A stretch of 64,000 bases of DNA from Beduinella massiliensis (GTDB lineage: Bacteria > Bacillota > Clostridia > Christensenellales > Aristaeellaceae). The translations under genes were made by a program, and so were the position numbers. The notes under the pieces are model-generated. The model was not told where the DNA came from and searched no databases. It saw nothing but the letters and a program-made list of their open reading frames with translations. Within the stretch, counting starts at the first letter, position 1, and the number at the start of each line of letters is the position of its first letter. Below are positions 1 through 64,000 of the stretch, piece after piece. The stretch spans positions 3,855,894-3,919,893 of the forward strand of contig NZ_LT963430.1 in the NCBI RefSeq assembly GCF_900199405.1. The letters run 5' to 3'.

Positions 1-1443
1 GTCCTTCTGTGCCTTCAGTTCGTTGAGCTCCTGCTCCCACGCGGAGCCGCCCTTGGCGTAGAAGTCCTCCACAAACTTATCCCATTCCTTCAGATCGGCC
101 TTGCCGGTGATAAAGTTGCAGTAGGAGGTATTCACAAAGTCCTGCAGATCGGTCTTGTAGCGCAGCTCCGCGTCCGTCAGCATGCCGTCGGCGGCATTTG
201 TAATCGCCGGCCATTGCAGCGCGTCACGGCGGGACTGCACCAGGGGCGTTTCCACCATCAGCAGCGGCCACTCGCTTTCAAACGCAGAATACCACTGAAT
301 CCACTTCTGGTCGGCCTCGTACTGCGGTAGGGTGACGTAGGTGCCGTCGTCCTTCTTCTCCCAATGCGTGCCTTCCACGCCGGTATAGGTGGTCATCATG
401 CCCTCCTCGGTATGGTACCAGTCGAGCAGGCGCAGACAGGCGTCGACGTTCTTGGCGTTCTTGAGCATGACGACGACACCGTTCGTCAGGTTGACACCGC
501 GCAGTCCGGACTGTCCGTCCGGGCCGATGGGCGGCGCAATGCGGGTGAACTTCACGTTCGGGTCGACCTTCTGCATCTCCATCTCGATCTTGGGCTCGTA
601 CGTCCACCAACGATAGACGAATCCCCACTGGTTCTTCATCGCCTTGTCGTTTAACTCGGAGTCGTTCTTGAGGATGACGAACTCGGGATCGATCAGGCCC
701 TCGTCGTACCAGTCCTTAATCAGCGCAAGCGCCTTCGGGGCGTTGGGATGCAGCGCCGACGGCTTCAGCGCGCCGCTTTCGTCCTCATACCAGTAAGAAA
801 AGGCGACTCCTGTGAATCCATACGCCCCGAAGAACGGCTCCAGACTCTCCACACCGCAGCCCGTGTATCCATAGGTATCGTTCGCCCCGTTGCCGTCCGG
901 GTCCTGCTCCACGAACGCCTTCATCACGTCGTGCAGCTCCTCCAGCGTCGTGGGGACGGCGAGGCCCAGCTTATCCAGCCAGTCCTGGCGCACCACGAAG
1001 TTCATGCGCTGCGGGCTGCACCAGACCGGGATGCCGTAGAGACGGCCGTCCACCTTGCAGCGTTCGAGCGCCGCTTCGGGAACGTTTTTCAAAATATTCG
1101 GGCACTTCTCCGCGACCAGGTCGGTCAAATCCATCAACGCGCCCTGATCTGCATAGTCGAACATGTCGTTGAAATGCGTCTGCGACAGCTTGATCATGTC
1201 CGGCAGGTCGTTGGACGAGAGGATGATGTTCACCTTTTCGTCGTAGTTGGCCGCGGGCGGGGCGATATGATTGAGCGTCACGTCGCAGGCTTCTTCGATC
1301 TTCTGTTTGATCGCGTCGTCCTCCGGAATGCCCTCGAATCCGCCCTTGGTAAACACAAACGTCACCGCGTTGTCCTCCGCGAACGCGGAGACGAGGCTCA
1401 GGGACAGGCAAAACGCCAGTAAAAGGGACAGCAACTTCTTCAT
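1..1443 (-). CDS. ABC transporter substrate-binding protein, LplA-like (3' end cut by window edge)
   Basis: Exported solute-binding protein for a CUT1-type sugar or oligosaccharide importer. The start is the ATG at 1443-1441, preceded by an AGAGGAGG ribosome site. The frame stays open to base 1, giving 481 residues; family members are about 480-560 residues, so little is missing. The N-terminus MKKLLSLLLAF...SAFAED is a signal peptide with an AFA-E signal peptidase I site and no lipobox cysteine. The following sequence (VTFVFTKGGFEG, then NDLPDMIKL and WLDKLGLAVPTTLEEL) is typical of the LplA/YtcQ group. It is the last gene of an operon with the two permeases at 1531-3406. The substrate cannot be read from the sequence. 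Confidence 0.9.
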   Translation of the reverse strand, partial: MKKLLSLLLAFCLSLSLVSAFAEDNAVTFVFTKGGFEGIPEDDAIKQKIEEACDVTLNHIAPPAANYDEKVNIILSSNDLPDMIKLSQTHFNDMFDYADQGALMDLTDLVAEKCPNILKNVPEAALERCKVDGRLYGIPVWCSPQRMNFVVRQDWLDKLGLAVPTTLEELHDVMKAFVEQDPDGNGANDTYGYTGCGVESLEPFFGAYGFTGVAFSYWYEDESGALKPSALHPNAPKALALIKDWYDEGLIDPEFVILKNDSELNDKAMKNQWGFVYRWWTYEPKIEMEMQKVDPNVKFTRIAPPIGPDGQSGLRGVNLTNGVVVMLKNAKNVDACLRLLDWYHTEEGMMTTYTGVEGTHWEKKDDGTYVTLPQYEADQKWIQWYSAFESEWPLLMVETPLVQSRRDALQWPAITNAADGMLTDAELRYKTDLQDFVNTSYCNFITGKADLKEWDKFVEDFYAKGGSAWEQELNELKAQKD

Positions 1444-1530
1444 ACTTCAAATCCTCCTCTATTGATGATGGGTACGCGGGGTCTCCGGGAAAAAAGCGGC
1501 GCTTCACCTCCTCGTCTTCATTTTGAATTG

Positions 1531-2445
1531 TCAGCCCTTGACAGAGCCGACCATGACGCCCTTGACAAAATGCTTCTGCAAAAACGGGTAGACGCAAACG
1601 ATCGGGATGGTGGAAATCATGATGGAAGCCGCGATAACCGCGGTGGAAGGCGGCATGCTGTCGGCCAGCAGGTTGCCCTGTTGTAATTCACTGATGCTGG
1701 TGGAGAGCAGGATTTCCCGCAGCAGCGTCTGCAAAGGCCACAGCTTGCGGTCGGTAATGTAGAGCACCGCGTCGAAGAAAGCGTTCCAGTGCCACACCGC
1801 ATAAAACAGTCCGATGGAGGCCAGCACCGGCATAGAGAGCGGCAGCACGATCTTGAGCAGAATCTTCATCTCCGAGCAGCCGTCGATGCGCGCGGCTTCC
1901 TCCAGCTCCTCCGGAATCGAGCGAAAAAAGGTGCGCATGATGATCATGTTGTATACGCTGAGCATTTCAGGCACGATGAGCGCCCAGATCGTATCGACCA
2001 TGTTGTAGGACTTGACGACCAGAAACGTGGGAATCATGCCGCCGTAGAAGATCATCGTGAAGAAGAAGACCTTCATGATGCCGCCCACGCCCGGCAAGTA
2101 CCGCTTGGAGAGCGGGTAGGCGGTGAGTGCCGTGAGCGCAAGGCTCAACAGCGTACCCACGACCGTGCGAAACACCGTGACGCCCATGGCGTCGATCATC
2201 TGGCGGTTGCCGCTGAGGATGTACCGATAGTGCGAGAGCGTCGGGTGCTGCGGCACGGCGATGATCGCCTTCGCGTTGAGCACGATTTCCTCCGTCGGGG
2301 TGACAGATGTAAAGACCACGTCCAGAAACGGAAACAGCGTCACGAACGCGACCAGCGTCAGGATGACGTAGTTGACGCAGGAGAAGACGCGGTCCCCTGG
2401 GCGGGACTTGATGCGCCGTCCCGCCTTGTGTAAAGCGCTTGTCAT
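1531..2445 (-). CDS. Carbohydrate ABC transporter permease, LplC/MalG type
   Basis: Inner-membrane permease subunit (304 aa) of a CUT1 importer, with about six hydrophobic segments. The cytoplasmic EAA loop reads EELEEAARIDGCSEMKILLK near residues 185-205; this is where the ATPase subunit docks. The C-terminus ends FVKGVMVGSVKG, characteristic of LplC proteins. The ATG at 2445 has GGAGG eight bases upstream. It lies 13 bp after the LplB-type permease and 87 bp before the binding-protein gene, all co-directional. No ATP-binding subunit is encoded nearby. Confidence 0.93.
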   Translation of the reverse strand: MTSALHKAGRRIKSRPGDRVFSCVNYVILTLVAFVTLFPFLDVVFTSVTPTEEIVLNAKAIIAVPQHPTLSHYRYILSGNRQMIDAMGVTVFRTVVGTLLSLALTALTAYPLSKRYLPGVGGIMKVFFFTMIFYGGMIPTFLVVKSYNMVDTIWALIVPEMLSVYNMIIMRTFFRSIPEELEEAARIDGCSEMKILLKIVLPLSMPVLASIGLFYAVWHWNAFFDAVLYITDRKLWPLQTLLREILLSTSISELQQGNLLADSMPPSTAVIAASIMISTIPIVCVYPFLQKHFVKGVMVGSVKG

Positions 2446-2458
2446 GTACGGTTCCTCC

Positions 2459-3406
2459 TTAAAACAGCGTTTCCTGTTCGGCCTTGCCGGACAGCCAGTT
2501 GCAAGAGACGACCATCACGCAGGCGATCACCGACTTAAACAGGCCTACCGCCGCGGAAAAGCCGTACTTCGTCTGCACGATGCCCACGCGGTAGACGTAG
2601 GTATCGATGATGTCCGCCACGTCGTAAACGGAGGGATTGTACATCGTGAATACCTGTTCAAAGCCCGCGTTGAGGATGCCGCCCACGCGCAGCAGCAGCA
2701 TGATGATGATCGTGGGGACGATGCTGGGCAGCGTGATGTAGACGAGCTTTTGCAGCTTCGAGGCGCCGTCGATCGTCGCCGCCTCGTACATGTCCAGCGG
2801 GATGCCCGCCAGTGCGGCCAGGTAGATGATCGCCGACCAGCCCATCTCCTTCCAGATGTCGGATACGACGAGCACGCCGCGGAAGTAGCGGCTGTCGCCC
2901 ATGAAAAAGATGGAGTTCAGGCCCATCTGCTCGCGCACCATGTTGATCGCGCCGTCATTTGGCGAAAGCAGCGTCGAGGCGAGCGAGGCGATGACGACCC
3001 AGGAGATGAAGTGCGGCAGATAGGCCACCGTCTGCACGGTCTTTTTAAAGGCGGCGCTGTTCACCTCGTTGATGAGCAGCGCGAGCAGGATGGGAATGGG
3101 AAAGCCGATCAGGATCTTATAGAAGCTGATGATAAGCGTGTTGCCCATGATCTGATAAAAGTTGTCGGACTGGAACAGGCGGACAAAGTTGTCCAGCCCG
3201 CACCAGGGGCTGCCCCAGATCCCCTTAAAGATCTTGTAATCCTTGAACGCGATCACGTTGCCCGCGATGGGCAGGTACTTGAACAGGATCACGTAAGCAA
3301 GGCCCGGTATGAGCATCAGATAGAGGTACTTGTACCGGAGGAGCGTAGCCCATAGGGAGGGCTTTTTGTGCAGGTCCCTGTCCGTTCTCTTCATCGCACG
3401 TACCAT
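2459..3406 (-). CDS. Carbohydrate ABC transporter permease, LplB type
   Basis: First gene of the operon; the partner permease of the LplC-type protein. I chose the ATG at 3406 (MVRAMKRTD, 315 aa) because GGGAGG lies about 10 bases upstream; an in-frame ATG at 3466 lacks a convincing ribosome site. The protein begins with a basic cytoplasmic tail, then LMLIPGLAYVILFKYLPIAG, and carries the EAA loop MYEAATIDGASKLQK. LplB features such as the conserved NEV and PHF(I/L)SW stretches are present. Transcription probably starts near 3510, downstream of the two-box operator at 3550-3586. Confidence 0.92.
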   Translation of the reverse strand: MVRAMKRTDRDLHKKPSLWATLLRYKYLYLMLIPGLAYVILFKYLPIAGNVIAFKDYKIFKGIWGSPWCGLDNFVRLFQSDNFYQIMGNTLIISFYKILIGFPIPILLALLINEVNSAAFKKTVQTVAYLPHFISWVVIASLASTLLSPNDGAINMVREQMGLNSIFFMGDSRYFRGVLVVSDIWKEMGWSAIIYLAALAGIPLDMYEAATIDGASKLQKLVYITLPSIVPTIIIMLLLRVGGILNAGFEQVFTMYNPSVYDVADIIDTYVYRVGIVQTKYGFSAAVGLFKSVIACVMVVSCNWLSGKAEQETLF

Positions 3407-3518
3407 TCTTTTGTCGCCTCCCGCTGATTTTACGCCCTGACTCTGGCGCTTCGGTGCACTCAGCATAATCGAAAAAGCGCCTGTTCTTCAATGTTCACAT
3501 CGGCATTTTGCAGCATTT

Positions 3519-3586
3519 TTTATAATTGAAGCGCGAACGTTTGGGCATGTTTTGCTATTTGTATACTCTTTTTTCGGAATTGTATA
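3519..3586 (-). promoter_or_regulatory. Promoter with two direct-repeat boxes (AraC-type operator)
   Basis: On the plus strand TTTTGCTATTTGTATA (3550-3565) and TTTTCGGAATTGTATA (3571-3586) are direct repeats starting 21 bp apart, two helical turns, as in AraC-family operators. A TATAAA -10 for the minus-strand importer operon lies at 3519-3524. The -35 position (about 3542-3547) is poor, so activation by a protein bound just upstream is plausible. The likely regulator is the divergent AraC protein at 3768. The rest of the 3407-3767 gap holds only this and the plus-strand promoter. Confidence 0.55.
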
Positions 3587-3672
3587 TCGAACTTTGCGCC
3601 TTCAGAAATTACACTATACGATGAAAGCACTTTGAAAATGGTTCATTCCTGTAAGGAGACCCCCTGAATCCG

Positions 3673-3701
3673 TTGACATGGGGCCGCATACCTGCTTCAC
3701 T
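3673..3701 (+). promoter_or_regulatory. Candidate promoter for the AraC-type regulator
   Basis: TTGACA at 3673-3678 is followed after 17 bp by a weak TTCACT (3696-3701). An upstream in-frame ATG at 3678 overlaps the -35, which supports a downstream translation start. Confidence 0.4.
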
Positions 3702-3767
3702 GTAAGGCACACGTTTTATAAGGATAACACGCATTTTATGCGGAAGAAAACTGAGGAGGCGCCCGCC

Positions 3768-6080
3768 GTGAAGAAATGGAACGCCCTTATGTCGCGCAGC
3801 AACAGCTATTACTTCAGGATGCTGATCGGCTTTGCGTCGATCTGCGCCTGCGTCATCGTCCTCGCCTGCCTTTCGCTGGGCGCTTTCTTCTTCGACATGC
3901 TGCATCAAGTGACGATCAACTACAACACGGAGCTTCTCGGCAATTCCAGGGCGCTGATCGACCAGATGCTCGAGCACGTCAACGGCAACGTGCTCCAGCT
4001 CAGCATCAATCAGACAGCCTTAAAGTACATGAACGGCCAGATCCCTGTAGATTACGACGAGCTGACGCGCCTGCAATCCCTGCTCGCGGACATGTGCATG
4101 GCCAACGACTATACCGATTCTATCTACATCGTCTGCCCGGAGCGGGATCGTGTCGTCAGCTCCTACGGTTTTTACGCGTACCAGACGTTTCACGACCGAA
4201 CCTGGCAGGAAAGCGCCGACGCGAGCGAGCGCAGCGTGATCTGGCTCGGCAAGCACACGATCCTCAAGGACAAGCTCACGCGCGTCACAGCGGACGTCAT
4301 TACCCTGGTTTGCCGGGTCCCTTTTTATGGAAAGGAAAGCCGCGGGTACGTCGTGTACAACATCCGGGAAAGCTACATCGCCGACCTGCTCGGCCGCACG
4401 CGTCCCGGGTTGTTCGGGATCATGCTCCTCATGGATCCGTGCGGGAGCGTCGTAAGCGCCAGCGCGGACCCCGCCACATCCATCGATTATCAAAAGGCGT
4501 TGGATGTCCTCAAGACGCAGGACCTCGCAAGGCTCAGCGAGACGGCCTCCCTGGGCCGCTGGACCAGCATGACGACGCTTCAGCGCTCGCAGATCAACGA
4601 CTGGCTCTTCGTCACGTACACGCCGTTTCAGGACCTCATGCGCGGAACGCTTTCCATCGTCGTCATGGTCGTGGCGATTTCGATCGTGCTGATCGCGCTC
4701 TCCTCCCTGATCATCCGGCGCTTCAGCGGCAGACTGTATCAGCCGGTGGAGGAGCTGCTGCACTGCGCCGCCACGCCGGACGACGAGCCGGAAACCGCGG
4801 CGCTCGACCGCTATACGGAGTTTTCCCAGATCAGGAGCAGCATGCGCGGCATCATCGAGGACAAGAATCAGCTAAGCGAGATGCTCGACAGCTTTAAGCC
4901 CACGCTGACCGCCCGTTTTTTCATCAGTCTTTTGCACGGCAACGTGCAAAAAAGCGCCGCTACGGCGCAATACATCGATTTTCTCGGGATCGATACGCTG
5001 CATGCCAGCCAGTTTGCCGTCTACGTCATCGTGCTCAGCCCGGAGGTCATGGACTCGACAAGCCTGGAGCAGCAAGCGCTCTATCGGATATCGATTCGGG
5101 ATTTTGCGCGGACACAGGCCCAGCAGGCAGGCTACTTCTGCTATGCGGTGCAAATGGCCTCCGGCCAGATCGTGGTCACGGTCGGCATGCAGAATACAGA
5201 AAACGTCCCCCTTGCGGTCTTCACCCTGTGCAGCGAAGTATCCGCTTACGTCGACGCCAAGCTGTCGCTTTCGACCGCCATCGGCATCGGTGAACCGGTA
5301 GACGGCCTGCTGGAGATTGGCCGTTCGCACGACCAGGCGTTTGAGGCGCTGAATTACGCCTACGCCTACGAAAAGAATCCGATCATCTTTTACGCATCCA
5401 CCCAACAGACCTCGCTGCAATACATCAACCCGCTCACCTACGAACGCCCGCTACTCAGCGCGGTCAAGTCGGGCAACAAGGAAGAAATCCGCCTCATCCT
5501 CGCACAGCTGCGCAGCCTCGTATGTACGGGCATGTACCCGCTCTCCTATACGAAGCACATCTTCTACGGCATCATGAACATCGCGCTTTTAGCCTCTCAG
5601 GAGCTGCCCGCCAGGGAGGACGGCGGACTGGACGTGCCCGCGCTCATGCAGCGCATCTTACAGTCCGAATCGTTCGACGAAATCTACGCGCTCGTGCTGG
5701 ACGCCTACATACAGGTCGCCAATCGGTTTCAGCAGAGCAGCTTCGACAAGACGCGGCGAACCGCCGACGACATCCTCCGCTTCATCCATCAGAATTATTA
5801 CAAGGACATCAGCCTGACCGACCTGTCCAACACCTTTCTTTATACGACCACGCATCTCAACAACGTACTCAAAGCCACCACACAGAAGACGTTTTACGAC
5901 CTGCTCACGGAGGTGCGGATCGACAAGGCCAAGGAGCTGCTCGCCTCGACCCCCTATCAGGTCAGCGAGGTCGGGGAAAAGGTCGGGTATTTCAACGTGC
6001 AGAGCTTCATCCGCATGTTCAAGCGGGTAGTCGGGGTGACGCCCGGCAAATACAGGGAAAACCTGTCCAAATCTCCATAA
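3768..6080 (+). CDS. Membrane-anchored AraC-family transcriptional regulator
   Basis: One-component regulator of about 770 aa. The GTG at 3768 is chosen because GAGGAGG (3753-3759) sits 8 bases upstream; the longer frame from 3678 would start on top of a promoter. Transmembrane segment 1 spans about residues 17-40, an extracellular sensor region of about 240 residues (Cache-like by position, not proven) follows, and transmembrane segment 2 is at about 290-315. The last about 100 residues carry two helix-turn-helix motifs of AraC type (DISLTDLSNTF and VGYFNVQSFIRMFKRVVGVT). It is divergent from the importer operon at 1-3406 and probably senses its sugar and activates it through the boxes at 3550-3586. 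Confidence 0.9.
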   Translation: MKKWNALMSRSNSYYFRMLIGFASICACVIVLACLSLGAFFFDMLHQVTINYNTELLGNSRALIDQMLEHVNGNVLQLSINQTALKYMNGQIPVDYDELTRLQSLLADMCMANDYTDSIYIVCPERDRVVSSYGFYAYQTFHDRTWQESADASERSVIWLGKHTILKDKLTRVTADVITLVCRVPFYGKESRGYVVYNIRESYIADLLGRTRPGLFGIMLLMDPCGSVVSASADPATSIDYQKALDVLKTQDLARLSETASLGRWTSMTTLQRSQINDWLFVTYTPFQDLMRGTLSIVVMVVAISIVLIALSSLIIRRFSGRLYQPVEELLHCAATPDDEPETAALDRYTEFSQIRSSMRGIIEDKNQLSEMLDSFKPTLTARFFISLLHGNVQKSAATAQYIDFLGIDTLHASQFAVYVIVLSPEVMDSTSLEQQALYRISIRDFARTQAQQAGYFCYAVQMASGQIVVTVGMQNTENVPLAVFTLCSEVSAYVDAKLSLSTAIGIGEPVDGLLEIGRSHDQAFEALNYAYAYEKNPIIFYASTQQTSLQYINPLTYERPLLSAVKSGNKEEIRLILAQLRSLVCTGMYPLSYTKHIFYGIMNIALLASQELPAREDGGLDVPALMQRILQSESFDEIYALVLDAYIQVANRFQQSSFDKTRRTADDILRFIHQNYYKDISLTDLSNTFLYTTTHLNNVLKATTQKTFYDLLTEVRIDKAKELLASTPYQVSEVGEKVGYFNVQSFIRMFKRVVGVTPGKYRENLSKSP

Positions 6081-6150
6081 TCCCATAAAGCACGCGGGCG
6101 GCGCCCGGTATCCTTTCAAATGAGCGCATTTTACGGCACATACATCGGCA

Positions 6151-6192
6151 TTAAAAAGCAGAACCGTCCTGCGTGAATCACAGAACGGTTCT
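6151..6192 (-). terminator. Rho-independent terminator of the ABC-F gene
   Basis: Stem AGAACCGT (6160-6167) with ACGGTTCT (6185-6192); on the minus strand it is followed by GCTTTTTAA. The remainder of the 6081-6358 gap shows nothing else recognisable. Confidence 0.7.
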
Positions 6193-6358
6193 CATCATTA
6201 TGAATGTAGCGATGTAAAGGACCGCGCTCAGCCTCTAATGGCTCCTCCTCTTTTCACATAGTTCACCAACCACACGTCGCCGCGCGACGGAGGACGGTCT
6301 AAAGGCTGTCCGCAGGCACAGACGCAGGTAAAATTGCATCGGCTCTCCTCTGCCCGGC

Positions 6359-7819
6359 TCACAGCTCGATCCGCTGCGTGGCGACCGCATCCACAAACGC
6401 GCGGTCGTGCTCGACGAAGAGCATAGTGGGGCGCTTTTTTTGAATGAGCGCCTCCAGCTGCATGCGCGAATACAGGTCGATGTAGTTGAGGGGCTCGTCC
6501 CAGAGGAAGAGGTGCGCCTCTTCGCACAGGCTGCGGGCGAGCAGCACCTTCTTCTTCTGGCCAGCGCTGAAGTCGCGCATGTCCTTTTCAAACTGCGCGC
6601 GCGAAAAATCCAGCGTGCGCAGCGTCGTCAAGAGCAGCGTGGCGTCCACGCCGCAGGTGCGCGCGTAATCGTACAGCGAGCCCTCCAGGAAATGCATATC
6701 CTGCGGTACGTAGGAAATGGCGAGGCCGTTAGCGACGCGGAGCGTCCCGCCGTGGGGAATTTCCTCCCCCGCGATGAGCTTGAGGATGCTCGACTTTCCG
6801 CATCCATTGGGCCCAGAAAGCGCGATGCGCTCGCCGCCCTGCACCGTGAAGCGCACGCCCCGCGTCACCTCGCGCCCGTCAAAGCGGATGGACAAGTCCA
6901 ATGCCTCCGCCAGCTTGCTTTGGCGGAATTCGAGCGGGTGCATCGTCAGCGGCTCCACTGTCTCCACGTCCCGCAGCAGTCCCCGCTTCTCCTCCACCGC
7001 CCGCAGCCTGCGCGTCTCGGCGTTCTTGGCGCGCTTCATCATCTTGGCGGACTTATGGCCGACGTAGCCGCTGTCCGCTGCCCCTTTCTTCGTCTTTTCT
7101 ACCGCGTCCGACCAGCCTGCGGTCGCCCGCGCCGCCGTTGCCAGCCGCCCGATGTCTCGTTTCAGGCGCTCGTTTTCGCCCTGCTCGTACTGCTCGCGCA
7201 GCGCTTTATTGTGCATGAAGGTGGAAAAGTCGCAGGATACCACCTCAATGCCCGTCTTGTTGAGCGAAAGCACGTGATCTACGCACGCGTCCAGAAAGGC
7301 GCGGTCGTGCGACACGAGGATAAAGCCGCTCTTGCGGCGAAGGTAGGCAGCCACCTGCTCTCGGGCGCGCATGTCCAGGTGATTCGTCGGCTCGTCGATC
7401 AGCAAAAAGCGGTGGTCGCGCAAAAACAGCAGCGCCAGCAGCACCTTGGTGCGCTCGCCGCCGGACAGGGTGTCAAAGGGACGCCAGAGCGCCCCCTCGT
7501 CCACGAAGAGCAGGCCGAGCTCGCGCTCAAAGCGCCACTGCTCCATGCCAGGGTTGAGCTGCTGCGCGGCTTCCAGCGTCGTGAGGCTTCCGTCCGGCAC
7601 CTCCAGGGGGAAGTACTCAAACTGCACGGGCGCGGTTATCGTGCCTTCGTAGGGATAAGCCCCCATCAGCAGCTTTAAAAACGTCGTCTTGCCGCGCCCG
7701 TTGCGGCCCGTAAAGCCCAAACGCCAGCTCGTGTCGATCTGAAAGGATACGTCCTCGAACACGTCCTCAAAGCTGCCGTCATAGCCGAATGTGAGATGGG
7801 ATACGTCGATCAGTGCCAT
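6359..7819 (-). CDS. ABC-F ATPase, probable antibiotic-resistance ribosomal protection protein (Lsa/Vga-like)
   Basis: Soluble protein of 486 aa with two ABC domains and no membrane segments. Domain 1 has Walker A GRNGRGKTT (about residue 39), signature LSGGERTK and Walker B LIDEPTNHLD. Domain 2 has GPNGCGKSS, FSAGQKKK and WDEPLNYID. The WDEPLNY(I/L)D form and the IGRNGRGKTT-like start are typical of the Lsa/Vga/Sal branch, which displaces lincosamides, pleuromutilins and streptogramin A from the ribosome. The basic linker (about residues 215-290) is of moderate length. The gene stands alone, behind a promoter about 230 bp upstream and a leader with hairpins, as in drug-inducible members. Resistance itself is inferred from family. 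Confidence 0.88.
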   Translation of the reverse strand: MALIDVSHLTFGYDGSFEDVFEDVSFQIDTSWRLGFTGRNGRGKTTFLKLLMGAYPYEGTITAPVQFEYFPLEVPDGSLTTLEAAQQLNPGMEQWRFERELGLLFVDEGALWRPFDTLSGGERTKVLLALLFLRDHRFLLIDEPTNHLDMRAREQVAAYLRRKSGFILVSHDRAFLDACVDHVLSLNKTGIEVVSCDFSTFMHNKALREQYEQGENERLKRDIGRLATAARATAGWSDAVEKTKKGAADSGYVGHKSAKMMKRAKNAETRRLRAVEEKRGLLRDVETVEPLTMHPLEFRQSKLAEALDLSIRFDGREVTRGVRFTVQGGERIALSGPNGCGKSSILKLIAGEEIPHGGTLRVANGLAISYVPQDMHFLEGSLYDYARTCGVDATLLLTTLRTLDFSRAQFEKDMRDFSAGQKKKVLLARSLCEEAHLFLWDEPLNYIDLYSRMQLEALIQKKRPTMLFVEHDRAFVDAVATQRIEL

Positions 7820-7841
7820 ATGGCATCACCCTTTCCAATAC

Positions 7842-7880
7842 AAACAGGCCGCAGAAAGCAGCGCTTTCCACGGCCTGTTT
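7842..7880 (-). promoter_or_regulatory. Second leader hairpin next to the ABC-F ribosome site
   Basis: A near-perfect inverted repeat, AAACAGGCCG (7842-7851) with CGGCCTGTTT (7871-7880), has an inner GAAAGC/GCTTTC stem. On the transcript it ends about 7 bases before GGAAAGGG, the ribosome site of the ABC-F gene. It is followed by TTTGTATT, so it could act as a weak terminator or a translation block. Confidence 0.55.
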
Positions 7881-7917
7881 TTTGCGCGCAAACAGTGCGC
7901 CATCCCCAAAAGGGTGC

Positions 7918-7955
7918 AAAAAAAGCCGGGAACATGCGGTCTGCTTCCTGCCGGC
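7918..7955 (-). terminator. Premature terminator in the ABC-F leader
   Basis: On the minus strand a GCCG/CGGC plus GGAA/TTCC stem with a small bulge (7925-7955) is followed by seven T residues (7918-7924). It lies about 95 bases after the predicted transcription start and about 100 bases before the ABC-F start codon, as expected for transcription attenuation. Confidence 0.6.
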
Positions 7956-8003
7956 GGGCAGCACAAGCGACGGCATACGCCGTGCTCCGCTGCCCAACAC
8001 ACA

Positions 8004-8039
8004 TCAGCAAGAAGTCTTCCGCATCTTCCCAGCTCCCAT
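8004..8039 (-). CDS. Possible leader peptide of 11 residues (or 6 from an internal ATG)
   Basis: An ATG at 8039 opens a short frame MGAGKMRKTSC ending at 8004, directly after the predicted transcription start (about 8050). An internal ATG at 8024 gives MRKTSC with GGGAG about 8 bases upstream. It precedes the leader terminator, the position of drug-sensing uORFs of inducible ABC-F genes. Support is positional only. Confidence 0.35.
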   Translation of the reverse strand: MGAGKMRKTSC

Positions 8040-8056
8040 CTCGTCTTAATACCGAA

Positions 8057-8085
8057 AGTATAGCGCACGCCCATGTACTTGTCAA
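8057..8085 (-). promoter_or_regulatory. Strong sigma-A-type promoter of the ABC-F gene
   Basis: On the minus strand TTGACA (8080-8085) is spaced 17 bp from TATACT (8057-8062). The predicted start near 8050 gives a leader of about 230 nt before the ABC-F start codon. Confidence 0.8.
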
Positions 8086-8154
8086 GAGGGGCGCAGGCGC
8101 CGCCATCCAGTCGATGCCTCCCCACGTGTGCGAAGCTTGCGCAGCCCGTCTGGA

Positions 8155-9597
8155 TCAGTAGGCCTTTGCAAAGTACATGACCTTTTCGGCCTTCTTGCCG
8201 CAGCAGACGCAGGTGCCGCCCACGGGCGTCTGGTCAAAAGGCATGTTGCGGCTCGTCGCGCCGGTGAGCTCCTTGATCTTGTCCTCGCAGGCCTGCTCGC
8301 CGCACCACATGGCCTTTGCGTAGCCGCCGTTCACCTGCGCGGTCAGTTCGTCCATGTCCTGCACGACCTTCGTGTGCTCGTCGCGGAAGGCGCGGGCAAT
8401 CTCGAACATGTTCTGATGCACGTCCTCCAGCAGCGCGCCCACCTCGCCCGCAAGGCCGCTCAGCGCGAGGGGCTTCTTCTCGAACGTATCACGCCGGACG
8501 GAGAGCACCTGGCCCGCCTCGATGTCGCGGGGGCCGACCTCCAGACGCACGGGCACGCCCTTGAGCTCCCATTCGTTGAACTTCCAGCCCGCGGAGACGT
8601 TGTCGCGGTCGTCCAGCTTCACACGGATTCCCGCGGCCGCGAGCTCATCCCGAATCTCCTGGCACTTCTCCATCACGCCGCCCTTGTGCGCGGCGATGGG
8701 CAGGATGACGACCTGAACAGGAGCGACCCTGGGGGGCAGCTTGAGCCCGCGTTCGTCGCCGTGCGTCATGATGATCGCGCCGATTAAGCGAGTGGACACG
8801 CCCCAGCTCGTCTCGTGGCAGTATTCCAGCTTGCCGTCCTTGGACAGGTACGTGATGTCAAAGGGCTCCGCAAAGTTGGTGCCGAAATTGTGGCTGGTGC
8901 CGCTCTGCAAGGCCTTGCCGTCCTGCATCATGGCTTCCACGCTGTAGGTCGCGCGCGCGCCCGCGAACTTTTCCTTTTCGCTCTTCTGGCCGGAATAGAC
9001 GGGCACGGCCAGCACGTTTTCGCAGAATTCGTGATAGACGCGCAGCATCTGCATCGTCTCCTCCTGCGCCTCCTCGGCCGTGGCGTGCACGGTATGGCCC
9101 TCCTGCCACAGGAATTCCGCGGTGCGCAGGAAAGGGCGCGTTGTCTTCTCCCAGCGCATGACCGAGCACCACTGGTTGTACTTGAGCGGCAGGTCGCGCC
9201 AGGACTGCACCCACTTGGAGTACATCGTGCAGAAGATCGTCTCGCTCGTGGGGCGCACAGCCATGCGCTCCTGCAGGGGCTCGGTGCCGCCCTGTGTGAC
9301 CCATGCCACCTCGGGCGCGAATCCCTCCACGTGGTCTGCCTCCTTGAGCAGCAGGCTCTCGGGGATCAGCATGGGCATGGAGACGTTTTCGTGCCCCGTG
9401 GCCTTAAACCGCGCGTCCAGCTCCTTCTGAATGAGCTCCCAGATGCCGTAGCCGTAGGGCTTGATCGCCATACAGCCGCGCACGGGCGTGTAATCCATGA
9501 GGTCGGCCTGCAGCACGACGTCGGTGTACCACTGCGAAAAGTTCTCGCTTCGGGGGGTGATGTGCTTGACAAACTCCTGATCGTTCTTCTTGGCCAT
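8155..9597 (-). CDS. proS: Prolyl-tRNA synthetase, archaeal/eukaryotic-like short type
   Basis: Charges tRNA-Pro in the cytosol. The ATG at 9597 has AGGAGG 9 bases upstream; in-frame codons further upstream run into the T-box terminator and are not used. The 480 residues fit the short form without the editing insertion of E. coli-type ProRS. Visible class II elements are the N-terminal ITPRSENFSQWYTD, RPTSET of motif 2 and GDERGLKLPPRVAP near motif 3, followed by an anticodon-binding domain. A C-terminal zinc-binding-like region (cysteines in MWCGEQAC and CVCCGKKAE) ends in the conserved tyrosine (FAKAY). It is monocistronic and T-box controlled. Confidence 0.96.
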   Translation of the reverse strand: MAKKNDQEFVKHITPRSENFSQWYTDVVLQADLMDYTPVRGCMAIKPYGYGIWELIQKELDARFKATGHENVSMPMLIPESLLLKEADHVEGFAPEVAWVTQGGTEPLQERMAVRPTSETIFCTMYSKWVQSWRDLPLKYNQWCSVMRWEKTTRPFLRTAEFLWQEGHTVHATAEEAQEETMQMLRVYHEFCENVLAVPVYSGQKSEKEKFAGARATYSVEAMMQDGKALQSGTSHNFGTNFAEPFDITYLSKDGKLEYCHETSWGVSTRLIGAIIMTHGDERGLKLPPRVAPVQVVILPIAAHKGGVMEKCQEIRDELAAAGIRVKLDDRDNVSAGWKFNEWELKGVPVRLEVGPRDIEAGQVLSVRRDTFEKKPLALSGLAGEVGALLEDVHQNMFEIARAFRDEHTKVVQDMDELTAQVNGGYAKAMWCGEQACEDKIKELTGATSRNMPFDQTPVGGTCVCCGKKAEKVMYFAKAY

Positions 9598-9631
9598 TTC
9601 GATTGTCCTCCTAAAAAGTCCATTAGGATAG

Positions 9632-9864
9632 AAAAAACCTTCGCCCCATGCAGGGACGAAGGAAGGTCTTCTTCGCGGTACCACCCGGCTTGGCGCATGC
9701 GCGCCCGCTCAATCCCCCTAACGCGGGGAAAACGCCGACGTTCTTGGCGCCGGGGCATGATGGAGACCGGAGACAAAACCGCCTGCACGCGCTGCCTTTC
9801 AGCCGATGGGCCGCGCTCTCTTTTTGCCGCCTGACTTCGTCTTTCTCCGTCGTCGCCGGTATGT
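9632..9864 (-). ncRNA. T-box riboswitch upstream of proS
   Basis: The minus strand carries the antiterminator T-box core GGGTGGTACCGCG (9674-9686), followed by a terminator stem CCTTCG/CGAAGG (9638-9662) and six T residues (9632-9637). A long structured Stem I region spans roughly 9700-9864. Uncharged tRNA-Pro should stabilise the antiterminator and allow proS transcription. I could not fix the specifier codon with confidence; several CC-containing triplets occur on the 3' side of Stem I. Confidence 0.9.
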
Positions 9865-9870
9865 GGGCTT

Positions 9871-9899
9871 ATTATACCCGCATGCAGGAAAAATTGCAA
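9871..9899 (-). promoter_or_regulatory. Promoter of the T-box-proS transcript
   Basis: TTGCAA (9894-9899), 17-bp spacer, perfect TATAAT (9871-9876) on the minus strand. Confidence 0.8.
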
Positions 9900-9963
9900 G
9901 GGGGTTCCCCGCTTTTCACGTGCAAATTGGATCGCACAGGCAAAAACCCTGCGCCGGACAAAG

Positions 9964-10000
9964 AAAAAAGCAGGAACCCGATTGCCCTCTAAGCCCCTGC
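9964..10000 (-). terminator. Terminator after the murB-to-pentapeptide gene block
   Basis: GCAGGGG/TTCCTGC stem (9970-10000) followed on the minus strand by six T residues, directly after the stop codon of the pentapeptide gene. Confidence 0.65.
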
Positions 10001-10669
10001 CTAAACCGGCTCGTCTTCCGACCGGATCGTAACCCCCAGCAGCCGCGCCAGGTCGCACGCCTGCAACGGCGAAACCGTCGCCCCCATCAGCTCGTCCCGG
10101 CCGCCCAGCACGATGCCGGAGATCTCGTTCGTCCGAAGATCCATGCCCTTCAACTTTGTACCGACAAATTCCGCTCCCGTAAGTTCGCAGCGCACGAACC
10201 GCACATTTTTCATCTCCGACTCCGCCATGCAGGCCTGCGACAGCTTGCAATCCTCGAAGTCTGCGAATTTAAACCTTCCCATCGCGAGGTTCGCGTACTG
10301 CATCTGGCAGCGGCTTAGCGCCGCGTGCATCAGCAGGCTCTCCTGTAGCCGCACGCCCAGACAGCGGCAGTCCTCAAAGAGCACGCGCTGAAACGCGCCG
10401 CCTGAAAAGTCCGCGCCCGACAGCTCGCAGCGGAGGAACGCCGCGTCCATGAAGCCAAAGCGCACCCCTTCGCAGGCAAGAAACGTGCAGCGCTCAAAGA
10501 TGCAGGCGCGAAATTCCGCCCGCGTCCCCGTCAGGCCCTCAAACATCACGCCCACGAAGCGGACGTCCTGAACGTCCTCCCCCTCTGCGAGCAGGGCGAG
10601 CGTCTGCGCGTCCAGCTCCTCCAAAACCCGCGGCTGCCTTGGCAACCGCGGACGCAGCAGCCCCTTCAC
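10001..10669 (-). CDS. Pentapeptide-repeat protein
   Basis: Cytosolic protein of 222 aa. From about residue 35 to 185 it shows A(D/N)(L/F)xx-like five-residue periodicity (examples LSGADFSGGAF, YANLAMGRFKF, LTGAEFVGTKL), which folds as a right-handed quadrilateral beta-helix. The repeats are rich in cysteine and often degenerate. The GTG start overlaps the crh stop codon by 4 bp, so it is translationally coupled to crh. Some family members mimic DNA and protect gyrase, but nothing here shows that; the role is unknown. Confidence 0.75.
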   Translation of the reverse strand: MKGLLRPRLPRQPRVLEELDAQTLALLAEGEDVQDVRFVGVMFEGLTGTRAEFRACIFERCTFLACEGVRFGFMDAAFLRCELSGADFSGGAFQRVLFEDCRCLGVRLQESLLMHAALSRCQMQYANLAMGRFKFADFEDCKLSQACMAESEMKNVRFVRCELTGAEFVGTKLKGMDLRTNEISGIVLGGRDELMGATVSPLQACDLARLLGVTIRSEDEPV

Positions 10670-10932
10670 TGGGCCTTAAAACCGGAGGCGATCAGCGCTG
10701 ACATCGCTTCCATCGCGCTCTGTTCGTCCTCGCCGTCGATACGCAGCAGGATGGCGTCGCCGGGGCCCACGCCCAGCGAAAGCACGCCCATCATGGATTT
10801 CGCGTTGATGGTCTTGGGGCCCTGCTCGATGAGAATGCGCGATGTGTAGCGGCATGCCGTCTGTACCAGCAGCGCGGCGGGCTTGGACTGGAGGCCCTCG
10901 GCGTTCTGAATGCTCACTTCTTTACGAATCAT
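10666..10932 (-). CDS. crh: Crh, catabolite-repression HPr-like protein
   Basis: Small cytosolic HPr-fold protein of 88 aa. The PTS phospho-acceptor His15 is replaced by Gln15 (GLQSKPAA), whereas Ser46 is kept in NAKSMMGVLSLG. That combination defines Crh: it cannot pass phosphate in the PTS but can be phosphorylated by HPr kinase on Ser46 and act as CcpA co-repressor. Its place directly after whiA (4-bp ATGA overlap) matches the Bacillus crh locus. An alternative name in automated annotation would be HPr family phosphocarrier protein. Confidence 0.88.
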   Translation of the reverse strand: MIRKEVSIQNAEGLQSKPAALLVQTACRYTSRILIEQGPKTINAKSMMGVLSLGVGPGDAILLRIDGEDEQSAMEAMSALIASGFKAQ

Positions 10933-11897
10933 GTTGGGGTTCCTCCTTCGCTCTTTTGCCTTAATTCCTGCGCAAAGTCGTACAGCCTGCGCAGGCGATG
11001 GTTCACGCCCGACTTTCCCACGGGCGGGTCTAACATTTCACCCAGTTCCTGAAGCGATACCTCGCGGTAGTCGAGCCGCAGCTTCGCCACCTCGCACAGC
11101 AGCGGCGGCAGGTTTTCAAGGCCGTAATGGTCGCGGATATACTCGATCGCTTCCACCTGCCGGGTCGAGGCGTCCAGCGTCTTTTGCAGGTTGGCGCTGT
11201 CGCAGTTGACCATGCGATTGACGTTGTTGCGGATGTCCTTCTGAATGCGGATGTTTTCCAGCTCGCACAGCGCGGCGTGCGCCCCGATGAGGGACAGCAG
11301 CGTCACGATCTGCTCCCCTTCTTTTAAGTATATCACATACGAGCCTTTTCGGTGAACGACTTTCACATTCAGATCGTATTTACCGATGAATTTCATGAGC
11401 GAGGCGGCAAAGTTCTCGTCCGACACCACGAATTCCAGATGATATTCCCGCTCCGGGTTGGCGATGGACCCGCCCGCGAGGAACGCGCCGCGCACGAACG
11501 CCCTGCGGCAGCACTTGCGGCTGACGATGTCCTTGGGAATCGTGCGCCTGATGCCGATGTGCCCCTGCTCGCTGCGCCTGAGGATACCACAGCCCTCCAG
11601 CGCGAAGGCCGCCTCGTCGTCATGCAGCGTCAGACGATAGGTGTTGCGCCCGCCCAGGCGCGTATGGCGCAGCGTGGTCAGCTCCGGCTGCACGTCGAAC
11701 AGGCGCTTGAAGAGCGTGTAGACGCGCCGGGCTGTCGCTGCGTTTTCGCTTTCCACCGTAAGGCGCATGCGCCCCGCGCTCATGAGCCCGATGGTGCCGC
11801 TGACGGAGACGATGGCCGCCAACTCCGCGAGCATGCAGCATACGCTCTCCGGCTCAATGCGGGCCAGCTCGTCCTTTGTATCTGAAGAAAATGACAT
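10929..11897 (-). CDS. whiA: WhiA, DNA-binding protein
   Basis: The start is the ATG at 11897 (MSFSSDTKDELARI) with GGAGGC just upstream, giving 322 aa, close to the 316 of Bacillus. The longer open frame upstream overlaps rapZ in another frame and is not coding. An N-terminal LAGLIDADG-like homing-endonuclease fold (residues about 1-220; RRAFVRGAFLAGGSI in its middle) is followed by a C-terminal helix-turn-helix (LQELGEMLDPPVGKSGVNHR). WhiA affects division and chromosome segregation in Firmicutes. It sits between rapZ and crh; yvcK, normally next to it, is absent. Confidence 0.95.
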   Translation of the reverse strand: MSFSSDTKDELARIEPESVCCMLAELAAIVSVSGTIGLMSAGRMRLTVESENAATARRVYTLFKRLFDVQPELTTLRHTRLGGRNTYRLTLHDDEAAFALEGCGILRRSEQGHIGIRRTIPKDIVSRKCCRRAFVRGAFLAGGSIANPEREYHLEFVVSDENFAASLMKFIGKYDLNVKVVHRKGSYVIYLKEGEQIVTLLSLIGAHAALCELENIRIQKDIRNNVNRMVNCDSANLQKTLDASTRQVEAIEYIRDHYGLENLPPLLCEVAKLRLDYREVSLQELGEMLDPPVGKSGVNHRLRRLYDFAQELRQKSEGGTPT

Positions 11898-11935
11898 AGT
11901 GCCTCCAAAGTGCTTTCGCGCCCCGGCACAGACGG

Positions 11936-12826
11936 TTACTTCGTCTGCCAGAGCAGCTTTTCCAGCTCGATATCCCGGTGGTTCACGTCCACCGCGAGCC
12001 CTTGCCCACGCAGGTACGCGCCCAGCGCCTCCGCGATAGCGACGGAACGGTGCGCGCCGCCCGTGCAGCCGATCGCGATCATCAGCCGATGCTTGCCCTC
12101 CTCGCGGTAGTGGGGCAGCAGGTAGTCCAGCAGTCCCTCCACGCGCGTCAGGAATTCCTGCGTCACAGGGCTCTGGAGCACGAAATCGCGCACGGGCGCC
12201 TCCAGCCCCGTGTACATGCAGATGTCCGGGATGTAAAACGGGTTGGGCAGAAAACGCACGTCCCATACCAGGTCGCTCTCTCTCGGTATGCCCCGCTTAA
12301 ATCCGAAGGAGAGGATCTCGATCAGCATTCGCGGTCCATCGGTGCCGACCTCGAAGATCATCTTGTCCGCGCGCGCCGCCGCCTGCCGCGGACGCAGGCC
12401 AGAGGTGTCCAGCACGTAGGTCGCGACCTCGCGCAGAGGCTGAAGGAGCTCGCGCTCGCGCAGGATCGCCTCGGTCAGCGACACGTCGGGTCCGGCCAGC
12501 GGGTGATCGCGGCGCGTCTCCTTGTAGCGCGTGATGAGCGCGTCGTCCGCTGCCTCCAAAAAGAGCGTCTCCACGGGATAGCCCGCTTCCCTCGCCTCTT
12601 CGATGATGCGGCAGACCGCGCGCGCATCGAAAAACGCGCCGCCGCGAATGTCCACCGCCATGGCGACCGCCTTCACCTGCGTAGAGGAAGCCGTGCACAG
12701 CTCCAGGAACTTGGGGATCATCATCGGCGGCAGGTTGTCCACGCAAAGAAAGCCGCTGTCCTCCAGATGGCGCAGCATGCCCGTCTTACCCGCGCCCGAA
12801 AGCCCCGTCACGATCATATATCTCAT
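11936..12826 (-). CDS. rapZ: RapZ/YvcJ nucleotide-binding protein
   Basis: Cytosolic P-loop protein of 296 aa. Walker A GLSGAGKT is at residues 8-15 and DNLPP follows at about 31-35. The C-terminal domain contains CTGGAHRSVAIAEAL, the most conserved stretch of the RapZ family. The enterobacterial homologue controls GlmS through small RNAs; the Bacillus homologue YvcJ has GTPase activity. It lies 8 bp after murB and 38 bp before whiA, so it is part of the same transcript. Confidence 0.95.
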   Translation of the reverse strand: MRYMIVTGLSGAGKTGMLRHLEDSGFLCVDNLPPMMIPKFLELCTASSTQVKAVAMAVDIRGGAFFDARAVCRIIEEAREAGYPVETLFLEAADDALITRYKETRRDHPLAGPDVSLTEAILRERELLQPLREVATYVLDTSGLRPRQAAARADKMIFEVGTDGPRMLIEILSFGFKRGIPRESDLVWDVRFLPNPFYIPDICMYTGLEAPVRDFVLQSPVTQEFLTRVEGLLDYLLPHYREEGKHRLMIAIGCTGGAHRSVAIAEALGAYLRGQGLAVDVNHRDIELEKLLWQTK

Positions 12827-12833
12827 TTGTAGC

Positions 12834-13742
12834 TTACTCCTCGCCTAAAATCCGAACCTCCGGCTCCAGGCGCACGCCGAACCGCGCCTCCACCGTATCC
12901 TGAACGTAAGCCATCAGCGCAAGGACGTCCCTCGCCGTGGCCCCGCCCGCATTGACCACAAAGCCCGTATGTTTTTCAGAAACCTGCGCGCCGCCGACAC
13001 GCACGCCGCGAAGGCCCGCCTCGTCGATCATCTGCGAGGCATAGCCGTTTTTCGGCCGTTTAAAGGTAGAGCCCGCGCTGGGCACGGTCAGCGGCTGCTT
13101 TTCGCGCCGCCGGCGGTTGAGCTCCGTCATCTGCGAAAGGAGTTCTTCGCGGTCGCCCGGGGAAAGCTGCACCGTCACCTCCGTCACGATCAGCCCACGC
13201 TCCATGAGCGCGCTCGTGCGATAGCCGTACTTGAGCTGCTCTCCGCACAGGCGTACGGCGTTTCCCTCCCCGTCCAGCGCGCTCACGCAGGAGACGATCT
13301 GCGCCATCTCGCCGCCATACGCGCCCGCGTTCATCACCGCCGCGCCGCCCAGCGTGCCCGGGATGCCGCAGCAGAACACCGCGCCCGACAGCCCCGCCCT
13401 CGCCGCCGCCTGCGACAGCGCGGACAAGGTAGCCCCCGCCTCGAGGGTCATCCGCGTGCCCTCCACCCGAATCGCCGCCATGCTGTCCGCGATGCGCAGC
13501 ACCACGCCGCGGATGCCGCCGTCCCGCACCAGCAGGTTGGATCCGTTGCCGATGACGGTCAGGCGCTCGCTCCGCTCCCGGCAGGCCGAAAGCACCGCAC
13601 GAATCTCCGCCGAAGAGGCCGCGTCCACCAGCAGGTCAGCCGGTCCACCCACGCAAAACGTCGTATAATCGCGCATGGGCGCGTCGGGAATCAGCCGCTG
13701 CTTTGGTATAAGGGGCGCAAGCGCCTCGTAAATGCCGTTCAT
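12834..13742 (-). CDS. murB: UDP-N-acetylenolpyruvoylglucosamine reductase
   Basis: FAD enzyme that reduces UDP-GlcNAc-enolpyruvate to UDP-MurNAc with NADPH, in peptidoglycan precursor synthesis. The ATG at 13742 (MNGIYEAL, 302 aa) is preceded by AGGAG. FAD-binding motifs GNGSNLLV and CGIPGTLGGAAVMNAGAYGG are present. Probable catalytic residues are Arg in YGYRTSAL, Ser in AGSTFKRP and Glu in the C-terminal RLEPEVRIL. It is first in the murB-rapZ-whiA-crh block and has its own promoter at 13772-13800. Confidence 0.96.
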   Translation of the reverse strand: MNGIYEALAPLIPKQRLIPDAPMRDYTTFCVGGPADLLVDAASSAEIRAVLSACRERSERLTVIGNGSNLLVRDGGIRGVVLRIADSMAAIRVEGTRMTLEAGATLSALSQAAARAGLSGAVFCCGIPGTLGGAAVMNAGAYGGEMAQIVSCVSALDGEGNAVRLCGEQLKYGYRTSALMERGLIVTEVTVQLSPGDREELLSQMTELNRRRREKQPLTVPSAGSTFKRPKNGYASQMIDEAGLRGVRVGGAQVSEKHTGFVVNAGGATARDVLALMAYVQDTVEARFGVRLEPEVRILGEE

Positions 13743-13771
13743 CCGCCGTCTCCTCAAAACTTGATGTCATT

Positions 13772-13800
13772 ATTGTATCCTGTCGGCGCGACGGTTACAA
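13772..13800 (-). promoter_or_regulatory. Promoter of the murB block
   Basis: TTGTAA (13795-13800), 17-bp spacer, TACAAT (13772-13777) on the minus strand, about 30 bp upstream of the murB start. Confidence 0.7.
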
Positions 13801-13827
13801 GCCCGCGCTACACATTTTCCACGTTTT

Positions 13828-14943
13828 TCAGTAAAACCCGACCGCATCGATCTGCGCGCCGCCGCTGCGAAGACCGAGCTGAGCGGCCTGCGAAAGCGCC
13901 GGGCCCTGCGCCTCCCAGGAAAAGGCGTTGGCGCATAGCAGCTCCTCCGACAGCAGGGGCTCAAAGACCTGAAGCAGCAGCGGCGTATCCCGCTGTGAAA
14001 AGGGATTCACACCCTCCCGCACCGGGAACAGACCGTACCCGCCCAGCAGCTTCTGGTTTTCTTCCAATAATAAATCCGACAGGAACGACACCGCCAGATC
14101 GCCCTGCGGCGCTCCCTTCAGCACGCTGCCCAGCAGCAGCATGTCCGTATAGGGCCGCTCCGGCGCTGCGACGGAAAACTCAAAGCCCTTGCCCGCCTCG
14201 CGCAGGGCGGCGAACCTGCGCACCTCGCGCTGCGTGCACACGAGCATCGCGGCGCGTCCCTGCGTGAAGTCCTGATACGCCTTCTGCGCGGTCGCGGCCA
14301 GCGCATCCTGCGGCAGCGCGCCCTCCGGAAGCTTGGAAAGCAGTCCCTGACTGGCCTCGCCCATGCAAAGCGCCGCCGCCGAAAAACAGCGCGTGCCGTC
14401 CGCCGGAATCTGAAGCGCGCTGACCGCGTGCTGCTTTTTCCCCTCCGCCTTGCGCATGGCGCCCGCGATCGACTCCTGCGTCCATGAGCCGTCGGCATAG
14501 GCCGTGTTGGCCAGCACACAGTAGCCGCCCATGCATACGGGCACGCCGTAGAGCACGTCCCGGCTGCGTCCGGCCGTCTCGATCTGCGGGCGAACCCCGG
14601 TCTCGCCCGCCACGGGCGTGAGCAGCTCCTCGGGGTTTGAAAGCGCGCCGGGCTCGTACAGCAGAAGATCCGGCAGGACCGCCTCCGCCGCCGTCAGTTC
14701 CTCCGGCTGCGCCCGGCGCACCCGCACGCTCACCCCTGCGTTTTCCTTTTCAAACAGGGCCGCCTGCTTGAGCACCCAGGCGTCCGAGCCCGTCCAGCCT
14801 TCGATCAGCCAGACCCTGAGCACGCGCCGGGGCGTTTGTTCGTACAGCGGCGGCGCGGAGGGCACGGCCAGCAGCCGCTGCGCTCCCAGCGCCAGGAGCG
14901 CCGTAACGGCCAGCGAAAGCGCGCAGACAATCCCTTTTCGCAT
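13828..14943 (-). CDS. Secreted solute-binding-protein-like protein, orphan
   Basis: Exported protein of 371 aa. The N-terminus MRKGIVCALSLAVTALLALG is a signal peptide or anchor; no lipobox cysteine is seen. VLRVWLIEGWTGSDAW, FEKENAGVSVRVRR, LPDLLLYEPG and DFTQGRAAMLVCTQREVRRF follow the order of extracellular sugar-binding proteins (SBP_bac type: opening strand, then a domain ending in a site that lists the captured protein's internal segments). No permease or ATPase gene is adjacent: upstream is potABCD on the other strand and downstream is murB. It could serve an unlinked transporter or be a sensor. Ligand unknown. Confidence 0.65.
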   Translation of the reverse strand: MRKGIVCALSLAVTALLALGAQRLLAVPSAPPLYEQTPRRVLRVWLIEGWTGSDAWVLKQAALFEKENAGVSVRVRRAQPEELTAAEAVLPDLLLYEPGALSNPEELLTPVAGETGVRPQIETAGRSRDVLYGVPVCMGGYCVLANTAYADGSWTQESIAGAMRKAEGKKQHAVSALQIPADGTRCFSAAALCMGEASQGLLSKLPEGALPQDALAATAQKAYQDFTQGRAAMLVCTQREVRRFAALREAGKGFEFSVAAPERPYTDMLLLGSVLKGAPQGDLAVSFLSDLLLEENQKLLGGYGLFPVREGVNPFSQRDTPLLLQVFEPLLSEELLCANAFSWEAQGPALSQAAQLGLRSGGAQIDAVGFY

Positions 14944-15097
14944 AAAATCCCTCCGTTTTCCGGCCGCCGGGCGGCCTGCCTCTCGCCCATCCTATGCAGA
15001 GTCCTGTCCTTTCAGGCCGGTTTTTTGAACAGAGCCCGCGGTTTTGCAAAAAGTTTATTATTTCTAAACACCGCAAACAATCCCGCAAAACTTTGTA

Positions 15098-15127
15098 TTG
15101 ACAGCAAACCCTGAGATGGATTATACT
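15098..15127 (+). promoter_or_regulatory. Promoter of potABCD
   Basis: TTGACA (15098-15103), 18-bp spacer, TATACT (15122-15127), about 85 bp upstream of potA. Confidence 0.75.
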
Positions 15128-15210
15128 AAACGCGTTTATCAAAGCATACGGTTTTACTCGAAATTGCAAAAGGCGGGCAGGACGGATGTTCTCCCCGCGA
15201 AGGAGCCGAC

Positions 15211-16302
15211 ATGGAGGAAGTCATCCTGTCCCTGAAGGGAATCGAAAAATCGTTCGGAGAGGGCGACGTGCTCGCCGGCATCGATCTTGACGTCTATAAA
15301 GGCGAGTTCGTCACGCTGCTGGGCTCTTCCGGCTGCGGAAAGACGACGACGCTGCGCATCATCGCGGGCCTTGAAACGCCGGATTCGGGCGCCATCATCT
15401 TAAACGGCCAGGACGTCACGGCGCTTGCCCCGGAACAGCGGAATGTCAATACCGTCTTTCAGAACTACGCGCTCTTTCCGCACATGAACGTGGAGAAGAA
15501 CGTCGCCTATGGCCTCAGAGTCCGAGGCGTCTCCAAGGCCGAAACGCAGGATCGCGTCCGGCAGATGCTGCGCCTGGTGCAGATGGAGGGTTTCGCCAAG
15601 CGCATGCCCGCACAGCTCTCCGGCGGCCAGCGTCAGCGCATCGCCATCGCGCGCGCTCTCTGCTGCAACCCGGCGCTGCTGCTATTGGACGAACCGTTGG
15701 GCGCGCTGGACCTGCAGCTGCGCCGCCAGATGCAGGTGGAGCTCAAGCGCCTGCAGGAGCGTCTGGGCATCACGTTCATTTACATCACCCACGACCAGGA
15801 AGAAGCGCTGGGGATGTCGGACCGCATCGCGGTCATGCAAGGCGGTCGCTTTGAACAGCTGGGCACGCCGGAGGACATCTTCGAGCGCCCGGCAACCCGC
15901 TACGTGGCGCAGTTCATCGGCCAAAGCACGATCCTGGAGGCGGACGTCGAATCCGTCGAGGGCGGCATGGCGCAGCTAACCTGTCCCGACGGCCGGGTGC
16001 GCGTCTCGCTCACGCGCGGACAGCTCCGTCCGGGCGAAGCGGCGACGCTGTGCATCCGCAACGAGCGCATGCACCTGAGCGTCAAGCCGGTCGAGGGTTT
16101 TTCCCTTGTGGGCACCGTCAACCTCAACCGCTATACGGGCGGCGCGCTGGTGACGCACGTGACGCTTCCCTCGGGGCTCGACGTCGCGGCGACGGGCTCC
16201 GGGCGCATGGAAGAAGCGCCTGCCGTCGGTTCGCGCGCCTACCTGTACTGGGATGCGGCGCAGGCGAGCGTGGTAGGAGGTGCGTCTCATGGCCGGGGCT
16301 AA
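15211..16302 (+). CDS. potA: Spermidine/putrescine ABC transporter ATP-binding protein
   Basis: ATPase subunit (363 aa) powering polyamine import. Walker A GSSGCGKT is at residues 38-45, signature LSGGQRQRIAIARAL at about 135-149, and Walker B LLLLDEPLGALD follows. The Q-loop (FQNYALFPHM) and H-loop (YITHDQEEAL) are intact. The C-terminal about 120 residues form the TOBE regulatory domain. It overlaps the potB reading frame by 14 bp. It is the only ATP-binding import subunit in the window. Confidence 0.95.
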   Translation: MEEVILSLKGIEKSFGEGDVLAGIDLDVYKGEFVTLLGSSGCGKTTTLRIIAGLETPDSGAIILNGQDVTALAPEQRNVNTVFQNYALFPHMNVEKNVAYGLRVRGVSKAETQDRVRQMLRLVQMEGFAKRMPAQLSGGQRQRIAIARALCCNPALLLLDEPLGALDLQLRRQMQVELKRLQERLGITFIYITHDQEEALGMSDRIAVMQGGRFEQLGTPEDIFERPATRYVAQFIGQSTILEADVESVEGGMAQLTCPDGRVRVSLTRGQLRPGEAATLCIRNERMHLSVKPVEGFSLVGTVNLNRYTGGALVTHVTLPSGLDVAATGSGRMEEAPAVGSRAYLYWDAAQASVVGGASHGRG

Positions 16303-17146
16303 GACCGCGGGCAGGCACGGAACGCGGCTGTTCCTCGTGCCGCTGACGATGGTCGCCGTGCTCTTCGTGGCGATCCCGCTGTGTTACGTGCTGGTGCTCT
16401 CCTTCATGACGCGGGGCGACAATTCCACCGTGCAGTCCGCCTTTACGATGGAAAACTACCGCCGTCTGCTCGATCCGACCTACGTGCGGGTGTTCGCCAA
16501 TTCGCTGCTGCTCTCCCTGTGGACCACGCTCATCTCCCTCCTCATCGGCTATCCCTTCGGCTACTGCATGGCGCGCGCGAGCGCCAAGTGGCGCACGCTG
16601 CTGATGCTGCTGGTGATCGTCCCCTTCTGGACGAACGCGCTGGTCCGCCTTTTTGGCTGGAAGATTCTGCTTCAGGCGAACGGCCCCATCAATGCCTTCC
16701 TCAAGGCGCTGGGACTGATCGACAAGCCGCTCAAAATGCTGGGCAGCTACGGTTCGGTGCTGCTGGCGATGGTCTACTGCCTCATTCCCTTCATGATCCT
16801 GCCCTGCCACAGCGCGGTGGACAAGATGGACTGGGCGTGCGTGGAGGCTGCGCGCGATCTGGGCGCGAAGCCCTGGTACGCCTTCCTCACGGTGACATTG
16901 CCCCTGACGCTGCCGGGCATCTCGGCGGGCTGTGTGCTGGTGTTCGTCCCCTCCATGGGGCTCTTCTTCGTCTCCGACCTGATGGGCGGCTCGCTCATGC
17001 TGGTGGGCAACCTCATCCGCGACCAGCTGCTGAAAAGCCGCGACTGGCCCTTCGGCGCGGCGCTGTCGGTGCTGCTGATGGCGGTGACGACGCTGATCTT
17101 CGTCTCCTACCGCAAATCCGGCGGCAAGGACCTGGGGGTGTTTTGA
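16289..17146 (+). CDS. potB: Spermidine/putrescine ABC transporter permease
   Basis: Membrane permease of 285 aa with six hydrophobic segments. The ATG at 16289 is preferred because AGGAGGT (16275-16281) lies 7 bases upstream; a GTG at 16280 overlaps that site. The EAA loop reads VEAARDLGAKPWYAF. It ends in TGA directly abutting the potC start. Family assignment rests on the potABCD order and on SFMTRGDNSTVQSAFTMENY near the N-terminus. Confidence 0.93.
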   Translation: MAGAKTAGRHGTRLFLVPLTMVAVLFVAIPLCYVLVLSFMTRGDNSTVQSAFTMENYRRLLDPTYVRVFANSLLLSLWTTLISLLIGYPFGYCMARASAKWRTLLMLLVIVPFWTNALVRLFGWKILLQANGPINAFLKALGLIDKPLKMLGSYGSVLLAMVYCLIPFMILPCHSAVDKMDWACVEAARDLGAKPWYAFLTVTLPLTLPGISAGCVLVFVPSMGLFFVSDLMGGSLMLVGNLIRDQLLKSRDWPFGAALSVLLMAVTTLIFVSYRKSGGKDLGVF

Positions 17147-17965
17147 TTGAAAAAGAAGCGCAAGATCTTTTCCCCCATCTATCTGACGCTGGTGCTGCTG
17201 GTCATGTACCTGCCCATCCTGATGGTCGTCATCTACTCCTTCAACTCCGGGCGCACGATCGGCGCCTGGCAGGGCTTTACGACCGCCTGGTATTCCCGCC
17301 TTCTGGGCAACACCCTGATGGGCGACGCACTCAAGAACAGCCTCGTGCTGGCGCTGTGGTCGATGTGTCTGTCCGGTATCATCGGAACGTTGGGCGCCAT
17401 CGGCATGGCGAAGAACCATTTTCACGGACAGACGGTGCTGGAGACGCTCTCCACCCTGCCGATGATGATTCCGGAAATCATCCTGGGCATGGCGTACCTG
17501 GCGATCTTCTCCGGCATCGGCCTGTCGCTGGGCATGCCTACGCTCGTCATCACGCATACGACGTTCTGCGTTCCCTACGTGTACATCAACGTGCGCAGCC
17601 GCTTGGTCGGCATGGATCCAGCCATCGAGGAGGCGGCGCGCGATCTGGGCGCAGGCCCCTGGCGCGTCCTTCGGGATATCACGCTGCCCCTTATCGCGCC
17701 CTCCGTCGCCTCCGGCATGCTGCTGGCGCTGGCGATGTCGCTGGACGACGTGGTCATCTCCTTCTTCGTGACGGGCGCGACCACGACTACGCTGCCCCTC
17801 AAGGTCTACACGGGCCTGCGCAACGGCGGAACGCCCGAAATCAATGCCCTGTGCACGCTGCTGCTGGGCGCGGTGTTCCTGTTTGTCGCCATCGCGCAAC
17901 TCTGGCAGGCGCGCCAGCGTCTAAAAAGAAAGCACGAACAAAATCAACCCGAGACCCGGGATTGA
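17147..17965 (+). CDS. potC: Spermidine/putrescine ABC transporter permease
   Basis: Second polyamine permease, 272 aa. It begins with TTG at 17147 immediately after the potB stop, with GGGGGTG upstream inside potB, so it is probably translationally coupled. YLPILMVVIYSFNSGRTIGAWQG is typical of PotC and the EAA loop is EEAARDLGAGPWRVLRD. The C-terminus is a highly charged cytoplasmic tail rich in K, Q and E. Confidence 0.93.
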   Translation: MKKKRKIFSPIYLTLVLLVMYLPILMVVIYSFNSGRTIGAWQGFTTAWYSRLLGNTLMGDALKNSLVLALWSMCLSGIIGTLGAIGMAKNHFHGQTVLETLSTLPMMIPEIILGMAYLAIFSGIGLSLGMPTLVITHTTFCVPYVYINVRSRLVGMDPAIEEAARDLGAGPWRVLRDITLPLIAPSVASGMLLALAMSLDDVVISFFVTGATTTTLPLKVYTGLRNGGTPEINALCTLLLGAVFLFVAIAQLWQARQRLKRKHEQNQPETRD

Positions 17966-17991
17966 TGATAAAGGACTAAAGGAGGCAACCC

Positions 17992-19035
17992 ATGAAAAAG
18001 CTGCTATCTCTGCTGCTCGCCCTGTCGATGCTGACGATCCCCTTCGCGTCCATGGCGGAAGAGGAAAAGGTGCTCAACATCTTTTCCTGGGACGGCTACA
18101 TCGACTATGAAACCGTCATCAAGCCCTTCGAGCAGGAAACAGGCATTAAGGTCAACTATGCGCCGTTCTCCACCAATGAGGAAATGCTCAAGAAGCTGCA
18201 GGAAAACGGCGCCTCGGAATACGACGTGGTGCTGGCCAGCGACTACATCCTCAACACCGCCCGCCAGGAAGGGCTGATGCAGAAGCTGAATAAGGATCTG
18301 ATCCCCAACTACCAGAATCTGAACCCCGAGTTCACCTCGCAGTACTTCGACCCGGACAACGAGTACGTCGCTCCCTACATGAGCGGCATTCCGCTCATCA
18401 TCTACAATCCGGATCTGGTGGACATCGAAATCGACGGGTTTGAGGACCTGTGGGATCCCTCCCTCAAGGACTCCCTCGGCCTGATCGACGACGCGCGCGT
18501 GACCATCGGCATGGTGCTGCTCTCCATGGGCCAATCCATGAACACGACGGACGACGCGGTGCTCGCCGAGGCGAAGGAAAAGCTCTTCTCTATCCGCGAC
18601 AACGTTCACATGCTCGAATACGAAAACCTGCACAACTCGCTCGTCTCCGGCGACATCGCCGTGGCCTATACCTTCACGCCCTTTGTGGCGCTGGCGCTGG
18701 ACGCGAACCCCGACCTCAAGGTGGTCTGGCCGAAGGAAGGCCTGGGCTTTGGCATCGACGGTCTCTTCATTCCGGCGAACGCCCCGCATGCCGGGAACGC
18801 CAACACCTTCATCAACTACCTGCTGGACGGCCAGGTCGCCGCGACCTGCGCGGAGTGGCAGTATTACTGCTCGCCCAATGCCGCCGCTCAGGACTTCCTG
18901 TCCGATGCCTACAGGGAAAACACCGTGTTCAGCGGCATTTTTGACCGCGTAAAGGACGCCGAATACGTGAAGGATCTGGGCGCGGACGAGAGCAAATTCC
19001 AGGACATCTGGACCGAGTTCAAGCTGATGTTCTGA
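17992..19035 (+). CDS. potD: Spermidine/putrescine-binding protein
   Basis: Exported polyamine-binding component of 347 aa. MKKLLSLLLAL...FASMAEEE is a signal peptide with an SMA-E cleavage site and no lipobox. VLNIFSWDGYIDYETVIKPF and the TPFVALALDANPDLKVVWPKEG region match PotD; the acidic residues and aromatic W/Y that clamp polyamines are in the expected stretches (NIFSWDGYID, SEYDVVLASDY). AGGAGG is 7 bases before the ATG. It is the last gene of the operon and is followed by a strong terminator. Confidence 0.94.
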   Translation: MKKLLSLLLALSMLTIPFASMAEEEKVLNIFSWDGYIDYETVIKPFEQETGIKVNYAPFSTNEEMLKKLQENGASEYDVVLASDYILNTARQEGLMQKLNKDLIPNYQNLNPEFTSQYFDPDNEYVAPYMSGIPLIIYNPDLVDIEIDGFEDLWDPSLKDSLGLIDDARVTIGMVLLSMGQSMNTTDDAVLAEAKEKLFSIRDNVHMLEYENLHNSLVSGDIAVAYTFTPFVALALDANPDLKVVWPKEGLGFGIDGLFIPANAPHAGNANTFINYLLDGQVAATCAEWQYYCSPNAAAQDFLSDAYRENTVFSGIFDRVKDAEYVKDLGADESKFQDIWTEFKLMF

Positions 19036-19056
19036 CGGTTGCCTGTTTCAGCCTTA

Positions 19057-19086
19057 AAGGGAGGCCTTCGGGCCTCCCTTCTCTCC
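19057..19086 (+). terminator. Terminator of potABCD
   Basis: AAGGGAGGCC (19057-19066), TTCG tetraloop, GGCCTCCCTT (19071-19080), then TTCTC-rich sequence. Confidence 0.85.
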
Positions 19087-19187
19087 GGTTTAAGCCAAGG
19101 GGCTTCAGGGATGTTTTGCCGGGCGCAGGCGTGCCCTGCTTCCGGCAAAGCACCCGCACATCATTACGTCATATCGAGGGATGCAAC

Positions 19188-20537
19188 ATGTTTGATACGG
19201 TGATTACGGGTGGATTCGTCGTCAATCCCCGCACGCTTCAAAATCATCTGCTGAACGTCGGCATCAAGGACGGTCGCATCGCCTGCATATCGCGCGATCC
19301 CCTGTGCGGCGAAAAGACCGTAAACGCCGCGGGCTGCATCGTCTGCCCGGGGTTCATCGACGTGCACGGCCATCTGGACGGCGACGCCTACGCAGGCGAG
19401 CTTTCGCTGCGCCAGGGCATTACGACCACCGTGGGCGGAAACTGCGGCTTCAGCCCCTGCGACATCGGCGCTTTTTTACAAAAGCAGGAAGAGCGCGGCT
19501 TTATCATCCGCCAGGCGGAGATGATCGGGCATTCCTGCACCCTGCGCGAAACCGTCGGCCTGCACGACACGCGCACGCCCGCGGCAGGCGGCCAGATCGA
19601 CCGCATGTGCGCGCTGCTGGAAAAGGCGTTCGACGAGGGGGCCTGCGGGCTCTCCCTCGGCCTGGGTTACGCGCCCGGAAGCTCGATGGACGAGGTGCTG
19701 CCGCTCTGTCAGATCGCGGCCGCGCGCGGGCGCATCGTCTCCATCGACACGCACATGCGCACGCAGACGGACCTCTACTCGCTCGTGGAGGCCGTCTCTA
19801 TCGCGCGCGCGACGGGCGCGCGGATGCTCATCTCGCACTTCGTGTACCAGTACGGCGTCGGTGTGGAGGACGAGGCGCTCGCGCTCGTGGACTGCGCGCG
19901 ACGCAGCGGTCTGGACATCCGACTGGACAGCGGCATGTATACCGACTGGGCGACCGGCATCGGCACGGCGCTCTTCGACCGCGACATCATGGAAGCCAAC
20001 AACATCGAACTATGGCACATCCGCATGGCGACAGGCGAGCACCGCGGGCAGCTGCTGGACGAGGAACTGTATGCGCATGTGCGCAGCGAGCACGCCGGCG
20101 ACTCCGCCGTCGTCTTCGCCGGCGACGAGGAGGCGATCTACCGAATCCTGCGCCACCCGCAGGCCATGCCCTCCACCGACGCGGGCGCCTATGAGCCCGG
20201 CGAGGGACATCCGCAAATCGCCGGAAGCTTCCCCCGCTACTTCCGCAAGATGGTGATCGAGCGCGGGGATCTGACCTGGGAGGAGGCTATCGCCCGCGCG
20301 ACGCTGCTTCCCGCCGAAACCGTCGGATTGTGCGGCCTGGGCCGCATGGAGACAGGCGTTCCGGCCGATATCGTCGTGATGAATCCGCAGACGCTGCAGG
20401 ATCGAGCCACGTTTGTGGGGCTGGGCCAGCCGAATGCCTCTCCGGAGGGCGTCGAGCACGTCTTCGTCGGCGGCGTGCACGTGCTCGACCAGGGCCGCAT
20501 ACTTTGCCGTACAGCGGGTCGTACGGTGCGATTCTGA
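19188..20537 (+). CDS. D-aminoacylase-like amidohydrolase
   Basis: Cytosolic metal-dependent hydrolase of 449 aa in the amidohydrolase superfamily. MFDTVITGGFVVNP is the small N-terminal beta-sandwich strand. Metal ligands H-G-H appear in GFIDVHGHLDGD, the D-aminoacylase cysteine in GNCGFSPCD, and a later histidine in LISHFVY. STDAGAY near residue 345 supplies the catalytic aspartate. Family members deacylate N-acyl-D-amino acids; dihydroorotase or dipeptidase activity is possible. The ATG at 19188 has GAGGG upstream. It stands alone between two terminators, 150 bp after potD, so a link to polyamines is unproven. Confidence 0.82.
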   Translation: MFDTVITGGFVVNPRTLQNHLLNVGIKDGRIACISRDPLCGEKTVNAAGCIVCPGFIDVHGHLDGDAYAGELSLRQGITTTVGGNCGFSPCDIGAFLQKQEERGFIIRQAEMIGHSCTLRETVGLHDTRTPAAGGQIDRMCALLEKAFDEGACGLSLGLGYAPGSSMDEVLPLCQIAAARGRIVSIDTHMRTQTDLYSLVEAVSIARATGARMLISHFVYQYGVGVEDEALALVDCARRSGLDIRLDSGMYTDWATGIGTALFDRDIMEANNIELWHIRMATGEHRGQLLDEELYAHVRSEHAGDSAVVFAGDEEAIYRILRHPQAMPSTDAGAYEPGEGHPQIAGSFPRYFRKMVIERGDLTWEEAIARATLLPAETVGLCGLGRMETGVPADIVVMNPQTLQDRATFVGLGQPNASPEGVEHVFVGGVHVLDQGRILCRTAGRTVRF

Positions 20538-20561
20538 TCGCTCCGTCGCATAAGGCTTCTG

Positions 20562-20638
20562 CGCCTTTTTAGATCTTTTTCCAGTCATGCAAAAAAGTTG
20601 ACCGGAACAAAGGATCTAAAAAGGCGTTTTTATTTTTT
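20562..20638 (+). terminator. Terminator after the amidohydrolase gene
   Basis: Long perfect stem CGCCTTTTTAGATC (20562-20575) with GATCTAAAAAGGCG (20612-20625), loop of 36 bases, then TTTTTATTTTTT. Confidence 0.85.
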
Positions 20639-20673
20639 GATTTCCCGTTTTGCACAAAATTTTCCGTTAACTA

Positions 20674-20702
20674 TTGACACAAGAGGTAAAGTGTCGTATT
20701 CT
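20674..20702 (+). promoter_or_regulatory. Promoter of the phosphodiesterase-ROK genes
   Basis: TTGACA (20674-20679), 17-bp spacer, TATTCT (20697-20702), 46 bp upstream of the start codon. An A/T-rich TTAAT...ATTAA inverted repeat (20720-20738) lies downstream and might be an operator. Confidence 0.7.
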
Positions 20703-20747
20703 AATGGCGCAAACTTTTTTTAATGACTAAATTATTAAGGTGAGCGC

Positions 20748-21962
20748 ATGAATGGCAGACTCCTTTACATCAATCTGGACGGCTTGGGCGCGTACTATCT
20801 GCAAACGCCCGACGCCGAAAGGCGCTTTCCCGCGCTTCACCGCCTGATGCGCTCGGGCGTCTTCTTTGAAAACGCCTACACCGGCATCCCCTCCATTACG
20901 TATCCCATGCAGTGCGCCATCGTGAGCGGCTGTTACAGCGCGGGCACCGGCAACTGCGACAAGTATTACGATCGGGCGCAAAACGCTATCGTGCCGCTGC
21001 GCCGCTACAATCGAGCGCAGACCGTCGGGGAACTGCTGCGCGAGCAGAACATTCCCTTTGTTTCCATCCAGCAGTTTGCGCTCGAAGGCAGGGGCGCACA
21101 GCGGGACGACCCCCGCGCCCTGTACGTGCAGCCGGGTGGGGATTACGCCGTGCGCTTTGCGCTGCTGCTGGAGCTGCTTACGCAGGGCACGCTCACGCTG
21201 AAGGAAAAAACCTGGCGCTTCGACGAAGCGCCGCGCGCTGTATTCTTCTACGCGGACGACCTGGACAGCGTCGGCCACAACCCCGCGGGGCTCGCCGCCA
21301 CCGAGGAGGCGCGCGTTGAAAACGTGCGCGCGCGGCTGGAAGCGATCGACCGCATGCTTGCGCGCGTGCTGGATGTCCTGCAGGCGCAGGGAGACTGGAC
21401 GCTGCTCCTGTGCACCGACCACGGCATGATCTCCTGCCAGGGCGAGAGCCGCATTCCCGAGCTCGTCCAAGCGCTGCGGGCGTTCGGCTTGAGCCGGGTC
21501 GCCGTCCATACGGTGGGCCCGCTGCCCGAGGCGGACTTCGACGCGCTGCTCACCTCGCATGACATTCAATGTCAGGTATTTTTCGACCGGGGAGGCGTTC
21601 AGCAGGATGCGCTCAAAAACCGCCTGCTCGCGCTTCCGTTCGTCGATCAGGTGCTGACCTCCGCAGAGCTCCGCGCGCGCGGCGTCTGCCCGCAATACGC
21701 CGACATGGTCGTCAGCCCCGTCGAAGGCGCGCACTTTTCCACGGAACACGCGTATCTGTCCACGCTGCACGCGACCCACGACAGCCTGCACGAAAAGTGC
21801 CAGCACATCTTCGCGGCCATTCAGGGGCCGGGCGTGCGCAGCGGTTTGCGCGTGGCGCAGCGCGTGCAGAATATCGACTTTCTTCCCGCGCTGTGCGAGC
21901 GCCTCGGCGTGGGAAGCCTCCGGGATGCGGCATGCGCGCCGCTGCCCGACATCTGGCGCTGA
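20748..21962 (+). CDS. Alkaline-phosphatase-superfamily phosphodiesterase, NPP type
   Basis: Protein of 404 aa without a signal peptide, so probably cytosolic. The two-metal site of nucleotide pyrophosphatase/phosphodiesterases is recognisable: D11 (YINLDGLG), candidate nucleophile T51 in PSITYPMQ, D and H in DDLDSVGHNP, D-H in CTDHGM, and a late histidine in LHATHD. These enzymes cleave phosphodiesters or phosphonate esters. It shares a transcript with the ROK regulator 28 bp downstream and is next to a sugar importer, suggesting that an imported phosphodiester-containing compound is cut inside the cell. The exact substrate is unknown. Confidence 0.83.
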   Translation: MNGRLLYINLDGLGAYYLQTPDAERRFPALHRLMRSGVFFENAYTGIPSITYPMQCAIVSGCYSAGTGNCDKYYDRAQNAIVPLRRYNRAQTVGELLREQNIPFVSIQQFALEGRGAQRDDPRALYVQPGGDYAVRFALLLELLTQGTLTLKEKTWRFDEAPRAVFFYADDLDSVGHNPAGLAATEEARVENVRARLEAIDRMLARVLDVLQAQGDWTLLLCTDHGMISCQGESRIPELVQALRAFGLSRVAVHTVGPLPEADFDALLTSHDIQCQVFFDRGGVQQDALKNRLLALPFVDQVLTSAELRARGVCPQYADMVVSPVEGAHFSTEHAYLSTLHATHDSLHEKCQHIFAAIQGPGVRSGLRVAQRVQNIDFLPALCERLGVGSLRDAACAPLPDIWR

Positions 21963-21990
21963 AAGACGAAAGACAGGCAGGTGAACTTTC

Positions 21991-23181
21991 ATGGTGAAGG
22001 CAGGCAAGGAAACCATCAAATACATCAACAAGCAAAATATCCTCAGCTCGTTCGGGGATGAACATGTGCGCTGCAAGGCGGACCTGATCGATGCCACCCA
22101 GCTGAGCGCCGCGACGGTTTCCAGCCTCATTCACGAGCTCGTCGAAGAGGGCCTGATCGTCGAGACGTGCTTTGGAGAATCCAGCGGCGGGCGCAAGCCC
22201 ATGCTCTACAGCCTGAACGGAGCCTTTGCCTATGTGCTGTCGCTGCGCGTCACGCCAAAGGGCATTTTGGTCGGCGCCGTCAACCTCTGCGCCGAGATCG
22301 TATACCGGCGGCTGTTGCCCATGCCGGTGCACGACGCGCAGACGCTGACCGAGGGGATTCAGGAGGCTATCCGCTGCTTCCAAAATGACGACCCCGCGCT
22401 CGCCGGCAAAATCACGGCGGTCGCGTTCAGCGTGCCCGGCATCATCGATTACACGCGGCGCTCGCTCGCCTATTCCGCGGCGCTGTACGTGGAAAACATC
22501 GACCTGCAAGCGCTTGCGGACGCCTGCTTTGGCCGGGCCACCGAGGTGTATGTATTCAAGGATACGGACGCCCTCTTGCTGGGCGAGTACTTCGCGGGCA
22601 TCCGATCCGCGAAGGGCATGGCTTATGTACTGTGCGACAATGGCGTTGGCCTCTCGCTGCTCACGCGCGGCAAGCTCTTCCGCGTGGATAACTGCGGCAT
22701 GGAGTTGGGCCACACGGTTGTCGATCTGCACGGCGAGCGCTGCAAGTGCTCGGCCTCCGGCTGTGTTGGCACGCTGCTGGGCGAACAGCCCGCGCTTCGC
22801 CGCTACGCGCGCCTGTGTGAGCAGCGGCAAGGCGTCAGCATGCCGGACGTCTCCCGCCTGAACTACGACGACCTCGTCGATCAATACCTGGCGGGCGAGG
22901 AACCCGCCCTGCAGGTCATAAGCGAGCAGCTCGACGTGCTGAGCGTCACGCTGGTCAACGTGATCAACCTCTTCAACCCTGAAATGCTCGTGCTGGGCGG
23001 CCCCCTCGCCAGGCTGCCCAGCATCGAATCCGATTTTGCCGAACGCCTGAAGGCCCGCGCGCTCAAGCCCTTTGCGGGCAGCCTCTCCGTCATCGCCTCC
23101 CGTCAGGGAACCGACGCGTCCATCAAGGGCATGGCCCATTACGTGCTGGACAAAAAATTCTTTAAATCGGTCAAGGTTTAA
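21991..23181 (+). CDS. ROK-family transcriptional regulator
   Basis: NagC/XylR-type repressor of 396 aa. A winged helix-turn-helix occupies about residues 10-70 (ATQLSAATVSSLIHELVEEGLI), followed by the two-lobed ROK sugar-binding domain. The zinc motif CKCSASGCVG near residue 250 is a variant of CxCGxxGCxE in which the final glutamate is glycine; three cysteines are kept. It probably binds a sugar or sugar phosphate and controls the downstream importer. The palindrome at 23188-23213, just before that importer, is a natural operator candidate. Confidence 0.9.
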   Translation: MVKAGKETIKYINKQNILSSFGDEHVRCKADLIDATQLSAATVSSLIHELVEEGLIVETCFGESSGGRKPMLYSLNGAFAYVLSLRVTPKGILVGAVNLCAEIVYRRLLPMPVHDAQTLTEGIQEAIRCFQNDDPALAGKITAVAFSVPGIIDYTRRSLAYSAALYVENIDLQALADACFGRATEVYVFKDTDALLLGEYFAGIRSAKGMAYVLCDNGVGLSLLTRGKLFRVDNCGMELGHTVVDLHGERCKCSASGCVGTLLGEQPALRRYARLCEQRQGVSMPDVSRLNYDDLVDQYLAGEEPALQVISEQLDVLSVTLVNVINLFNPEMLVLGGPLARLPSIESDFAERLKARALKPFAGSLSVIASRQGTDASIKGMAHYVLDKKFFKSVKV

Positions 23182-23187
23182 GCGTTT

Positions 23188-23213
23188 ATAAACCGATGGG
23201 CCCGTCGGTTTAT
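23188..23213. promoter_or_regulatory. Palindrome between the ROK gene and importer operon
   Basis: ATAAACCGA (23188-23196) and TCGGTTTAT (23205-23213) are perfect inverted arms around TGGGCCCG. It could be a ROK operator or a hairpin separating the two gene groups; no T tract follows, which favours the operator reading. Confidence 0.5.
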
Positions 23214-23249
23214 GCATAGGCAACCCAGTAAATCTTAGGAGGAAGCACC

Positions 23250-24488
23250 ATGAAAAAGCGTATCTCTCTCGCTCTGCTCGCGCTTGCGATGTGCCTGACC
23301 CTGCTGACGCCCGCAACTGCGGAGGAACCCGTCACCCTGACGTACTGGCAGCATTCCAGCGCTGCGCGCGACGAAATGATGACCGAGCTGGTCAAACAGT
23401 TCGAGGCCGCCAACCCCGACATCAAAATCAACGTAGAATTCATCCCGGAAGGCGATTACACGGAAAAGCTGATCCCCTCTCTGGCTACGGCCTCCGCGCC
23501 CGACGTGTTCCAGGTACAGTCCGGCATGGTCGCCAAGCTGGCGGATGCCGGCTCCATCCAGCCGCTCGACGAAAGCGTCATGTCCACTGAATCCATCGCC
23601 GAAGACTTCGTCGCCGCGACGGTCGACGGCCTCAAGTTTGACGGTCAATATTACGGCATGCCGACCGATACGCAAACCATCATCTGCCTGTGGAACAAGG
23701 ATCTGGTTGCCGCCGCCGGTCTTGACGCCGAAGCGGGCCCACAGACCTGGGATGAGTTCTTCGACTGGGCGCGCAAGCTTACCCTTCGCGACGAAAGCGG
23801 CTCCATGACCCAGTCCGGCTGGGGCGGCAAGGGCTACTATCCCGAGGTGCTGTCCTACATCGAGCAAAAGGGCGGCAAGTTCTACGACGCCGAAAAGAAC
23901 GAATTCGTCTTCGCGGACGACGAAGCCGCCGTCAACGCGATCAAGGAGATGGCCGCCCTCTACAAGGAGGACAAGGTTTACAACACCGAATTCACCAAGA
24001 ACTGGGCGGGCTTCCGTCAGGGCCTTGTCGCCCTGATGCTGGGTCATCCGGCCATGATCGGCAATCTCGTCACCACCGCGCCGGATCTCAACTACGGCGT
24101 GGGCCTGATCCCGCAGAGCGGCGACAGCCGTGCTACCTGCGTCACCTCCTGGGCCTATGTGCTCAGCGCCAAGGCGCCCTCCGACGCGGCGACCCGTTTC
24201 ATTCAGTTCCTTTCCAGCGAAGAGGTCGAAAAGCAGTGGACGCTCAAGACCGGCGAGCTGCCCGCCCGCAAGGCGCTGCTGGAAGACGCCGGGCTCAAGG
24301 AAAATCCGAAGGTCGCCGTCGCGATCGACTCCCTGAAGGATTCCTTCGTCGGCACGCTGCAGACCTCCGCGCTGAATACCGCCTGGTCCGACGGCTATGA
24401 GCGCATTCTTAAGACGGACGAGGATGTCGATACCATCCTGCACGAAATGCAGGCCGCGCTCAACGAGGAGCTCGCGGACGGCATCTGA
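23250..24488 (+). CDS. Sugar ABC transporter substrate-binding protein
   Basis: Exported CUT1 binding protein of 412 aa (SBP_bac_1 family). The signal peptide MKKRISLALLALAMC...TATAEE ends in a signal peptidase I site with no lipobox. VTLTYWQHSSAARDEMMTEL, FEAANPDIKINVEF and YGMPTDTQTIICLWNKDL are the standard opening lobes. The ATG has TTAGGAGGA upstream. The permeases follow after a 339-bp gap filled with hairpins. The ligand may be a polyol or glycoside given the neighbouring dehydrogenases. Confidence 0.93.
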   Translation: MKKRISLALLALAMCLTLLTPATAEEPVTLTYWQHSSAARDEMMTELVKQFEAANPDIKINVEFIPEGDYTEKLIPSLATASAPDVFQVQSGMVAKLADAGSIQPLDESVMSTESIAEDFVAATVDGLKFDGQYYGMPTDTQTIICLWNKDLVAAAGLDAEAGPQTWDEFFDWARKLTLRDESGSMTQSGWGGKGYYPEVLSYIEQKGGKFYDAEKNEFVFADDEAAVNAIKEMAALYKEDKVYNTEFTKNWAGFRQGLVALMLGHPAMIGNLVTTAPDLNYGVGLIPQSGDSRATCVTSWAYVLSAKAPSDAATRFIQFLSSEEVEKQWTLKTGELPARKALLEDAGLKENPKVAVAIDSLKDSFVGTLQTSALNTAWSDGYERILKTDEDVDTILHEMQAALNEELADGI

Positions 24489-24515
24489 CGCACGGTTTCC
24501 CTACATGCTGTTTCA

Positions 24516-24770
24516 GCGCCCGGCGGGGCCGGGTGCACCGGTCATCGACTTTGTCGATGGCCTCGCGCAAAATGAAGATTCATTTTGCGCGAAGGTTTCG
24601 GGAGATGTTTTCCTCCGCAAATGCTTCGCATCTGACTCCGGAAAACCCCCCGCCCGACCGGCAAAGCCGGTCGATACGATTTCACATGAAGGGGAAGTTT
24701 CCCCTTCATGCATCCCTTCTTACCTGACGATACCTGGTCAAACATCCGAGCGCCCGGCGCGGCCGGGTGC
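24516..24770. repeat. Intergenic cluster of inverted repeats bounded by 21-bp direct repeats
   Basis: Within 24489-24827 there is no gene. Copies of GCGCCCGGC(G)-(G/C)-GGCCGGGTGC at 24516-24536 and 24750-24770 differ at one base, and each is itself a hairpin. Between them lie CATCGAC/GTCGATG (24543-24559), CGCGCAAAATGAA/TCATTTTGCGCG (about 24567-24594), CGACCGGC/GCCGGTCG (about 24656-24674) and CATGAAGGGGAA/TTCCCCTTCATG (about 24686-24711). This looks like a small inserted palindromic element between the binding-protein gene and its permeases. It contains no open frame of note. Confidence 0.65.
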
Positions 24771-24827
24771 TTTCCTTCCTTACTTTTTTCAGTCAATAAA
24801 TAAACCTTTCTCCAAGGAGGCGTCCTC

Positions 24828-25724
24828 ATGAAGGCATCCAGCGCGCCCCATGCGGTCAGAAGACAGCGGCTGTCCGCGCACCAGCTTTCCCCTTACCTGT
24901 TCGTCGCGCCCGCCGTGCTCTACATCTGCGCAGTCACGCTGATTCCTGTCCTGATGGCGCTGCCCATCAGCTTCACGAATTGGTCGGCGCTGAGCCCCAA
25001 AAAGACCTTCGTGGGGGTGGACAACTACGTCAAGCTCTTCAACGACAAGTACTTCTGGTCCTCCAGCCTCACGATGGCCAAATTTTTCATTTACGTGCCG
25101 CTCGTCATGGCCGTCGGCCTCGGCGCCGCAATGCTGCTGAATACCCGGATACGCGGACTTAAGTTCTTCCGCGTGGTCTTTTATTCGCCCGTGGTGACCT
25201 CCACCGTCGCGGCCGCCATTCTGTTCGACTGGTTTTATCAGCCCACCTTCGGCCTGTTCAACGCCATCCTGAACGCGGTCGGCCTGCCCGGCATCGGCTG
25301 GATATCCAACGCCTCCACTGCGGTCATGTCCGTCATTCTCTTCAAAATCTGGAAGGGCTTCGGCGCGGCGATGCTCATCTACCTCGCCGGCCTGCAGGAC
25401 ATCAGCGGCGAAATCAAGGAGGCCGCGTCCATCGACGGCGCAAACGGCTGGCAGACGTTCCGCCACATCACGTTCCCCATGCTCAAGCCCGCGCACACCT
25501 ACCTGCTGCTCACAAACGTCATCGGCGTGTTCATGATCTTCCAGGAAACCTACATGCTGGAAGGTCCGCTCAACAGCACGCAGACGATCGTAAACTATAT
25601 ATACGAAAAGGGCTTTCAGAGCTTCAAGATGGGCTACGCCTGCGCGATGTCCTTCGTGCTGTTCCTGATCGTCATGGTCATCACCGTCATCCAGTACAAG
25701 GTCACCAAGATGGACGTCATGTAA
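24828..25724 (+). CDS. Sugar ABC transporter permease, MalF/UgpA type
   Basis: Membrane permease of 298 aa with six predicted segments, starting at an ATG with AAGGAGG upstream. LFVAPAVLYICAVTLIPVLM is the first segment and the EAA loop is KEAASIDGANGWQTFRHITF. It pairs with the MalG-type protein 18 bp downstream. No ATPase gene is in this operon. Confidence 0.93.
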   Translation: MKASSAPHAVRRQRLSAHQLSPYLFVAPAVLYICAVTLIPVLMALPISFTNWSALSPKKTFVGVDNYVKLFNDKYFWSSSLTMAKFFIYVPLVMAVGLGAAMLLNTRIRGLKFFRVVFYSPVVTSTVAAAILFDWFYQPTFGLFNAILNAVGLPGIGWISNASTAVMSVILFKIWKGFGAAMLIYLAGLQDISGEIKEAASIDGANGWQTFRHITFPMLKPAHTYLLLTNVIGVFMIFQETYMLEGPLNSTQTIVNYIYEKGFQSFKMGYACAMSFVLFLIVMVITVIQYKVTKMDVM

Positions 25725-25742
25725 GCGAGGAGGGTACAGCTC

Positions 25743-26585
25743 ATGCAAAATACCGCCAGCATCAGGACCCGCACGGCGATGAAGAGGACGGGCCTTTACG
25801 CCGCCATGATCGCCATCACGGTCGTCGTCGCCTTTCCCTTTTTATGGATGATCCTCTCCGCCTTCAAGGAGCCTGCGGAGTTTTACCAGCTCAAGCCCAC
25901 GCTCCTTCCCAAGTCCTGGCGCATCGAAAACTTTACCGAGCTTTTTCAAAAGTGGAATTTCAGCGCCTACTACGCCAACAGCCTGATCGTCACCGCCGTA
26001 CAGGTGGTTTCTAACGTCGTCATCGTGCTCTTCGCGGGCTATGGCTTCGCCAAGTTCGATTTCAAGGGCAAAAATGCGCTGTTCATGCTGATTCTCTCCT
26101 CTACGATGATTCCCTGGGTGGCGACGATCATTCCGCTCTTCATCATGGCCTCCTCTCTGGGCCTGGTCGATACATTTGCAGGGCTCATGATTCCCGGCAT
26201 GTGCGACGCGTTCAGCATCTTCCTTGCGCGCAATTTCATGACGAGCATCCCCACGCCGCTGCTCGAGGCGGCGCGCATCGACGGCGCGGGCGAGACGAAG
26301 ACGTTCTTCCGCGTCGTGCTGCCCAACGTCAAGCCGCTCATCGCCGTCATCGCCATTCAGAAAATGATCGGGAGCTGGAACGCTTTCCAGTGGCCGCTGC
26401 TCGTCGTCAACAGCGACAGATTGCGCACCCTGCCCATCGCCATCGCCAAGCTTTCCAGCCAGTACTACGATTCGTATAACCTCAAGCTGGCCGCGGCGAC
26501 CGTCGCCATCATTCCCGTGATGGCGCTCTACATCGCCTTCCAGCGCTACTTTGTAGAGGGCATCTCCCTCTCCGGCATCAAGTGA
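25743..26585 (+). CDS. Sugar ABC transporter permease, MalG/UgpE type
   Basis: Second permease, 280 aa. AMIAITVVVAFPFLWMILSA is segment 1, the EAA loop is LEAARIDGAGETKTFF and the C-terminus FVEGISLSGIK is typical of MalG/AraQ proteins. GAGGAGGGT precedes the ATG. Its stop codon lies inside the ribosome-site region of the PHP gene, so the catabolic genes are on the same transcript. Confidence 0.93.
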   Translation: MQNTASIRTRTAMKRTGLYAAMIAITVVVAFPFLWMILSAFKEPAEFYQLKPTLLPKSWRIENFTELFQKWNFSAYYANSLIVTAVQVVSNVVIVLFAGYGFAKFDFKGKNALFMLILSSTMIPWVATIIPLFIMASSLGLVDTFAGLMIPGMCDAFSIFLARNFMTSIPTPLLEAARIDGAGETKTFFRVVLPNVKPLIAVIAIQKMIGSWNAFQWPLLVVNSDRLRTLPIAIAKLSSQYYDSYNLKLAAATVAIIPVMALYIAFQRYFVEGISLSGIK

Positions 26586-26599
26586 GGAGGCCCTTACCC

Positions 26600-27409
26600 G
26601 TGATCGACTATCATGTGCATACCTCGTTTTCCGACGGCGAGGAATCCGTCGAAAACGTCGTGCGCCTTGCCGCCTTTCGCGGCATCACCAGCCTCGCCAT
26701 CACCGATCACTTCGACCCGTTCGATCCCGGCGCCTCCCTCAAAAACGTGACGCATACGGCGGATGCGCTCGCCCTGCACTTTGAGCGCATCCGCCGCGCG
26801 GGAGCCCGCGAAGGGGTTGAGGTCTTCTGCGGCATCGAAACCTGCACCGGCCCGGACGGACGCCTTCGCCTGCCGGAGGGCGTTCGAGAACTGTGCGACC
26901 TGATCATCACCAGCCCGCACTACGTCGCCTATGACGGCGAGCTGCGGCGCGGCGATTACTTTGCAGACGGCTATTGGGAGGCGTATAAGCGCCTCCTGCT
27001 CGCCCAGGCGCGTGGCGAGGGCGACGTGCTCGGCCATCCCGAGGGCTATCTGCCTATCGGCCCCATGCTGGGCAAGGGCACTACCTACGAAGGCCGCAAG
27101 CGCATCTGCGCGGACATCTGCGCGCGTTATCTCGACGCGGCGTTCGTCGCGCAGCTGGCGGACGCACTCGCCCAAAGCGGCAAGTCCTGCGAGCTGCACG
27201 GCGCGACGGGCACCCCGCGCGAGAGCACCGTGCGCGCGCTCGCAGCGCGCGGCGTCCGCTTTTCCCCCGGCAGCGACGCGCACGCCATGAACCTGCTGGG
27301 ACAAAACGACCGCGCCATGGCGCTCGCGGCGCGCCTGAGCCTGCGGCTTTACAGGCCCCGCCGACGTGATTTTGGGGCTTCCTCATCGACCGACAAAGGA
27401 GACTGCTGA
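26600..27409 (+). CDS. PHP-domain phosphoesterase, histidinol-phosphatase-like
   Basis: Cytosolic metal-dependent phosphoesterase of about 269 aa. I chose the GTG at 26600 (MIDYHVHTSFSDG) because GAGGAGG (26584-26590) lies 9 bases upstream; a GTG at 26582 would overlap that site. Metal-ligand motifs in order are YHVHTSFSDG, ITDHFD, GIETCTG, TSPHY, GHPEGYL and SDAHAM. Lying between an importer and two dehydrogenases, it is more likely to dephosphorylate a sugar or polyol phosphate than to act in histidine synthesis. The last about 20 residues are poor in family features. Confidence 0.82.
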   Translation: MIDYHVHTSFSDGEESVENVVRLAAFRGITSLAITDHFDPFDPGASLKNVTHTADALALHFERIRRAGAREGVEVFCGIETCTGPDGRLRLPEGVRELCDLIITSPHYVAYDGELRRGDYFADGYWEAYKRLLLAQARGEGDVLGHPEGYLPIGPMLGKGTTYEGRKRICADICARYLDAAFVAQLADALAQSGKSCELHGATGTPRESTVRALAARGVRFSPGSDAHAMNLLGQNDRAMALAARLSLRLYRPRRRDFGASSSTDKGDC

Positions 27410-27410
27410 T

Positions 27411-28400
27411 ATGGTACGCATCGCCCTGATCGGCTGCGGCACGATGGGCCGCACCCATTCAAACGGATATCTTTCCATCGAAAACGCAAGGCCCGTCGCA
27501 TTCTGCGACCTCTTTGCCGAAAAGGCACAGCCGCTTGCCGACGCGCACGGCGCGAAGGTCTACACCGATTTTGACACCATGCTGCGGGAGGCCGAATTCG
27601 ACGTGCTGGACGTGTGCCTGCCGACCTACATGCACCACGACTACGCCGTCGCAGGCATGCGCGCGGGCAAGCACGTTTTCTGCGAAAAGCCCGTCGCGCG
27701 CACCGCAGAGGAGGCGGAGGACATGATCGCCGTCGCGCGCGAATGCGGCGTCAAGTTTTCCGTGGGCCATGTGCTGCGCTTCTTTCCCAACTATGTGGAC
27801 GCCGCGTCCCTGTGCGCGAGCGGCCGTCTGGGCACGCCGCGGCTCATCCGCACGATGCGCAACCAGGCCTTTCCTGCCTGGAGCTGGGAGGGCTGGTATC
27901 AGGATTACGAAAAGAGCGGCGGCCCCATTCTCGACCTGGTGATTCACGACCTGGACTGGATCATGCATTCCTTTGGCGACGTCCAGCGCGTATATGCGCT
28001 GAGCCTGGGCGGCACTGTGCCGGGGCAGGAGCACTGCATGCTCGTCCTCCGGCTGCAAAACGGCGCGATATGCCATGTCGAGGGAAGCTGGGCGCTGCCC
28101 AAGGGCTCCGCATTCCATACCGCGTTTGAAATCGTGGGCACGAAGGCCCAGCTCGAATACGACAGCATTCAGGACGCGCCCATCACCCTGGAAACCGCCG
28201 AGGGCGGCGCGCACCAAACCGACTACCTGTCCCCCGTGCTGGGGCCGATGGAGCCCTATACGCTGGAGCTGCAAAAGTTCATCGATTGCGTGGATCATGG
28301 CACCGCTCCGGCCGTCACGGGCGAGGAAGCGCTGAAGGTGCTGCGCGTCGCTCTAGCGGCGCTGGAGTCGTCCCAAGCCGGCAAGCCGGTCACGCTGTAA
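27411..28400 (+). CDS. Gfo/Idh/MocA-family NAD(P) oxidoreductase (first copy)
   Basis: Cytosolic dehydrogenase of 329 aa; the ATG at 27411 follows AAAGGAG and lies 1 bp after the PHP stop. The Rossmann motif VRIALIGCGTMGRTH is at the N-terminus, and CEKPVA near residue 99 supplies the catalytic EKP lysine. The C-terminal half is the alpha/beta substrate domain (GGPILDLVIHDLDWI). Family members oxidise inositols, glucose or other sugars and polyols. Confidence 0.9.
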   Translation: MVRIALIGCGTMGRTHSNGYLSIENARPVAFCDLFAEKAQPLADAHGAKVYTDFDTMLREAEFDVLDVCLPTYMHHDYAVAGMRAGKHVFCEKPVARTAEEAEDMIAVARECGVKFSVGHVLRFFPNYVDAASLCASGRLGTPRLIRTMRNQAFPAWSWEGWYQDYEKSGGPILDLVIHDLDWIMHSFGDVQRVYALSLGGTVPGQEHCMLVLRLQNGAICHVEGSWALPKGSAFHTAFEIVGTKAQLEYDSIQDAPITLETAEGGAHQTDYLSPVLGPMEPYTLELQKFIDCVDHGTAPAVTGEEALKVLRVALAALESSQAGKPVTL

Positions 28401-28413
28401 GGGGGATTACGAT

Positions 28414-29418
28414 ATGAAGAACATCAAAATTGGCGTCATCAGCTTCGAGCACATGCACGCCGTCAGCTATACGACGAACCTCCTGAAGCTACCCGGCACG
28501 CAGCTCGTCGGCATCGCGGACGCGGACGAATACCGCGGCACGCAGATGGCCGCGCGCTTTGGCACCCGCTACTATCAGGATTATCACGAGCTGCTCTCGC
28601 AGGATATCGACGGGGTGATGATCTGCACCAACAACCGCATGCACTGCGAGGTCACGGTGGATGCCGCCAGGGCGGGCAAGCACATCCTCGTGGAAAAGCC
28701 CTTCGCGGTCGATCCCGCCAGCGCAGAGCGCATGCTGCGGGCCGCGCACGACAACGATGTGCGCATCATGAACGCCTTCCCCGTCCGCTTTAACCCAAAC
28801 GTAAAGCAGGCCAAGCAGATCGTCGATTCCGGAAAGATCGGCCGCATCGTCAGCATCACGGGCATCAATCACGGCAAAATACCCTGCGGCTGGTTCATCG
28901 ACCCTGCGCTCTCCGGCGGCGGCGGCGTGATGGATCACACCGTACACCTGGCCGACCTGATGCGCTACTTCACGGGCAGCGAATTCAAAAACATCTACTG
29001 CGAAAGCGGAGACCTCATCCATAACCGCCACATAGACGACTGCGGCATCGTCGCCGCGCAGATGGAATCCGGCGCGATCGCCACCATCGATTGCAGCTGG
29101 GCGCACCACAAAAACTATCCCATCTGGCCGCAGGTGGATATGGAGATCATCGGCACGAAGGGTTCGCTGAACCTCAAGGCGTTTGCGCAGGTCAATCACC
29201 TGATCGATCCGGAGGGCGACCTCCTGGAGGACATCGTCTGGAACGAGGACGGCGACGCGGGCCTCGTTCGCGAGTTCGTGGACGTATGCCGCACGGGCAG
29301 GGAGCCGAACGCCTCCGGCGCGGACGGCGCGCGCGCGTTGGAGGTGGCCGTCGCCGCCTACGAGTCCACGCGGACGCATGCGCGCGTGGACGTGCAGCAC
29401 ATACAGACGGCGTTTTAA
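28414..29418 (+). CDS. Gfo/Idh/MocA-family NAD(P) oxidoreductase (second copy)
   Basis: Dehydrogenase of 334 aa, only distantly similar to its neighbour. The N-terminus (IKIGVISFEHMHAVSY) replaces the usual GxGxxG with a G-x-I-S-F-E-H form, so cofactor binding may differ. VEKPFAVDP gives the EKP motif, and GGGGVMDHTVHLADLMRYF marks the substrate domain. It has its own GGGGG ribosome site 13 bp after the first dehydrogenase and ends the operon. Confidence 0.88.
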   Translation: MKNIKIGVISFEHMHAVSYTTNLLKLPGTQLVGIADADEYRGTQMAARFGTRYYQDYHELLSQDIDGVMICTNNRMHCEVTVDAARAGKHILVEKPFAVDPASAERMLRAAHDNDVRIMNAFPVRFNPNVKQAKQIVDSGKIGRIVSITGINHGKIPCGWFIDPALSGGGGVMDHTVHLADLMRYFTGSEFKNIYCESGDLIHNRHIDDCGIVAAQMESGAIATIDCSWAHHKNYPIWPQVDMEIIGTKGSLNLKAFAQVNHLIDPEGDLLEDIVWNEDGDAGLVREFVDVCRTGREPNASGADGARALEVAVAAYESTRTHARVDVQHIQTAF

Positions 29419-29518
29419 CCCTGTCTCTTCCCCTCCTGCGCAGGAAGCAGACGAAGAGCCGTGAAGCCGCTGCTGCCGAAAAGCGGCCGCTGAATGGGCG
29501 CAGAATCAAAAAATAAAT

Positions 29519-29566
29519 GCGAGGTTTGAAGCCCGAAAGGATTTTCAAATCTCGCGTTTTACTTTA
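29519..29566 (+). terminator. Terminator of the phosphodiesterase/importer/dehydrogenase operon
   Basis: GCGAGGTTTGAA (29519-29530) and TTCAAATCTCGC (29544-29555) form a 12-bp stem followed by GTTTTACTTT. The rest of 29419-29708 shows no gene. Confidence 0.8.
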
Positions 29567-29708
29567 CGCTTATTGTGACAGGCAAAAAACAGGAGGCACC
29601 CGCTCGCAAAATCCCAAAATTGGTTGCAGGGGAAGAAACGTACCCGTTCAGCCGTTTGGATGGAGGGTAATTCCTGTTTATGCCTTGATACGATGGGGAG
29701 GAATTTGG

Positions 29709-31382
29709 ATGGTCAGGAAATGGAGCGCGCGGCTTGGTCTTATCCTTTGCCTGCTGATCGCCTCTGTCTGCCCCGCGCAGGGCGAAGACGCGCCCGGAGA
29801 AATCGCCCTGCGATTTCAGGCGGCCTTGAAGGCGAACGACCGGGCGCTGGCCGCAGCGCTCTGCCTCGACGGCGAGGCGCTGGCCAACTGGGCGCCGCCT
29901 GATCACATGCGCTTCGCGGTCTACCCTTCCATCGAGGACGCCGCGCTCGCCAGCGTGGAGCGATCGGACGCGTGCGCCGTCGTTACGCTTTCGCTGACGG
30001 CTTTAGACCTCACGCAGGAGGAAGCCTTTGTGAACAAGACAGAAGGGCTGGAAAACCTCTATCAGCCGGATTCGGCGGAAGAAATCGCGCTGCGCTTAAA
30101 TGCCATGCAGCAGGAGCTGGAGCATACCCGCAGGGCTTTCAGCATCCCTTATGTCCTCCGGCCTGTCGGGGATACCTGGAAGGTCGACCTCGCAGCGACG
30201 CTGTCGCGTTGGCCCTACGAGCCCGCCCCGGATGTCTCTGTAGCCTCCTATGGCATTTTGGAATACGACAGCGCGCTCTTGAGTTACTTTATCGACGAGG
30301 CCCTATTGGCCGGCTCGCTCGAATGCCCGAAAGATGTCGATTGGGTGCAATGGCGCGCCTCGCTCACGGCGGACGAGGTCTTCGGTGCGCTGGGAGAGCC
30401 CGTCTACAACGTCTGGCTTCGGCTCACCGCGGATACACCCGCCGAGGAGCTGACCGACTTTTGTTTGGCGGGCGGCGCCTGTCGAACCGCGCCGGAGAGA
30501 TACTTTGATTACGTCGATCCGCCGGACATCCTGGCTCGCCATTGGGTCGGCCTAGGCGGCAGGGAAAACGCGGTGTTGCTGGCCGCGCTGCCCCTTGAGG
30601 GGAAGGGAGATCTGTGCGGCTATACGCTGAGCTGCCGGCGGCGCCTGAACAGCGGTTTGCCTTTTTATCGGGAAGAAACGCTTGTTTTGCCGTTGGAGGG
30701 CGTACCCTATGCAGAGGCAGTGCCGGCGGGCAGCGTACGCTTCACGTTCGACCGTTTTTTCCGCCTGCAGGAGGGCCTCTACACGCAGCGGTGGGGGCAG
30801 ACCGTACCTGTCGAAACCCTGGGACAGCTCATGGTTGACGAGTTCGACGACGGCGGCGAGCCAGTATGGCTGCGCCTGCCCGAGGACATAGCCGGTCTAT
30901 CCGTCACGAACGACCGCTACGCACTCTACCGCCTCCAGGGCACGCTCGCGAAGGCGTCCGGTGATTTCGGCGTCTACGACGTCACCTTCACGACGCAGAC
31001 GGAGGGCGCGTTCGTCAAAGCCTTTGAACGCTGCGGCACCTGCGACGCCATCGACGTCTTCGATCTGCCGGGCACGCACAGCGGCCGGCAGGAGCTGCTG
31101 CAGATTCCCGTCGACCTCACCGTCCTTCTGCCCATCGAGGGGCGCACCGAAGACGAACTGGAGGATGCGCTGCGCAATCTCGACATCACCGCCTCGTTTT
31201 CGGGCGAAAAAATCGACTATTGCTACGAGCAGCACGGCACGACCACCCGTATCGGACCGCGCAGCAGCATCGCGGCTGATCTATCCTCTCTTTCGCGCTG
31301 GGATGGGGACTACACGGGCCTTCTGCAAACGCGCGAGGCCGACAGGGTGCCGCCCCTGGACGCCGTTCAGAATCCGATCTGA
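29709..31382 (+). CDS. Secreted protein of unknown function, 557 aa
   Basis: The ATG at 29709 follows GGGGAGGAA. MVRKWSARLGLILCLLIAS...GEDAPG is a signal peptide; no lipobox is evident, although a cysteine occurs within the hydrophobic stretch. EIALRFQAALKANDRALAAALCLDG near the mature N-terminus resembles the opening helix of NTF2-like or DUF4878 domains, but the remainder is not recognised. There is one further weak repeat of acidic, beta-rich segments and several Cys. No obvious partner: it lies between two terminators. It was left without a function because no motif supports one. Confidence 0.7.
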   Translation: MVRKWSARLGLILCLLIASVCPAQGEDAPGEIALRFQAALKANDRALAAALCLDGEALANWAPPDHMRFAVYPSIEDAALASVERSDACAVVTLSLTALDLTQEEAFVNKTEGLENLYQPDSAEEIALRLNAMQQELEHTRRAFSIPYVLRPVGDTWKVDLAATLSRWPYEPAPDVSVASYGILEYDSALLSYFIDEALLAGSLECPKDVDWVQWRASLTADEVFGALGEPVYNVWLRLTADTPAEELTDFCLAGGACRTAPERYFDYVDPPDILARHWVGLGGRENAVLLAALPLEGKGDLCGYTLSCRRRLNSGLPFYREETLVLPLEGVPYAEAVPAGSVRFTFDRFFRLQEGLYTQRWGQTVPVETLGQLMVDEFDDGGEPVWLRLPEDIAGLSVTNDRYALYRLQGTLAKASGDFGVYDVTFTTQTEGAFVKAFERCGTCDAIDVFDLPGTHSGRQELLQIPVDLTVLLPIEGRTEDELEDALRNLDITASFSGEKIDYCYEQHGTTTRIGPRSSIAADLSSLSRWDGDYTGLLQTREADRVPPLDAVQNPI

Positions 31383-31437
31383 CGCGGGAGCCGCGCCTTT
31401 CTGAATCTTTATTGATCCATGCAGCCTGGTATATTAA

Positions 31438-31483
31438 CGGGGCATTCGCACCTTCCCACATGCGAATGCCCCGTTCTTCTTTA
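31438..31483. terminator. Bidirectional terminator between convergent genes
   Basis: 13-bp stem CGGGGCATTCGCA (31438-31450) with TGCGAATGCCCCG (31461-31473), followed by TTCTTCTTT on the plus strand. Confidence 0.8.
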
Positions 31484-32614
31484 CACCTCCGGCGCCCAGA
31501 TGAGGTCCATGCCAAAGCCCGGACGGTCCGGCAGCGTCATGATGCCGTTATGCAGTTCATACCCGCCGTAATCCACGCCCTCGGACTCGCCAAGCACCGC
31601 CTCGATACAGGGGATGTGATGAGGATACGCGGCGGCCAGGTGCGCGCAGTAGTGCGTCTTGACCACGTTGCCCCAAGCGTGCGGCGAGGCGAGGTAGCCC
31701 TTCTCCTCGATCTCCTTCATCAGCTTCCGCCAGGCCGTAAATCCGTAGCCGCACACGTCCGGCTGCCACACGTCGAGCAGGCCTTTAGCGGCGAGATCGT
31801 GCAGCAGGTCGATGTCCGTCATGGATTCGCCGTCCGCGATCAGCGTGCGCGGACGATGGACGTCGAGGTACTCGCGCAAGGCGCGGTTGGCCTTTTCCTC
31901 CTCGCGGAAGGGCTCTTCGAACCAGACGAGCGGCGCGTCCCCGATTCCCTCCAGAAAGGCGATGGCGTCCTCGACGCTGTAGCCGTCGTTGGCGTCCACC
32001 ATCAGGCCCGCGTCCGGGAACGCCTCGTGGATGCGCCGCACGACCTCGATGTCGCGCGCGAGCCCCGCGTCATGCTCCATCCAGATGCTGCCGCGGCCGA
32101 TCTTGATCTTGAGCGTGCGATGGCCCAGCGCGTAGTCGTACGCGCAATCGGCCAGAACCTGCTCCACCCCCTGCGGACGATCCTCGGGGATGATGTCGTT
32201 CATGTAGATCGCGCCGTCGTAGACGCGAATCTTCGGGCTGGCGCTCTCGGAAATCATGCGGCTGACCGGCAATCCGAGGATCATGCCCGCCAGGTCGTGC
32301 AGCGGAATGTCCAGCGCCTTGAGCGTATCATCCAGAATACCCGTGCCGGCGGAAAAAATATCCGTCAGGCACTTTCCCGTTATGCGCTCCGCCGTTGCCC
32401 TCGCATCCTGAAGGCTGTCGCTCAGCTCGCCCCAGCCGCAGGCGCCCTGATCAGTGCAGACCTTGGCGACCGTCACCTCGCCGCCAAAGCCGTGGTAGCT
32501 CAGCCGCGCGTTCTTGCCGTGCAGGCGCGGGTAGCGCGCGCGGAAGCGATAGAAGGACACCTTGTCGATCTTGTGCTGCGAGAGGACCTTGTCGAAGTTT
32601 TCTTCCCTGTTCAT
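31481..32614 (-). CDS. Enolase-superfamily sugar-acid dehydratase/racemase (mandelate racemase group)
   Basis: Cytosolic Mg-dependent enzyme of 377 aa. The ATG at 32614 (MNREENF) is preceded by GAGGAGG; a further in-frame start at 32629 overlaps it. A K-x-K pair, K169 and K171 in LKIKIG, and metal ligands D207 (VDANDGY), E233 or E234 (WFEEPF) and E263 (DGES) are in the usual order, with H312 in SPHAWG as the second base. This composition fits the mandelate racemase/muconate lactonizing group, often sugar-acid dehydratases. It is the last gene of the importer operon, so its substrate is probably the imported sugar acid or a derivative. Confidence 0.87.
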   Translation of the reverse strand: MNREENFDKVLSQHKIDKVSFYRFRARYPRLHGKNARLSYHGFGGEVTVAKVCTDQGACGWGELSDSLQDARATAERITGKCLTDIFSAGTGILDDTLKALDIPLHDLAGMILGLPVSRMISESASPKIRVYDGAIYMNDIIPEDRPQGVEQVLADCAYDYALGHRTLKIKIGRGSIWMEHDAGLARDIEVVRRIHEAFPDAGLMVDANDGYSVEDAIAFLEGIGDAPLVWFEEPFREEEKANRALREYLDVHRPRTLIADGESMTDIDLLHDLAAKGLLDVWQPDVCGYGFTAWRKLMKEIEEKGYLASPHAWGNVVKTHYCAHLAAAYPHHIPCIEAVLGESEGVDYGGYELHNGIMTLPDRPGFGMDLIWAPEV

Positions 32615-32648
32615 GGTTTTCCTCCTCATTTGTCTGTTTACCGGGGGA

Positions 32649-33536
32649 TCAGCCCTTGAGCGCGCCGATCATGACGCCCTTGACGAAGAACTTCTGCACG
32701 AAGGGATACGCGATCATCATGGGGATGCAGCTGACGACGATGACGGAGTACTTGATCGTAACGCCCAGCTTCGAGCTCTCCGCGTAGGAGCCGTCGCCCG
32801 CATTGACCTGGTTGGCGAGCAGGATGTTGCGCAGCACCAGCTGCAGGCTCTGCTTGCTGCTGGAACGCAGGTAGATCAGCGCGTCAAAGTAGTTGTTCCA
32901 GTGGCCTACGGCGTAGTAGAGGCCGACGACCGCGATGATGGGCATCGAGAGCGGCAGCACGATGCGCAGCAGGTAGCGCGTGTAGTTGCATCCGTCGAGC
33001 ACCGCCGCCTCGTGCAGCGTCTCGGGGATGGAGCTTTGAAAGTACGTGCGCATGATGATCATGTTCGTCGTCACGATCGCGTTGGGCAATATCAGCCCCC
33101 ACAGGGTATCGACCATTTTCAGATCGCTCACCAGCAGGTAGGTCGGAATCAGTCCGCCCTGCACGTACATCGTCAGCACCACGAACAGCGTCAGGATATT
33201 GCGCCCCGGCAGCTCCCTGCGCGAGAGGGGATAGGCGATCAGCGTCGTCAGCAGCATGTTGATGAGGGTTCCGACGACCAGGTAAATCGAGCTGTTTTTA
33301 AAGCCCAGCAGGATGTCCTTGTTCTCCATCAGCATCTCATAGCCCTTCAAATTGAGCTCCACCGGCAGCAGGTAAACCCTGCCCAGGGAGATCGCGTCCG
33401 AAGAGCTGAACGAGGCGCTGACCACGTAGATCAGCGGATAGATTTCGATGACCAGGATTATCAGCGAAACCGCGAGCAGAATGCCCAGAAAGATGCGGTC
33501 GCGCTTTGTCTCCCGGATGACCGTGGATTTTTTCAC
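32649..33536 (-). CDS. Carbohydrate ABC transporter permease, LplC type
   Basis: Permease of 295 aa. GTG at 33536 (VKKSTVIRETKRD) is chosen because GAGGAGG lies upstream; a longer frame to 33620 would overlap the LplB gene. IEIYPLIYVVSASFSS opens the membrane part, the EAA loop is HEAAVLDGCNYTRYLLR, and it ends FVKGVMIGALKG, closely resembling the LplC protein at 1531-2445 in layout. It is 14 bp after the LplB-type gene. Confidence 0.92.
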   Translation of the reverse strand: MKKSTVIRETKRDRIFLGILLAVSLIILVIEIYPLIYVVSASFSSSDAISLGRVYLLPVELNLKGYEMLMENKDILLGFKNSSIYLVVGTLINMLLTTLIAYPLSRRELPGRNILTLFVVLTMYVQGGLIPTYLLVSDLKMVDTLWGLILPNAIVTTNMIIMRTYFQSSIPETLHEAAVLDGCNYTRYLLRIVLPLSMPIIAVVGLYYAVGHWNNYFDALIYLRSSSKQSLQLVLRNILLANQVNAGDGSYAESSKLGVTIKYSVIVVSCIPMMIAYPFVQKFFVKGVMIGALKG

Positions 33537-33550
33537 GATGCCGCCTCCTC

Positions 33551-34480
33551 TCACCACAGGCTGGTTCCGCCCATGCGCTTTGCCAGCAGGTTGGCGAAGA
33601 AGAGCAGGACGATGTTGCACAGCGAATTAAACAGGTTGATGGCCGTCGAATACGAATAGTTGCCCTCCAGAATGCCGACGCGGTACACGTAGGTCGAGAT
33701 CACGTCGCTGGAAGCGCGATTGAGGTCGTTTTGCATCAGCAGCACCTTTTCATAGCCGATGTTCATGATCTGCCCGCAGCGCAGCAGCAGCATGATGGTA
33801 ATGGTGCCCATGATGCTGGGGATGGCGATGTAGCGGATCTTCTGGATGCGCGTCGCCCCGTCGATCGTCGCCGCTTCGTAGAGTGCGGGGTCGATGCCCG
33901 CCAGCGCCGCGATGTAGAGGATCGAATCCCATCCCATGTTCTGCCAAAGGCCCGAGAGGACGTACATCGGCTTGAACGCGCCCTCGGTGGCGAAATAATT
34001 CGTGGTGCCCAGGCCAAACTGCGCGCGCAGCATGTTGTAAACGCCCGTGTTGGGGTTGAACATGAGCTGAAGGATGCTTACCAGCACCACCGCGGAGAGG
34101 AAGTGCGGGATATAGGTGACGTTTTGCAGCACCTTTTTGTATCGCACGTTCTGAATCTCGTTGAGCAGCAGCGCAAACAGGATGGGGATGGGAAAGCCGA
34201 CGAGCAGGCTCACGAAGTTGATGACGAGGGTGTTGCCGACCACGCGTTCAAAGTAAAAGGAATTGAAAAAGCGCTCAAAGTGTTTCAGCCCGACCCACTC
34301 GCTGCCGAAGAAGCCGCGCACAGGCCTGTAATCGCGAAAGGCGATCTGTACGCCGTAGAGCGGGATGTAGCGGAAGATGACGTACCAGATGAGCGGAAGC
34401 AGGAGAAGCAGGTATAGCTCCCTTGCCGCCCAAACTCTATGCCCCAGAACTCTTCTCTGTTTAGGTTTTGGTGAAACCAT
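33551..34480 (-). CDS. Carbohydrate ABC transporter permease, LplB type
   Basis: Permease of 309 aa with the LplB features YIPLYGVQIAFRDYRP near the N-terminus, ALLLNEI, YIPHFLSAVVLV and EAA loop LYEAATIDGATRIQKI. It lies 108 bp after the binding-protein gene, separated by the hairpin at 34545-34578, and co-directional with it. Confidence 0.92.
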   Translation of the reverse strand: MVSPKPKQRRVLGHRVWAARELYLLLLLPLIWYVIFRYIPLYGVQIAFRDYRPVRGFFGSEWVGLKHFERFFNSFYFERVVGNTLVINFVSLLVGFPIPILFALLLNEIQNVRYKKVLQNVTYIPHFLSAVVLVSILQLMFNPNTGVYNMLRAQFGLGTTNYFATEGAFKPMYVLSGLWQNMGWDSILYIAALAGIDPALYEAATIDGATRIQKIRYIAIPSIMGTITIMLLLRCGQIMNIGYEKVLLMQNDLNRASSDVISTYVYRVGILEGNYSYSTAINLFNSLCNIVLLFFANLLAKRMGGTSLW

Positions 34481-34544
34481 ATTGGCTCTCCTTTTCTTAC
34501 GCCCTTTCGCCTGTGCGGCTTCGGGCCCTGTGCAAACGTGTTTG

Positions 34545-34578
34545 AAAAAAGGGGGCGGCCGGGCAAGCCCGCCGCCCC
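34545..34578 (-). terminator. Hairpin with T tract between binding-protein and permease genes
   Basis: GGGGCGGC (34552-34559) with GCCGCCCC (34571-34578); on the minus strand it is followed by CTTTTTT. It probably makes most transcripts stop after the binding-protein gene, giving excess binding protein over permease. Confidence 0.7.
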
Positions 34579-34588
34579 ATGGAAGCCA

Positions 34589-36202
34589 TTACAGGGCGTC
34601 GTAATAGCTCTGGTAGAAGCCAACCAGTTCCTCCGCGCCGAGCTTCACCGTAGTCTTCACGTATTCGTCCCACTTGTCAAAGCTCATTTCGCCGGTGATG
34701 AACTTCGCCTGGCATTCGTTCACGTAGACGTCGAGGTCCGAAATGATCTCGTTAATCCGGTCGGATGTCTCTGAAGCGAACTGCGGCGCGCCGTACACGG
34801 CATCCTTCTGATAGTAGGGCTCCCAGACGGGCACGTTCTCCTGCACCTTGTTGCTGTAGATGTAGTTGGAGTTGTCCTCATGGCGCCAGTAGCCGAAACC
34901 GCCGCCCGGCAGGGGGCAGGCCTCTCCGACCGCGACCGCGACGCCGCGCTCGTCGTTCAGCATCTCTTCCGCGTAATCCCACCTGCCGTCCGCCGTCTTC
35001 TGGCAGGTCTTGCCGATCAGATCCTCGTTAAAGCAGCCGACCGTCATGGAGCCCTCGTAGGTGAAGAAGTAGTCGAGCAGGCGGAAGGAAACCCAGGGCG
35101 ACTCGTCGGCCGCGGTAATGAAGGTATTCGCGCCCATGGAATTGGAGCCCAGGGCGATAACCGGTTCCAGGCCGCTGTCGCTCTTGACCGGCGCGAGCGC
35201 CACGTAGTTGTCGCTCACCGTGGTGAACAGATCGTCGGAGCTCAGGCCGAACACGCCGATGTTGCCGCTGGAGATTTTGCCGATGGACATGTCGCTCGTC
35301 TGTGTGAAGACCTCGTTGTCCAGCAGGCCTTCCTTATACATGACGTTCATGTACTCCAGAACCTTCTTCCAGGTTTCATCGGTCTTCAGATAGCTGACCT
35401 TTCCATCGACGAGCTGGATGTTTTCATTGCCCAAGCTGTCCGCACCGAAGTTGCTGTGCAGCCCGAACAGGCCAGCGATGATGTCGGGGCGGGCGTTGTG
35501 CATCGCGCCGGAGTCCTCGACGGTGTAGGGAATCTCGTTGCCCGTGTTGCCGTCGCCGTCCGCGTCCTGATCGCGGAACGCACGCAGCACGTTCAGCAGC
35601 TCCTCGGTCGTCGTGGGGGTCTCAAGACCCAGGTTGTCCATCCAGGTCTTGTTGATCCACAGGTTGCGGTGGCTCGTCAGGTTCGCCTTGAGGGTGTTGA
35701 CGCCGGGCAGCGTGTACAGCTTGCCGTCGGCGGAGCGAACCGACGCTTCCACGCCGGGATACTGCTCCAGCAGGGGCTTCAGGCCCGTGGAGTATTCCTC
35801 CATCAGTCCGTCGATCGCGACCAGCTGGCCGTCCTCCACCACGCGGGGCAGGTTCTTGATGCTGCCCTTCATGATGATGTCCGGCAGATCGCCGGAGGCG
35901 AACATTAGGTTGACGCGCTCTTCCCAGCCATCAGCGCCCACGACGATCCATTCGATCTCGATGTTCATGAGCTTCGCGATGTAGTTGAGCGTTTCCATCT
36001 CGGCAGGGTCCGAAATGTTGGCGGGCTTTCGGAGCATGATCGTCTTCTTGACGGGCTCCTTCACGATCGGGTAGCCGGTCGGGTTGAAGTTCGCGTCCTC
36101 TTTGGAGAGGGCCACGAGGTCCTTCTCCTCCGCCAGGGCGGTCGCCGCGAGCGTCGTCAGCAGCATCGCCAGCGCTACCATGCAGCACAGAAACTTTTTC
36201 AT
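34589..36202 (-). CDS. ABC transporter substrate-binding protein, LplA type
   Basis: Exported binding protein of 537 aa. The ATG at 36202 (MKKFLCCMVALAML) follows AAGGAGG. The signal peptide ends ATALAEE with a signal peptidase I site; the two N-terminal cysteines are inside the hydrophobic core and are not a lipobox. ASGDLPDIIM, WMDNLGLETPTTTEELLNVL and FRDQDADGDGNTGNEIPY (an EF-hand-like Ca-binding loop often seen in this family) are present. It is the first gene of an operon with two permeases and the enolase-superfamily enzyme, divergent from the YesM/YesN pair. Confidence 0.93.
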   Translation of the reverse strand: MKKFLCCMVALAMLLTTLAATALAEEKDLVALSKEDANFNPTGYPIVKEPVKKTIMLRKPANISDPAEMETLNYIAKLMNIEIEWIVVGADGWEERVNLMFASGDLPDIIMKGSIKNLPRVVEDGQLVAIDGLMEEYSTGLKPLLEQYPGVEASVRSADGKLYTLPGVNTLKANLTSHRNLWINKTWMDNLGLETPTTTEELLNVLRAFRDQDADGDGNTGNEIPYTVEDSGAMHNARPDIIAGLFGLHSNFGADSLGNENIQLVDGKVSYLKTDETWKKVLEYMNVMYKEGLLDNEVFTQTSDMSIGKISSGNIGVFGLSSDDLFTTVSDNYVALAPVKSDSGLEPVIALGSNSMGANTFITAADESPWVSFRLLDYFFTYEGSMTVGCFNEDLIGKTCQKTADGRWDYAEEMLNDERGVAVAVGEACPLPGGGFGYWRHEDNSNYIYSNKVQENVPVWEPYYQKDAVYGAPQFASETSDRINEIISDLDVYVNECQAKFITGEMSFDKWDEYVKTTVKLGAEELVGFYQSYYDAL

Positions 36203-36357
36203 GTCTTGGCCTCCTTGTTTTTTTGAAAGCCCGTCCGCGTCGTACCAGGCTTCCTGTAATGGCTCCATGTTAACTTTTTGGTCCCGTCAAAACCACCACG
36301 TAATTTACGATTTATCTATCCCTTTTTTCGGACATTGGGCATCACGCCGCTGATTTC

Positions 36358-36386
36358 TTGCGGTTTTTATGCCATTGTGTTAGAAT
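36358..36386 (+). promoter_or_regulatory. Promoter of the sensor kinase/regulator pair
   Basis: TTGCGG (36358-36363), 17-bp spacer, TAGAAT (36381-36386), 36 bp upstream of the kinase start. A CGTAATTTACG palindrome at about 36297-36307 lies between the divergent genes and may bind a regulator. Confidence 0.6.
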
Positions 36387-36421
36387 CCCTTCATCCAAGC
36401 AATCGAAAACGAGGTACGTTT

Positions 36422-38236
36422 ATGTCACCCTTACGAAAAAAGCGCATAATTTCCGTCAGTTCAGAGAAGAACGACGGTGAAATCATCCGGCGTTTTTCCG
36501 CCGCCCGAAAGGTTTTAAAAGACGCGCAGCACAGGCTGTGCTCGCTTTTCGACGTGCGCCGCCACATCTCGGCGCACGTCTTCGTCTCCATCTTCCTGTC
36601 GGTCCTGCTGATCTCCACGTTTCTCATCAGCGCATACTCCCTGAACGCAATGAATGACCTGACCCAGGTGTCCGTGCTAAGCGGCCAAAGCGCGGTAGAT
36701 ACCATCGCCAGCCAGATCGACACGTTCGTCGACAACATTGCGCAAACCCACGTGCTGCTCTTCTCCAGCGAAAACGTCTATCCTTTTTTGTACGACACCA
36801 GCGTCAGCATGCCCTCCTACGAGTGGTTTCAGGGCTATCACGACGCGCAGAACATGCTGCGCTTCTGCGGACGCAGCCAGTACAACCTCATCAGCGGCAT
36901 GCTGCTGCAAAAGAGCGCGTCCGAAAAGCTGCAATACGGCGGGTTTAATGCGCTGATCGACCCCTACTCGCTCAAACCGGACGAGCTGAACCGCCTGCTG
37001 CTGCGGGACGGCTTTGCCTTCTACGTCTCCTCCACCTCCCTGGGCGACGGCAGCAACGCCTACCTGTACTCCCAAATCTACAACAGCGCCTTTGACAGCC
37101 TGTGCAGAGGGCTGCTGATGCCGGACAGCGGCCTCGTGCTGCTGGACGCCGAGGGCAGCGTCTTTCGCCGCTACGAGGACGGAGCGGACGCGGCGGGTCA
37201 AATCGACGCCTACCTCGCAGGACGCGCGCAGAGCGTCATGCCCGGCGGGCTGCATTGTGCGCAGAGCACGTCGCCGCAGACCGGCCTTACCGTCGCGATG
37301 GTCTTCCCCGCAATGCGCTTTTCAGAAAAGCTGTCCGAGATCATCCCTTGGCTGCTGCCCGCGGCGCTTTTCGCGCTCGTCGCCGGGTTCCTGCTCAGCT
37401 TCGGGCTTTCCCGTAAGGTGGTGAGCGGCTTTCAGGTCATGCAAAACAACATCCGTCTGGTCGAAAGCCGCGCCTATGGGGAGGTAGCCGTCATCCCTTC
37501 TCAGGACGAATTCGGCCAGCTCAGCCGCACGTTCGCGCATATGGCCGCGCACATCGACGCGCTCATCCGCGAAAATCAGGAGCGGGAACGCACGCAGCAT
37601 GAGCTTGAAATTCAGGTGCTTCGCGCGCAGATCAGCCCGCACTTCCTCTACAACGCGCTCAACAGCGTGCGCCACCTCGCCTCCATGCAGGGCATGGACC
37701 ACATTGACCGGCTCACCGGGGCGATCATCCGCCTGCTGCGCGCGGCGCTGAGCAATACGGAGGCGCTGATCCCCCTCTCTCAGGAGATCGAGTACGTGCG
37801 AAACTACTGCGAAATCTGTCAGTATCAATACCTGAACGACTTTTCGCTCGACATCGAGGTCGACGAGACGCTCATGGAATGCCGTCTGCCGCCGATGGTG
37901 CTTCAACCCATCGTCGAAAACGCGATCATCCACGGCATCGCGGACTTCCGCAGCGACGGCGTCATCCGCGTCCACGCGCAAAAAAACGCCGACGTTCTCT
38001 TCTTGACCGTCACGGACAACGGACAGGGGATGAGCGGCGAACAGATCGACGAGCTGCTGGGGCAGGAGCGCAACACGGACAAGCGCCGCTTCTCCGGCAT
38101 CGGCATTCAAAACGTGCGAAAGCGAATCCAGATGCGCTTCGGAAGCCGGTTTGGCCTGAATATCTTCGCGGAACCCGGAAAATATACGACCGTGCAGCTA
38201 TCCCTGCCTTTTCTTTCAAAGGAGCCCTGTGAATGA
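36422..38236 (+). CDS. YesM-like sensor histidine kinase
   Basis: Membrane kinase of 604 aa. The ATG at 36422 (MSPLRKKRII) is the preferred start with GAGGT upstream; in-frame codons to 36278 cross the promoter. A long basic cytoplasmic N-terminus precedes transmembrane segment 1 (about residues 62-83), an extracellular sensor, segment 2 (about 315-335) and a HAMP domain. The His_kinase motif QISPHFLYNALNSVRHL carries the phosphorylated histidine, followed by HATPase boxes PIVENAIIHG and DNGQGM. It overlaps the regulator gene by 4 bp. It probably senses the sugar taken up by the divergent importer. Confidence 0.92.
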   Translation: MSPLRKKRIISVSSEKNDGEIIRRFSAARKVLKDAQHRLCSLFDVRRHISAHVFVSIFLSVLLISTFLISAYSLNAMNDLTQVSVLSGQSAVDTIASQIDTFVDNIAQTHVLLFSSENVYPFLYDTSVSMPSYEWFQGYHDAQNMLRFCGRSQYNLISGMLLQKSASEKLQYGGFNALIDPYSLKPDELNRLLLRDGFAFYVSSTSLGDGSNAYLYSQIYNSAFDSLCRGLLMPDSGLVLLDAEGSVFRRYEDGADAAGQIDAYLAGRAQSVMPGGLHCAQSTSPQTGLTVAMVFPAMRFSEKLSEIIPWLLPAALFALVAGFLLSFGLSRKVVSGFQVMQNNIRLVESRAYGEVAVIPSQDEFGQLSRTFAHMAAHIDALIRENQERERTQHELEIQVLRAQISPHFLYNALNSVRHLASMQGMDHIDRLTGAIIRLLRAALSNTEALIPLSQEIEYVRNYCEICQYQYLNDFSLDIEVDETLMECRLPPMVLQPIVENAIIHGIADFRSDGVIRVHAQKNADVLFLTVTDNGQGMSGEQIDELLGQERNTDKRRFSGIGIQNVRKRIQMRFGSRFGLNIFAEPGKYTTVQLSLPFLSKEPCE

Positions 38237-39702
38237 AGCAAATCCTGCTGGTAGACGACGACTTTTTGTCGCTCAACGCCTTCTACGCGCTGGCGGACTG
38301 GGGGCGTTACGGCCTGCGCATCGCCTATGAGGCGCACAATGGGCGCGAGGCGCTCGCCTACCTGGAAAACGCCGTTCAGCCGCCAGACGCCGCCTTTATC
38401 GACGTGTGCATGCCCGACATGGACGGTATCGCGCTGCTGCGCGCGCTCTTGCAGGATTACCCGTCGGTCCTGTGTTTCATGCTCAGCAGTTATTCCGACT
38501 ATTCCTACGTGCGCGAAGCGCTGAAACTGGGTGCGGCGGACTACCTGCTCAAGCACGAAATCAGCCCGGACGGCGTCATCCGCCTGCTCGCGCAGCATGG
38601 CCTGTGCCTGCCCATGGACGCGCAGGAGGACGATCCGGAGCAGAGGCTGCAGCGCGCCCTGCTGGGCGGGGTGGAAGAAGGCCTTCGCGGCTACCTGGTC
38701 TGTGCCGTCTATCAGGGCGAACGCCCTCTGATTGAGGCGCAGCAGCGAAGCATCCTGCAAACCTGCCGCCACATCCTGAACGACGTGGCGGGGACGGCCG
38801 TCTGCGCGCCGGCTGCCGGTCAGCTCGCGCTGCTGCTGCCCGCCGATGAGAAGGATTGCGCCAAAGGCCTTGCCGCAGCGGAGCAGCGCGCATCCCTTCT
38901 GCAAAAGGCGCTCTTCAAGTATCACAACGCGCGATACGCCTTTGCGCCCCCTCACTTCTGCGCGGGGGCGGGACAAATTCCCGGCGTCTATCAGCTGTTC
39001 GTACGGGAGCATGAACCGGCCGCAAAGCCCCGTTCCTTCCTCGCCTCGCGCGAAAGCGCCGTGCTCACCCTGGCGGTCATCAACGGGCAAAAGACGATCA
39101 TCGACCAGACTCTCCGTTCGCTGTTTCTGAGCACAGCCAAGGAGCGCTGCAATGAACTGTACAACAACCTGTTTTCCCTGCTCAGCCACGCACGCCAGAC
39201 GCTGGGGCTGCCCGCCGGGGAGCGCGCGGTCGTTCCCCCGGGCTTAGCGCAGGCTCAGGCGTACTTTTTCGAGCAGTTCTCGGCGCTCTGCGACCAGAAC
39301 AGCTCGCTTCGGGCGCGCCGCTATTCACCCGCCATCCGGGATGCGCTCGACTATTTGGGCCGCCATTACGCCGAAGACATCCATCTGGGCGACGTGGCAA
39401 AGCACTGCCATTTGAGCTACAACCACCTGAGTTACCTGTTCAAAAAAGAGACCGGCGACAACATCATCAGCTGCCTGAACCGCATCCGCATCTATCATGC
39501 GGCGCACCTGCTGCTCTTCGATGAAGCGAGCGTCGCAGACGCCTGCCAGCAGGCGGGGTTCAAGGGCTACAACCACTTCGTGCAGAATTTCAAGACGATC
39601 ACCGGCATGACGCCCACGGAATTTAAAAGAAGCCCAGCGGCGGTGGGCTGGCTGCTTTCCTTCAGCCCGACGGAGGCTGACGCGCAGGGACAAGTAAAAT
39701 AA
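38233..39702 (+). CDS. YesN-like response regulator with AraC output domain
   Basis: Cytosolic regulator of 489 aa. The receiver domain covers residues 1-120 with acidic pocket D8-D10, phospho-acceptor D57 (AFIDVCMPDMDG) and lysine in DYLLKHE. A middle region of about 240 residues of unclear fold is followed by a two-HTH AraC domain in the last about 100 residues (DIHLGDVAKHCHLSYNHLSY and AGFKGYNHFVQNFKTITGMT). The 4-bp ATGA overlap with the kinase gene shows translational coupling. The likely target is the importer operon read leftward from 36202. Confidence 0.92.
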   Translation: MKQILLVDDDFLSLNAFYALADWGRYGLRIAYEAHNGREALAYLENAVQPPDAAFIDVCMPDMDGIALLRALLQDYPSVLCFMLSSYSDYSYVREALKLGAADYLLKHEISPDGVIRLLAQHGLCLPMDAQEDDPEQRLQRALLGGVEEGLRGYLVCAVYQGERPLIEAQQRSILQTCRHILNDVAGTAVCAPAAGQLALLLPADEKDCAKGLAAAEQRASLLQKALFKYHNARYAFAPPHFCAGAGQIPGVYQLFVREHEPAAKPRSFLASRESAVLTLAVINGQKTIIDQTLRSLFLSTAKERCNELYNNLFSLLSHARQTLGLPAGERAVVPPGLAQAQAYFFEQFSALCDQNSSLRARRYSPAIRDALDYLGRHYAEDIHLGDVAKHCHLSYNHLSYLFKKETGDNIISCLNRIRIYHAAHLLLFDEASVADACQQAGFKGYNHFVQNFKTITGMTPTEFKRSPAAVGWLLSFSPTEADAQGQVK

Positions 39703-39743
39703 AAAGGAGAAGGCAGCGCTTCCGCGTCGTCTTCCCCTTTTTT
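39701..39743. terminator. Bidirectional terminator between convergent genes
   Basis: AAAAAGGAGAAG with CTTCCCCTTTTTT around a short loop; both strands end in a T-rich run. Confidence 0.65.
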
Positions 39744-39752
39744 CAAACGGCC

Positions 39753-40418
39753 TTATGGACACTGATCGCCGTCGTGTGAAAGCACGCTGACCGATTCTAT
39801 CGACGCGAGCGCGTGCAGCTTTTCCATCATCCCCTGCTCGTCCCGGGCGCGCAGCTCCACGACCAGTTCCAGCCGGTTCGCCGTGAGCACGCGCGATTTT
39901 ACGCGAAAGCGCGGCGCAAAGGCGCGTATGCATTCGAGAATTTCCTTCTGCTCAGCGTCTGCGCGCGCATTGACCACCACCAGATAAGGCTGGCGGACGA
40001 GCGGCACCCACTGCCAGAAGAGGATGCCCAGCGTCATGCCAAGCGCGCAGAGCAGCGCCAGACCGTAAAGCCCGCAGCCGCAGACCATGCCGGTCCCGAT
40101 CGACCAAAAGAGGAACATCAGATCCTTCGGGCTCTTGAGCGCCGTTCTGAAGCGCACGATTGAAAGCGCGCCCACCATGCCCATGGAGACCAAAAGGCTG
40201 GTCTGCATCGCCAGAACGATTCCGGCCGTCATCAACCCGATGACCCCCACCGTGACGGAGAAATCGCGGGAAAAGAACGTCGCGGAGGTCGCCAGGCGAT
40301 AGATTACGCTGACATACGCGCATAGCGCCAGCGCAACGAGAAGGGTCAAAACGACTTTGCTCCACGGAAGCTGCGAAACGAGAGACGCGGATTGTATTGC
40401 CTCAACAATCGAATCCAT
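39753..40418 (-). CDS. DUF4956 membrane protein
   Basis: Membrane protein of 221 aa with about four hydrophobic segments in residues 15-130, followed by a cytoplasmic alpha/beta C-terminus (about 140-221). The conserved SIVRFRTALKSPKDLMFLF is the family signature between segments. Members are commonly encoded with VTC-type polyphosphate polymerases, exactly as here. It is the last gene of the parA-parB-cotH-VTC operon. Molecular function is not established for the family. Confidence 0.85.
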   Translation of the reverse strand: MDSIVEAIQSASLVSQLPWSKVVLTLLVALALCAYVSVIYRLATSATFFSRDFSVTVGVIGLMTAGIVLAMQTSLLVSMGMVGALSIVRFRTALKSPKDLMFLFWSIGTGMVCGCGLYGLALLCALGMTLGILFWQWVPLVRQPYLVVVNARADAEQKEILECIRAFAPRFRVKSRVLTANRLELVVELRARDEQGMMEKLHALASIESVSVLSHDGDQCP

Positions 40419-40469
40419 TGTATATCCTCCTTTTGTAAGGGCCGCACGCCGGGCGGTTTTCCCTGTCGA

Positions 40470-41177
40470 TCAACGTCCCGTCGCCTCACGCGACAGCGCG
40501 TACTTGGAAAAGGAACTGGGCAGCATCGCGCCCGAAAGCAGCAGGCCGTCCACGACGGAGGGCAGCAGCGCGTCGTACTTGACCTCCAGAATGTGGCGAT
40601 CCTGCTCCAGCACCGGCATCATCGGCATGCCCTCCAAGAAGTCCTCCGTCCACGTCCCCGCCGAGACGTTGCAGTCCAGCGTCACGCGCACATTGCCCGG
40701 TTCGTACACGAAAGCCACCCGGTCGTAATCCACGACGCAGGCCGGACGCAGCAGCCGGGATCTCTGCAGCCCGGCGAACTGCCGCCATACCGCCGGCCGG
40801 TCTGGCGAAAGGTCGAGCAGCTCGCCCCGCAGAATCGCGCGGCAGTCCTCCTGGGAGATAGGGCAGCTCGCCTTGAGCGTCATGCCGCCCCTGCGGCTCT
40901 TTTTTTCCAGATGCATATCCTCTTTGTTGCCGTTATACATCCTGATTCGGAACTTGTCGCGCTGCGGCACCCCTGTTTGGGTCTGATGGAGCGCAGCGTT
41001 TTCGTAATCGTCGAAGTACAGGCTGGAAATGTGGTAGACCCCATCCCCATCCGTGTGTTCATCCATCCGCAGGACCTGCCGCAGGCGCAGGGCGAGCGCC
41101 TCCATCTGCCGCGTGGAAAACAGATACTTGTTTTCGTGCCTGTATCCCGCCGCCTCTTCCTGTTTCCAAATGCTCAT
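40470..41177 (-). CDS. VTC-domain polyphosphate polymerase
   Basis: Cytosolic 235-aa protein with the VTC4-like tunnel domain. RHENKYLFS at the start, FRIRMYNG, EKKSRRGG and ILEVKYDALLP supply the basic and acidic residues that in VTC4 bind triphosphate and metal and build polyphosphate from ATP. VSAGTWTEDF and Y/F-rich strands fit the eight-stranded tunnel. Family context (DUF4956 next door and CotH upstream) is classic. Polymerase activity is inferred from VTC family work. Confidence 0.87.
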   Translation of the reverse strand: MSIWKQEEAAGYRHENKYLFSTRQMEALALRLRQVLRMDEHTDGDGVYHISSLYFDDYENAALHQTQTGVPQRDKFRIRMYNGNKEDMHLEKKSRRGGMTLKASCPISQEDCRAILRGELLDLSPDRPAVWRQFAGLQRSRLLRPACVVDYDRVAFVYEPGNVRVTLDCNVSAGTWTEDFLEGMPMMPVLEQDRHILEVKYDALLPSVVDGLLLSGAMLPSSFSKYALSREATGR

Positions 41178-41209
41178 GAGCGCTATCCTCTCTTCTGCAC
41201 GCCGCGCGG

Positions 41210-42838
41210 CTACTGCGTCAGTTTCTCTTCCACGATGAACAGCGAATCGTCGTCCACCATCAAAATCCAGTCGTCCAGCAGCGCAAGCCTTTCCGACATA
41301 AAGCTGACCAGTCCGTACAAATCCGCGTTTTTCTCCTCGTCCATCCAGCGGGCGCTCTCCCGCCGGTAGGCTCCCGAATCGTTGAGGACATGCTCATACC
41401 AGGCTATGCGTTCCTCCAGCCACGCCTCGCTGAGCACGCCCTCGCGAAGCGTCTGCCAGCGCGGGCGCCAATAGCCGCGCGCGCCGTCCACGTCCGCGGC
41501 GACGAGCCGCATGGCGATCGGAAACGCCTTGATGCCGCCCAGGGCCGTGAGCCGATCCTCGGAGCCTGTGTCGGCCTCGATGCCGAAGCTCTTGTCCAAA
41601 TCCCACGGGAAGAAGGAAAGCACGTAGCCCTGCGGTTCGTCGTGCCACCAGATGAAGAGGTTGTTGCGCACGTTGTCGTTTAGGGCGCAGGCCTGCACGA
41701 ACAGCCAATAGTCGATCGCGTTTCGGACGTCCACGCGGCCTTCAGCCGCCTTTCTGAACGCATCCATCTCTTCGATGCCGCCGCTGAGGGCGACGTATTC
41801 GTTCAGCAGCGCCCAGTCATCCTCCTGCGCCTCCGTCTTTTCCGGATAGCGATACTGGTATCCATAAAAGCGGTTCCACTCGTTCACCTGAACCGGCCGT
41901 TCAAAGGCCGTCGTATACCCCAGGTACATCGAACGGTACATGACGTCCTGCTCGATCACGCGCGTTTTTCCAGCCCGCGCGATCGCCTCCGCATCCGCCG
42001 CCTGTGCCAGCACGTACAGACCCATGTAGGCGTCGTCCAGGAAAAGCTCGACAAATTCGCCCTGTGTTCCGTAATAGTAGGGATCATCCTCCCGGGCAAA
42101 GCCGTTCCAGATGTCCAGCGCCAGCTTGTCGCGCACCCGCGTTCCCTCGAGCGCCCCGGCGATCAGCACCCAGGTATCCCCTGCGGGCATGCCCAAAACC
42201 GGCAGGGCTTCGCCGCTCAACCGGCCCGAGTGTCCCTGGCTCATGAGCTTCATGCGGTAGGACTTCTTCTCCGCCTGGGTTGCCGAGGAGCCGCGCGTGC
42301 GCAGATTTGCCCGCATGGAAACGTACAGTCCGTTTTCCGAATCGCTGATGCGCACGGAGCCCAGCGTGTCCTCCCGCGTCAGCTCGCGCCCCGCGTATAG
42401 CTGCACGACCGGAAGGCCCGTAAACACGACGCCCGCCGTGGTATAACGTTCGCCGTCCCAAACCATAAACGAATAGCGGACACCGTCGGCGACGGCCTCC
42501 GCCTTATCGTCAAACATGTACTCGTCCACCCACGCCGCGCGCATACCCGGCGCGGCGACGCACAGCGGAATCTCCGGCCACTGCGCATCGTCCAGACGCA
42601 GCGGGCAGTAATACGTGCGGCTGGATGCGTCGTAGGCGAGCCGCTCCTCGCCGAACACGAGCGCTCCTTCCAGCCGTTCTTCCGTCCATTGAAGCGTGTC
42701 CTCTACGTCCCAGAGCGTTTCAATGGGTTCGGTGCAGATCTCCGCCGGGCGCTTCCCATCGTCCGCGCGGACCAGCCACACCGCCACGCACACAAAGACG
42801 GCCGCCGCGCACGCCAGCGCCGCCAGACGCGACTTCAC
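41210..42838 (-). CDS. CotH-kinase family protein, exported
   Basis: Protein of 542 aa starting with GTG at 42838, which overlaps the parB stop by 4 bp (GTGA). A signal anchor lies at residues about 5-22. The CotH domain runs from about residue 180 to 500: KKSYRMKL, VRDKLALDIWN, FVELFLDDAYMGLYVL, RNNLFIWWHD and WDLDKSFG. CotH proteins are atypical kinases that phosphorylate secreted proteins; in Bacillus the target is spore coat. Its association with VTC and DUF4956 occurs in many bacteria, but fusion to a parAB operon is less expected. Confidence 0.88.
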   Translation of the reverse strand: MKSRLAALACAAAVFVCVAVWLVRADDGKRPAEICTEPIETLWDVEDTLQWTEERLEGALVFGEERLAYDASSRTYYCPLRLDDAQWPEIPLCVAAPGMRAAWVDEYMFDDKAEAVADGVRYSFMVWDGERYTTAGVVFTGLPVVQLYAGRELTREDTLGSVRISDSENGLYVSMRANLRTRGSSATQAEKKSYRMKLMSQGHSGRLSGEALPVLGMPAGDTWVLIAGALEGTRVRDKLALDIWNGFAREDDPYYYGTQGEFVELFLDDAYMGLYVLAQAADAEAIARAGKTRVIEQDVMYRSMYLGYTTAFERPVQVNEWNRFYGYQYRYPEKTEAQEDDWALLNEYVALSGGIEEMDAFRKAAEGRVDVRNAIDYWLFVQACALNDNVRNNLFIWWHDEPQGYVLSFFPWDLDKSFGIEADTGSEDRLTALGGIKAFPIAMRLVAADVDGARGYWRPRWQTLREGVLSEAWLEERIAWYEHVLNDSGAYRRESARWMDEEKNADLYGLVSFMSERLALLDDWILMVDDDSLFIVEEKLTQ

Positions 42839-43686
42839 GGCCGCGGCCCCAAGCGCTGAATCGCCTCGTACAGCGTCTCCAGCTCGTCCTGAGAATAGTA
42901 CTGCAGCACGATGCGCCCTTTCTTCGGCGTGCCCGAGATCGTCGCACGCACCCCCAGCGTCTCGCGAAGATCCTCCTCCAGCTTCGTCAATTCGACCGCC
43001 AGCACGCTTTCCCGCTTCTTCTTTTCCGGCGCTTTCTGCGCCGCCTGCTCCAATTGGCGAACCGACCAGCCGCTGAGCAGCGTCTGTTCAAACAGCCTCT
43101 GGCGGTGCGCCGCGTCCTCCACGCCCGCGAGCACACGCGCGTGCCCCGCGGACAGCTCGCCCGTGATGACCTTGTCCTGCATGGCCTTGGGCAGCGAAAG
43201 GATGCGCAGCAGGTTGGCGACCGCCGGACGGCTGCGCCCGAGCTGCGCGGAGACCGCCTCCTGCGTCAGTCCGCACTCGTCCATCAGGCGGCGGATGGCC
43301 TGCGCCTCCTCCACGGGGTTGAGGTCTTCGCGCTGAATGTTTTCCAGCAGCGCGACCTCCATCTGCTTCACCCGGTCGTAGCTGCGCACGATCGCCGGGA
43401 TGGTGGAAAGCCCCGCCAGGCGCGACGCGCGGTAGCGCCGTTCGCCCGCGACGATCACGTATCGCCCTTCCCTGGGGTAGACGATGATCGGCTGAATGAC
43501 GCCCGAGTGCTGAATCGACGCGGCGAGCTGGCGGAGCGCCTCCTCGTCAAAGCGCTTGCGCGGCTGCTCGCGGTTCGGGTCGATATCCCCGATGTCGATC
43601 TCCACGACCGCGTTTTCAGGCACTGTCTCTTCCTCGATCTCCGGCAGCAGCGCGTCCAGCCCGCGCCCCAGTCCCGTCTTCTTCAT
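42835..43686 (-). CDS. parB: Chromosome-partitioning protein ParB/Spo0J
   Basis: DNA-binding CTPase clamp of 283 aa. KKTGLGRGLDALLPE is the ParA-stimulating N-terminus. The CTP/parS domain shows REQPRKRFDEEALRQLAASI, GERRYRA (arginine patch) and ENIQREDLNPVEEA. An HTH follows (LTQEAVSAQLGRSRPAVANLLR), then a C-terminal dimerisation region. It overlaps parA by 4 bp (ATGA). I did not find a perfect copy of the Bacillus parS site in the window by eye. Confidence 0.95.
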   Translation of the reverse strand: MKKTGLGRGLDALLPEIEEETVPENAVVEIDIGDIDPNREQPRKRFDEEALRQLAASIQHSGVIQPIIVYPREGRYVIVAGERRYRASRLAGLSTIPAIVRSYDRVKQMEVALLENIQREDLNPVEEAQAIRRLMDECGLTQEAVSAQLGRSRPAVANLLRILSLPKAMQDKVITGELSAGHARVLAGVEDAAHRQRLFEQTLLSGWSVRQLEQAAQKAPEKKKRESVLAVELTKLEEDLRETLGVRATISGTPKKGRIVLQYYSQDELETLYEAIQRLGPRP

Positions 43687-44459
43687 CGTTTAGCCCCCTT
43701 GTTTCTCTGTACCAGCTCCACCGCCAGGTCCATGTAGGCCTCGGCCCCGCTCGAGCGCGGATCGTACAGGTGGATGGGCAGGCCGTGGCTGGGCGCCTCG
43801 CCCAAGCGCACGTTGCGCGGGATGACCGCGCTGAACACCTTGCCCTTGAAGTGCTTTTTCACCTGCGCTACGACCTGCAGCCCCAGGTTCGTGCGCGCAT
43901 CCAGCATCGTCAGCACGACGCCCTCGATCTCAAGCCCCCGGTTGAGCGTCTTCTGCACGCGCGTCACCGTGCCCATGAGCGACGTGACGCCCTCCAGCGC
44001 GTAATACTCGCACTGAATCGGCACCAGCACGCTGTCCGCCGCGCACAGGGCGTTCACCGTGATGAGACCCAGCGAGGGCGGACAGTCGATGAAGACGTAG
44101 TCAAAGCGATCGCGCACGCTGACAAGCGCCTCGCGCAGGGCGTACTCGCGGTGCTCGGCCCCCGTGAGCTCCAGCTCCGCGCCCGCGAGGCGGATGTCCG
44201 CGGGTAGCAGCGTCAGCCGCTTGACCTTCGTCTCCACGAGCGCCTCCCCGGCGCTGCATTCGCCCGCGAGCACCTCGTAGATGGTCTTCGTCTTTTCCTT
44301 CACGCGCACGCCCAGCCCGCTGCTCGCATTGCCCTGCGGGTCAGAATCCACGACCAGCACGCGCTGGCCCTGTGCGGCCATGCACGCGCTGAGGTTGATG
44401 CTCGTGGTGGTCTTGCCCACGCCGCCCTTTTGATTTGTGATGGCGATGATCTTACCCAT
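43683..44459 (-). CDS. parA: Chromosome-partitioning ATPase ParA/Soj
   Basis: Cytosolic ATPase of 258 aa. The deviant Walker A NQKGGVGKTTTSINL starts at residue 8; Walker A' DSDPQGNASSGLG and Walker B DYVFIDCPPSLG follow. It drives origin segregation with ParB. A perfect -10 promoter lies 56 bp upstream. In Bacillus the pair is next to the rsmG-mnmG-mnmE genes near oriC; none of these is visible here, so proximity to the origin cannot be assumed. Confidence 0.96.
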   Translation of the reverse strand: MGKIIAITNQKGGVGKTTTSINLSACMAAQGQRVLVVDSDPQGNASSGLGVRVKEKTKTIYEVLAGECSAGEALVETKVKRLTLLPADIRLAGAELELTGAEHREYALREALVSVRDRFDYVFIDCPPSLGLITVNALCAADSVLVPIQCEYYALEGVTSLMGTVTRVQKTLNRGLEIEGVVLTMLDARTNLGLQVVAQVKKHFKGKVFSAVIPRNVRLGEAPSHGLPIHLYDPRSSGAEAYMDLAVELVQRNKGAKR

Positions 44460-44514
44460 ATGCTTCCTCGATCTATATTTATATGATCACATGTCCCTGA
44501 AAATGCATTCTTAT

Positions 44515-44543
44515 ATTATACCGGAAACCGCCCCAATGGGCAA
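44515..44543 (-). promoter_or_regulatory. Promoter of the parA-parB-cotH-VTC-DUF4956 operon
   Basis: TTGCCC (44538-44543), 17-bp spacer, TATAAT (44515-44520) on the minus strand. No further promoter or terminator is apparent up to the end of DUF4956 at 39753. Confidence 0.7.
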
Positions 44544-44544
44544 T

Positions 44545-44574
44545 AACAAAGGACGCGGTTTTCAACCCGCGTCC
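44545..44574 (-). terminator. Terminator of the 164-aa gene
   Basis: GGACGCGG/CCGCGTCC stem (44551-44574) followed on the minus strand by TTTGTTATT. It overlaps the last codons of the gene. Confidence 0.6.
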
Positions 44575-45056
44575 CCAAGCCAGGTCTCGTACTGTTCCTT
44601 GTCGAAATTCTCCACGATCAGCCTGCGGATCAGCTCCCTGTCCATGTCGGTCGCGTATTCGCCGAAGTCCAGATACAGCCTTCTCAGCGCGGGCAGCGAC
44701 GTATGGCGCATCGCGTAGCCGTTGAGATCCCAGTAGGCTGCCCGACAGACCGGGAAGCGCGAGAGCACCAGCGCCATCAGCTCCTCGCACATCGCCGCGC
44801 GCTGCGCGTTGCGCACCTTGACGACGCGCCCGTCGTCCGTTTCAAAGGCCATCGTACCCTGCGTCATCTCGTAAAGCTGGCTGAACACAAGCTCTTCCAG
44901 CCTGTCGTACAGCGCGTCCAGCGTAATCGTGTCGTAAAAGTAATTGCCCAGCAGGATGGCGATCTGGTCGCATAGATCCATGCGCGCCCCGGCCACCCTT
45001 TGGCCCATATACCGGCTCAGCACCCGGTAAACCTCGTCCCGCGTAATCCTGCGCAT
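44562..45056 (-). CDS. Conserved-looking cytosolic protein of unknown function, 164 aa
   Basis: The ATG at 45056 (MRRITRDEVYRVL) follows GAGGGG; a GTG 9 bp upstream is also possible. No signal peptide or membrane segment. The sequence is alpha-helical in character with clustered R/D/E/L and a tyrosine-rich middle (NYFYDTITLDALYDRLEEL), plus one FETDDGRVVKVRN strand. I do not recognise a family. It is just upstream of parA, same strand, but separated from it by its own terminator and the parA promoter. Confidence 0.6.
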   Translation of the reverse strand: MRRITRDEVYRVLSRYMGQRVAGARMDLCDQIAILLGNYFYDTITLDALYDRLEELVFSQLYEMTQGTMAFETDDGRVVKVRNAQRAAMCEELMALVLSRFPVCRAAYWDLNGYAMRHTSLPALRRLYLDFGEYATDMDRELIRRLIVENFDKEQYETWLGDAG

Positions 45057-45174
45057 AAACCGCACCCCTCATATCTCCTTCTTATATCTATTCTACGCCG
45101 GAGGCCCGTTTCCTCCGCGTCTGCTTGCCCCGCTAAAATCTTTCCCCGTGTACGGGCATCCTATCCCCCTCCCC

Positions 45175-45202
45175 TTGAAAACCGGTCCAAAAGGGGTATA
45201 CT
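45175..45202 (+). promoter_or_regulatory. Promoter of tldD-tldE
   Basis: TTGAAA (45175-45180), 16-bp spacer, TATACT (45197-45202); TldD begins 31 bp downstream after AGGAGGT. Confidence 0.75.
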
Positions 45203-45232
45203 AGTAAGCAGACCGTAGACAGGAGGTACGTT

Positions 45233-46621
45233 ATGGATCGTCTATTCCTTCAGGAGGTGCTCGCCACGGCGCTTCGGCGCGGCGGCACCTTTGCGGAAGT
45301 CTTTGTGGAGGACCGCGAAAACGCCCTGATATCCCTGCGCGGGGGCAAGATCGAAAACGCCGCGCGCTCGCGCATCTGCGGCGCCGGCGTGCGCGTGTTC
45401 GACGGGCTCAAGTGCATTTACTGCTACACGGCGGGCACGAACCGCGCGGAACTGCTCGCCTGCGCCGAACGCGCGGCCGCCGCGGTGATGGACGCGCGCG
45501 CGCAAGGATGCGACGTGCGCCTTACGGAGCGCATTCCCGCCAACCTGCACCGAATCGCCCAGCTTCCGGGCACCGTCGAGAGCGCACGCAAGGCGCAGAA
45601 GGTACGCGACGCGTACGCGGCCGCGAAGGCTTATTCCCCCGAAATCGCGCAGGCCATCGTCGACTACACCGACGGCGACCAGCGCGTCACCATCGCCAAC
45701 AGCGAGGGGCTTTGCGTCAGCGACCGGCGCGTATACACGCGCCTGCGCTGCTCGGCCGTGGCCTCCAGCGGCGTGGAAAACCAGAGCGGCACGCTCGCCC
45801 CGGGCGCGATGGCAGGCTTTGAGCTGTTCGACGGGCGCGTGGACCCGGAGGCCGTAGGCCGCGAGGCCGCCAGGACTGCGGTGACCATGCTGCACGCGCC
45901 CGCCTGCCCGGCAGGCGTGATGCCGGTCGTCATCGACAGCGGGTTTGGCGGCGTCATCTTCCACGAGGCCTGCGGCCACTCGCTGGAAGCGACGTCCGTC
46001 GCCCGCGACATGTCCGAATTTTGCGGCAAGCTGGGCAGGCAGATCGCCGCCACCTGCGTCACCGCCGTGGACGACGGCACGATTCCCGGCGAGTGGGGCT
46101 CCACCAACGTCGACGACGAGGGCATGGAGACGGGCCGCCTGGTGCTCATCGAAAACGGCATCCTGAAAAACTACATGATCGACAAGCTGAACGGCCTGCG
46201 CATGGGCATGGCGCCCACGGGCTCCGGCCGCAGACAGTCCTACGCCTACGCGCCCACATCCCGCATGCGCAACACCTACATCGCCGCGGGAACGGATGAC
46301 GAAGCGCAGATGATCGCCACCATGGGCGACGGCCTCTACGCCCGCCGGATGGGCGGCGGCTCGGTCAACCCCGCGACAGGCGAATTCAACTTCGCGGTGG
46401 ACGAGGGCTACCTCGTGAAGGACGGCAAGATCGCGCACCCCGTGCGCGGCGCTTCCCTGATCGGGCGCGGCGGCGAGGTGCTGATGCGGATCGACCGCGT
46501 CGGGCGCGAGCTGCGCATGGAACAGGGCATGTGCGGATCGCTCAGCGGCAGCGTGCCCGTAAACGTGGGCCAGCCGATGATCCGCGTTTCGAGCATTACG
46601 GTAGGCGGAAGCGGAAAATAA
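45233..46621 (+). CDS. tldD: TldD-type metalloprotease subunit
   Basis: Cytosolic protein of 462 aa. The zinc motif HEACGH occupies residues 244-249 within GVIFHEACGHSLEA, with GEFNFAVDEGYLVKDGKI near the C-terminus. TldD pairs with TldE to form a protease that trims or degrades unfolded peptides and processes RiPP-type leader peptides; the E. coli pair matures microcin B17 and degrades CcdA. TldE is encoded 42 bp downstream. No RiPP biosynthesis gene is visible in the window, so a general housekeeping peptidase role is more likely. Confidence 0.93.
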   Translation: MDRLFLQEVLATALRRGGTFAEVFVEDRENALISLRGGKIENAARSRICGAGVRVFDGLKCIYCYTAGTNRAELLACAERAAAAVMDARAQGCDVRLTERIPANLHRIAQLPGTVESARKAQKVRDAYAAAKAYSPEIAQAIVDYTDGDQRVTIANSEGLCVSDRRVYTRLRCSAVASSGVENQSGTLAPGAMAGFELFDGRVDPEAVGREAARTAVTMLHAPACPAGVMPVVIDSGFGGVIFHEACGHSLEATSVARDMSEFCGKLGRQIAATCVTAVDDGTIPGEWGSTNVDDEGMETGRLVLIENGILKNYMIDKLNGLRMGMAPTGSGRRQSYAYAPTSRMRNTYIAAGTDDEAQMIATMGDGLYARRMGGGSVNPATGEFNFAVDEGYLVKDGKIAHPVRGASLIGRGGEVLMRIDRVGRELRMEQGMCGSLSGSVPVNVGQPMIRVSSITVGGSGK

Positions 46622-46663
46622 GCGCAAGAAGGTCAAGAACAAAGCATCCAGAAGGAGGAGCTT

Positions 46664-47998
46664 ATGGAATTCGACGCATTTGTAAGCGCCCTGTTCGAGC
46701 GCGCCAGGGCGGCGGGCATCGAAAGCGCCGAGGTATATTACGCCTCCGGCGACTCCCTGCGCGTCTTCGTGCGCGGTCAGAAAATAGAGGATTACACCGT
46801 CTCCGCCCGCGCAGGGCTGTCGTTTCGCGGCGTCGTGGCGGGCCGCATGGGGTACGCCTCCACCGAGGCGCTGGACGAGGCAGCCATCGACCTGCTCGTC
46901 GCGGGCGTGAAGGAGACCGCAGCGCTCATCGATTCGGACGACGTGCAGGACATCTTTCCCGGCAGCCCGAGCTATGAGGCGGTCGCGGCCTCAAACGCTT
47001 CTGCTGAGAGCGTGCCCGTACAATCGCTTATCGACCGCGCAATGAGCATGGAGCAGGCCATGGAGGGCGAGGGCATCCAGGTGGATCGCAGCGTCATGCA
47101 GCTCGCTTCCGGCACGGTTCGCCTCGTCAACACCTATGGGCTCAGCCTGAGCCACACGGACGGCGCGGTCTACGCGATGGCCGAGCTCGTCGCCCGGCGC
47201 GGCGAGCGCACATCGGACGGCTACGCCATGGAGTGGGCGTCGGACCTCGAGCGCCTGGACACGCAGGCCGTCGCCCGGCGTGCGGTGGAAGACGCCCGCT
47301 TCATGCTGGACGCGGGCAGCATCCCCAGCGGCGAATACGAGGTCATCTTCCGGCGCGAAGCCGTCGCCGACCTGCTGGAGACGTTCAGCGGCATCTTCTC
47401 CGCCGAAAACACGCAGCGCCATCTCTCCCTGCTGGAAGGACGCGTGGGCGAAACGATCGCCTCGCCCTGTGTCACGCTCGTGGATGACCCGCTGCTCCCC
47501 GGCGGACCGGAATCCTGCCCGTTCGACGCGGAGGGTGTCGCCGCCTATACCAAGAGCGTAGTCGAGGACGGCGTGCTCAAAACCCTGCTGCACAACCGCA
47601 GCACCGCGCGAAAGGACGGCGTCGCCTCCACCGGCAACGCTTCCAAGGCGAGCTACAGCGCGCCCGTGCGCGTGAGCCCGACAAACTTCTTCCTGAAGCC
47701 CGGCGAAAAATCGCTGGAAGCGCTCCTTCAAGAGATGGGCGACGGCCTGGTGATCACCGAAATCAGCGGCCTGCACGCGGGTGCGAACCCGCTCTCCGGC
47801 GACTTCTCGCTGCTCTCCAAGGGGTACCTCGTTCAGGCGGGGAAGCGCGCCCAACCGGTCGAGCAGATCACCGTCGCGGGCAACTTCTATCAGCTGCTAA
47901 AGGGCATCCGTGCGGTCGCAAACGACCTCAAGTTCCTGAGCGGCGGCGCGGGCGGCACGTCCATCTGGGCGGGCAGCATGTCCGTCGCGGGCAAGTAG
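46664..47998 (+). CDS. tldE: TldE/PmbA-type protease partner subunit
   Basis: Protein of 444 aa, homologous to TldD but lacking the HExxxH zinc motif, as is normal for TldE/PmbA, which contributes to the heterodimer. Conserved elements are ARAGLSFRGVVAGRMGYA, VSLVNTYGLSLSHTDGAVY-like sequence at about 140-165, RSTARKDGVASTGNASK, PTNFFLKPG and GDFSLLSKGYLVQAGKRAQP. AAGGAGG precedes the ATG. A 10-bp perfect stem (48023-48054) follows the gene. Confidence 0.92.
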   Translation: MEFDAFVSALFERARAAGIESAEVYYASGDSLRVFVRGQKIEDYTVSARAGLSFRGVVAGRMGYASTEALDEAAIDLLVAGVKETAALIDSDDVQDIFPGSPSYEAVAASNASAESVPVQSLIDRAMSMEQAMEGEGIQVDRSVMQLASGTVRLVNTYGLSLSHTDGAVYAMAELVARRGERTSDGYAMEWASDLERLDTQAVARRAVEDARFMLDAGSIPSGEYEVIFRREAVADLLETFSGIFSAENTQRHLSLLEGRVGETIASPCVTLVDDPLLPGGPESCPFDAEGVAAYTKSVVEDGVLKTLLHNRSTARKDGVASTGNASKASYSAPVRVSPTNFFLKPGEKSLEALLQEMGDGLVITEISGLHAGANPLSGDFSLLSKGYLVQAGKRAQPVEQITVAGNFYQLLKGIRAVANDLKFLSGGAGGTSIWAGSMSVAGK

Positions 47999-48022
47999 GC
48001 AGCAGAAATGACACGGCAAAGT

Positions 48023-48054
48023 GACGGCGGCGGGGAAATTTCCTCGCCGCCGTC
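48023..48054. terminator. Hairpin between convergent tldE and AraC genes
   Basis: GACGGCGGCG (48023-48032) and CGCCGCCGTC (48045-48054) with an inner GGGAAA/TTTCCT stem; T tract is weak on both sides. Confidence 0.55.
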
Positions 48055-48056
48055 CT

Positions 48057-48842
48057 TCATGCCCGAAATTCCCCGCTTCCGTAGTGCGAGGGCGTCCTGC
48101 CCGTCGCCCGCATGAACGCGCGGTTGAAGCTGCGGATGTTTTGAAAGCCGCTCTCCATCGCGATGCGCGTCATGCTGCCGCGCCTTTGCTCGATCAGCCG
48201 GCAGGCGAGCTGCACCCGGTATTGGTTGACGTACTGCCTGAAGTTCATGCCCACAGCCGTGTGAAAGGCGCGCGAAAGGTAGTTCTCGCTGTAGCCGAGC
48301 GCCCGCGCCGCTTGCTTCATCGAGATGTCCTCGCGATAGTTTTCCTCCACGTAGCGCATGAGGCGGACGAGCAGCTCGTCGCTGCGCCGCGTCGCGGGCG
48401 CGGCGGGCACAGCGCGCTTGTATTGCGCGCATACGGCGTAAAGCGCGGCCATGAGCGTGAATTTGTCCGGCCCGTCCACGCCCAGGAAGCCTTCCCGAAG
48501 GTATCCGTCCAGCGCGGCCGGACAGGCGAATACCGACCGTTCCCCGGCGCGGCCCTCCATCTCCCTTTGAAAGGCGCTGACATAATCCCCCGAAAACACG
48601 CACACCAACGCCTGCGACGCGGCAGGCGTGCGGTAGGCGTGCACCTGATTGGGCAGCACGAGCGCCAGATCCCCCGCCTGCGCGCGTTCCCGCCGCTCGG
48701 CTACCGATACCTCCAGCTCGCCGGAGAGCACGTAGACGAATTCAAAGTCCCGGTGCAGATGCGGCACGTACGCAAAATCGCGGTACAAATCGATCTGCAC
48801 GTGCCACAGCGAGCGGGAATTGTCCAGCTGATAGAGCAGCAT
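48057..48842 (-). CDS. AraC-family regulator with N-terminal cupin domain
   Basis: Cytosolic regulator of 261 aa. Residues about 15-110 form a cupin sensor (YVPHLHRDFEFVYVLSGELEV, GDLALVLPNQVHAY), typical of sugar-responsive AraC proteins. The C-terminal 100 residues hold two HTH motifs (ISMKQAARALGYSENYLSRAF and RIAMESGFQNIRSFNRAFMR). It is divergent from the glycyl radical enzyme gene with 143 bp between them and most likely controls it. Confidence 0.9.
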   Translation of the reverse strand: MLLYQLDNSRSLWHVQIDLYRDFAYVPHLHRDFEFVYVLSGELEVSVAERRERAQAGDLALVLPNQVHAYRTPAASQALVCVFSGDYVSAFQREMEGRAGERSVFACPAALDGYLREGFLGVDGPDKFTLMAALYAVCAQYKRAVPAAPATRRSDELLVRLMRYVEENYREDISMKQAARALGYSENYLSRAFHTAVGMNFRQYVNQYRVQLACRLIEQRRGSMTRIAMESGFQNIRSFNRAFMRATGRTPSHYGSGEFRA

Positions 48843-48917
48843 CCTGCCATCCCCTCAAAGGTCATTTTTTGTCCGGCAGAAGGCCGTTTTTTTCTTTCCT
48901 CCGCCGCCGGGAATTTC

Positions 48918-48923
48918 TATAAT
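48918..48923 (+). promoter_or_regulatory. Candidate -10 of the glycyl radical enzyme operon
   Basis: Perfect TATAAT at 48918-48923 with no good -35 17 bp upstream, consistent with dependence on the divergent AraC activator. Confidence 0.45.
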
Positions 48924-48985
48924 AGGATCAGCCTTCCGCGCTTTCGCGCGGCGGCCTGACTCTAAACCGAGAGGAAGGATCCCGT

Positions 48986-51007
48986 ATGACGGAGAGAATC
49001 CTTGCCATAAAGAACGCGCAATGGGAACGCCGGCATCATGCGTACCGCCAGCGTCCGCAGGTAGACCCCGCGCCTTACCGCGCGCCGGGCATGCCCGACT
49101 TTGCGCGCACCGCACGCAGGCTCAAAACCGCCCTCGCGCTGGAAACGCCCGTGCTGCTGCCTGGCGAACTCATCGCCTTCACGCGCACCGTGCCCGCGCT
49201 GCCCGGCATCTACACGGACGAGGAGTGGGCCGGGATTACGCAAAATCACTTCATCCACGAGAAGGGAAACGTCTGCAACCTCTCGCCGGACTACGCCTCT
49301 GTGCTGAAAAGCGGCCTGCTCGCGCTTCGCGCGCGCCTGTCCGACAGCCCCTATCACGCGGCCATGCGCGAAAGCATCGACGCCGTGCTGGATCTGACCC
49401 GCCGCTACCGCGAGGAGGCGCTTCGCGCGGGCGACGCGGCGCTCGCGCAGGTGCTCGCGCGTGTGCCCGCCTATGGCGCGGCGACTTTCCGCGAGGCGCT
49501 TCAAGGCCTGCGCATCCTGCACTTTTGCATGTGGTGCGAGGGGGATTACCACAATACGCTCGGCCGTCTCGACCAGACGCTGATGCCCTACCTGCAGCGC
49601 GATTTGGACCGCGGCGCGCTCACGCAGGACGAGGCCTTCGAGCTGCTGGAAGCGTTCTTCCTCTCCTGCAACCGCGACAGCGACCTCTACCCCGGCATGC
49701 AGCAGGGCGATAACGGCCAGAGCGTCGTGCTGGGCGGCATGACGCCGGACGGCCGCGACGGCTACAACCTGCTCTCCGAGATGTGTCTGCGCGCCAGCGC
49801 GGAGCTCAGGCTCATCGACCCGAAGATCAATCTGCGCGTGAGCAAGGACACGCCCCTCTCGGTCTTTGAGCTCGGCACGCAGCTCACGAAGCTGGGCCTG
49901 GGCTTCCCGCAGTACGAGAACGACGACGTGGCCATTCCCGGCCTGCTGCGCCTGGGCTATGAAGAAGCGGACGCGCGCAACTACGCGATGGCCGCCTGCT
50001 GGGAATTCATCATTCCCGGCCGTGGCATGGACATCCCCAACATCGGCGCGCTCTCGTTCGCGGGCGTCGTGGATCAGGCGCTGCGGGAGGGACTGCGCAC
50101 CGCCCCGGACATGGAGGCGATCCTGCGGGACGTCGAAGCGCGCGTCTTCGCGGACGTGCGCCAAACGCTTTCTGGACTGCGGAACCTGTACGTCATCCCC
50201 TCGCCCTACCTCTCGCTCTTCTTTGAGGGCTGCCTCGAAAACGGACGCGACATCTCCCTGGGCTGCCGCTACAACAACTACGGCCTGCACGGTACGGGCC
50301 TCGCACCCGCGGCGGACATGCTTTCCGCCGTGCAGAAAACGGTCTTTGAAGAAGGGCTCGATCCGAACGAGCTGCTTCGCGCGCTGGACGCCAATTTTCT
50401 CGGAGCCGAGGAACTGCAAAATCGCCTGAAGTTCTCGTGCCCCAAGATGGGCAACGACGACGACGCGGCGGACGGATATGCCGTGCGGCTGCTGGACATG
50501 TTCTCCCGCGCGGTGGAGGGGCTTCAAAACGAGCGCGGCGGGTGCGTGCGCGCCGGCACGGGCTCGGCAATGTTCTACATTCAGCATGCGGAAGGCCTCG
50601 GCGCGACGGCCGACGGGCGGGAGGCGGGAGTGCCCCTGCCCGCGAACTACGCGCCCTCACTCAACGTGCGCCTGAATGGCCCCGTCTCCCTGATCCGCTC
50701 GTTCACCAAGCCGGATCTCGTGCGCGCGATGAACGGCGGGCCGCTCACCATCGAATTTTCCGACAAGGTCTTTCAAAACGACGAGGCGATTGAAAAGGTC
50801 GCTCAGCTCGTGCGCTTGTTCGTGCTGCGCGGCGGCCACCAGATTCAGCTCAACACCGTCAACCGCGAGCGCCTGCTGGACGCTCAGAAGCACCCGGAGC
50901 TGCACCGCAATCTGATCGTGCGCGTGTGGGGCTGGAGCGGTTACTTCGTGGAGCTGGACAAGTGCTACCAGGACCACATCATCCGCCGCGCGGAGCTGAA
51001 CGCCTAA
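48986..51007 (+). CDS. Glycyl radical enzyme, pyruvate-formate-lyase-like, unassigned subfamily
   Basis: Cytosolic enzyme of 673 aa, shorter than the about 760-840 of PFL and diol dehydratases. The C-terminal glycyl radical loop reads RVWGWSGYF with G649 as the radical site, preceded by LNTVNRERLLDAQKHPELHRNL. The thiyl candidate is C338 in AACWEFIIPG; the C-W-E triad replaces the GCVE of choline lyase and hydroxyproline dehydratase and the CC of PFL. The second dyad residue E340 hints at lyase or dehydratase chemistry. The start ATG follows GAGGAAGG. The activase gene is 10 bp downstream. Oxygen-sensitive, so the host lives anaerobically. Substrate unknown. Confidence 0.88.
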   Translation: MTERILAIKNAQWERRHHAYRQRPQVDPAPYRAPGMPDFARTARRLKTALALETPVLLPGELIAFTRTVPALPGIYTDEEWAGITQNHFIHEKGNVCNLSPDYASVLKSGLLALRARLSDSPYHAAMRESIDAVLDLTRRYREEALRAGDAALAQVLARVPAYGAATFREALQGLRILHFCMWCEGDYHNTLGRLDQTLMPYLQRDLDRGALTQDEAFELLEAFFLSCNRDSDLYPGMQQGDNGQSVVLGGMTPDGRDGYNLLSEMCLRASAELRLIDPKINLRVSKDTPLSVFELGTQLTKLGLGFPQYENDDVAIPGLLRLGYEEADARNYAMAACWEFIIPGRGMDIPNIGALSFAGVVDQALREGLRTAPDMEAILRDVEARVFADVRQTLSGLRNLYVIPSPYLSLFFEGCLENGRDISLGCRYNNYGLHGTGLAPAADMLSAVQKTVFEEGLDPNELLRALDANFLGAEELQNRLKFSCPKMGNDDDAADGYAVRLLDMFSRAVEGLQNERGGCVRAGTGSAMFYIQHAEGLGATADGREAGVPLPANYAPSLNVRLNGPVSLIRSFTKPDLVRAMNGGPLTIEFSDKVFQNDEAIEKVAQLVRLFVLRGGHQIQLNTVNRERLLDAQKHPELHRNLIVRVWGWSGYFVELDKCYQDHIIRRAELNA

Positions 51008-51017
51008 GGAGCGCAAG

Positions 51018-51866
51018 ATGGAAACCGGAATCGTATTCGACGTCAAGGAATTCGCCGTCTTCGACGGACCGGGTATCCGCACCACGGTCTTTCTGAAGGG
51101 CTGCCCGCTGCGCTGCCAGTGGTGCCATAACCCGGAGGGGCTTTCCGCCCTACCGCAGCTCATGGTAAGCCGCGCTTCGTGCACGCACTGCGGCGCGTGC
51201 CGGGCTGCCTGCCCCCATCCGGACGTGTGCACCGCCTGCGGCGCGTGCATCCCCCGCTGCCCCCTGGGCCTGCGCCGCATCGCAGGAACCCCTTGGACCA
51301 GCGAGGCGCTGGCGGAGCGCCTTCTTCGCGACGCCGATCTGTACGCACAGACGGGCGGCGGCGTCACGTTCTCCGGCGGCGAGCCGCTGATGCAGTGGCC
51401 CTTTGTAGCGGATACGCTCGCCCGGCTGCGCGCCGTCCACACCGCCGTCGAAACCTCCGGCTACGCGCCGGACAGCGTGTTCGAAGCGGCGATGCGCGCG
51501 TTTGACCTCGTCATGCTGGACGTGAAGCTCACCGACCCTGCACGCCACCTCCACTATACCGGGGTGGATAACGCGCCCATCCTGCGCCACGCGCGCATGC
51601 TGCAAACGGGCGACACCCCCTACATCCTGCGCGTGCCGCTCATCCCGGGGGTGAACGACGACGAGGAACACCTCGCCAACGTGGCGGAGCTGGCGGCCGG
51701 CGGGAAAAAGCTGGTTCGCGTGGAGCTCCTGCCTTATCACCAGACGGCGGGCGCCAAGTACGAGATGGCGGGCATGGACTATCGGCCGGAGTTTGACACG
51801 GCGCGGCCGGTGACGCCGCACACAGAGGCGTTTTCGCGCCTGGGCGTTCCCGTCTGTGTGCTGTAG
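51018..51866 (+). CDS. Glycyl-radical-enzyme activating protein (radical SAM)
   Basis: Radical SAM activase of 282 aa that installs the glycyl radical on the enzyme encoded upstream. The SAM cluster motif CPLRCQWC lies near residue 29, within FDGPGIRTTVFLKGCPLRC, which is typical of PFL activases. Two extra ferredoxin-like cysteine groups follow (CTHCGACRAAC and CTACGACIPRC), as in the larger activases of diol-dehydratase-type enzymes. GGGVTFSGGEPL and the late ELLPYHQTAGAKYE support the assignment. A bidirectional terminator follows. Confidence 0.94.
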   Translation: METGIVFDVKEFAVFDGPGIRTTVFLKGCPLRCQWCHNPEGLSALPQLMVSRASCTHCGACRAACPHPDVCTACGACIPRCPLGLRRIAGTPWTSEALAERLLRDADLYAQTGGGVTFSGGEPLMQWPFVADTLARLRAVHTAVETSGYAPDSVFEAAMRAFDLVMLDVKLTDPARHLHYTGVDNAPILRHARMLQTGDTPYILRVPLIPGVNDDEEHLANVAELAAGGKKLVRVELLPYHQTAGAKYEMAGMDYRPEFDTARPVTPHTEAFSRLGVPVCVL

Positions 51867-51880
51867 GCGCCGCTGATTCG

Positions 51881-51907
51881 AAAAAAAGAGCCGGAAGGCT
51901 CTTTTTT
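51881..51907. terminator. Bidirectional terminator between convergent operons
   Basis: AAAAAAAGAGCC, GGAA loop, GGCTCTTTTTT (51881-51907). Confidence 0.85.
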
Positions 51908-51917
51908 GTGGCTCGAC

Positions 51918-52760
51918 TTACCCCTTGATGCCCGTCAGCGCGATGCCGCCCATGATGTGCTTCTGTCCGAACAAAAAGACCAGCACGCAGGGCATCGTCA
52001 CGACGACCGACGCGGTCATGACCAGGTTCCACTTGGACGTGTACTTGCCCATGAGGCTCTGCAAGCCCACGGCCACGGTGTACTTGCTCATCGTGTTCAG
52101 GTAGATCAGTGGGTTGAAGAAGTCGTTCCACGTGGCCATGAAGCAGAAGAGGCCCACCACGATCATCGAGGACTTGGCCAGCGGAATGTCGATGTTCCAG
52201 TAGATGCGAAAGCGCGACGCGCCGTCCACGAACGCGGCCTCATCCAGCTCGCGCGGGATCGTCAGGAAGAACTGGCGCATCAGGAAGATGTTGTAGGCGC
52301 CGCCGCCGAGAAATGCGGGGATGATCAGCGGCGCGTAGGAGTCGACCATGCCCAGACGGCTCCAGCCGATGTACACCGGAATCAGCGTCACGGCGCTGGG
52401 CAGCATCATCGCGCTCAGCAGCAGCGTGAAGATCGCGTCGCGCCCCTTCCAGCGCACGCGGGAAAAGGCGTAGGCCGCCATGCTGGAAGTGAGCAACACG
52501 CCCAGGAGGTTCATGAGCACCACAAACACGGTGTTGCCGAAGTACTTCGGGATGTCCGTCTTGGTAAACACGTCCACGAAGTTCTGCAGGGTAAAGGGAT
52601 TCGGAATCCACTCCGGCGGCATGATGAAGATCTGCTTGATACCCATGAAGGAGGAGCGCACCATCCACAAAAACGGCAGGACGGCCACAAACCCGAACGC
52701 GATCAGCAGCGCGTACAGCAGCGCATAGCCTGCGACATGGTAAAACTTTTTCTTGCTCAT
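51918..52760 (-). CDS. Sugar ABC transporter permease, MalG/AraQ type
   Basis: Membrane permease of 280 aa. GFVAVLPFLWMVRSSFMGIK opens the second segment region, the EAA loop is DEAAFVDGASRFRIYW and it ends HIMGGIALTGIKG as in AraQ-type proteins. The ATG follows GAGGGG. It overlaps or abuts the MalF-type gene (4-bp gap) and is the distal gene of the arabinoside importer. Confidence 0.92.
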   Translation of the reverse strand: MSKKKFYHVAGYALLYALLIAFGFVAVLPFLWMVRSSFMGIKQIFIMPPEWIPNPFTLQNFVDVFTKTDIPKYFGNTVFVVLMNLLGVLLTSSMAAYAFSRVRWKGRDAIFTLLLSAMMLPSAVTLIPVYIGWSRLGMVDSYAPLIIPAFLGGGAYNIFLMRQFFLTIPRELDEAAFVDGASRFRIYWNIDIPLAKSSMIVVGLFCFMATWNDFFNPLIYLNTMSKYTVAVGLQSLMGKYTSKWNLVMTASVVVTMPCVLVFLFGQKHIMGGIALTGIKG

Positions 52761-52763
52761 GCT

Positions 52764-53681
52764 TCAGTCCCCTCCGTAATAGACCCATTTGTTCTGGGAC
52801 TTCATGATGATTGCCGTCAGAATCATGATGATGATAAACAGGAACCAGGCCAGCGCGCAGGCGTAGCCCATGTTCGCCTTTTCAAAGGCCTGCCGGTACA
52901 GGTACAGCACGTAAAAGAGCGAGCTGTTGCTCGGGCCGCCCTTTGTCATGATGTAGCCCTGCGTAAAGACCTGCAGCGAATTGATGACCGCCATGATGCC
53001 GTTGAAGAAGATGGTGGGCGTCAGCATGGGGATGGTGATGTGCCACAGCTTGTGCCAGGCGTTGCCTCCGTCCACGCTCAGCGCCTCGTAATACACCTGG
53101 GGAATGCCCTGCAACCCCGCCAGAAAGATGACCATCGTGCCGCCTGTATTCCAAAGGCCGGTCATCACGATGGTCGGGATGACCGTCTTCTTATCCCACA
53201 GCCAGCCGGGGGTGCCCATGCCGAGCTGCTTGACGAGCGTCGTCAGCAGGCCGTACTGCTGGTTGAGCAGCCACATCCACACTACGCAGCTCGCCACCGC
53301 GGGGACGATGCTGGGCAGGTAAAAGATCGACCGGAAGATCCCCCTGCCGCGGATATTCGTGTTGAGCGCCAGGGCGATCAAAAACGCCACCAGCAGCGAC
53401 GCCGGCACGTTGAGCACCGCGTAATAGGCCGTGGCCTTCAGGGAATCGGAAAAATACAGCTCCGTGCTGCCGAACATGGTCTTAAAGTTGTCAAGGCCGA
53501 TAAACCGGATTTCCGATTTGAACGCGCTGTAGTCCGTCATGCTCAGAAAGAGCGATACGACCATTGGAATCAGCGTCAGGATGAGAAAGCCGAGAATGGC
53601 GGGCAGCGCGAACATCCAGCCGGTCATCGTCTCGTTGCGGCGCCAGCTGCTGCGCCGGACAGCCTTTTGCCCTGCGATCAT
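52764..53681 (-). CDS. Sugar ABC transporter permease, MalF/AraP type
   Basis: Membrane permease of 305 aa. A short basic tail (QKAVRRSSWRRNET) precedes MTGWMFALPAILGFLILTL; AGYIMTKGGPSNSS and the EAA loop YYEALSVDGGNAWHKLW are visible. It follows the binding protein at 53807-55156 after a 125-bp gap with a hairpin. The GH127 gene and the two-component pair of this locus suggest an arabinose-containing oligosaccharide. Confidence 0.92.
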   Translation of the reverse strand: MIAGQKAVRRSSWRRNETMTGWMFALPAILGFLILTLIPMVVSLFLSMTDYSAFKSEIRFIGLDNFKTMFGSTELYFSDSLKATAYYAVLNVPASLLVAFLIALALNTNIRGRGIFRSIFYLPSIVPAVASCVVWMWLLNQQYGLLTTLVKQLGMGTPGWLWDKKTVIPTIVMTGLWNTGGTMVIFLAGLQGIPQVYYEALSVDGGNAWHKLWHITIPMLTPTIFFNGIMAVINSLQVFTQGYIMTKGGPSNSSLFYVLYLYRQAFEKANMGYACALAWFLFIIIMILTAIIMKSQNKWVYYGGD

Positions 53682-53745
53682 TGCAATAAACCCCTTTCCA
53701 CCGTGAACTCTGGCCCGATCGCGGCAGGCCGATGGACTGAAACCT

Positions 53746-53788
53746 CCGCCAGGCGGGAGCGCGTCCTCGCGTCCCCGCCCAGCGGCGG
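53746..53788 (-). terminator. Hairpin between the binding-protein and permease genes
   Basis: CCGCC/GGCGG and GCGGG/CCCGC arms form a nested GC-rich stem without a clear T tract; probably an attenuating or RNA-protecting hairpin rather than a complete terminator. Confidence 0.45.
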
Positions 53789-53806
53789 TTTTGGGCGATC
53801 AATGCA

Positions 53807-55156
53807 TTACTTTGCGGTGCGAAGGGCGAGCTCGATGCCCGCGGTCTTGATCTGCTCCGCGGCGGAGTCCATGCCCTCCTGGGCGGTCTTGTTGCCGTAG
53901 ACGATCTCGTCCACTTCCTTGTTGACGATGTCGATCATGTCGCTGAAGTTCTTGATCGTGCCGGTGAACGGCGCAGCGGAGTTGTTCAGCAGCATCTTAA
54001 TCACGCCGTCGTAGCCCTCGGGACGGGCGGGGTTGCCTTCCTCGGCCCACTGGTCGAGGTATTCCTTCTCCGTCAGCCACTTGAGGCCGGAGGGCATCAG
54101 GTTGCCGTTCTTGAAGAGGGTGATTTCCTTGCCCGGGTCCTGCAGGTACTGCTGCAGCGCCCAAGCCGCTTCCTTTTCCTTGCTGTCCTTCATGATGACC
54201 GACATGCCGTTGGTGCACACGGAGACAACCTCCCCGCCCATCCGGGGCAGGGTGCCCGCGCCGAAGTTCACGCCCGTGTCGGCGAGCGTCAGCGCCAGCC
54301 ACTGGCCGTCCACGACCATCGCGTACGCGCCGGTCAGCAGCGCCACGTCCGTACCCGGCATGCCCTCGCGCGCGGTCGGGGTCGGCATGCAGTGCTTCAC
54401 CAGCGCGAGATCCGCAATCGCCTGCAGCGCCTCGACGCTCGCGGGCTGGTTCATCGCGAAGTTGCCCTCCGCGTCCACCAGCGTTCCGCCGTTGGAAAGG
54501 ATGAAGGAGCCCCAGATCGGCCACCAGATGCCCATGTTCACGCCGTAGCGCACGATGTTCTCCGGGTCAAAGCCCTCGTCGTACGGCGTCTTGCCGTTCG
54601 CGTCCAGCGTCAGCTTCATCGCCGCGTCCACGAACTCGTCCCACGTCCACGCCTGATCCGGATCGCTCGGCGGATAGGGCAGGCCCGCTTCGTCGAACAC
54701 GTCTTTGCTGTAGAACATCGTCATCAGCTCGATGCAGCCGCTGTAGGAGATCAGGTTGCCGTTATCGTCGTAGTAGCAGCTCGCGGCCACGTAGTCGTCC
54801 ATGTCGATGCCGTCGCGCTCAATGTAGGGATCGAGCAGCTCGTAGTGGCCTTCCTCCGCCAGCTTGAAGCCGATCGTGCCGGATTCCATCTCCGCCAGGT
54901 CGATGGTCTCGCCCGCCGCGATCATAGCGGTGATCTTCGTGTCGTAGTTTTCGTTGATGCAGATGTAGTTGACCTCGCAGCCCGTATCTTCCATGAATTT
55001 GTCGATAATCGCCTGCTTGGCCGTCTGGGTGGCGCTGTCGCCCCAGCTCGTGTAGACCAGGGAATGCCCTGCGAAAATTTTGTCCTCCGCAAGACTTGTG
55101 CCCATCAGGGACAGGCAAAGCGTCAGCGCGAGAACGAAGGATACGATTTTCTTCAT
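53807..55156 (-). CDS. Sugar ABC transporter substrate-binding protein (tandem copy 1)
   Basis: Exported binding protein of 449 aa. The ATG at 55156 (MKKIVSFVLALTL) follows GAAAGGGG; an in-frame ATG at 55189 is upstream of that site. The signal peptide ends TSLAED without a lipobox. LVYTSWGDSATQTAKQAIIDKF, YSKDVFDEAGLPYPPSDPDQAWTW (tryptophan-rich ligand area) and MVVDGQWLALTLAD are family features. It is paired at equal length with the next gene upstream. It has its own activator-type promoter and leads the permease genes. Confidence 0.93.
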   Translation of the reverse strand: MKKIVSFVLALTLCLSLMGTSLAEDKIFAGHSLVYTSWGDSATQTAKQAIIDKFMEDTGCEVNYICINENYDTKITAMIAAGETIDLAEMESGTIGFKLAEEGHYELLDPYIERDGIDMDDYVAASCYYDDNGNLISYSGCIELMTMFYSKDVFDEAGLPYPPSDPDQAWTWDEFVDAAMKLTLDANGKTPYDEGFDPENIVRYGVNMGIWWPIWGSFILSNGGTLVDAEGNFAMNQPASVEALQAIADLALVKHCMPTPTAREGMPGTDVALLTGAYAMVVDGQWLALTLADTGVNFGAGTLPRMGGEVVSVCTNGMSVIMKDSKEKEAAWALQQYLQDPGKEITLFKNGNLMPSGLKWLTEKEYLDQWAEEGNPARPEGYDGVIKMLLNNSAAPFTGTIKNFSDMIDIVNKEVDEIVYGNKTAQEGMDSAAEQIKTAGIELALRTAK

Positions 55157-55187
55157 GTGATTGACCCCTTTCAAAAGCTCTGCATTC

Positions 55188-55255
55188 ATTGTAAAGCGCC
55201 GCGCGGGTCAGCTCTACGATAGATTTTTCTGCTATGTGTACAAAACTACGATTTT
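55188..55255 (-). promoter_or_regulatory. Promoter and shared motif of binding-protein copy 1
   Basis: TACAAT -10 at 55188-55193 without a good -35. Two CTACGAT boxes (55214-55220 and 55246-55252, plus strand) are spaced 32 bp; the distal one belongs to TGTGTACAAAACTACGATTTT (55235-55255). The same arrangement occurs before copy 2. Confidence 0.55.
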
Positions 55256-55270
55256 GCCGTCCGCACAGTC

Positions 55271-55326
55271 AAAAGAAGGGAGCGCATACCCGCGCCCCCT
55301 CCCAATGCAAGGAATCCCTTCTTTTT
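55271..55326 (-). terminator. Terminator after binding-protein copy 2
   Basis: AAAAGAAGGGA (55271-55281) with TCCCTTCTTTTT (about 55315-55326) frames a 33-base loop; T-rich tail on the minus strand. Confidence 0.6.
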
Positions 55327-56674
55327 ACTTCGCAGCGCGAAGGCCCAGCTCAATGCCCGCGGTCTTGATCTGCTCCGCGGCGGAGTCCATGCCCTCCTGG
55401 GCGGTCTTGTTGCCGTAGACGATCTCGTCCACTTCCTTGTTGACGACGTCGATCATGTCGCTGAAATTCCGGATTGTGCCGGTGAACGGCGCGACGGAGT
55501 TGTTCAGCAGCATTTTGATGATGCCCTCATAGCCCTCGGGACGGGCGGGGTTGCCTTCCTCGGCCCACTGGTCGAGGTATTCCTTCTCCGTCAGCCACTT
55601 CCGCTCGGAGGGCATGCGGTTGCCGTTCTTGAAGAGGGTGATTTCCTTGCCCGGATCCTGAATGTACTGCAGCAGCGCCCAAGCCGCTTCCTTTTCCTTG
55701 CTGTCCTCCATGATGACCATCATGCCGTTGGTGCACACGGAGACGACTTTCTCGCCCATCTTGGGCAGGCTCGCCATGCCGAAGTTCACGCCCGTGTCGG
55801 CGAGCGTCAGCGCCAGCCACTGGCCGTCCACGACCATCGCGTACGCGCCGGTCAGCAGCGCCACGTCCGTACCCGGCATGCCCTCGCGCGCGGTCGGGGT
55901 CGGCATGCAGTGCTTCACCAGCGCGAGATCCGCAATCGCCTGCAGCGCCTCGACGCTCGCGGGCTGGTTCATCGCGAAGTTGCCCTCCGCGTCCACCAGC
56001 GTTCCGCCGTTGGAAAGGATGAAGGAGCCCCAGATCGGCCACCAGATGCCCATGTTCATGCCGTAGCGCACGATGTTCTCCGGGTCAAAGCCCTCGTCGT
56101 AGGGCGTCTTGCCGTTCGCGTCCAGCGTCAGCTTCATCGCCACGTCCACGAACTCGTCCCACGTCCACGCCTGATCCGGATCGCTCGGCGGATAGGGCAG
56201 GCCCGCTTCGTCGAACACGTCTTTGCTGTAGAACATCGTCATCAGCTCGATGCAGCCGCTGTAGGCGATCAGGTTGCCCGCATCGTCGTAGTAGCAGCTC
56301 GCGCCGACGTAGTCGCTCATGTCGTAGCCGGACTGCGCCACGTAATCATCCAGCGTGGCGAATTGCCCCTCCTCCACCAGCTTGTAGCCGATGGTGCCGG
56401 ACTCCATCTGTGCCAGGTCGATGGTCTCGCCCGCCGCGATCATGGCGGTGACCTTCGTATCGTAGTTTTCGTTGATGCAGATCAGGTTTACTTCGCAGCC
56501 CGTGTCCGCCGTGAACTTGTCGCAGATCGCCTGCGTGGCCGCCTGCTCGGCGCTGTCGCCCCAGGTCGTAAAGACGAGCGAATGGCCGGCGAACGTCTTG
56601 TCCTCCGCGAGGCTCATGCTCATCATGGACAGGCAAAGCACGAGCGCGAGAAGCAGCGAGATACATTTTTTCAT
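55325..56674 (-). CDS. Sugar ABC transporter substrate-binding protein (tandem copy 2)
   Basis: Exported binding protein of 449 aa, same length as copy 1 and 1518 bp apart in register. The signal peptide (MKKCISLLLALVLCLSM, SMSLAED) lacks a lipobox. The central part, including the tryptophan-rich ligand area YSKDVFDEAGLPYPPSDPDQ, is nearly identical to copy 1, but about residues 20-125 diverge (for example FATLDDYVAQSGYDM versus YELLDPYIERDGIDM). Differing residues may change ligand preference. It is followed by a terminator, so it is a monocistronic relative of the importer component. Confidence 0.92.
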   Translation of the reverse strand: MKKCISLLLALVLCLSMMSMSLAEDKTFAGHSLVFTTWGDSAEQAATQAICDKFTADTGCEVNLICINENYDTKVTAMIAAGETIDLAQMESGTIGYKLVEEGQFATLDDYVAQSGYDMSDYVGASCYYDDAGNLIAYSGCIELMTMFYSKDVFDEAGLPYPPSDPDQAWTWDEFVDVAMKLTLDANGKTPYDEGFDPENIVRYGMNMGIWWPIWGSFILSNGGTLVDAEGNFAMNQPASVEALQAIADLALVKHCMPTPTAREGMPGTDVALLTGAYAMVVDGQWLALTLADTGVNFGMASLPKMGEKVVSVCTNGMMVIMEDSKEKEAAWALLQYIQDPGKEITLFKNGNRMPSERKWLTEKEYLDQWAEEGNPARPEGYEGIIKMLLNNSVAPFTGTIRNFSDMIDVVNKEVDEIVYGNKTAQEGMDSAAEQIKTAGIELGLRAAK

Positions 56675-56694
56675 GCTGTATCTCTCCTTTCTTT

Positions 56695-56773
56695 ATTATA
56701 CTTGAAGTCTATCAGTGCTTTTAGAACAGTTCCACGATAAATTTCTCCACTCTGTGTATAAAACTACGATTTG
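56695..56773 (-). promoter_or_regulatory. Promoter and shared motif of binding-protein copy 2
   Basis: TATAAT -10 at 56695-56700, no convincing -35. CCACGAT (56732-56738) and CTACGAT (56764-56770) are again 32 bp apart, and TGTGTATAAAACTACGATTT (56753-56772) matches copy 1 nearly base for base. Confidence 0.55.
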
Positions 56774-56788
56774 AGAGCGGAACCCCAC

Positions 56789-56835
56789 AAAAAAGGGAAC
56801 CGCGGCTGTGCACTTTCACGGCCGGTGTTCCCTTA
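56789..56835 (-). terminator. Terminator of the kinase gene
   Basis: AAGGGAAC-ACCGGC with GCCGCGGTTCCCTT as a long stem, followed on the minus strand by TTTTGTGG. It lies downstream of all three possible kinase stop codons or overlaps the longest one. Confidence 0.75.
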
Positions 56836-56891
56836 AGACGCGTCTGTTTTTACAAGGAGGAGAGCGCTTCACCCGCAGAGCGCCTATATCT

Positions 56892-58733
56892 TTATATTGG
56901 TTTCTTCCGACACATATCGCCTGTAGGGGAGTATAATGAGAACATTTGTACCCTACAGTGGCACTTCTGTCCCCCCCCCCCCCCCGACCCATCTGAACGG
57001 CTGATCTCCATCCGGCCCATCTCCCCAAACAGGAGGCTCAGGCGCTTTTGCACGTTTGCAACGCCGATGGAACCGTTTCTGTTTTCGCGCGTGGGGATCT
57101 CGTAATCTTCCGGCACGCCGCGCCCGTTGTCGAAGATCGTGATGCGAACCAGGCCGTCTTCGCGCCTTGCCTTGATGCGAACCAGGCCGTCCTTTCGGCC
57201 CGCCAGACCGTGCTGCACCGCGTTTTCCACCAGGGGCTGCAGGCTGAGCTTGGGAATCTGCGCGAGCAGCACGTCCTCCGGCGCGTCGATTTCAAGCCGG
57301 ATATTGTCCTCATACGCCACCTGCATCAACCGAAAGTACTGGCGCACGTTCTCCAGCTCCTCGTCCAGCGGCACCACGTCTCGGCCGTCGCGCAGCACAT
57401 AGCGCAGCATCTTGGAGAGCAGGATGATGAGGTCCGCTGTCTTTTCATCCCGCTCGCACAGGGCGCTCATGTGCAGGATGTTCAGGGCGTTATAAAGAAA
57501 GTGCGGGTTCGTCTGATAGCGCAGCGCCATCAGCTCGTTTTCCTTCTCGCGCAGGCGTACGTTGTAGTTTTCCTCGATCAGCGTGTCGATCTTGCAGGCC
57601 ATCTCGTTAAAGGCGCTCATCAGCACGTTGAACTCGTCGTGCGTGGCGGGCAGGCGAACGTTAAAGTCTCCCTGCCCTGTCTGGTCGATGGCCACCATCA
57701 GCCGCTGAATCGGACGCGCCATGGCGCGCGAGACGGAGACGCTGAGCAGCACGCAGAGCAGCAGCACCAGGAGGAAGACCCCCGCAAACGTCGCGGCGAT
57801 GTTCCCCAGCGCCGCGCTTAAAATACTGCTCTCGGGGACGACCGACACGATCCGCCAGCCCGGCAGCAGCGTCTTGTAGGAAACGAGGCAGAGCCCTCCC
57901 TCGTAGGTCGTGAGCACCTCGCCTTCCTCCGCCCTCAGCAGCGCCATCTCCCGCTCGCCGAGCGTCGACATGCGCCTGCTCTCGTCCACGTGCGAGATCA
58001 CATAGCCGTCTTCATCGACGATCAGGTACTGCGCGTCCGCGTAGGGGGTGGAGTCGGCCAGCGTGTCGCGCAGATAGCTTTCCAGCACGCTGATGACCAG
58101 CACCGGCTTTTCAACCCCAGCGGGCAGGTAATTCAGCCTGCCGTCCCGCAGCTCGTACAGGTTGAGCTCCCCCACGAGGGAGATGAGATAGCGGTTGCTC
58201 AGCGGGACGTCCATGAGCCGCCAGTGGCCCAGCGCCTGCGTAAAATCGTAGGTAGGCACCCAGGCAGGGTACTTTCCGCCCTCGCGCGCTTTTTGGTAGA
58301 AATCGGCGTTCTTGATGTTGTAAATGGACGTGTACGTCGCGTTCCTGCTGTAGAGCACGATGTCCGAGCGCCAGAACTGCACCTGATATACCTCGTCCGC
58401 GTGCAGGAGATAGGTGTTCATCACTTCGCTGATCGCCCGGTTCGCCGCCGCGGGACTGACCTTTGTGGCGTCGTAGGCGCTGAAAAAGCGAAACAGCCCG
58501 GCATCGCGCATCAGGTCGCCGTAGATGTCCTCGATCGTCTGAAACGTCTGGTTCAGCTTTTCGCTGGCGCGCGACATCGTCTGCCGGATGTCCGTGCGCG
58601 TGTAGGAGAGCGAAAGCTCGACCTGCTGGTAAAAGAAGATCCCGCTGAGCAGGATCAGGATCAGCAGGCTGACCAGGAGCATACTGCGCAGGATGCGCGA
58701 GGAAAAGCTCTTGGAAAAGAAGCCCTTTTTCAA
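56892..58733 (-). CDS. YesM-like sensor histidine kinase with a poly-G tract near its end
   Basis: Membrane kinase of 613 aa in the frame as given. Transmembrane segment 1 is at about residues 15-36, a large extracellular Cache-like sensor follows, segment 2 at about 290-325, then HAMP and the motif QTNPHFLYNALNIL. HATPase boxes QPLVENAVQHG and DNGRGVPED are intact. After DGSGGGGGQ the sequence becomes untypical (KCHCRVQMFSLYS...), because a run of 15 G residues shifts the frame. With 16 G the protein would end GTEVPL-stop at 56953, the usual end of this family. It overlaps the regulator gene by 4 bp and probably senses arabinosides. Confidence 0.88.
   Translation of the reverse strand: MKKGFFSKSFSSRILRSMLLVSLLILILLSGIFFYQQVELSLSYTRTDIRQTMSRASEKLNQTFQTIEDIYGDLMRDAGLFRFFSAYDATKVSPAAANRAISEVMNTYLLHADEVYQVQFWRSDIVLYSRNATYTSIYNIKNADFYQKAREGGKYPAWVPTYDFTQALGHWRLMDVPLSNRYLISLVGELNLYELRDGRLNYLPAGVEKPVLVISVLESYLRDTLADSTPYADAQYLIVDEDGYVISHVDESRRMSTLGEREMALLRAEEGEVLTTYEGGLCLVSYKTLLPGWRIVSVVPESSILSAALGNIAATFAGVFLLVLLLCVLLSVSVSRAMARPIQRLMVAIDQTGQGDFNVRLPATHDEFNVLMSAFNEMACKIDTLIEENYNVRLREKENELMALRYQTNPHFLYNALNILHMSALCERDEKTADLIILLSKMLRYVLRDGRDVVPLDEELENVRQYFRLMQVAYEDNIRLEIDAPEDVLLAQIPKLSLQPLVENAVQHGLAGRKDGLVRIKARREDGLVRITIFDNGRGVPEDYEIPTRENRNGSIGVANVQKRLSLLFGEMGRMEISRSDGSGGGGGQKCHCRVQMFSLYSPTGDMCRKKPI
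56971..56985. repeat. Mononucleotide tract of 15 C (G on the coding strand)
   Basis: Fifteen consecutive C residues inside the 3' part of the kinase gene. Length changes of one base alter which of three C-termini is made. It may be a phase-variation site or a sequencing/assembly artefact. Confidence 0.95.
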
Positions 58734-60235
58734 TCAGGCGTCTCCCTTCTGTACAGCCTTCTGTACGCGACCGGCGACATGTGGTAGTACTTTTGAAACT
58801 GCCGGATGAAGTATCGTTCATCCAGGTATCCGCACCGCGCCGTAATCGTATAGACGTAATCGTCCGTGGTTCGAAGCTGCTCCGCAGCGCGCTCCAGCCG
58901 CAGCTGGGTGAGGTATTCGACAAAGCGCTGGTTCGTCCGCTTCTTGAACAGCGCGGAGAAGTAATTCGGCGTCAAGAAGTAGCGCCGCGCCATGTCCTCC
59001 AGCGAAATCTGCTGGGCGTAGTTTCGCTGCAGGTACAGGATGCACTGGCCGATGGGATCGCCCGTGCTCTCGATCGTGCGTTCCGCCTCCCCGGCAAGCG
59101 CCCGCAGGCAGTCGCCCACCAGCGTGCGGTACTCGTCCCAGAACAGCACCCTGCGCATGCGCGCCGCGAAATCGCTCACGATCTGACGATAGTTCGCCGC
59201 GGGCTCCAGCTTTTCGACGCATCGGGCGATGCTGAACACCGTGGCCTCCATCAGCCGGGACGCGCTGGGGCGCTGGTCCTCGATCCGCGTCAGCATGGCC
59301 TCGAGACTGCGCGCACGGTCCTGTTCGTCCGCCAGCAGCAGCCGGTACAGTTCGTCCGGGCGGGCGAGCTCCGGACTGCCCGGGCGCGCCTGCGGTCCTT
59401 CAAAGCCGACGAGCGCGCCGTCATAAAAGGCGCTGTCCAGCCCGCGCCGGGCCGCGCCGCACGCGGCGTATCCCGCGCGCGCGAGGTTCTCCTGATATGC
59501 GCACAAGCCGATGCGCATGTCGTACTTTTCCGCGACGCGCAGCAGCAGCGCCGTCAGGGCATCCTGCTGACGCGCGCTTCCCTCGGCCACGATGAACAGG
59601 AGGTGCTTTTCCGCCGGCAGAGAGAGAATGCAGGGCTTGCTCCCCAGGTCGATGCCGCATTCCAGCATCGCGCCGATGCCCTGCTTCACCTGTTCGATGC
59701 CGCCCGCCTCCGTGAAGTACACGGCGGCGATCCACCCGCCCGACAGCCGCCGCTCCAGCGCCTGCGCGCTCGAAGGCGGCAGCTGCTCGACCGGCGTCAA
59801 CAGCCACTGCTGCATCAGCAGCGCCAGCTTCTCGCTCTCCTGCGCGCGCTGGGCCTGACGGTCCTTCGCAAAGCGGTCGTCCCAATAGTCGAGCTTCTTT
59901 TTCAGCTCCGAAGCCTCCACCGGCTTGACCAGAAAGTCGACAGCGCCCTGGCGCAGCGCCTGCTGCGCGTATTCGAAGAGCGCGTAGCCCGTGATGAAGA
60001 TCACCTTGGAACCCGGCGATACGCGGCCGAGCCTCTGAAGCATCTCAAGCCCGTCCATACAGGGCATGCGGATGTCCGAGAGGACGAGGTCGATGCTCTG
60101 CTCTCCGACGATTTTTAGGATTTCCTCGCCGTTTTGGGCCGTTACGACCTCGTCCTGCGGGCGCATCTGGTGAATGCTGTCCTCCAGCATATGCACCTGC
60201 AGCGGCATGTCGTCCGCCACCAGAATGTGCAGCAT
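58730..60235 (-). CDS. YesN-like response regulator with AraC output domain
   Basis: Cytosolic regulator of 501 aa. The receiver domain has acidic residues at D8-D9, phospho-acceptor D54 (LVLSDIRMPCMDG) and lysine in DFLVKPVEA. A middle region of about 250 residues is followed by a C-terminal AraC domain (ISLEDMARRYFLTPNYFSALFKK and CGYLDERYFIRQFQKYYHMS). It lies 31 bp after the GH127 gene and overlaps the kinase gene by 4 bp, so the order is GH127-regulator-kinase. The likely targets are the promoters carrying the shared motif. Confidence 0.92.
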   Translation of the reverse strand: MLHILVADDMPLQVHMLEDSIHQMRPQDEVVTAQNGEEILKIVGEQSIDLVLSDIRMPCMDGLEMLQRLGRVSPGSKVIFITGYALFEYAQQALRQGAVDFLVKPVEASELKKKLDYWDDRFAKDRQAQRAQESEKLALLMQQWLLTPVEQLPPSSAQALERRLSGGWIAAVYFTEAGGIEQVKQGIGAMLECGIDLGSKPCILSLPAEKHLLFIVAEGSARQQDALTALLLRVAEKYDMRIGLCAYQENLARAGYAACGAARRGLDSAFYDGALVGFEGPQARPGSPELARPDELYRLLLADEQDRARSLEAMLTRIEDQRPSASRLMEATVFSIARCVEKLEPAANYRQIVSDFAARMRRVLFWDEYRTLVGDCLRALAGEAERTIESTGDPIGQCILYLQRNYAQQISLEDMARRYFLTPNYFSALFKKRTNQRFVEYLTQLRLERAAEQLRTTDDYVYTITARCGYLDERYFIRQFQKYYHMSPVAYRRLYRRETPD

Positions 60236-60266
60236 TCGCCCTGTCCTCCTATCCTCAGCGCTTCTT

Positions 60267-62048
60267 TCATTGCGGCCGTTCGCGCAGCCAGACGGCCATG
60301 CCGCCGCTCTCCCGGTTGTCCCAGGCGTAATAGGGAATCAGCTTTATCCCGGCCGCGCGCACGGTCGTCACGCCGCCCAGCAGCTGCGGCTCGTAGACCG
60401 CCTCAAGCTCCGCCGACCGGCTGAGCGCGAGGTCCGCGTGCAGGTACTCGGTCGGGATGCCGGGGTTGTCGGCCTCCTCCGCGCAGTAAACCACCGGCCC
60501 GCGCATGACGGCGACGCGCCCCGCGTCCTCCCTGACGCGCGCGTCGGCATAGACGCGGCGCACGGGCATGTCCATGTCAAACTCCACCGTATCGCCCTCA
60601 TACACCCGCACGCAGAGGTAACCCCCGTCCGGCTCCAGCGCGAGCTCCTCGCCGTTCCGGCAAAGCCGCCAGGCTTCGCACCAGCCGGGCACCCTCAGCA
60701 TCAGGTTCTTTTCGCCCTCGCAGGCCTCGACGCGGATCCGCACGCAGCCCTCCCAGGGATAACGGGTCTTCACGTCGAGCGCTACCTCGCCGCCGTCCAG
60801 CGGGATGTGCGCGCGCGATTCGATGTACTGGCGCACGAAGACCGTCCCGGGCGCCGTCGCGTACATATAACCCCCGATCGACGGCAGGAAGCGCACCAGG
60901 TTGGTCGGGCAGCAGGGCACGTGGAACCATTCGCGGCGGTGCATCGTGCCAACGGAGGCGAGCGGGTTTTCGTAGAAGTAGCGGTCGCCCTTGAGCGACA
61001 GGCCGGAAAGGATGCCGTTGTAGATCTCCCGCTCCACCAGGTCGGCGTACTTGGCCTCGCCGCGGGAAAGCTCCATGCGGTGATTCCAAAAGGCCATGCC
61101 GATGGAGGCGCAGGTCTCGCAGTAGGCCGTCAGGTTCGGCAGGCTCCAGTCCTTCGTGAACCCCTCGTTGTAGGCCGACTGACCGATGCCGCCCGTCACG
61201 TATAGGTTGGCGGGCACCACGTTGTCATAAAGCCTGCGCAGGGCCTGCTGCAAGGCCTCGTCCCCGCGGATTGCGGCGATATCCGCCAGGCCCGAGTAGT
61301 AGTACATCGCGCGCACCGCGTGGCCGGTCACCTTGCTCAATTCGCGCGCGGGCACGGTGTTTTGGCAGTATTCATCGGTAAAGAACGTCTTGTAATGGGA
61401 GATGGGCAGGCGCAGCTTCGTATGCCCGCGCTGCTCGACGAACCACTCCGCATCCTTCAGGTAGCGTTCGTCGCCCGTGTGGCGGTACAGGCGCACGAGC
61501 GCCATCTCGATGCCCTCGTGGCCGCTGATCCAGGTTTCCCCCTCCGGCCCGATCGTGCGCATCATCTGGTCCACCGCGCACAGCGCGGTTTGATACAGCT
61601 TGTCCTTGCCCGTCGCCTGCTTGTAAGCGATGCCCGCCTCCACCAGCTGACTGACACAGAAGTCCTCGTGGTGATCCATGTCCGTCCAGCGCTTGGCAAG
61701 GTCGTTCAGGATAAAGAAATTAAAGAGGTAGCCGTCCGCCTGCTGCGCTGCGCAGATGACGTCGATGATCTCGTCCGCCGTCTTCTCCAGTTCGGCGTCC
61801 GCGCCGCCCATCAGCACGTAAGCGACGCCCTCCAGCACCTTGTAGATGTCCGCGTCGTCGAAAAATACACCCTCAAAGCCGCCCTCACTCAAACCAGCGG
61901 AGCGTCGGAAGTTTTCGATGTTGTGTTCGCACTTGCGAATGCAGTCGCGCGTGGTGACACGACGAACCGTGTCGATGCGCTCTTTCCACAGGCCCCCCGT
62001 GATTTCAACGTTCGAAAAGGGAATCGGGGTCAAATCGGTAAAATGCAT
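60267..62048 (-). CDS. GH127-family beta-L-arabinofuranosidase-like glycosidase
   Basis: Protein of 593 aa with no signal peptide, so it acts inside the cell on imported oligosaccharides. The zinc-thiolate site of GH127 is recognisable: E311 and C313 in CETCAS, and C379-C380 in HVPCCPTN, one of which is the cysteine nucleophile in the characterised Bifidobacterium enzyme. FTDLTPIPFSNVEITGGLW is the typical opening, and an all-alpha barrel is followed by beta-sandwich domains. The ATG follows GAGGAGG. Being first of the GH127-regulator-kinase transcript, it links the sensory pair to arabinose-containing substrates. Confidence 0.9.
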   Translation of the reverse strand: MHFTDLTPIPFSNVEITGGLWKERIDTVRRVTTRDCIRKCEHNIENFRRSAGLSEGGFEGVFFDDADIYKVLEGVAYVLMGGADAELEKTADEIIDVICAAQQADGYLFNFFILNDLAKRWTDMDHHEDFCVSQLVEAGIAYKQATGKDKLYQTALCAVDQMMRTIGPEGETWISGHEGIEMALVRLYRHTGDERYLKDAEWFVEQRGHTKLRLPISHYKTFFTDEYCQNTVPARELSKVTGHAVRAMYYYSGLADIAAIRGDEALQQALRRLYDNVVPANLYVTGGIGQSAYNEGFTKDWSLPNLTAYCETCASIGMAFWNHRMELSRGEAKYADLVEREIYNGILSGLSLKGDRYFYENPLASVGTMHRREWFHVPCCPTNLVRFLPSIGGYMYATAPGTVFVRQYIESRAHIPLDGGEVALDVKTRYPWEGCVRIRVEACEGEKNLMLRVPGWCEAWRLCRNGEELALEPDGGYLCVRVYEGDTVEFDMDMPVRRVYADARVREDAGRVAVMRGPVVYCAEEADNPGIPTEYLHADLALSRSAELEAVYEPQLLGGVTTVRAAGIKLIPYYAWDNRESGGMAVWLRERPQ

Positions 62049-62082
62049 GTCGCCGCCTCCTCGTGTAATCCTGGGTCACTTT

Positions 62083-62164
62083 ATTATAGAGGAAGGCTTT
62101 TCGCGCTGGCAAGCGGCGGTTCAAAGGTAGATAGAAATATGGATGATTTGTAGTTTTGTCTACA
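62083..62164 (-). promoter_or_regulatory. Promoter and shared motif of the GH127 operon
   Basis: TATAAT -10 at 62083-62088. TGTAGACAAAACTACA (minus strand, 62149-62164) contains the ACAAAACTAC core of the binding-protein promoters, here as a TGTAG/CTACA palindrome. In this case the motif points the other way relative to the gene. The rest of 62049-62232 shows nothing else. Confidence 0.5.
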
Positions 62165-62232
62165 TTCGCGTCTTCTCTACGAAATCTCAGGAAAACACCG
62201 CATCGAAGGAGCCCCGCGGAACGCCCCCTCCG

Positions 62233-63903
62233 TCATCCTGCGCCCTTATCGCGCTCCTGTTTTTGCGCTTCCAGGCAGACGATCCGCCAGTTCCACAGGT
62301 AATCGCGCGCATAGGCCTCCGCGTAGCTGCCCGCCTTTACGTAGACCGTCGGCTCGCCCTCCTCATAGTCCCAGCCGACGATCGTCTCGTCGATAAACGA
62401 TAGGCTTTCCGGCAGCACCAGGCTGTGCACCGGCGCTTCCGAAAATGCGTAGTTCCCCAGCTCTTCCAGCCCTTCTGAAAGATATACTTTCTTCAACGCG
62501 CCGCAGCGAAAAAACGCCTCGGCGCCGATGGTTTTGAGCGTGCCGGGGCACCGTACTTGTGAAAGCGCGCCGCACAGTTCAAACGCCTGCGCTCCAATTC
62601 GCGTCAGCCCCTCGGCCAAATGAATCTCCAGGAGCTGCCTGCACTCGGCAAAAGCCCGGTCTTCTATCACCTCCAACGACGATGGACATTCAACGCTTTC
62701 GAGCCGGCATCTGATGAAGGCGGTTTTCCCGATCGCCTTCACCCCTTCCGGCACCTGAAAGGCGGTTCTGGATGCGCTTCGCGGATACGCGAGAAGCCTC
62801 TTCCCATCCTTCGAATAGAGCACGCCGTCCACGCTCCTGAACGCAGGGTTGCCGTCCGCGACCTCATATCGCTCAAGCCCTGAAAGCCCCCTTCGTCTCA
62901 AGGCATCCGATGAAATATCCGTGCAGGTAGAGGGAATGTAGATCGCCTGTAAGCAGGGCTCTGCGTCGAGAAACGCGTCGTCGTCGATCCCCGTCGTCCC
63001 CTCGGGTATGCGGTAAACCGCCGCCCTCTTATCAGCCGGATAAGCGTACAGCGTCGTATCCCGAAACAATACGCCATCCTTTCGTGCGCAGGTATGGCCC
63101 GCCTCAACGGGTGCTTCCGATGTGGACATTTGCCCGACAAAATAAACGAGCTTCCAGTCCGGCAGGTGCTCGCGCGCATAGGCCTCTGCGTAGCTGTCCG
63201 TCTTTACGTAGACCGTACATTCGTCTTCTTTCCCATAATCCCATCCGACGACGTAGTCGTATATGTACTTCAGGCTATCCGGCAGCACCAGGATGCGCAC
63301 CGGCGTTCCCCAAAGCGCGCAATAGTCCAGCTCTTCAAGCCCTTCCACAAAGTGTACCTCGCGCAGCGAATCGCACTGTCCAAACGCGCTGGCGCCTATG
63401 AATTTCAGCGAATGCGGAAATTGAACGCCGGTGAGCCGACTGCATGCCTCGAACGCACCGGCGTCGATGCATTCAAGCCCTTCCGGCAGGAGGACCTTTT
63501 CAAGCTGCTCGCAGCCGTAAAACGCGTACATGCCGATGTGCTTCAGGGAGGCCGGAAGGTTGACTTCTTTCAAAAGGCTTCCCGCAAAAGCCGACTTGCC
63601 GATGGCTGTCACCCCTTCCGGCACGGTGAAGGATTCGATCGTCAAGTCGTGTGGAAACGACACGAGGGTCGAACCGTCCTGCGAGTAGCGCACGTCCTTT
63701 ACGTTCCTCCAAGAGGAATCCTCCTCCGCGCCGCTCAAATCCCCCAGCGCCGCGTCCCCCTGATGAATGCATCCAAAACCGCATTCGACGCCCGGGGTTC
63801 CCATCTGCGCTTCGCCCAAGGAGGGCATCCAGCCTTCGCCCCGCGCGTTTACGCCCCAGCACAGTGCCAGGATGAGAACAAAGCATGTCTTCAAATTCCT
63901 CAT
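62233..63903 (-). CDS. Secreted BspA-type leucine-rich-repeat protein
   Basis: Protein of 556 aa with a signal peptide (MRNLKTCFVLILALCWGVNA). Most of the mature protein is LRR_5 repeats of about 23 residues, for example VPEGVTAIGKSAFAGSLLKEV, LKHIGMYAFYGCEQLEKVLLPEGL. Two homologous modules each end in a conserved segment (VVGWDYGKEDECTVYVKTDS and IVGWDYEEGEPTVYVKAGS, followed by YAEAYAR). Such proteins often act as surface adhesins, but no cell-wall anchor or dockerin is seen at the C-terminus. The last 97 bp of the window upstream hold nothing recognisable. Confidence 0.85.
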   Translation of the reverse strand: MRNLKTCFVLILALCWGVNARGEGWMPSLGEAQMGTPGVECGFGCIHQGDAALGDLSGAEEDSSWRNVKDVRYSQDGSTLVSFPHDLTIESFTVPEGVTAIGKSAFAGSLLKEVNLPASLKHIGMYAFYGCEQLEKVLLPEGLECIDAGAFEACSRLTGVQFPHSLKFIGASAFGQCDSLREVHFVEGLEELDYCALWGTPVRILVLPDSLKYIYDYVVGWDYGKEDECTVYVKTDSYAEAYAREHLPDWKLVYFVGQMSTSEAPVEAGHTCARKDGVLFRDTTLYAYPADKRAAVYRIPEGTTGIDDDAFLDAEPCLQAIYIPSTCTDISSDALRRRGLSGLERYEVADGNPAFRSVDGVLYSKDGKRLLAYPRSASRTAFQVPEGVKAIGKTAFIRCRLESVECPSSLEVIEDRAFAECRQLLEIHLAEGLTRIGAQAFELCGALSQVRCPGTLKTIGAEAFFRCGALKKVYLSEGLEELGNYAFSEAPVHSLVLPESLSFIDETIVGWDYEEGEPTVYVKAGSYAEAYARDYLWNWRIVCLEAQKQERDKGAG

Positions 63904-64000
63904 TTTTTTAATATCCCTCTCCGTCCGTCGCTGTCTGAATAATTCGGGATGTTTCCCCTTGTCCCCTGCCGCCCGTGCGCCGGCGTCCGTCTTCGGCCGT

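Follow-up and report, generated by a model that had tools for sequence, protein, structure and literature searches.

The closest described systems are leaders of ABC-F genes that are controlled by a short upstream open reading frame (uORF). For vmlR and cplR, three-codon uORFs, transcription termination and a cover on the ribosome site of the gene have been established experimentally, as reported in PMC9226507 and PMC10201436. vmlR of Bacillus subtilis is described as induced by lincomycin and pleuromutilins, and a variant with the uORF MRK as also competent (PMC9226507). The cplR leader of Clostridioides difficile is reported to comprise 212 nt, with a three-codon uORF and a premature termination that is relieved by the drug (PMC10201436). 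The same source gives for lsaA of Enterococcus faecalis a short uORF, MAGN, predicted by uORF4u, and names lincosamides, pleuromutilins and streptogramin A as the drugs against which Lsa(A)-type proteins protect (PMC10201436). For the are5sc and tiaA leaders of Streptomyces coelicolor, toeprinting is reported to show that ribosomes on the uORFs halt at the start codon in the presence of a lincosamide, a streptogramin A or a pleuromutilin (PMC12421871).

We analysed a stretch of 64,000 nucleotides from Beduinella massiliensis (here called the window), in which an Lsa-like ABC-F gene is preceded by a leader of about 230 nt. We consider it quite probable that this leader is a ribosome-operated attenuator of the gene, responding to the dwell of a ribosome on a start codon. 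The leader is located on the minus strand between proS, which ends at 8155 on the same strand, and the ABC-F gene (7819-6359). L009 and L010 denote leaders from the same genus.

8057..8085, minus strand: promoter TTGACA-17-TATACT, 11/12 matches
8025..8037, minus strand: uORF Shine-Dalgarno region GGGAGCTGGGAAG, doubling as 5' arm of terminator T1
8004..8024, minus strand: uORF ATG CGG AAG ACT TCT TGC TGA (MRKTSC, 6 codons), same peptide in L009 and L010
8007..8015, minus strand: segment 1 (ACTTCTTGC), the last part of the uORF and pairing partner of segment 2 (2/60 shuffles as good, window alone)
7956..7995, minus strand: internal hairpin GGGCAGC..GCTGCCC, joining the two T1 arms in the folds
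7943..7951, minus strand: segment 2 (GCAGGAAGC), complementary to segments 1 and 4, identical 9-mer in L009 and L010
7918..7938, minus strand: terminator T1, 3' arm followed by seven T (7924-7918), from the fold and from covariance model R1, which matches 7917-8050 over its full length
7908..7916, minus strand: anti-Shine-Dalgarno stretch CACCCTTTT, complementary to the ABC-F ribosome site and paired with it at a mean probability of 0.96
7842..7880, minus strand: second hairpin with segments 3 (7869-7863) and 4 (7859-7851), followed by bases that are only partly T
7827..7834, minus strand: ABC-F Shine-Dalgarno AAAGGGTG, paired with 7916-7908
6359..7819, minus strand: Lsa-like ABC-F ribosome-protection protein, 486 aa, from model scores and the match to Lsa(A)

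An earlier note on this DNA had listed a consensus promoter, short ORFs, seven T and a second hairpin, and all of these are present on the minus strand. A scan of 7000-9700 for sigma-70-like sites gave this promoter (8085-8057) and no other (shuffles: mean 0.3, sd 0.6), and both hexamers and the 17-base spacing are the same in L009 and L010. The transcript would start at about 8050 on the minus strand. The leader folds with a z-score of -8.2 compared to shuffles (0/200 as good). A 98-codon frame at 7810-8106 (minus strand) overlaps the leader and the start of the ABC-F gene. No Rfam family matched the window leader at gathering score, and the leaders of ten relatives gave nothing at this score except a T-box in L105. 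A T-box leader is also located before proS (9649-9862, minus strand, model complete); with 42.8 bits it lies below the gathering score of 93 and is therefore absent from the scan at Rfam thresholds. Plasmid records gave no match to window 7600-9700 at megablast sensitivity.

The encoded protein scored 440 bits against the ribosome-protection model ribo_prot_ABC_F (cut-off 380). Its best-scoring model was Lsa (NCBIfam NF000167) with 658.9 bits, and since this value is below the cut-off of 750 we call the protein Lsa-like. Among proteins of solved structure, Lsa(A) (7nhk) is closest, with E 1e-117 over residues 1-484.

Behind the promoter, two nested frames share a stop codon (8006-8004), MGAGKMRKTSC (AUG 8039) and MRKTSC (AUG 8024). 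Both had been noted earlier, but a good ribosome site is found for MRKTSC only (anti-Shine-Dalgarno duplex of -11.1 kcal/mol compared to -3.1 kcal/mol for AUG 8039). ATG 8039 is situated at the edge of that very site, and for these reasons MRKTSC was taken as the likelier uORF. The longer frame was rejected on its weak ribosome site; furthermore, the rows of genera g24 and g8 in the alignment A3 described below read AACGGAG at this position. A comparison with relatives showed that a short uORF with a ribosome site is conserved. Three genomes of the window's genus, all carrying the ABC-F gene and two of them nearly identical to each other, have MRKTSC, both promoter hexamers, segment 2 and the stretch TTCCCGGCTTTTTT in identical form. 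In the uORF region the window and L010 agree in 39/41 bases.

In the predicted fold, the ribosome site of the uORF is part of the terminator. The best stem ahead of the seven T has as its 5' arm the uORF Shine-Dalgarno and start codon, 100 nt upstream, and it is formed by the uORF stretch AGCUGGGAA-AUGCGG with CCGCAU-UUCCCGGCU just before the seven T. The stem followed by seven T that the earlier note had seen is present, with the T at 7924-7918, but the strongest stem is non-local and uses the ribosome site and start of the uORF. The window also has a local stem ahead of the seven T, with 5 G-C pairs and some others (-11.7 kcal/mol), which persists when the ribosome block described below is applied. 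L009 and L010 are devoid of this local stem; another local hairpin is predicted there (-10.4 kcal/mol). In the three genomes of the genus, of which two are nearly identical, the T1 helix is kept with a mismatch and without compensatory change.

We scanned 308 genomes of the bacterial family, 103 of which contained the gene at E <=1e-90. Leaders were analysed for 77 of the 103, from 13 genera, leaving out L085-L097 (match starting at residue 84 to 134) and 13 others. Candidate uORF AUGs were ranked by the strength of the ribosome site alone, and 70 of the 77 leaders were kept for the pairing work: L012, L036, L045, L083 and L084 were dropped for want of a uORF with a strong ribosome site (one by hand) and L016 and L021 for want of a T run, while L063 was restored by hand with a looser T run. 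The uORF peptides of these 70 leaders begin with Met-Arg in 63 cases, comprise at most four residues in 63 and read MRK in 37. A promoter-like pair with at least 10/12 matches was found upstream in 46/68 leaders, compared to 0.7% of base shuffles. The uORF of the dropped L012, MYTFLRLN, is similar to that of L234 and L235 (MYTFLRA), from distant hosts.

For each leader, and by the same rule for the swapped controls, the T run was the one that pairs best; an initial rule, the first T run after the uORF, had led to wrong choices for several leaders and was replaced. The own T1 arms of the 70 leaders reached a mean of -23.4 kcal/mol, compared to a permuted mean of -19.1 kcal/mol (sd 0.38, best of 2000: -20.5), and the own pair was better than both other-genus averages in 53 of them. 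Folds with at least eight T1 pairs were obtained for 64/70 leaders, which is weak, since shuffles reach 52%. Genera g24 and g8 have 23 leaders; alignment A3, which omits L055, L064 and L065 and comprises the other 20, shows three helices: the ribosome site with the arm before the T run, the GCGC of AUGCGC with GCGC, and CCUGCC with GGCAGG. As the structure was itself derived from A3 it has an advantage there, and the figures carry no correction for relatedness among the rows: 96.6% of cells are paired (slid versions 38.6-52.8%) and covariation is 0.208 vs 0.162 (0/500 shuffles as good). An alignment of genus g41 yielded five pairs only instead of the full terminator helix, and the ribosome-site helix was missing from one that combined g1 and g8.

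The covariance model R1 was built from A3 and contains no rows from the window's genus. It matched window 7917-8050 over its full length with 23.4 bits (E 0.0007 in 161,676 bases), and in the whole genome of the organism the window match was the better of two (E 0.018). From 30 sources, 16 were matched at E up to 1 and 14 missed, several of the latter being family leaders. With stricter filters and E 0.01, R1 matched in 72 of the 308 genomes of the family scan; none of the three genomes of the window's genus passed this threshold. By coordinates, 53 of the 72 matches are located directly before the Lsa-like gene. The other 19 comprise 13 before a second ABC-F group, three before an Lsa-like gene cut by the contig end, one before an ABC-F remnant, one ending with its contig and one without ABC-F, so that 70 of the 72 belong to an ABC-F gene or remnant. 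The leader before the remnant (L217:138-262) precedes a frame ending after 25 codons.

The second group (leaders L211, L213, L214, L216, L218, L219, L221-L224 and L226-L228) is from the same bacterial family and has MRK- or MRN-like uORFs, with proteins of about 25% identity to the window protein. With the ribosome-protection model, three of these proteins stayed under the cut-off of 380 (268 to 321 bits).

These counts bear on the question whether both hairpins are simply terminators of the upstream proS, with the ABC-F promoter and the tiny frame being incidental. proS does end on the same strand only about 70 nt before the promoter, and the site scan of 7000-9700 listed no terminator-like site in between, as would be expected if the hairpins served proS. 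The layout, however, tracks ABC-F and not proS: the sequence upstream of the leaders varied (by eye), 70/72 R1 matches precede an ABC-F gene or remnant, and each of the three genomes of the genus has a promoter separating proS from T1. We therefore regard a role as proS terminators as very unlikely.

The second hairpin (7880-7842) comprises 18 pairs including wobbles, with -29.8 kcal/mol. It had been described as touching the ribosome site of the gene; the hairpin exists, but it does not overlap with 7834-7827 and is nested inside the helix that covers this site. Read on the plus strand (7842-7886) the hairpin runs into TTTTTT and could stop antisense transcription, too. On the minus strand it is part of a predicted four-segment switch in which the pairings 1:2 or 2:4 stand against 3:4. 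We surveyed this arrangement in 89 leaders, 80 from named relatives and nine from the family. In 58 of them the uORF start is followed by a core YTYCYTGY, with peptides such as MINFSCK and MIILSC; 28 were outside this pattern and three too short. The core corresponds to segment 1. Its partner, segment 2, is a GCARGAA stretch further downstream, and this stretch pairs as well with segment 4, the right arm of the hairpin near the gene. When the downstream sequence was shuffled, at most 1/60 shuffles matched the 2:4 pairing in 34 and the 1:2 pairing in 29 of 47 distinct leaders. For the window, 2/60 shuffles equalled its own 1:2 and likewise its own 2:4, compared to 0/60 for L009. This shuffle test replaced a permutation test, which was biased because the segments had been chosen as best matches. 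The most variable column is a T or C in segment 1 opposite an A or G in segment 2 (27 TA, 11 TG, 9 CG, no CA).

Among the surveyed leaders, those with MINFSCK (L127, L128, L135, L140, L145 and L147-L150) differ in the genus that their records name (Flavonifractor, Gemmiger and others) but are nearly identical, which suggests, on the sequence evidence, a recent transfer of the gene together with its leader. A gene of this kind also follows the leaders L098, L120 and L122, which form another class, with the uORF ATGATTCGYTAR (MIR) and a downstream sequence that differs.

In a protein tree of 34 loci (54 were tried; the others failed the frame filter), the window's genus joins a Butyricicoccus protein with the uORF MFTTSC (support 99/96), apart from the MRK leaders of g32. 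Judged from its sequences, the window's genus carries both designs, a T1 with the uORF as its arm and the four-segment hairpin. For the second hairpin, segments 1-4 would fit the vmlR-type arrangement, in which a uORF hairpin is the anti-antiterminator of a separate local terminator; T1 would act by direct exclusion.

The competition between pairings was followed by folding 91 leaders, 39 in which the core is present and 2:4 reaches -10 or better (eight of the 47 distinct core leaders were excluded for a weak 2:4 match) and 52 of the AUG-stop type described below. A ribosome was represented by a block of bases -16 to +15 around the uORF AUG. In the free RNA, 1:2 formed in 88 leaders, 3:4 in 87 and 2:4 in none. 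With the block at the uORF AUG, 2:4 formed in 67 and 3:4 in 20, and with 20 extra 5' bases in 61 and 27 of the 91, respectively. A block shifted 24 nt upstream gave 2:4 in 0/91 leaders, and one shifted 32 nt downstream in 3/90. The loss of T1 and of 1:2 under the block is by construction, as their 5' arms are covered, and the result concerns 2:4 against 3:4 alone. Stepwise folds of the free window RNA contained 14 to 17 paired bases of T1. In the blocked fold the window switches to 2:4, while its sibling L009 never switches. The folding with and without a ribosome on the uORF suggested by the earlier note thus gives the alternative pairing, but a transient one: 2:4 is best only while the RNA ends at about 7848-7838, and the completed leader returns to 3:4 even under the block.

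The helix 7916-7908/7834-7827 covers the ribosome site of the ABC-F gene and encloses the second hairpin. Pairing 2:4 crosses this helix and would therefore open the ribosome site. Control could be mainly translational, with transcription reading through and the cover on the ribosome site as the switch. The pairing probability of 0.96 in the window and a comparable helix of different letters in L010 agree with this, and for cplR translational attenuation has been reported to be sufficient for repression (PMC10201436). The family leaders, however, contain a T run preceded by an extended stem well upstream of the gene, as expected for termination of transcription; control at the level of translation in the main is in our view unlikely.

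The earlier note had interpreted the leader as sensing an antibiotic through the peptide MRKTSC or MGAGKMRKTSC. The comparison, with the same layout before ABC-F genes of the family and with the similar leaders established for vmlR and cplR, gives good support to a uORF-controlled attenuator that would respond to an antibiotic, but the role assigned to the peptide is probably wrong: the Ser-Cys codons are a pairing segment that persists without a coding frame. In L155 and L162 the uORF consists of MR followed by a stop codon, yet TTTTCCTGC is kept at the same distance. The distance from the AUG to segment 1 is 10 in 44 of 49 distinct leaders.

Still shorter uORFs were found in Paenibacillaceae, the family of Paenibacillus chitinolyticus (L103), in which 86 of 104 genomes contain the gene. 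We read 90 leaders (L232 and L234-L322; some genomes give two). The motif was absent from 21 and present without an AUG in four; in 52 of the remaining 65 the uORF is an AUG followed immediately by a stop codon, and 13 have short frames. The 52 AUG-stop leaders, which are related to one another, use TAA (36), TAG (13) and TGA (3) in 48 distinct contexts. Among the other ATGs of these regions, a stop comes directly after 34 of 578. The use of all three stop codons speaks for selection on the stop codon and not on a DNA word, as far as sequence comparison can tell. Segment pairings 1:2 and 2:4 together with a T-rich tail were recognised in 49 of the 52 at the thresholds of our script. Among relatives the uORF shortens to MRK, to MR and to AUG-stop.

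Arrest by a nascent MRKTSC in the presence of a particular drug, of the type of the erm or msrD leaders, would account for the identity of this peptide in three genomes of the genus and for the frequency of Ser-Cys among relatives, and the constant distance of 10 between AUG and segment 1 holds Ser-Cys in frame. The same letters pair with segment 2 (27 TA, 11 TG, 9 CG, no CA), however, and they stay in place where the frame stops earlier (L155, L162) and in the AUG-stop leaders. Moreover, a chain of three to six residues is short for tunnel-dependent arrest. These observations make a peptide-specific arrest improbable. Because the pairing letters outlast the frame and AUG-stop leaders exist, the leader most likely responds to the dwell of the ribosome at the start codon and probably does not read the peptide. 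We lean, with some reserve, towards regarding these leaders as a broad class of peptide-free sensors that time the stay of a ribosome on a start codon; the uORF could be reduced to AUG-stop because the ribosome footprint alone would matter. In the window's genus, this footprint would cover the 5' arm of T1 and much of segment 1.

From these comparisons we infer the transcript start, the termination, the translation of the uORF, the response to a drug and the identity of the drug in the following course of events. Without drug, ribosomes would clear the six-codon uORF fast, bases 8037-8019 (uORF ribosome site and start codon) would pair with the sequence before the seven T, and RNA polymerase would halt at about 7918. 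In transcripts escaping termination, the ABC-F ribosome site would be covered by 7916-7908. A drug freezing ribosomes at or just after the start, i.e. a lincosamide, pleuromutilin or streptogramin A, would hold the ribosome on AUG 8024. The held ribosome would occupy the T1 arm and segment 2 would be freed to pair with segment 4. This pairing would compete with the cover on the ABC-F ribosome site, and the gene would be transcribed and translated.

If this is true, the leader represents a very simple drug-inducible switch, a minimal frame whose ribosome site and start codon are inside a terminator; the matching protection gene would be switched on by any drug that freezes ribosomes at the start. 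Nature would offer in the AUG-stop leaders a clean test of whether resistance can be induced by arrest at the start codon alone, before any peptide bond is made, and their signature could be used to search gut and soil Firmicutes for inducible ABC-F genes. The literature searched contains no description of the Lsa-like layout or of bacterial AUG-stop uORFs as drug sensors; most subscription papers were outside its scope, so this is weak evidence of absence.

The kind of switch, a uORF-controlled ABC-F attenuator, is already known. The leader of cplR, an ARE1 ABC-F gene with the uORF MRI, resembles the one described here in its Met-Arg uORF and in the sequestered ribosome site of the gene. As described for cplR, however, the uORF has a 5' hairpin of its own and the ribosome site of the gene is sequestered by the terminator itself, whereas in the window the start of the uORF is the terminator's own 5' arm and T1 is followed by a second, four-segment hairpin. 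The vmlR leader with its uORF MIN shares the short uORF, the terminator and the structure over the ribosome site of the gene; it has been modelled with an antiterminator released from an anti-antiterminator, whereas T1 of the window would need no antiterminator. The lsaA leader belongs to the protein family closest to the window protein, Lsa(A), but its predicted uORF MAGN is of neither the Ser-Cys nor the MRK class found among the window's relatives. are5sc and tiaA encode ARE5 proteins of an actinobacterium and have, as reported, uORFs other than that of the window. As far as the literature searched is concerned, what appears to be new compared to these systems is the use of the uORF ribosome site and start codon as a terminator arm, the tandem of such a terminator and a four-segment hairpin, and uORFs of the AUG-stop type.
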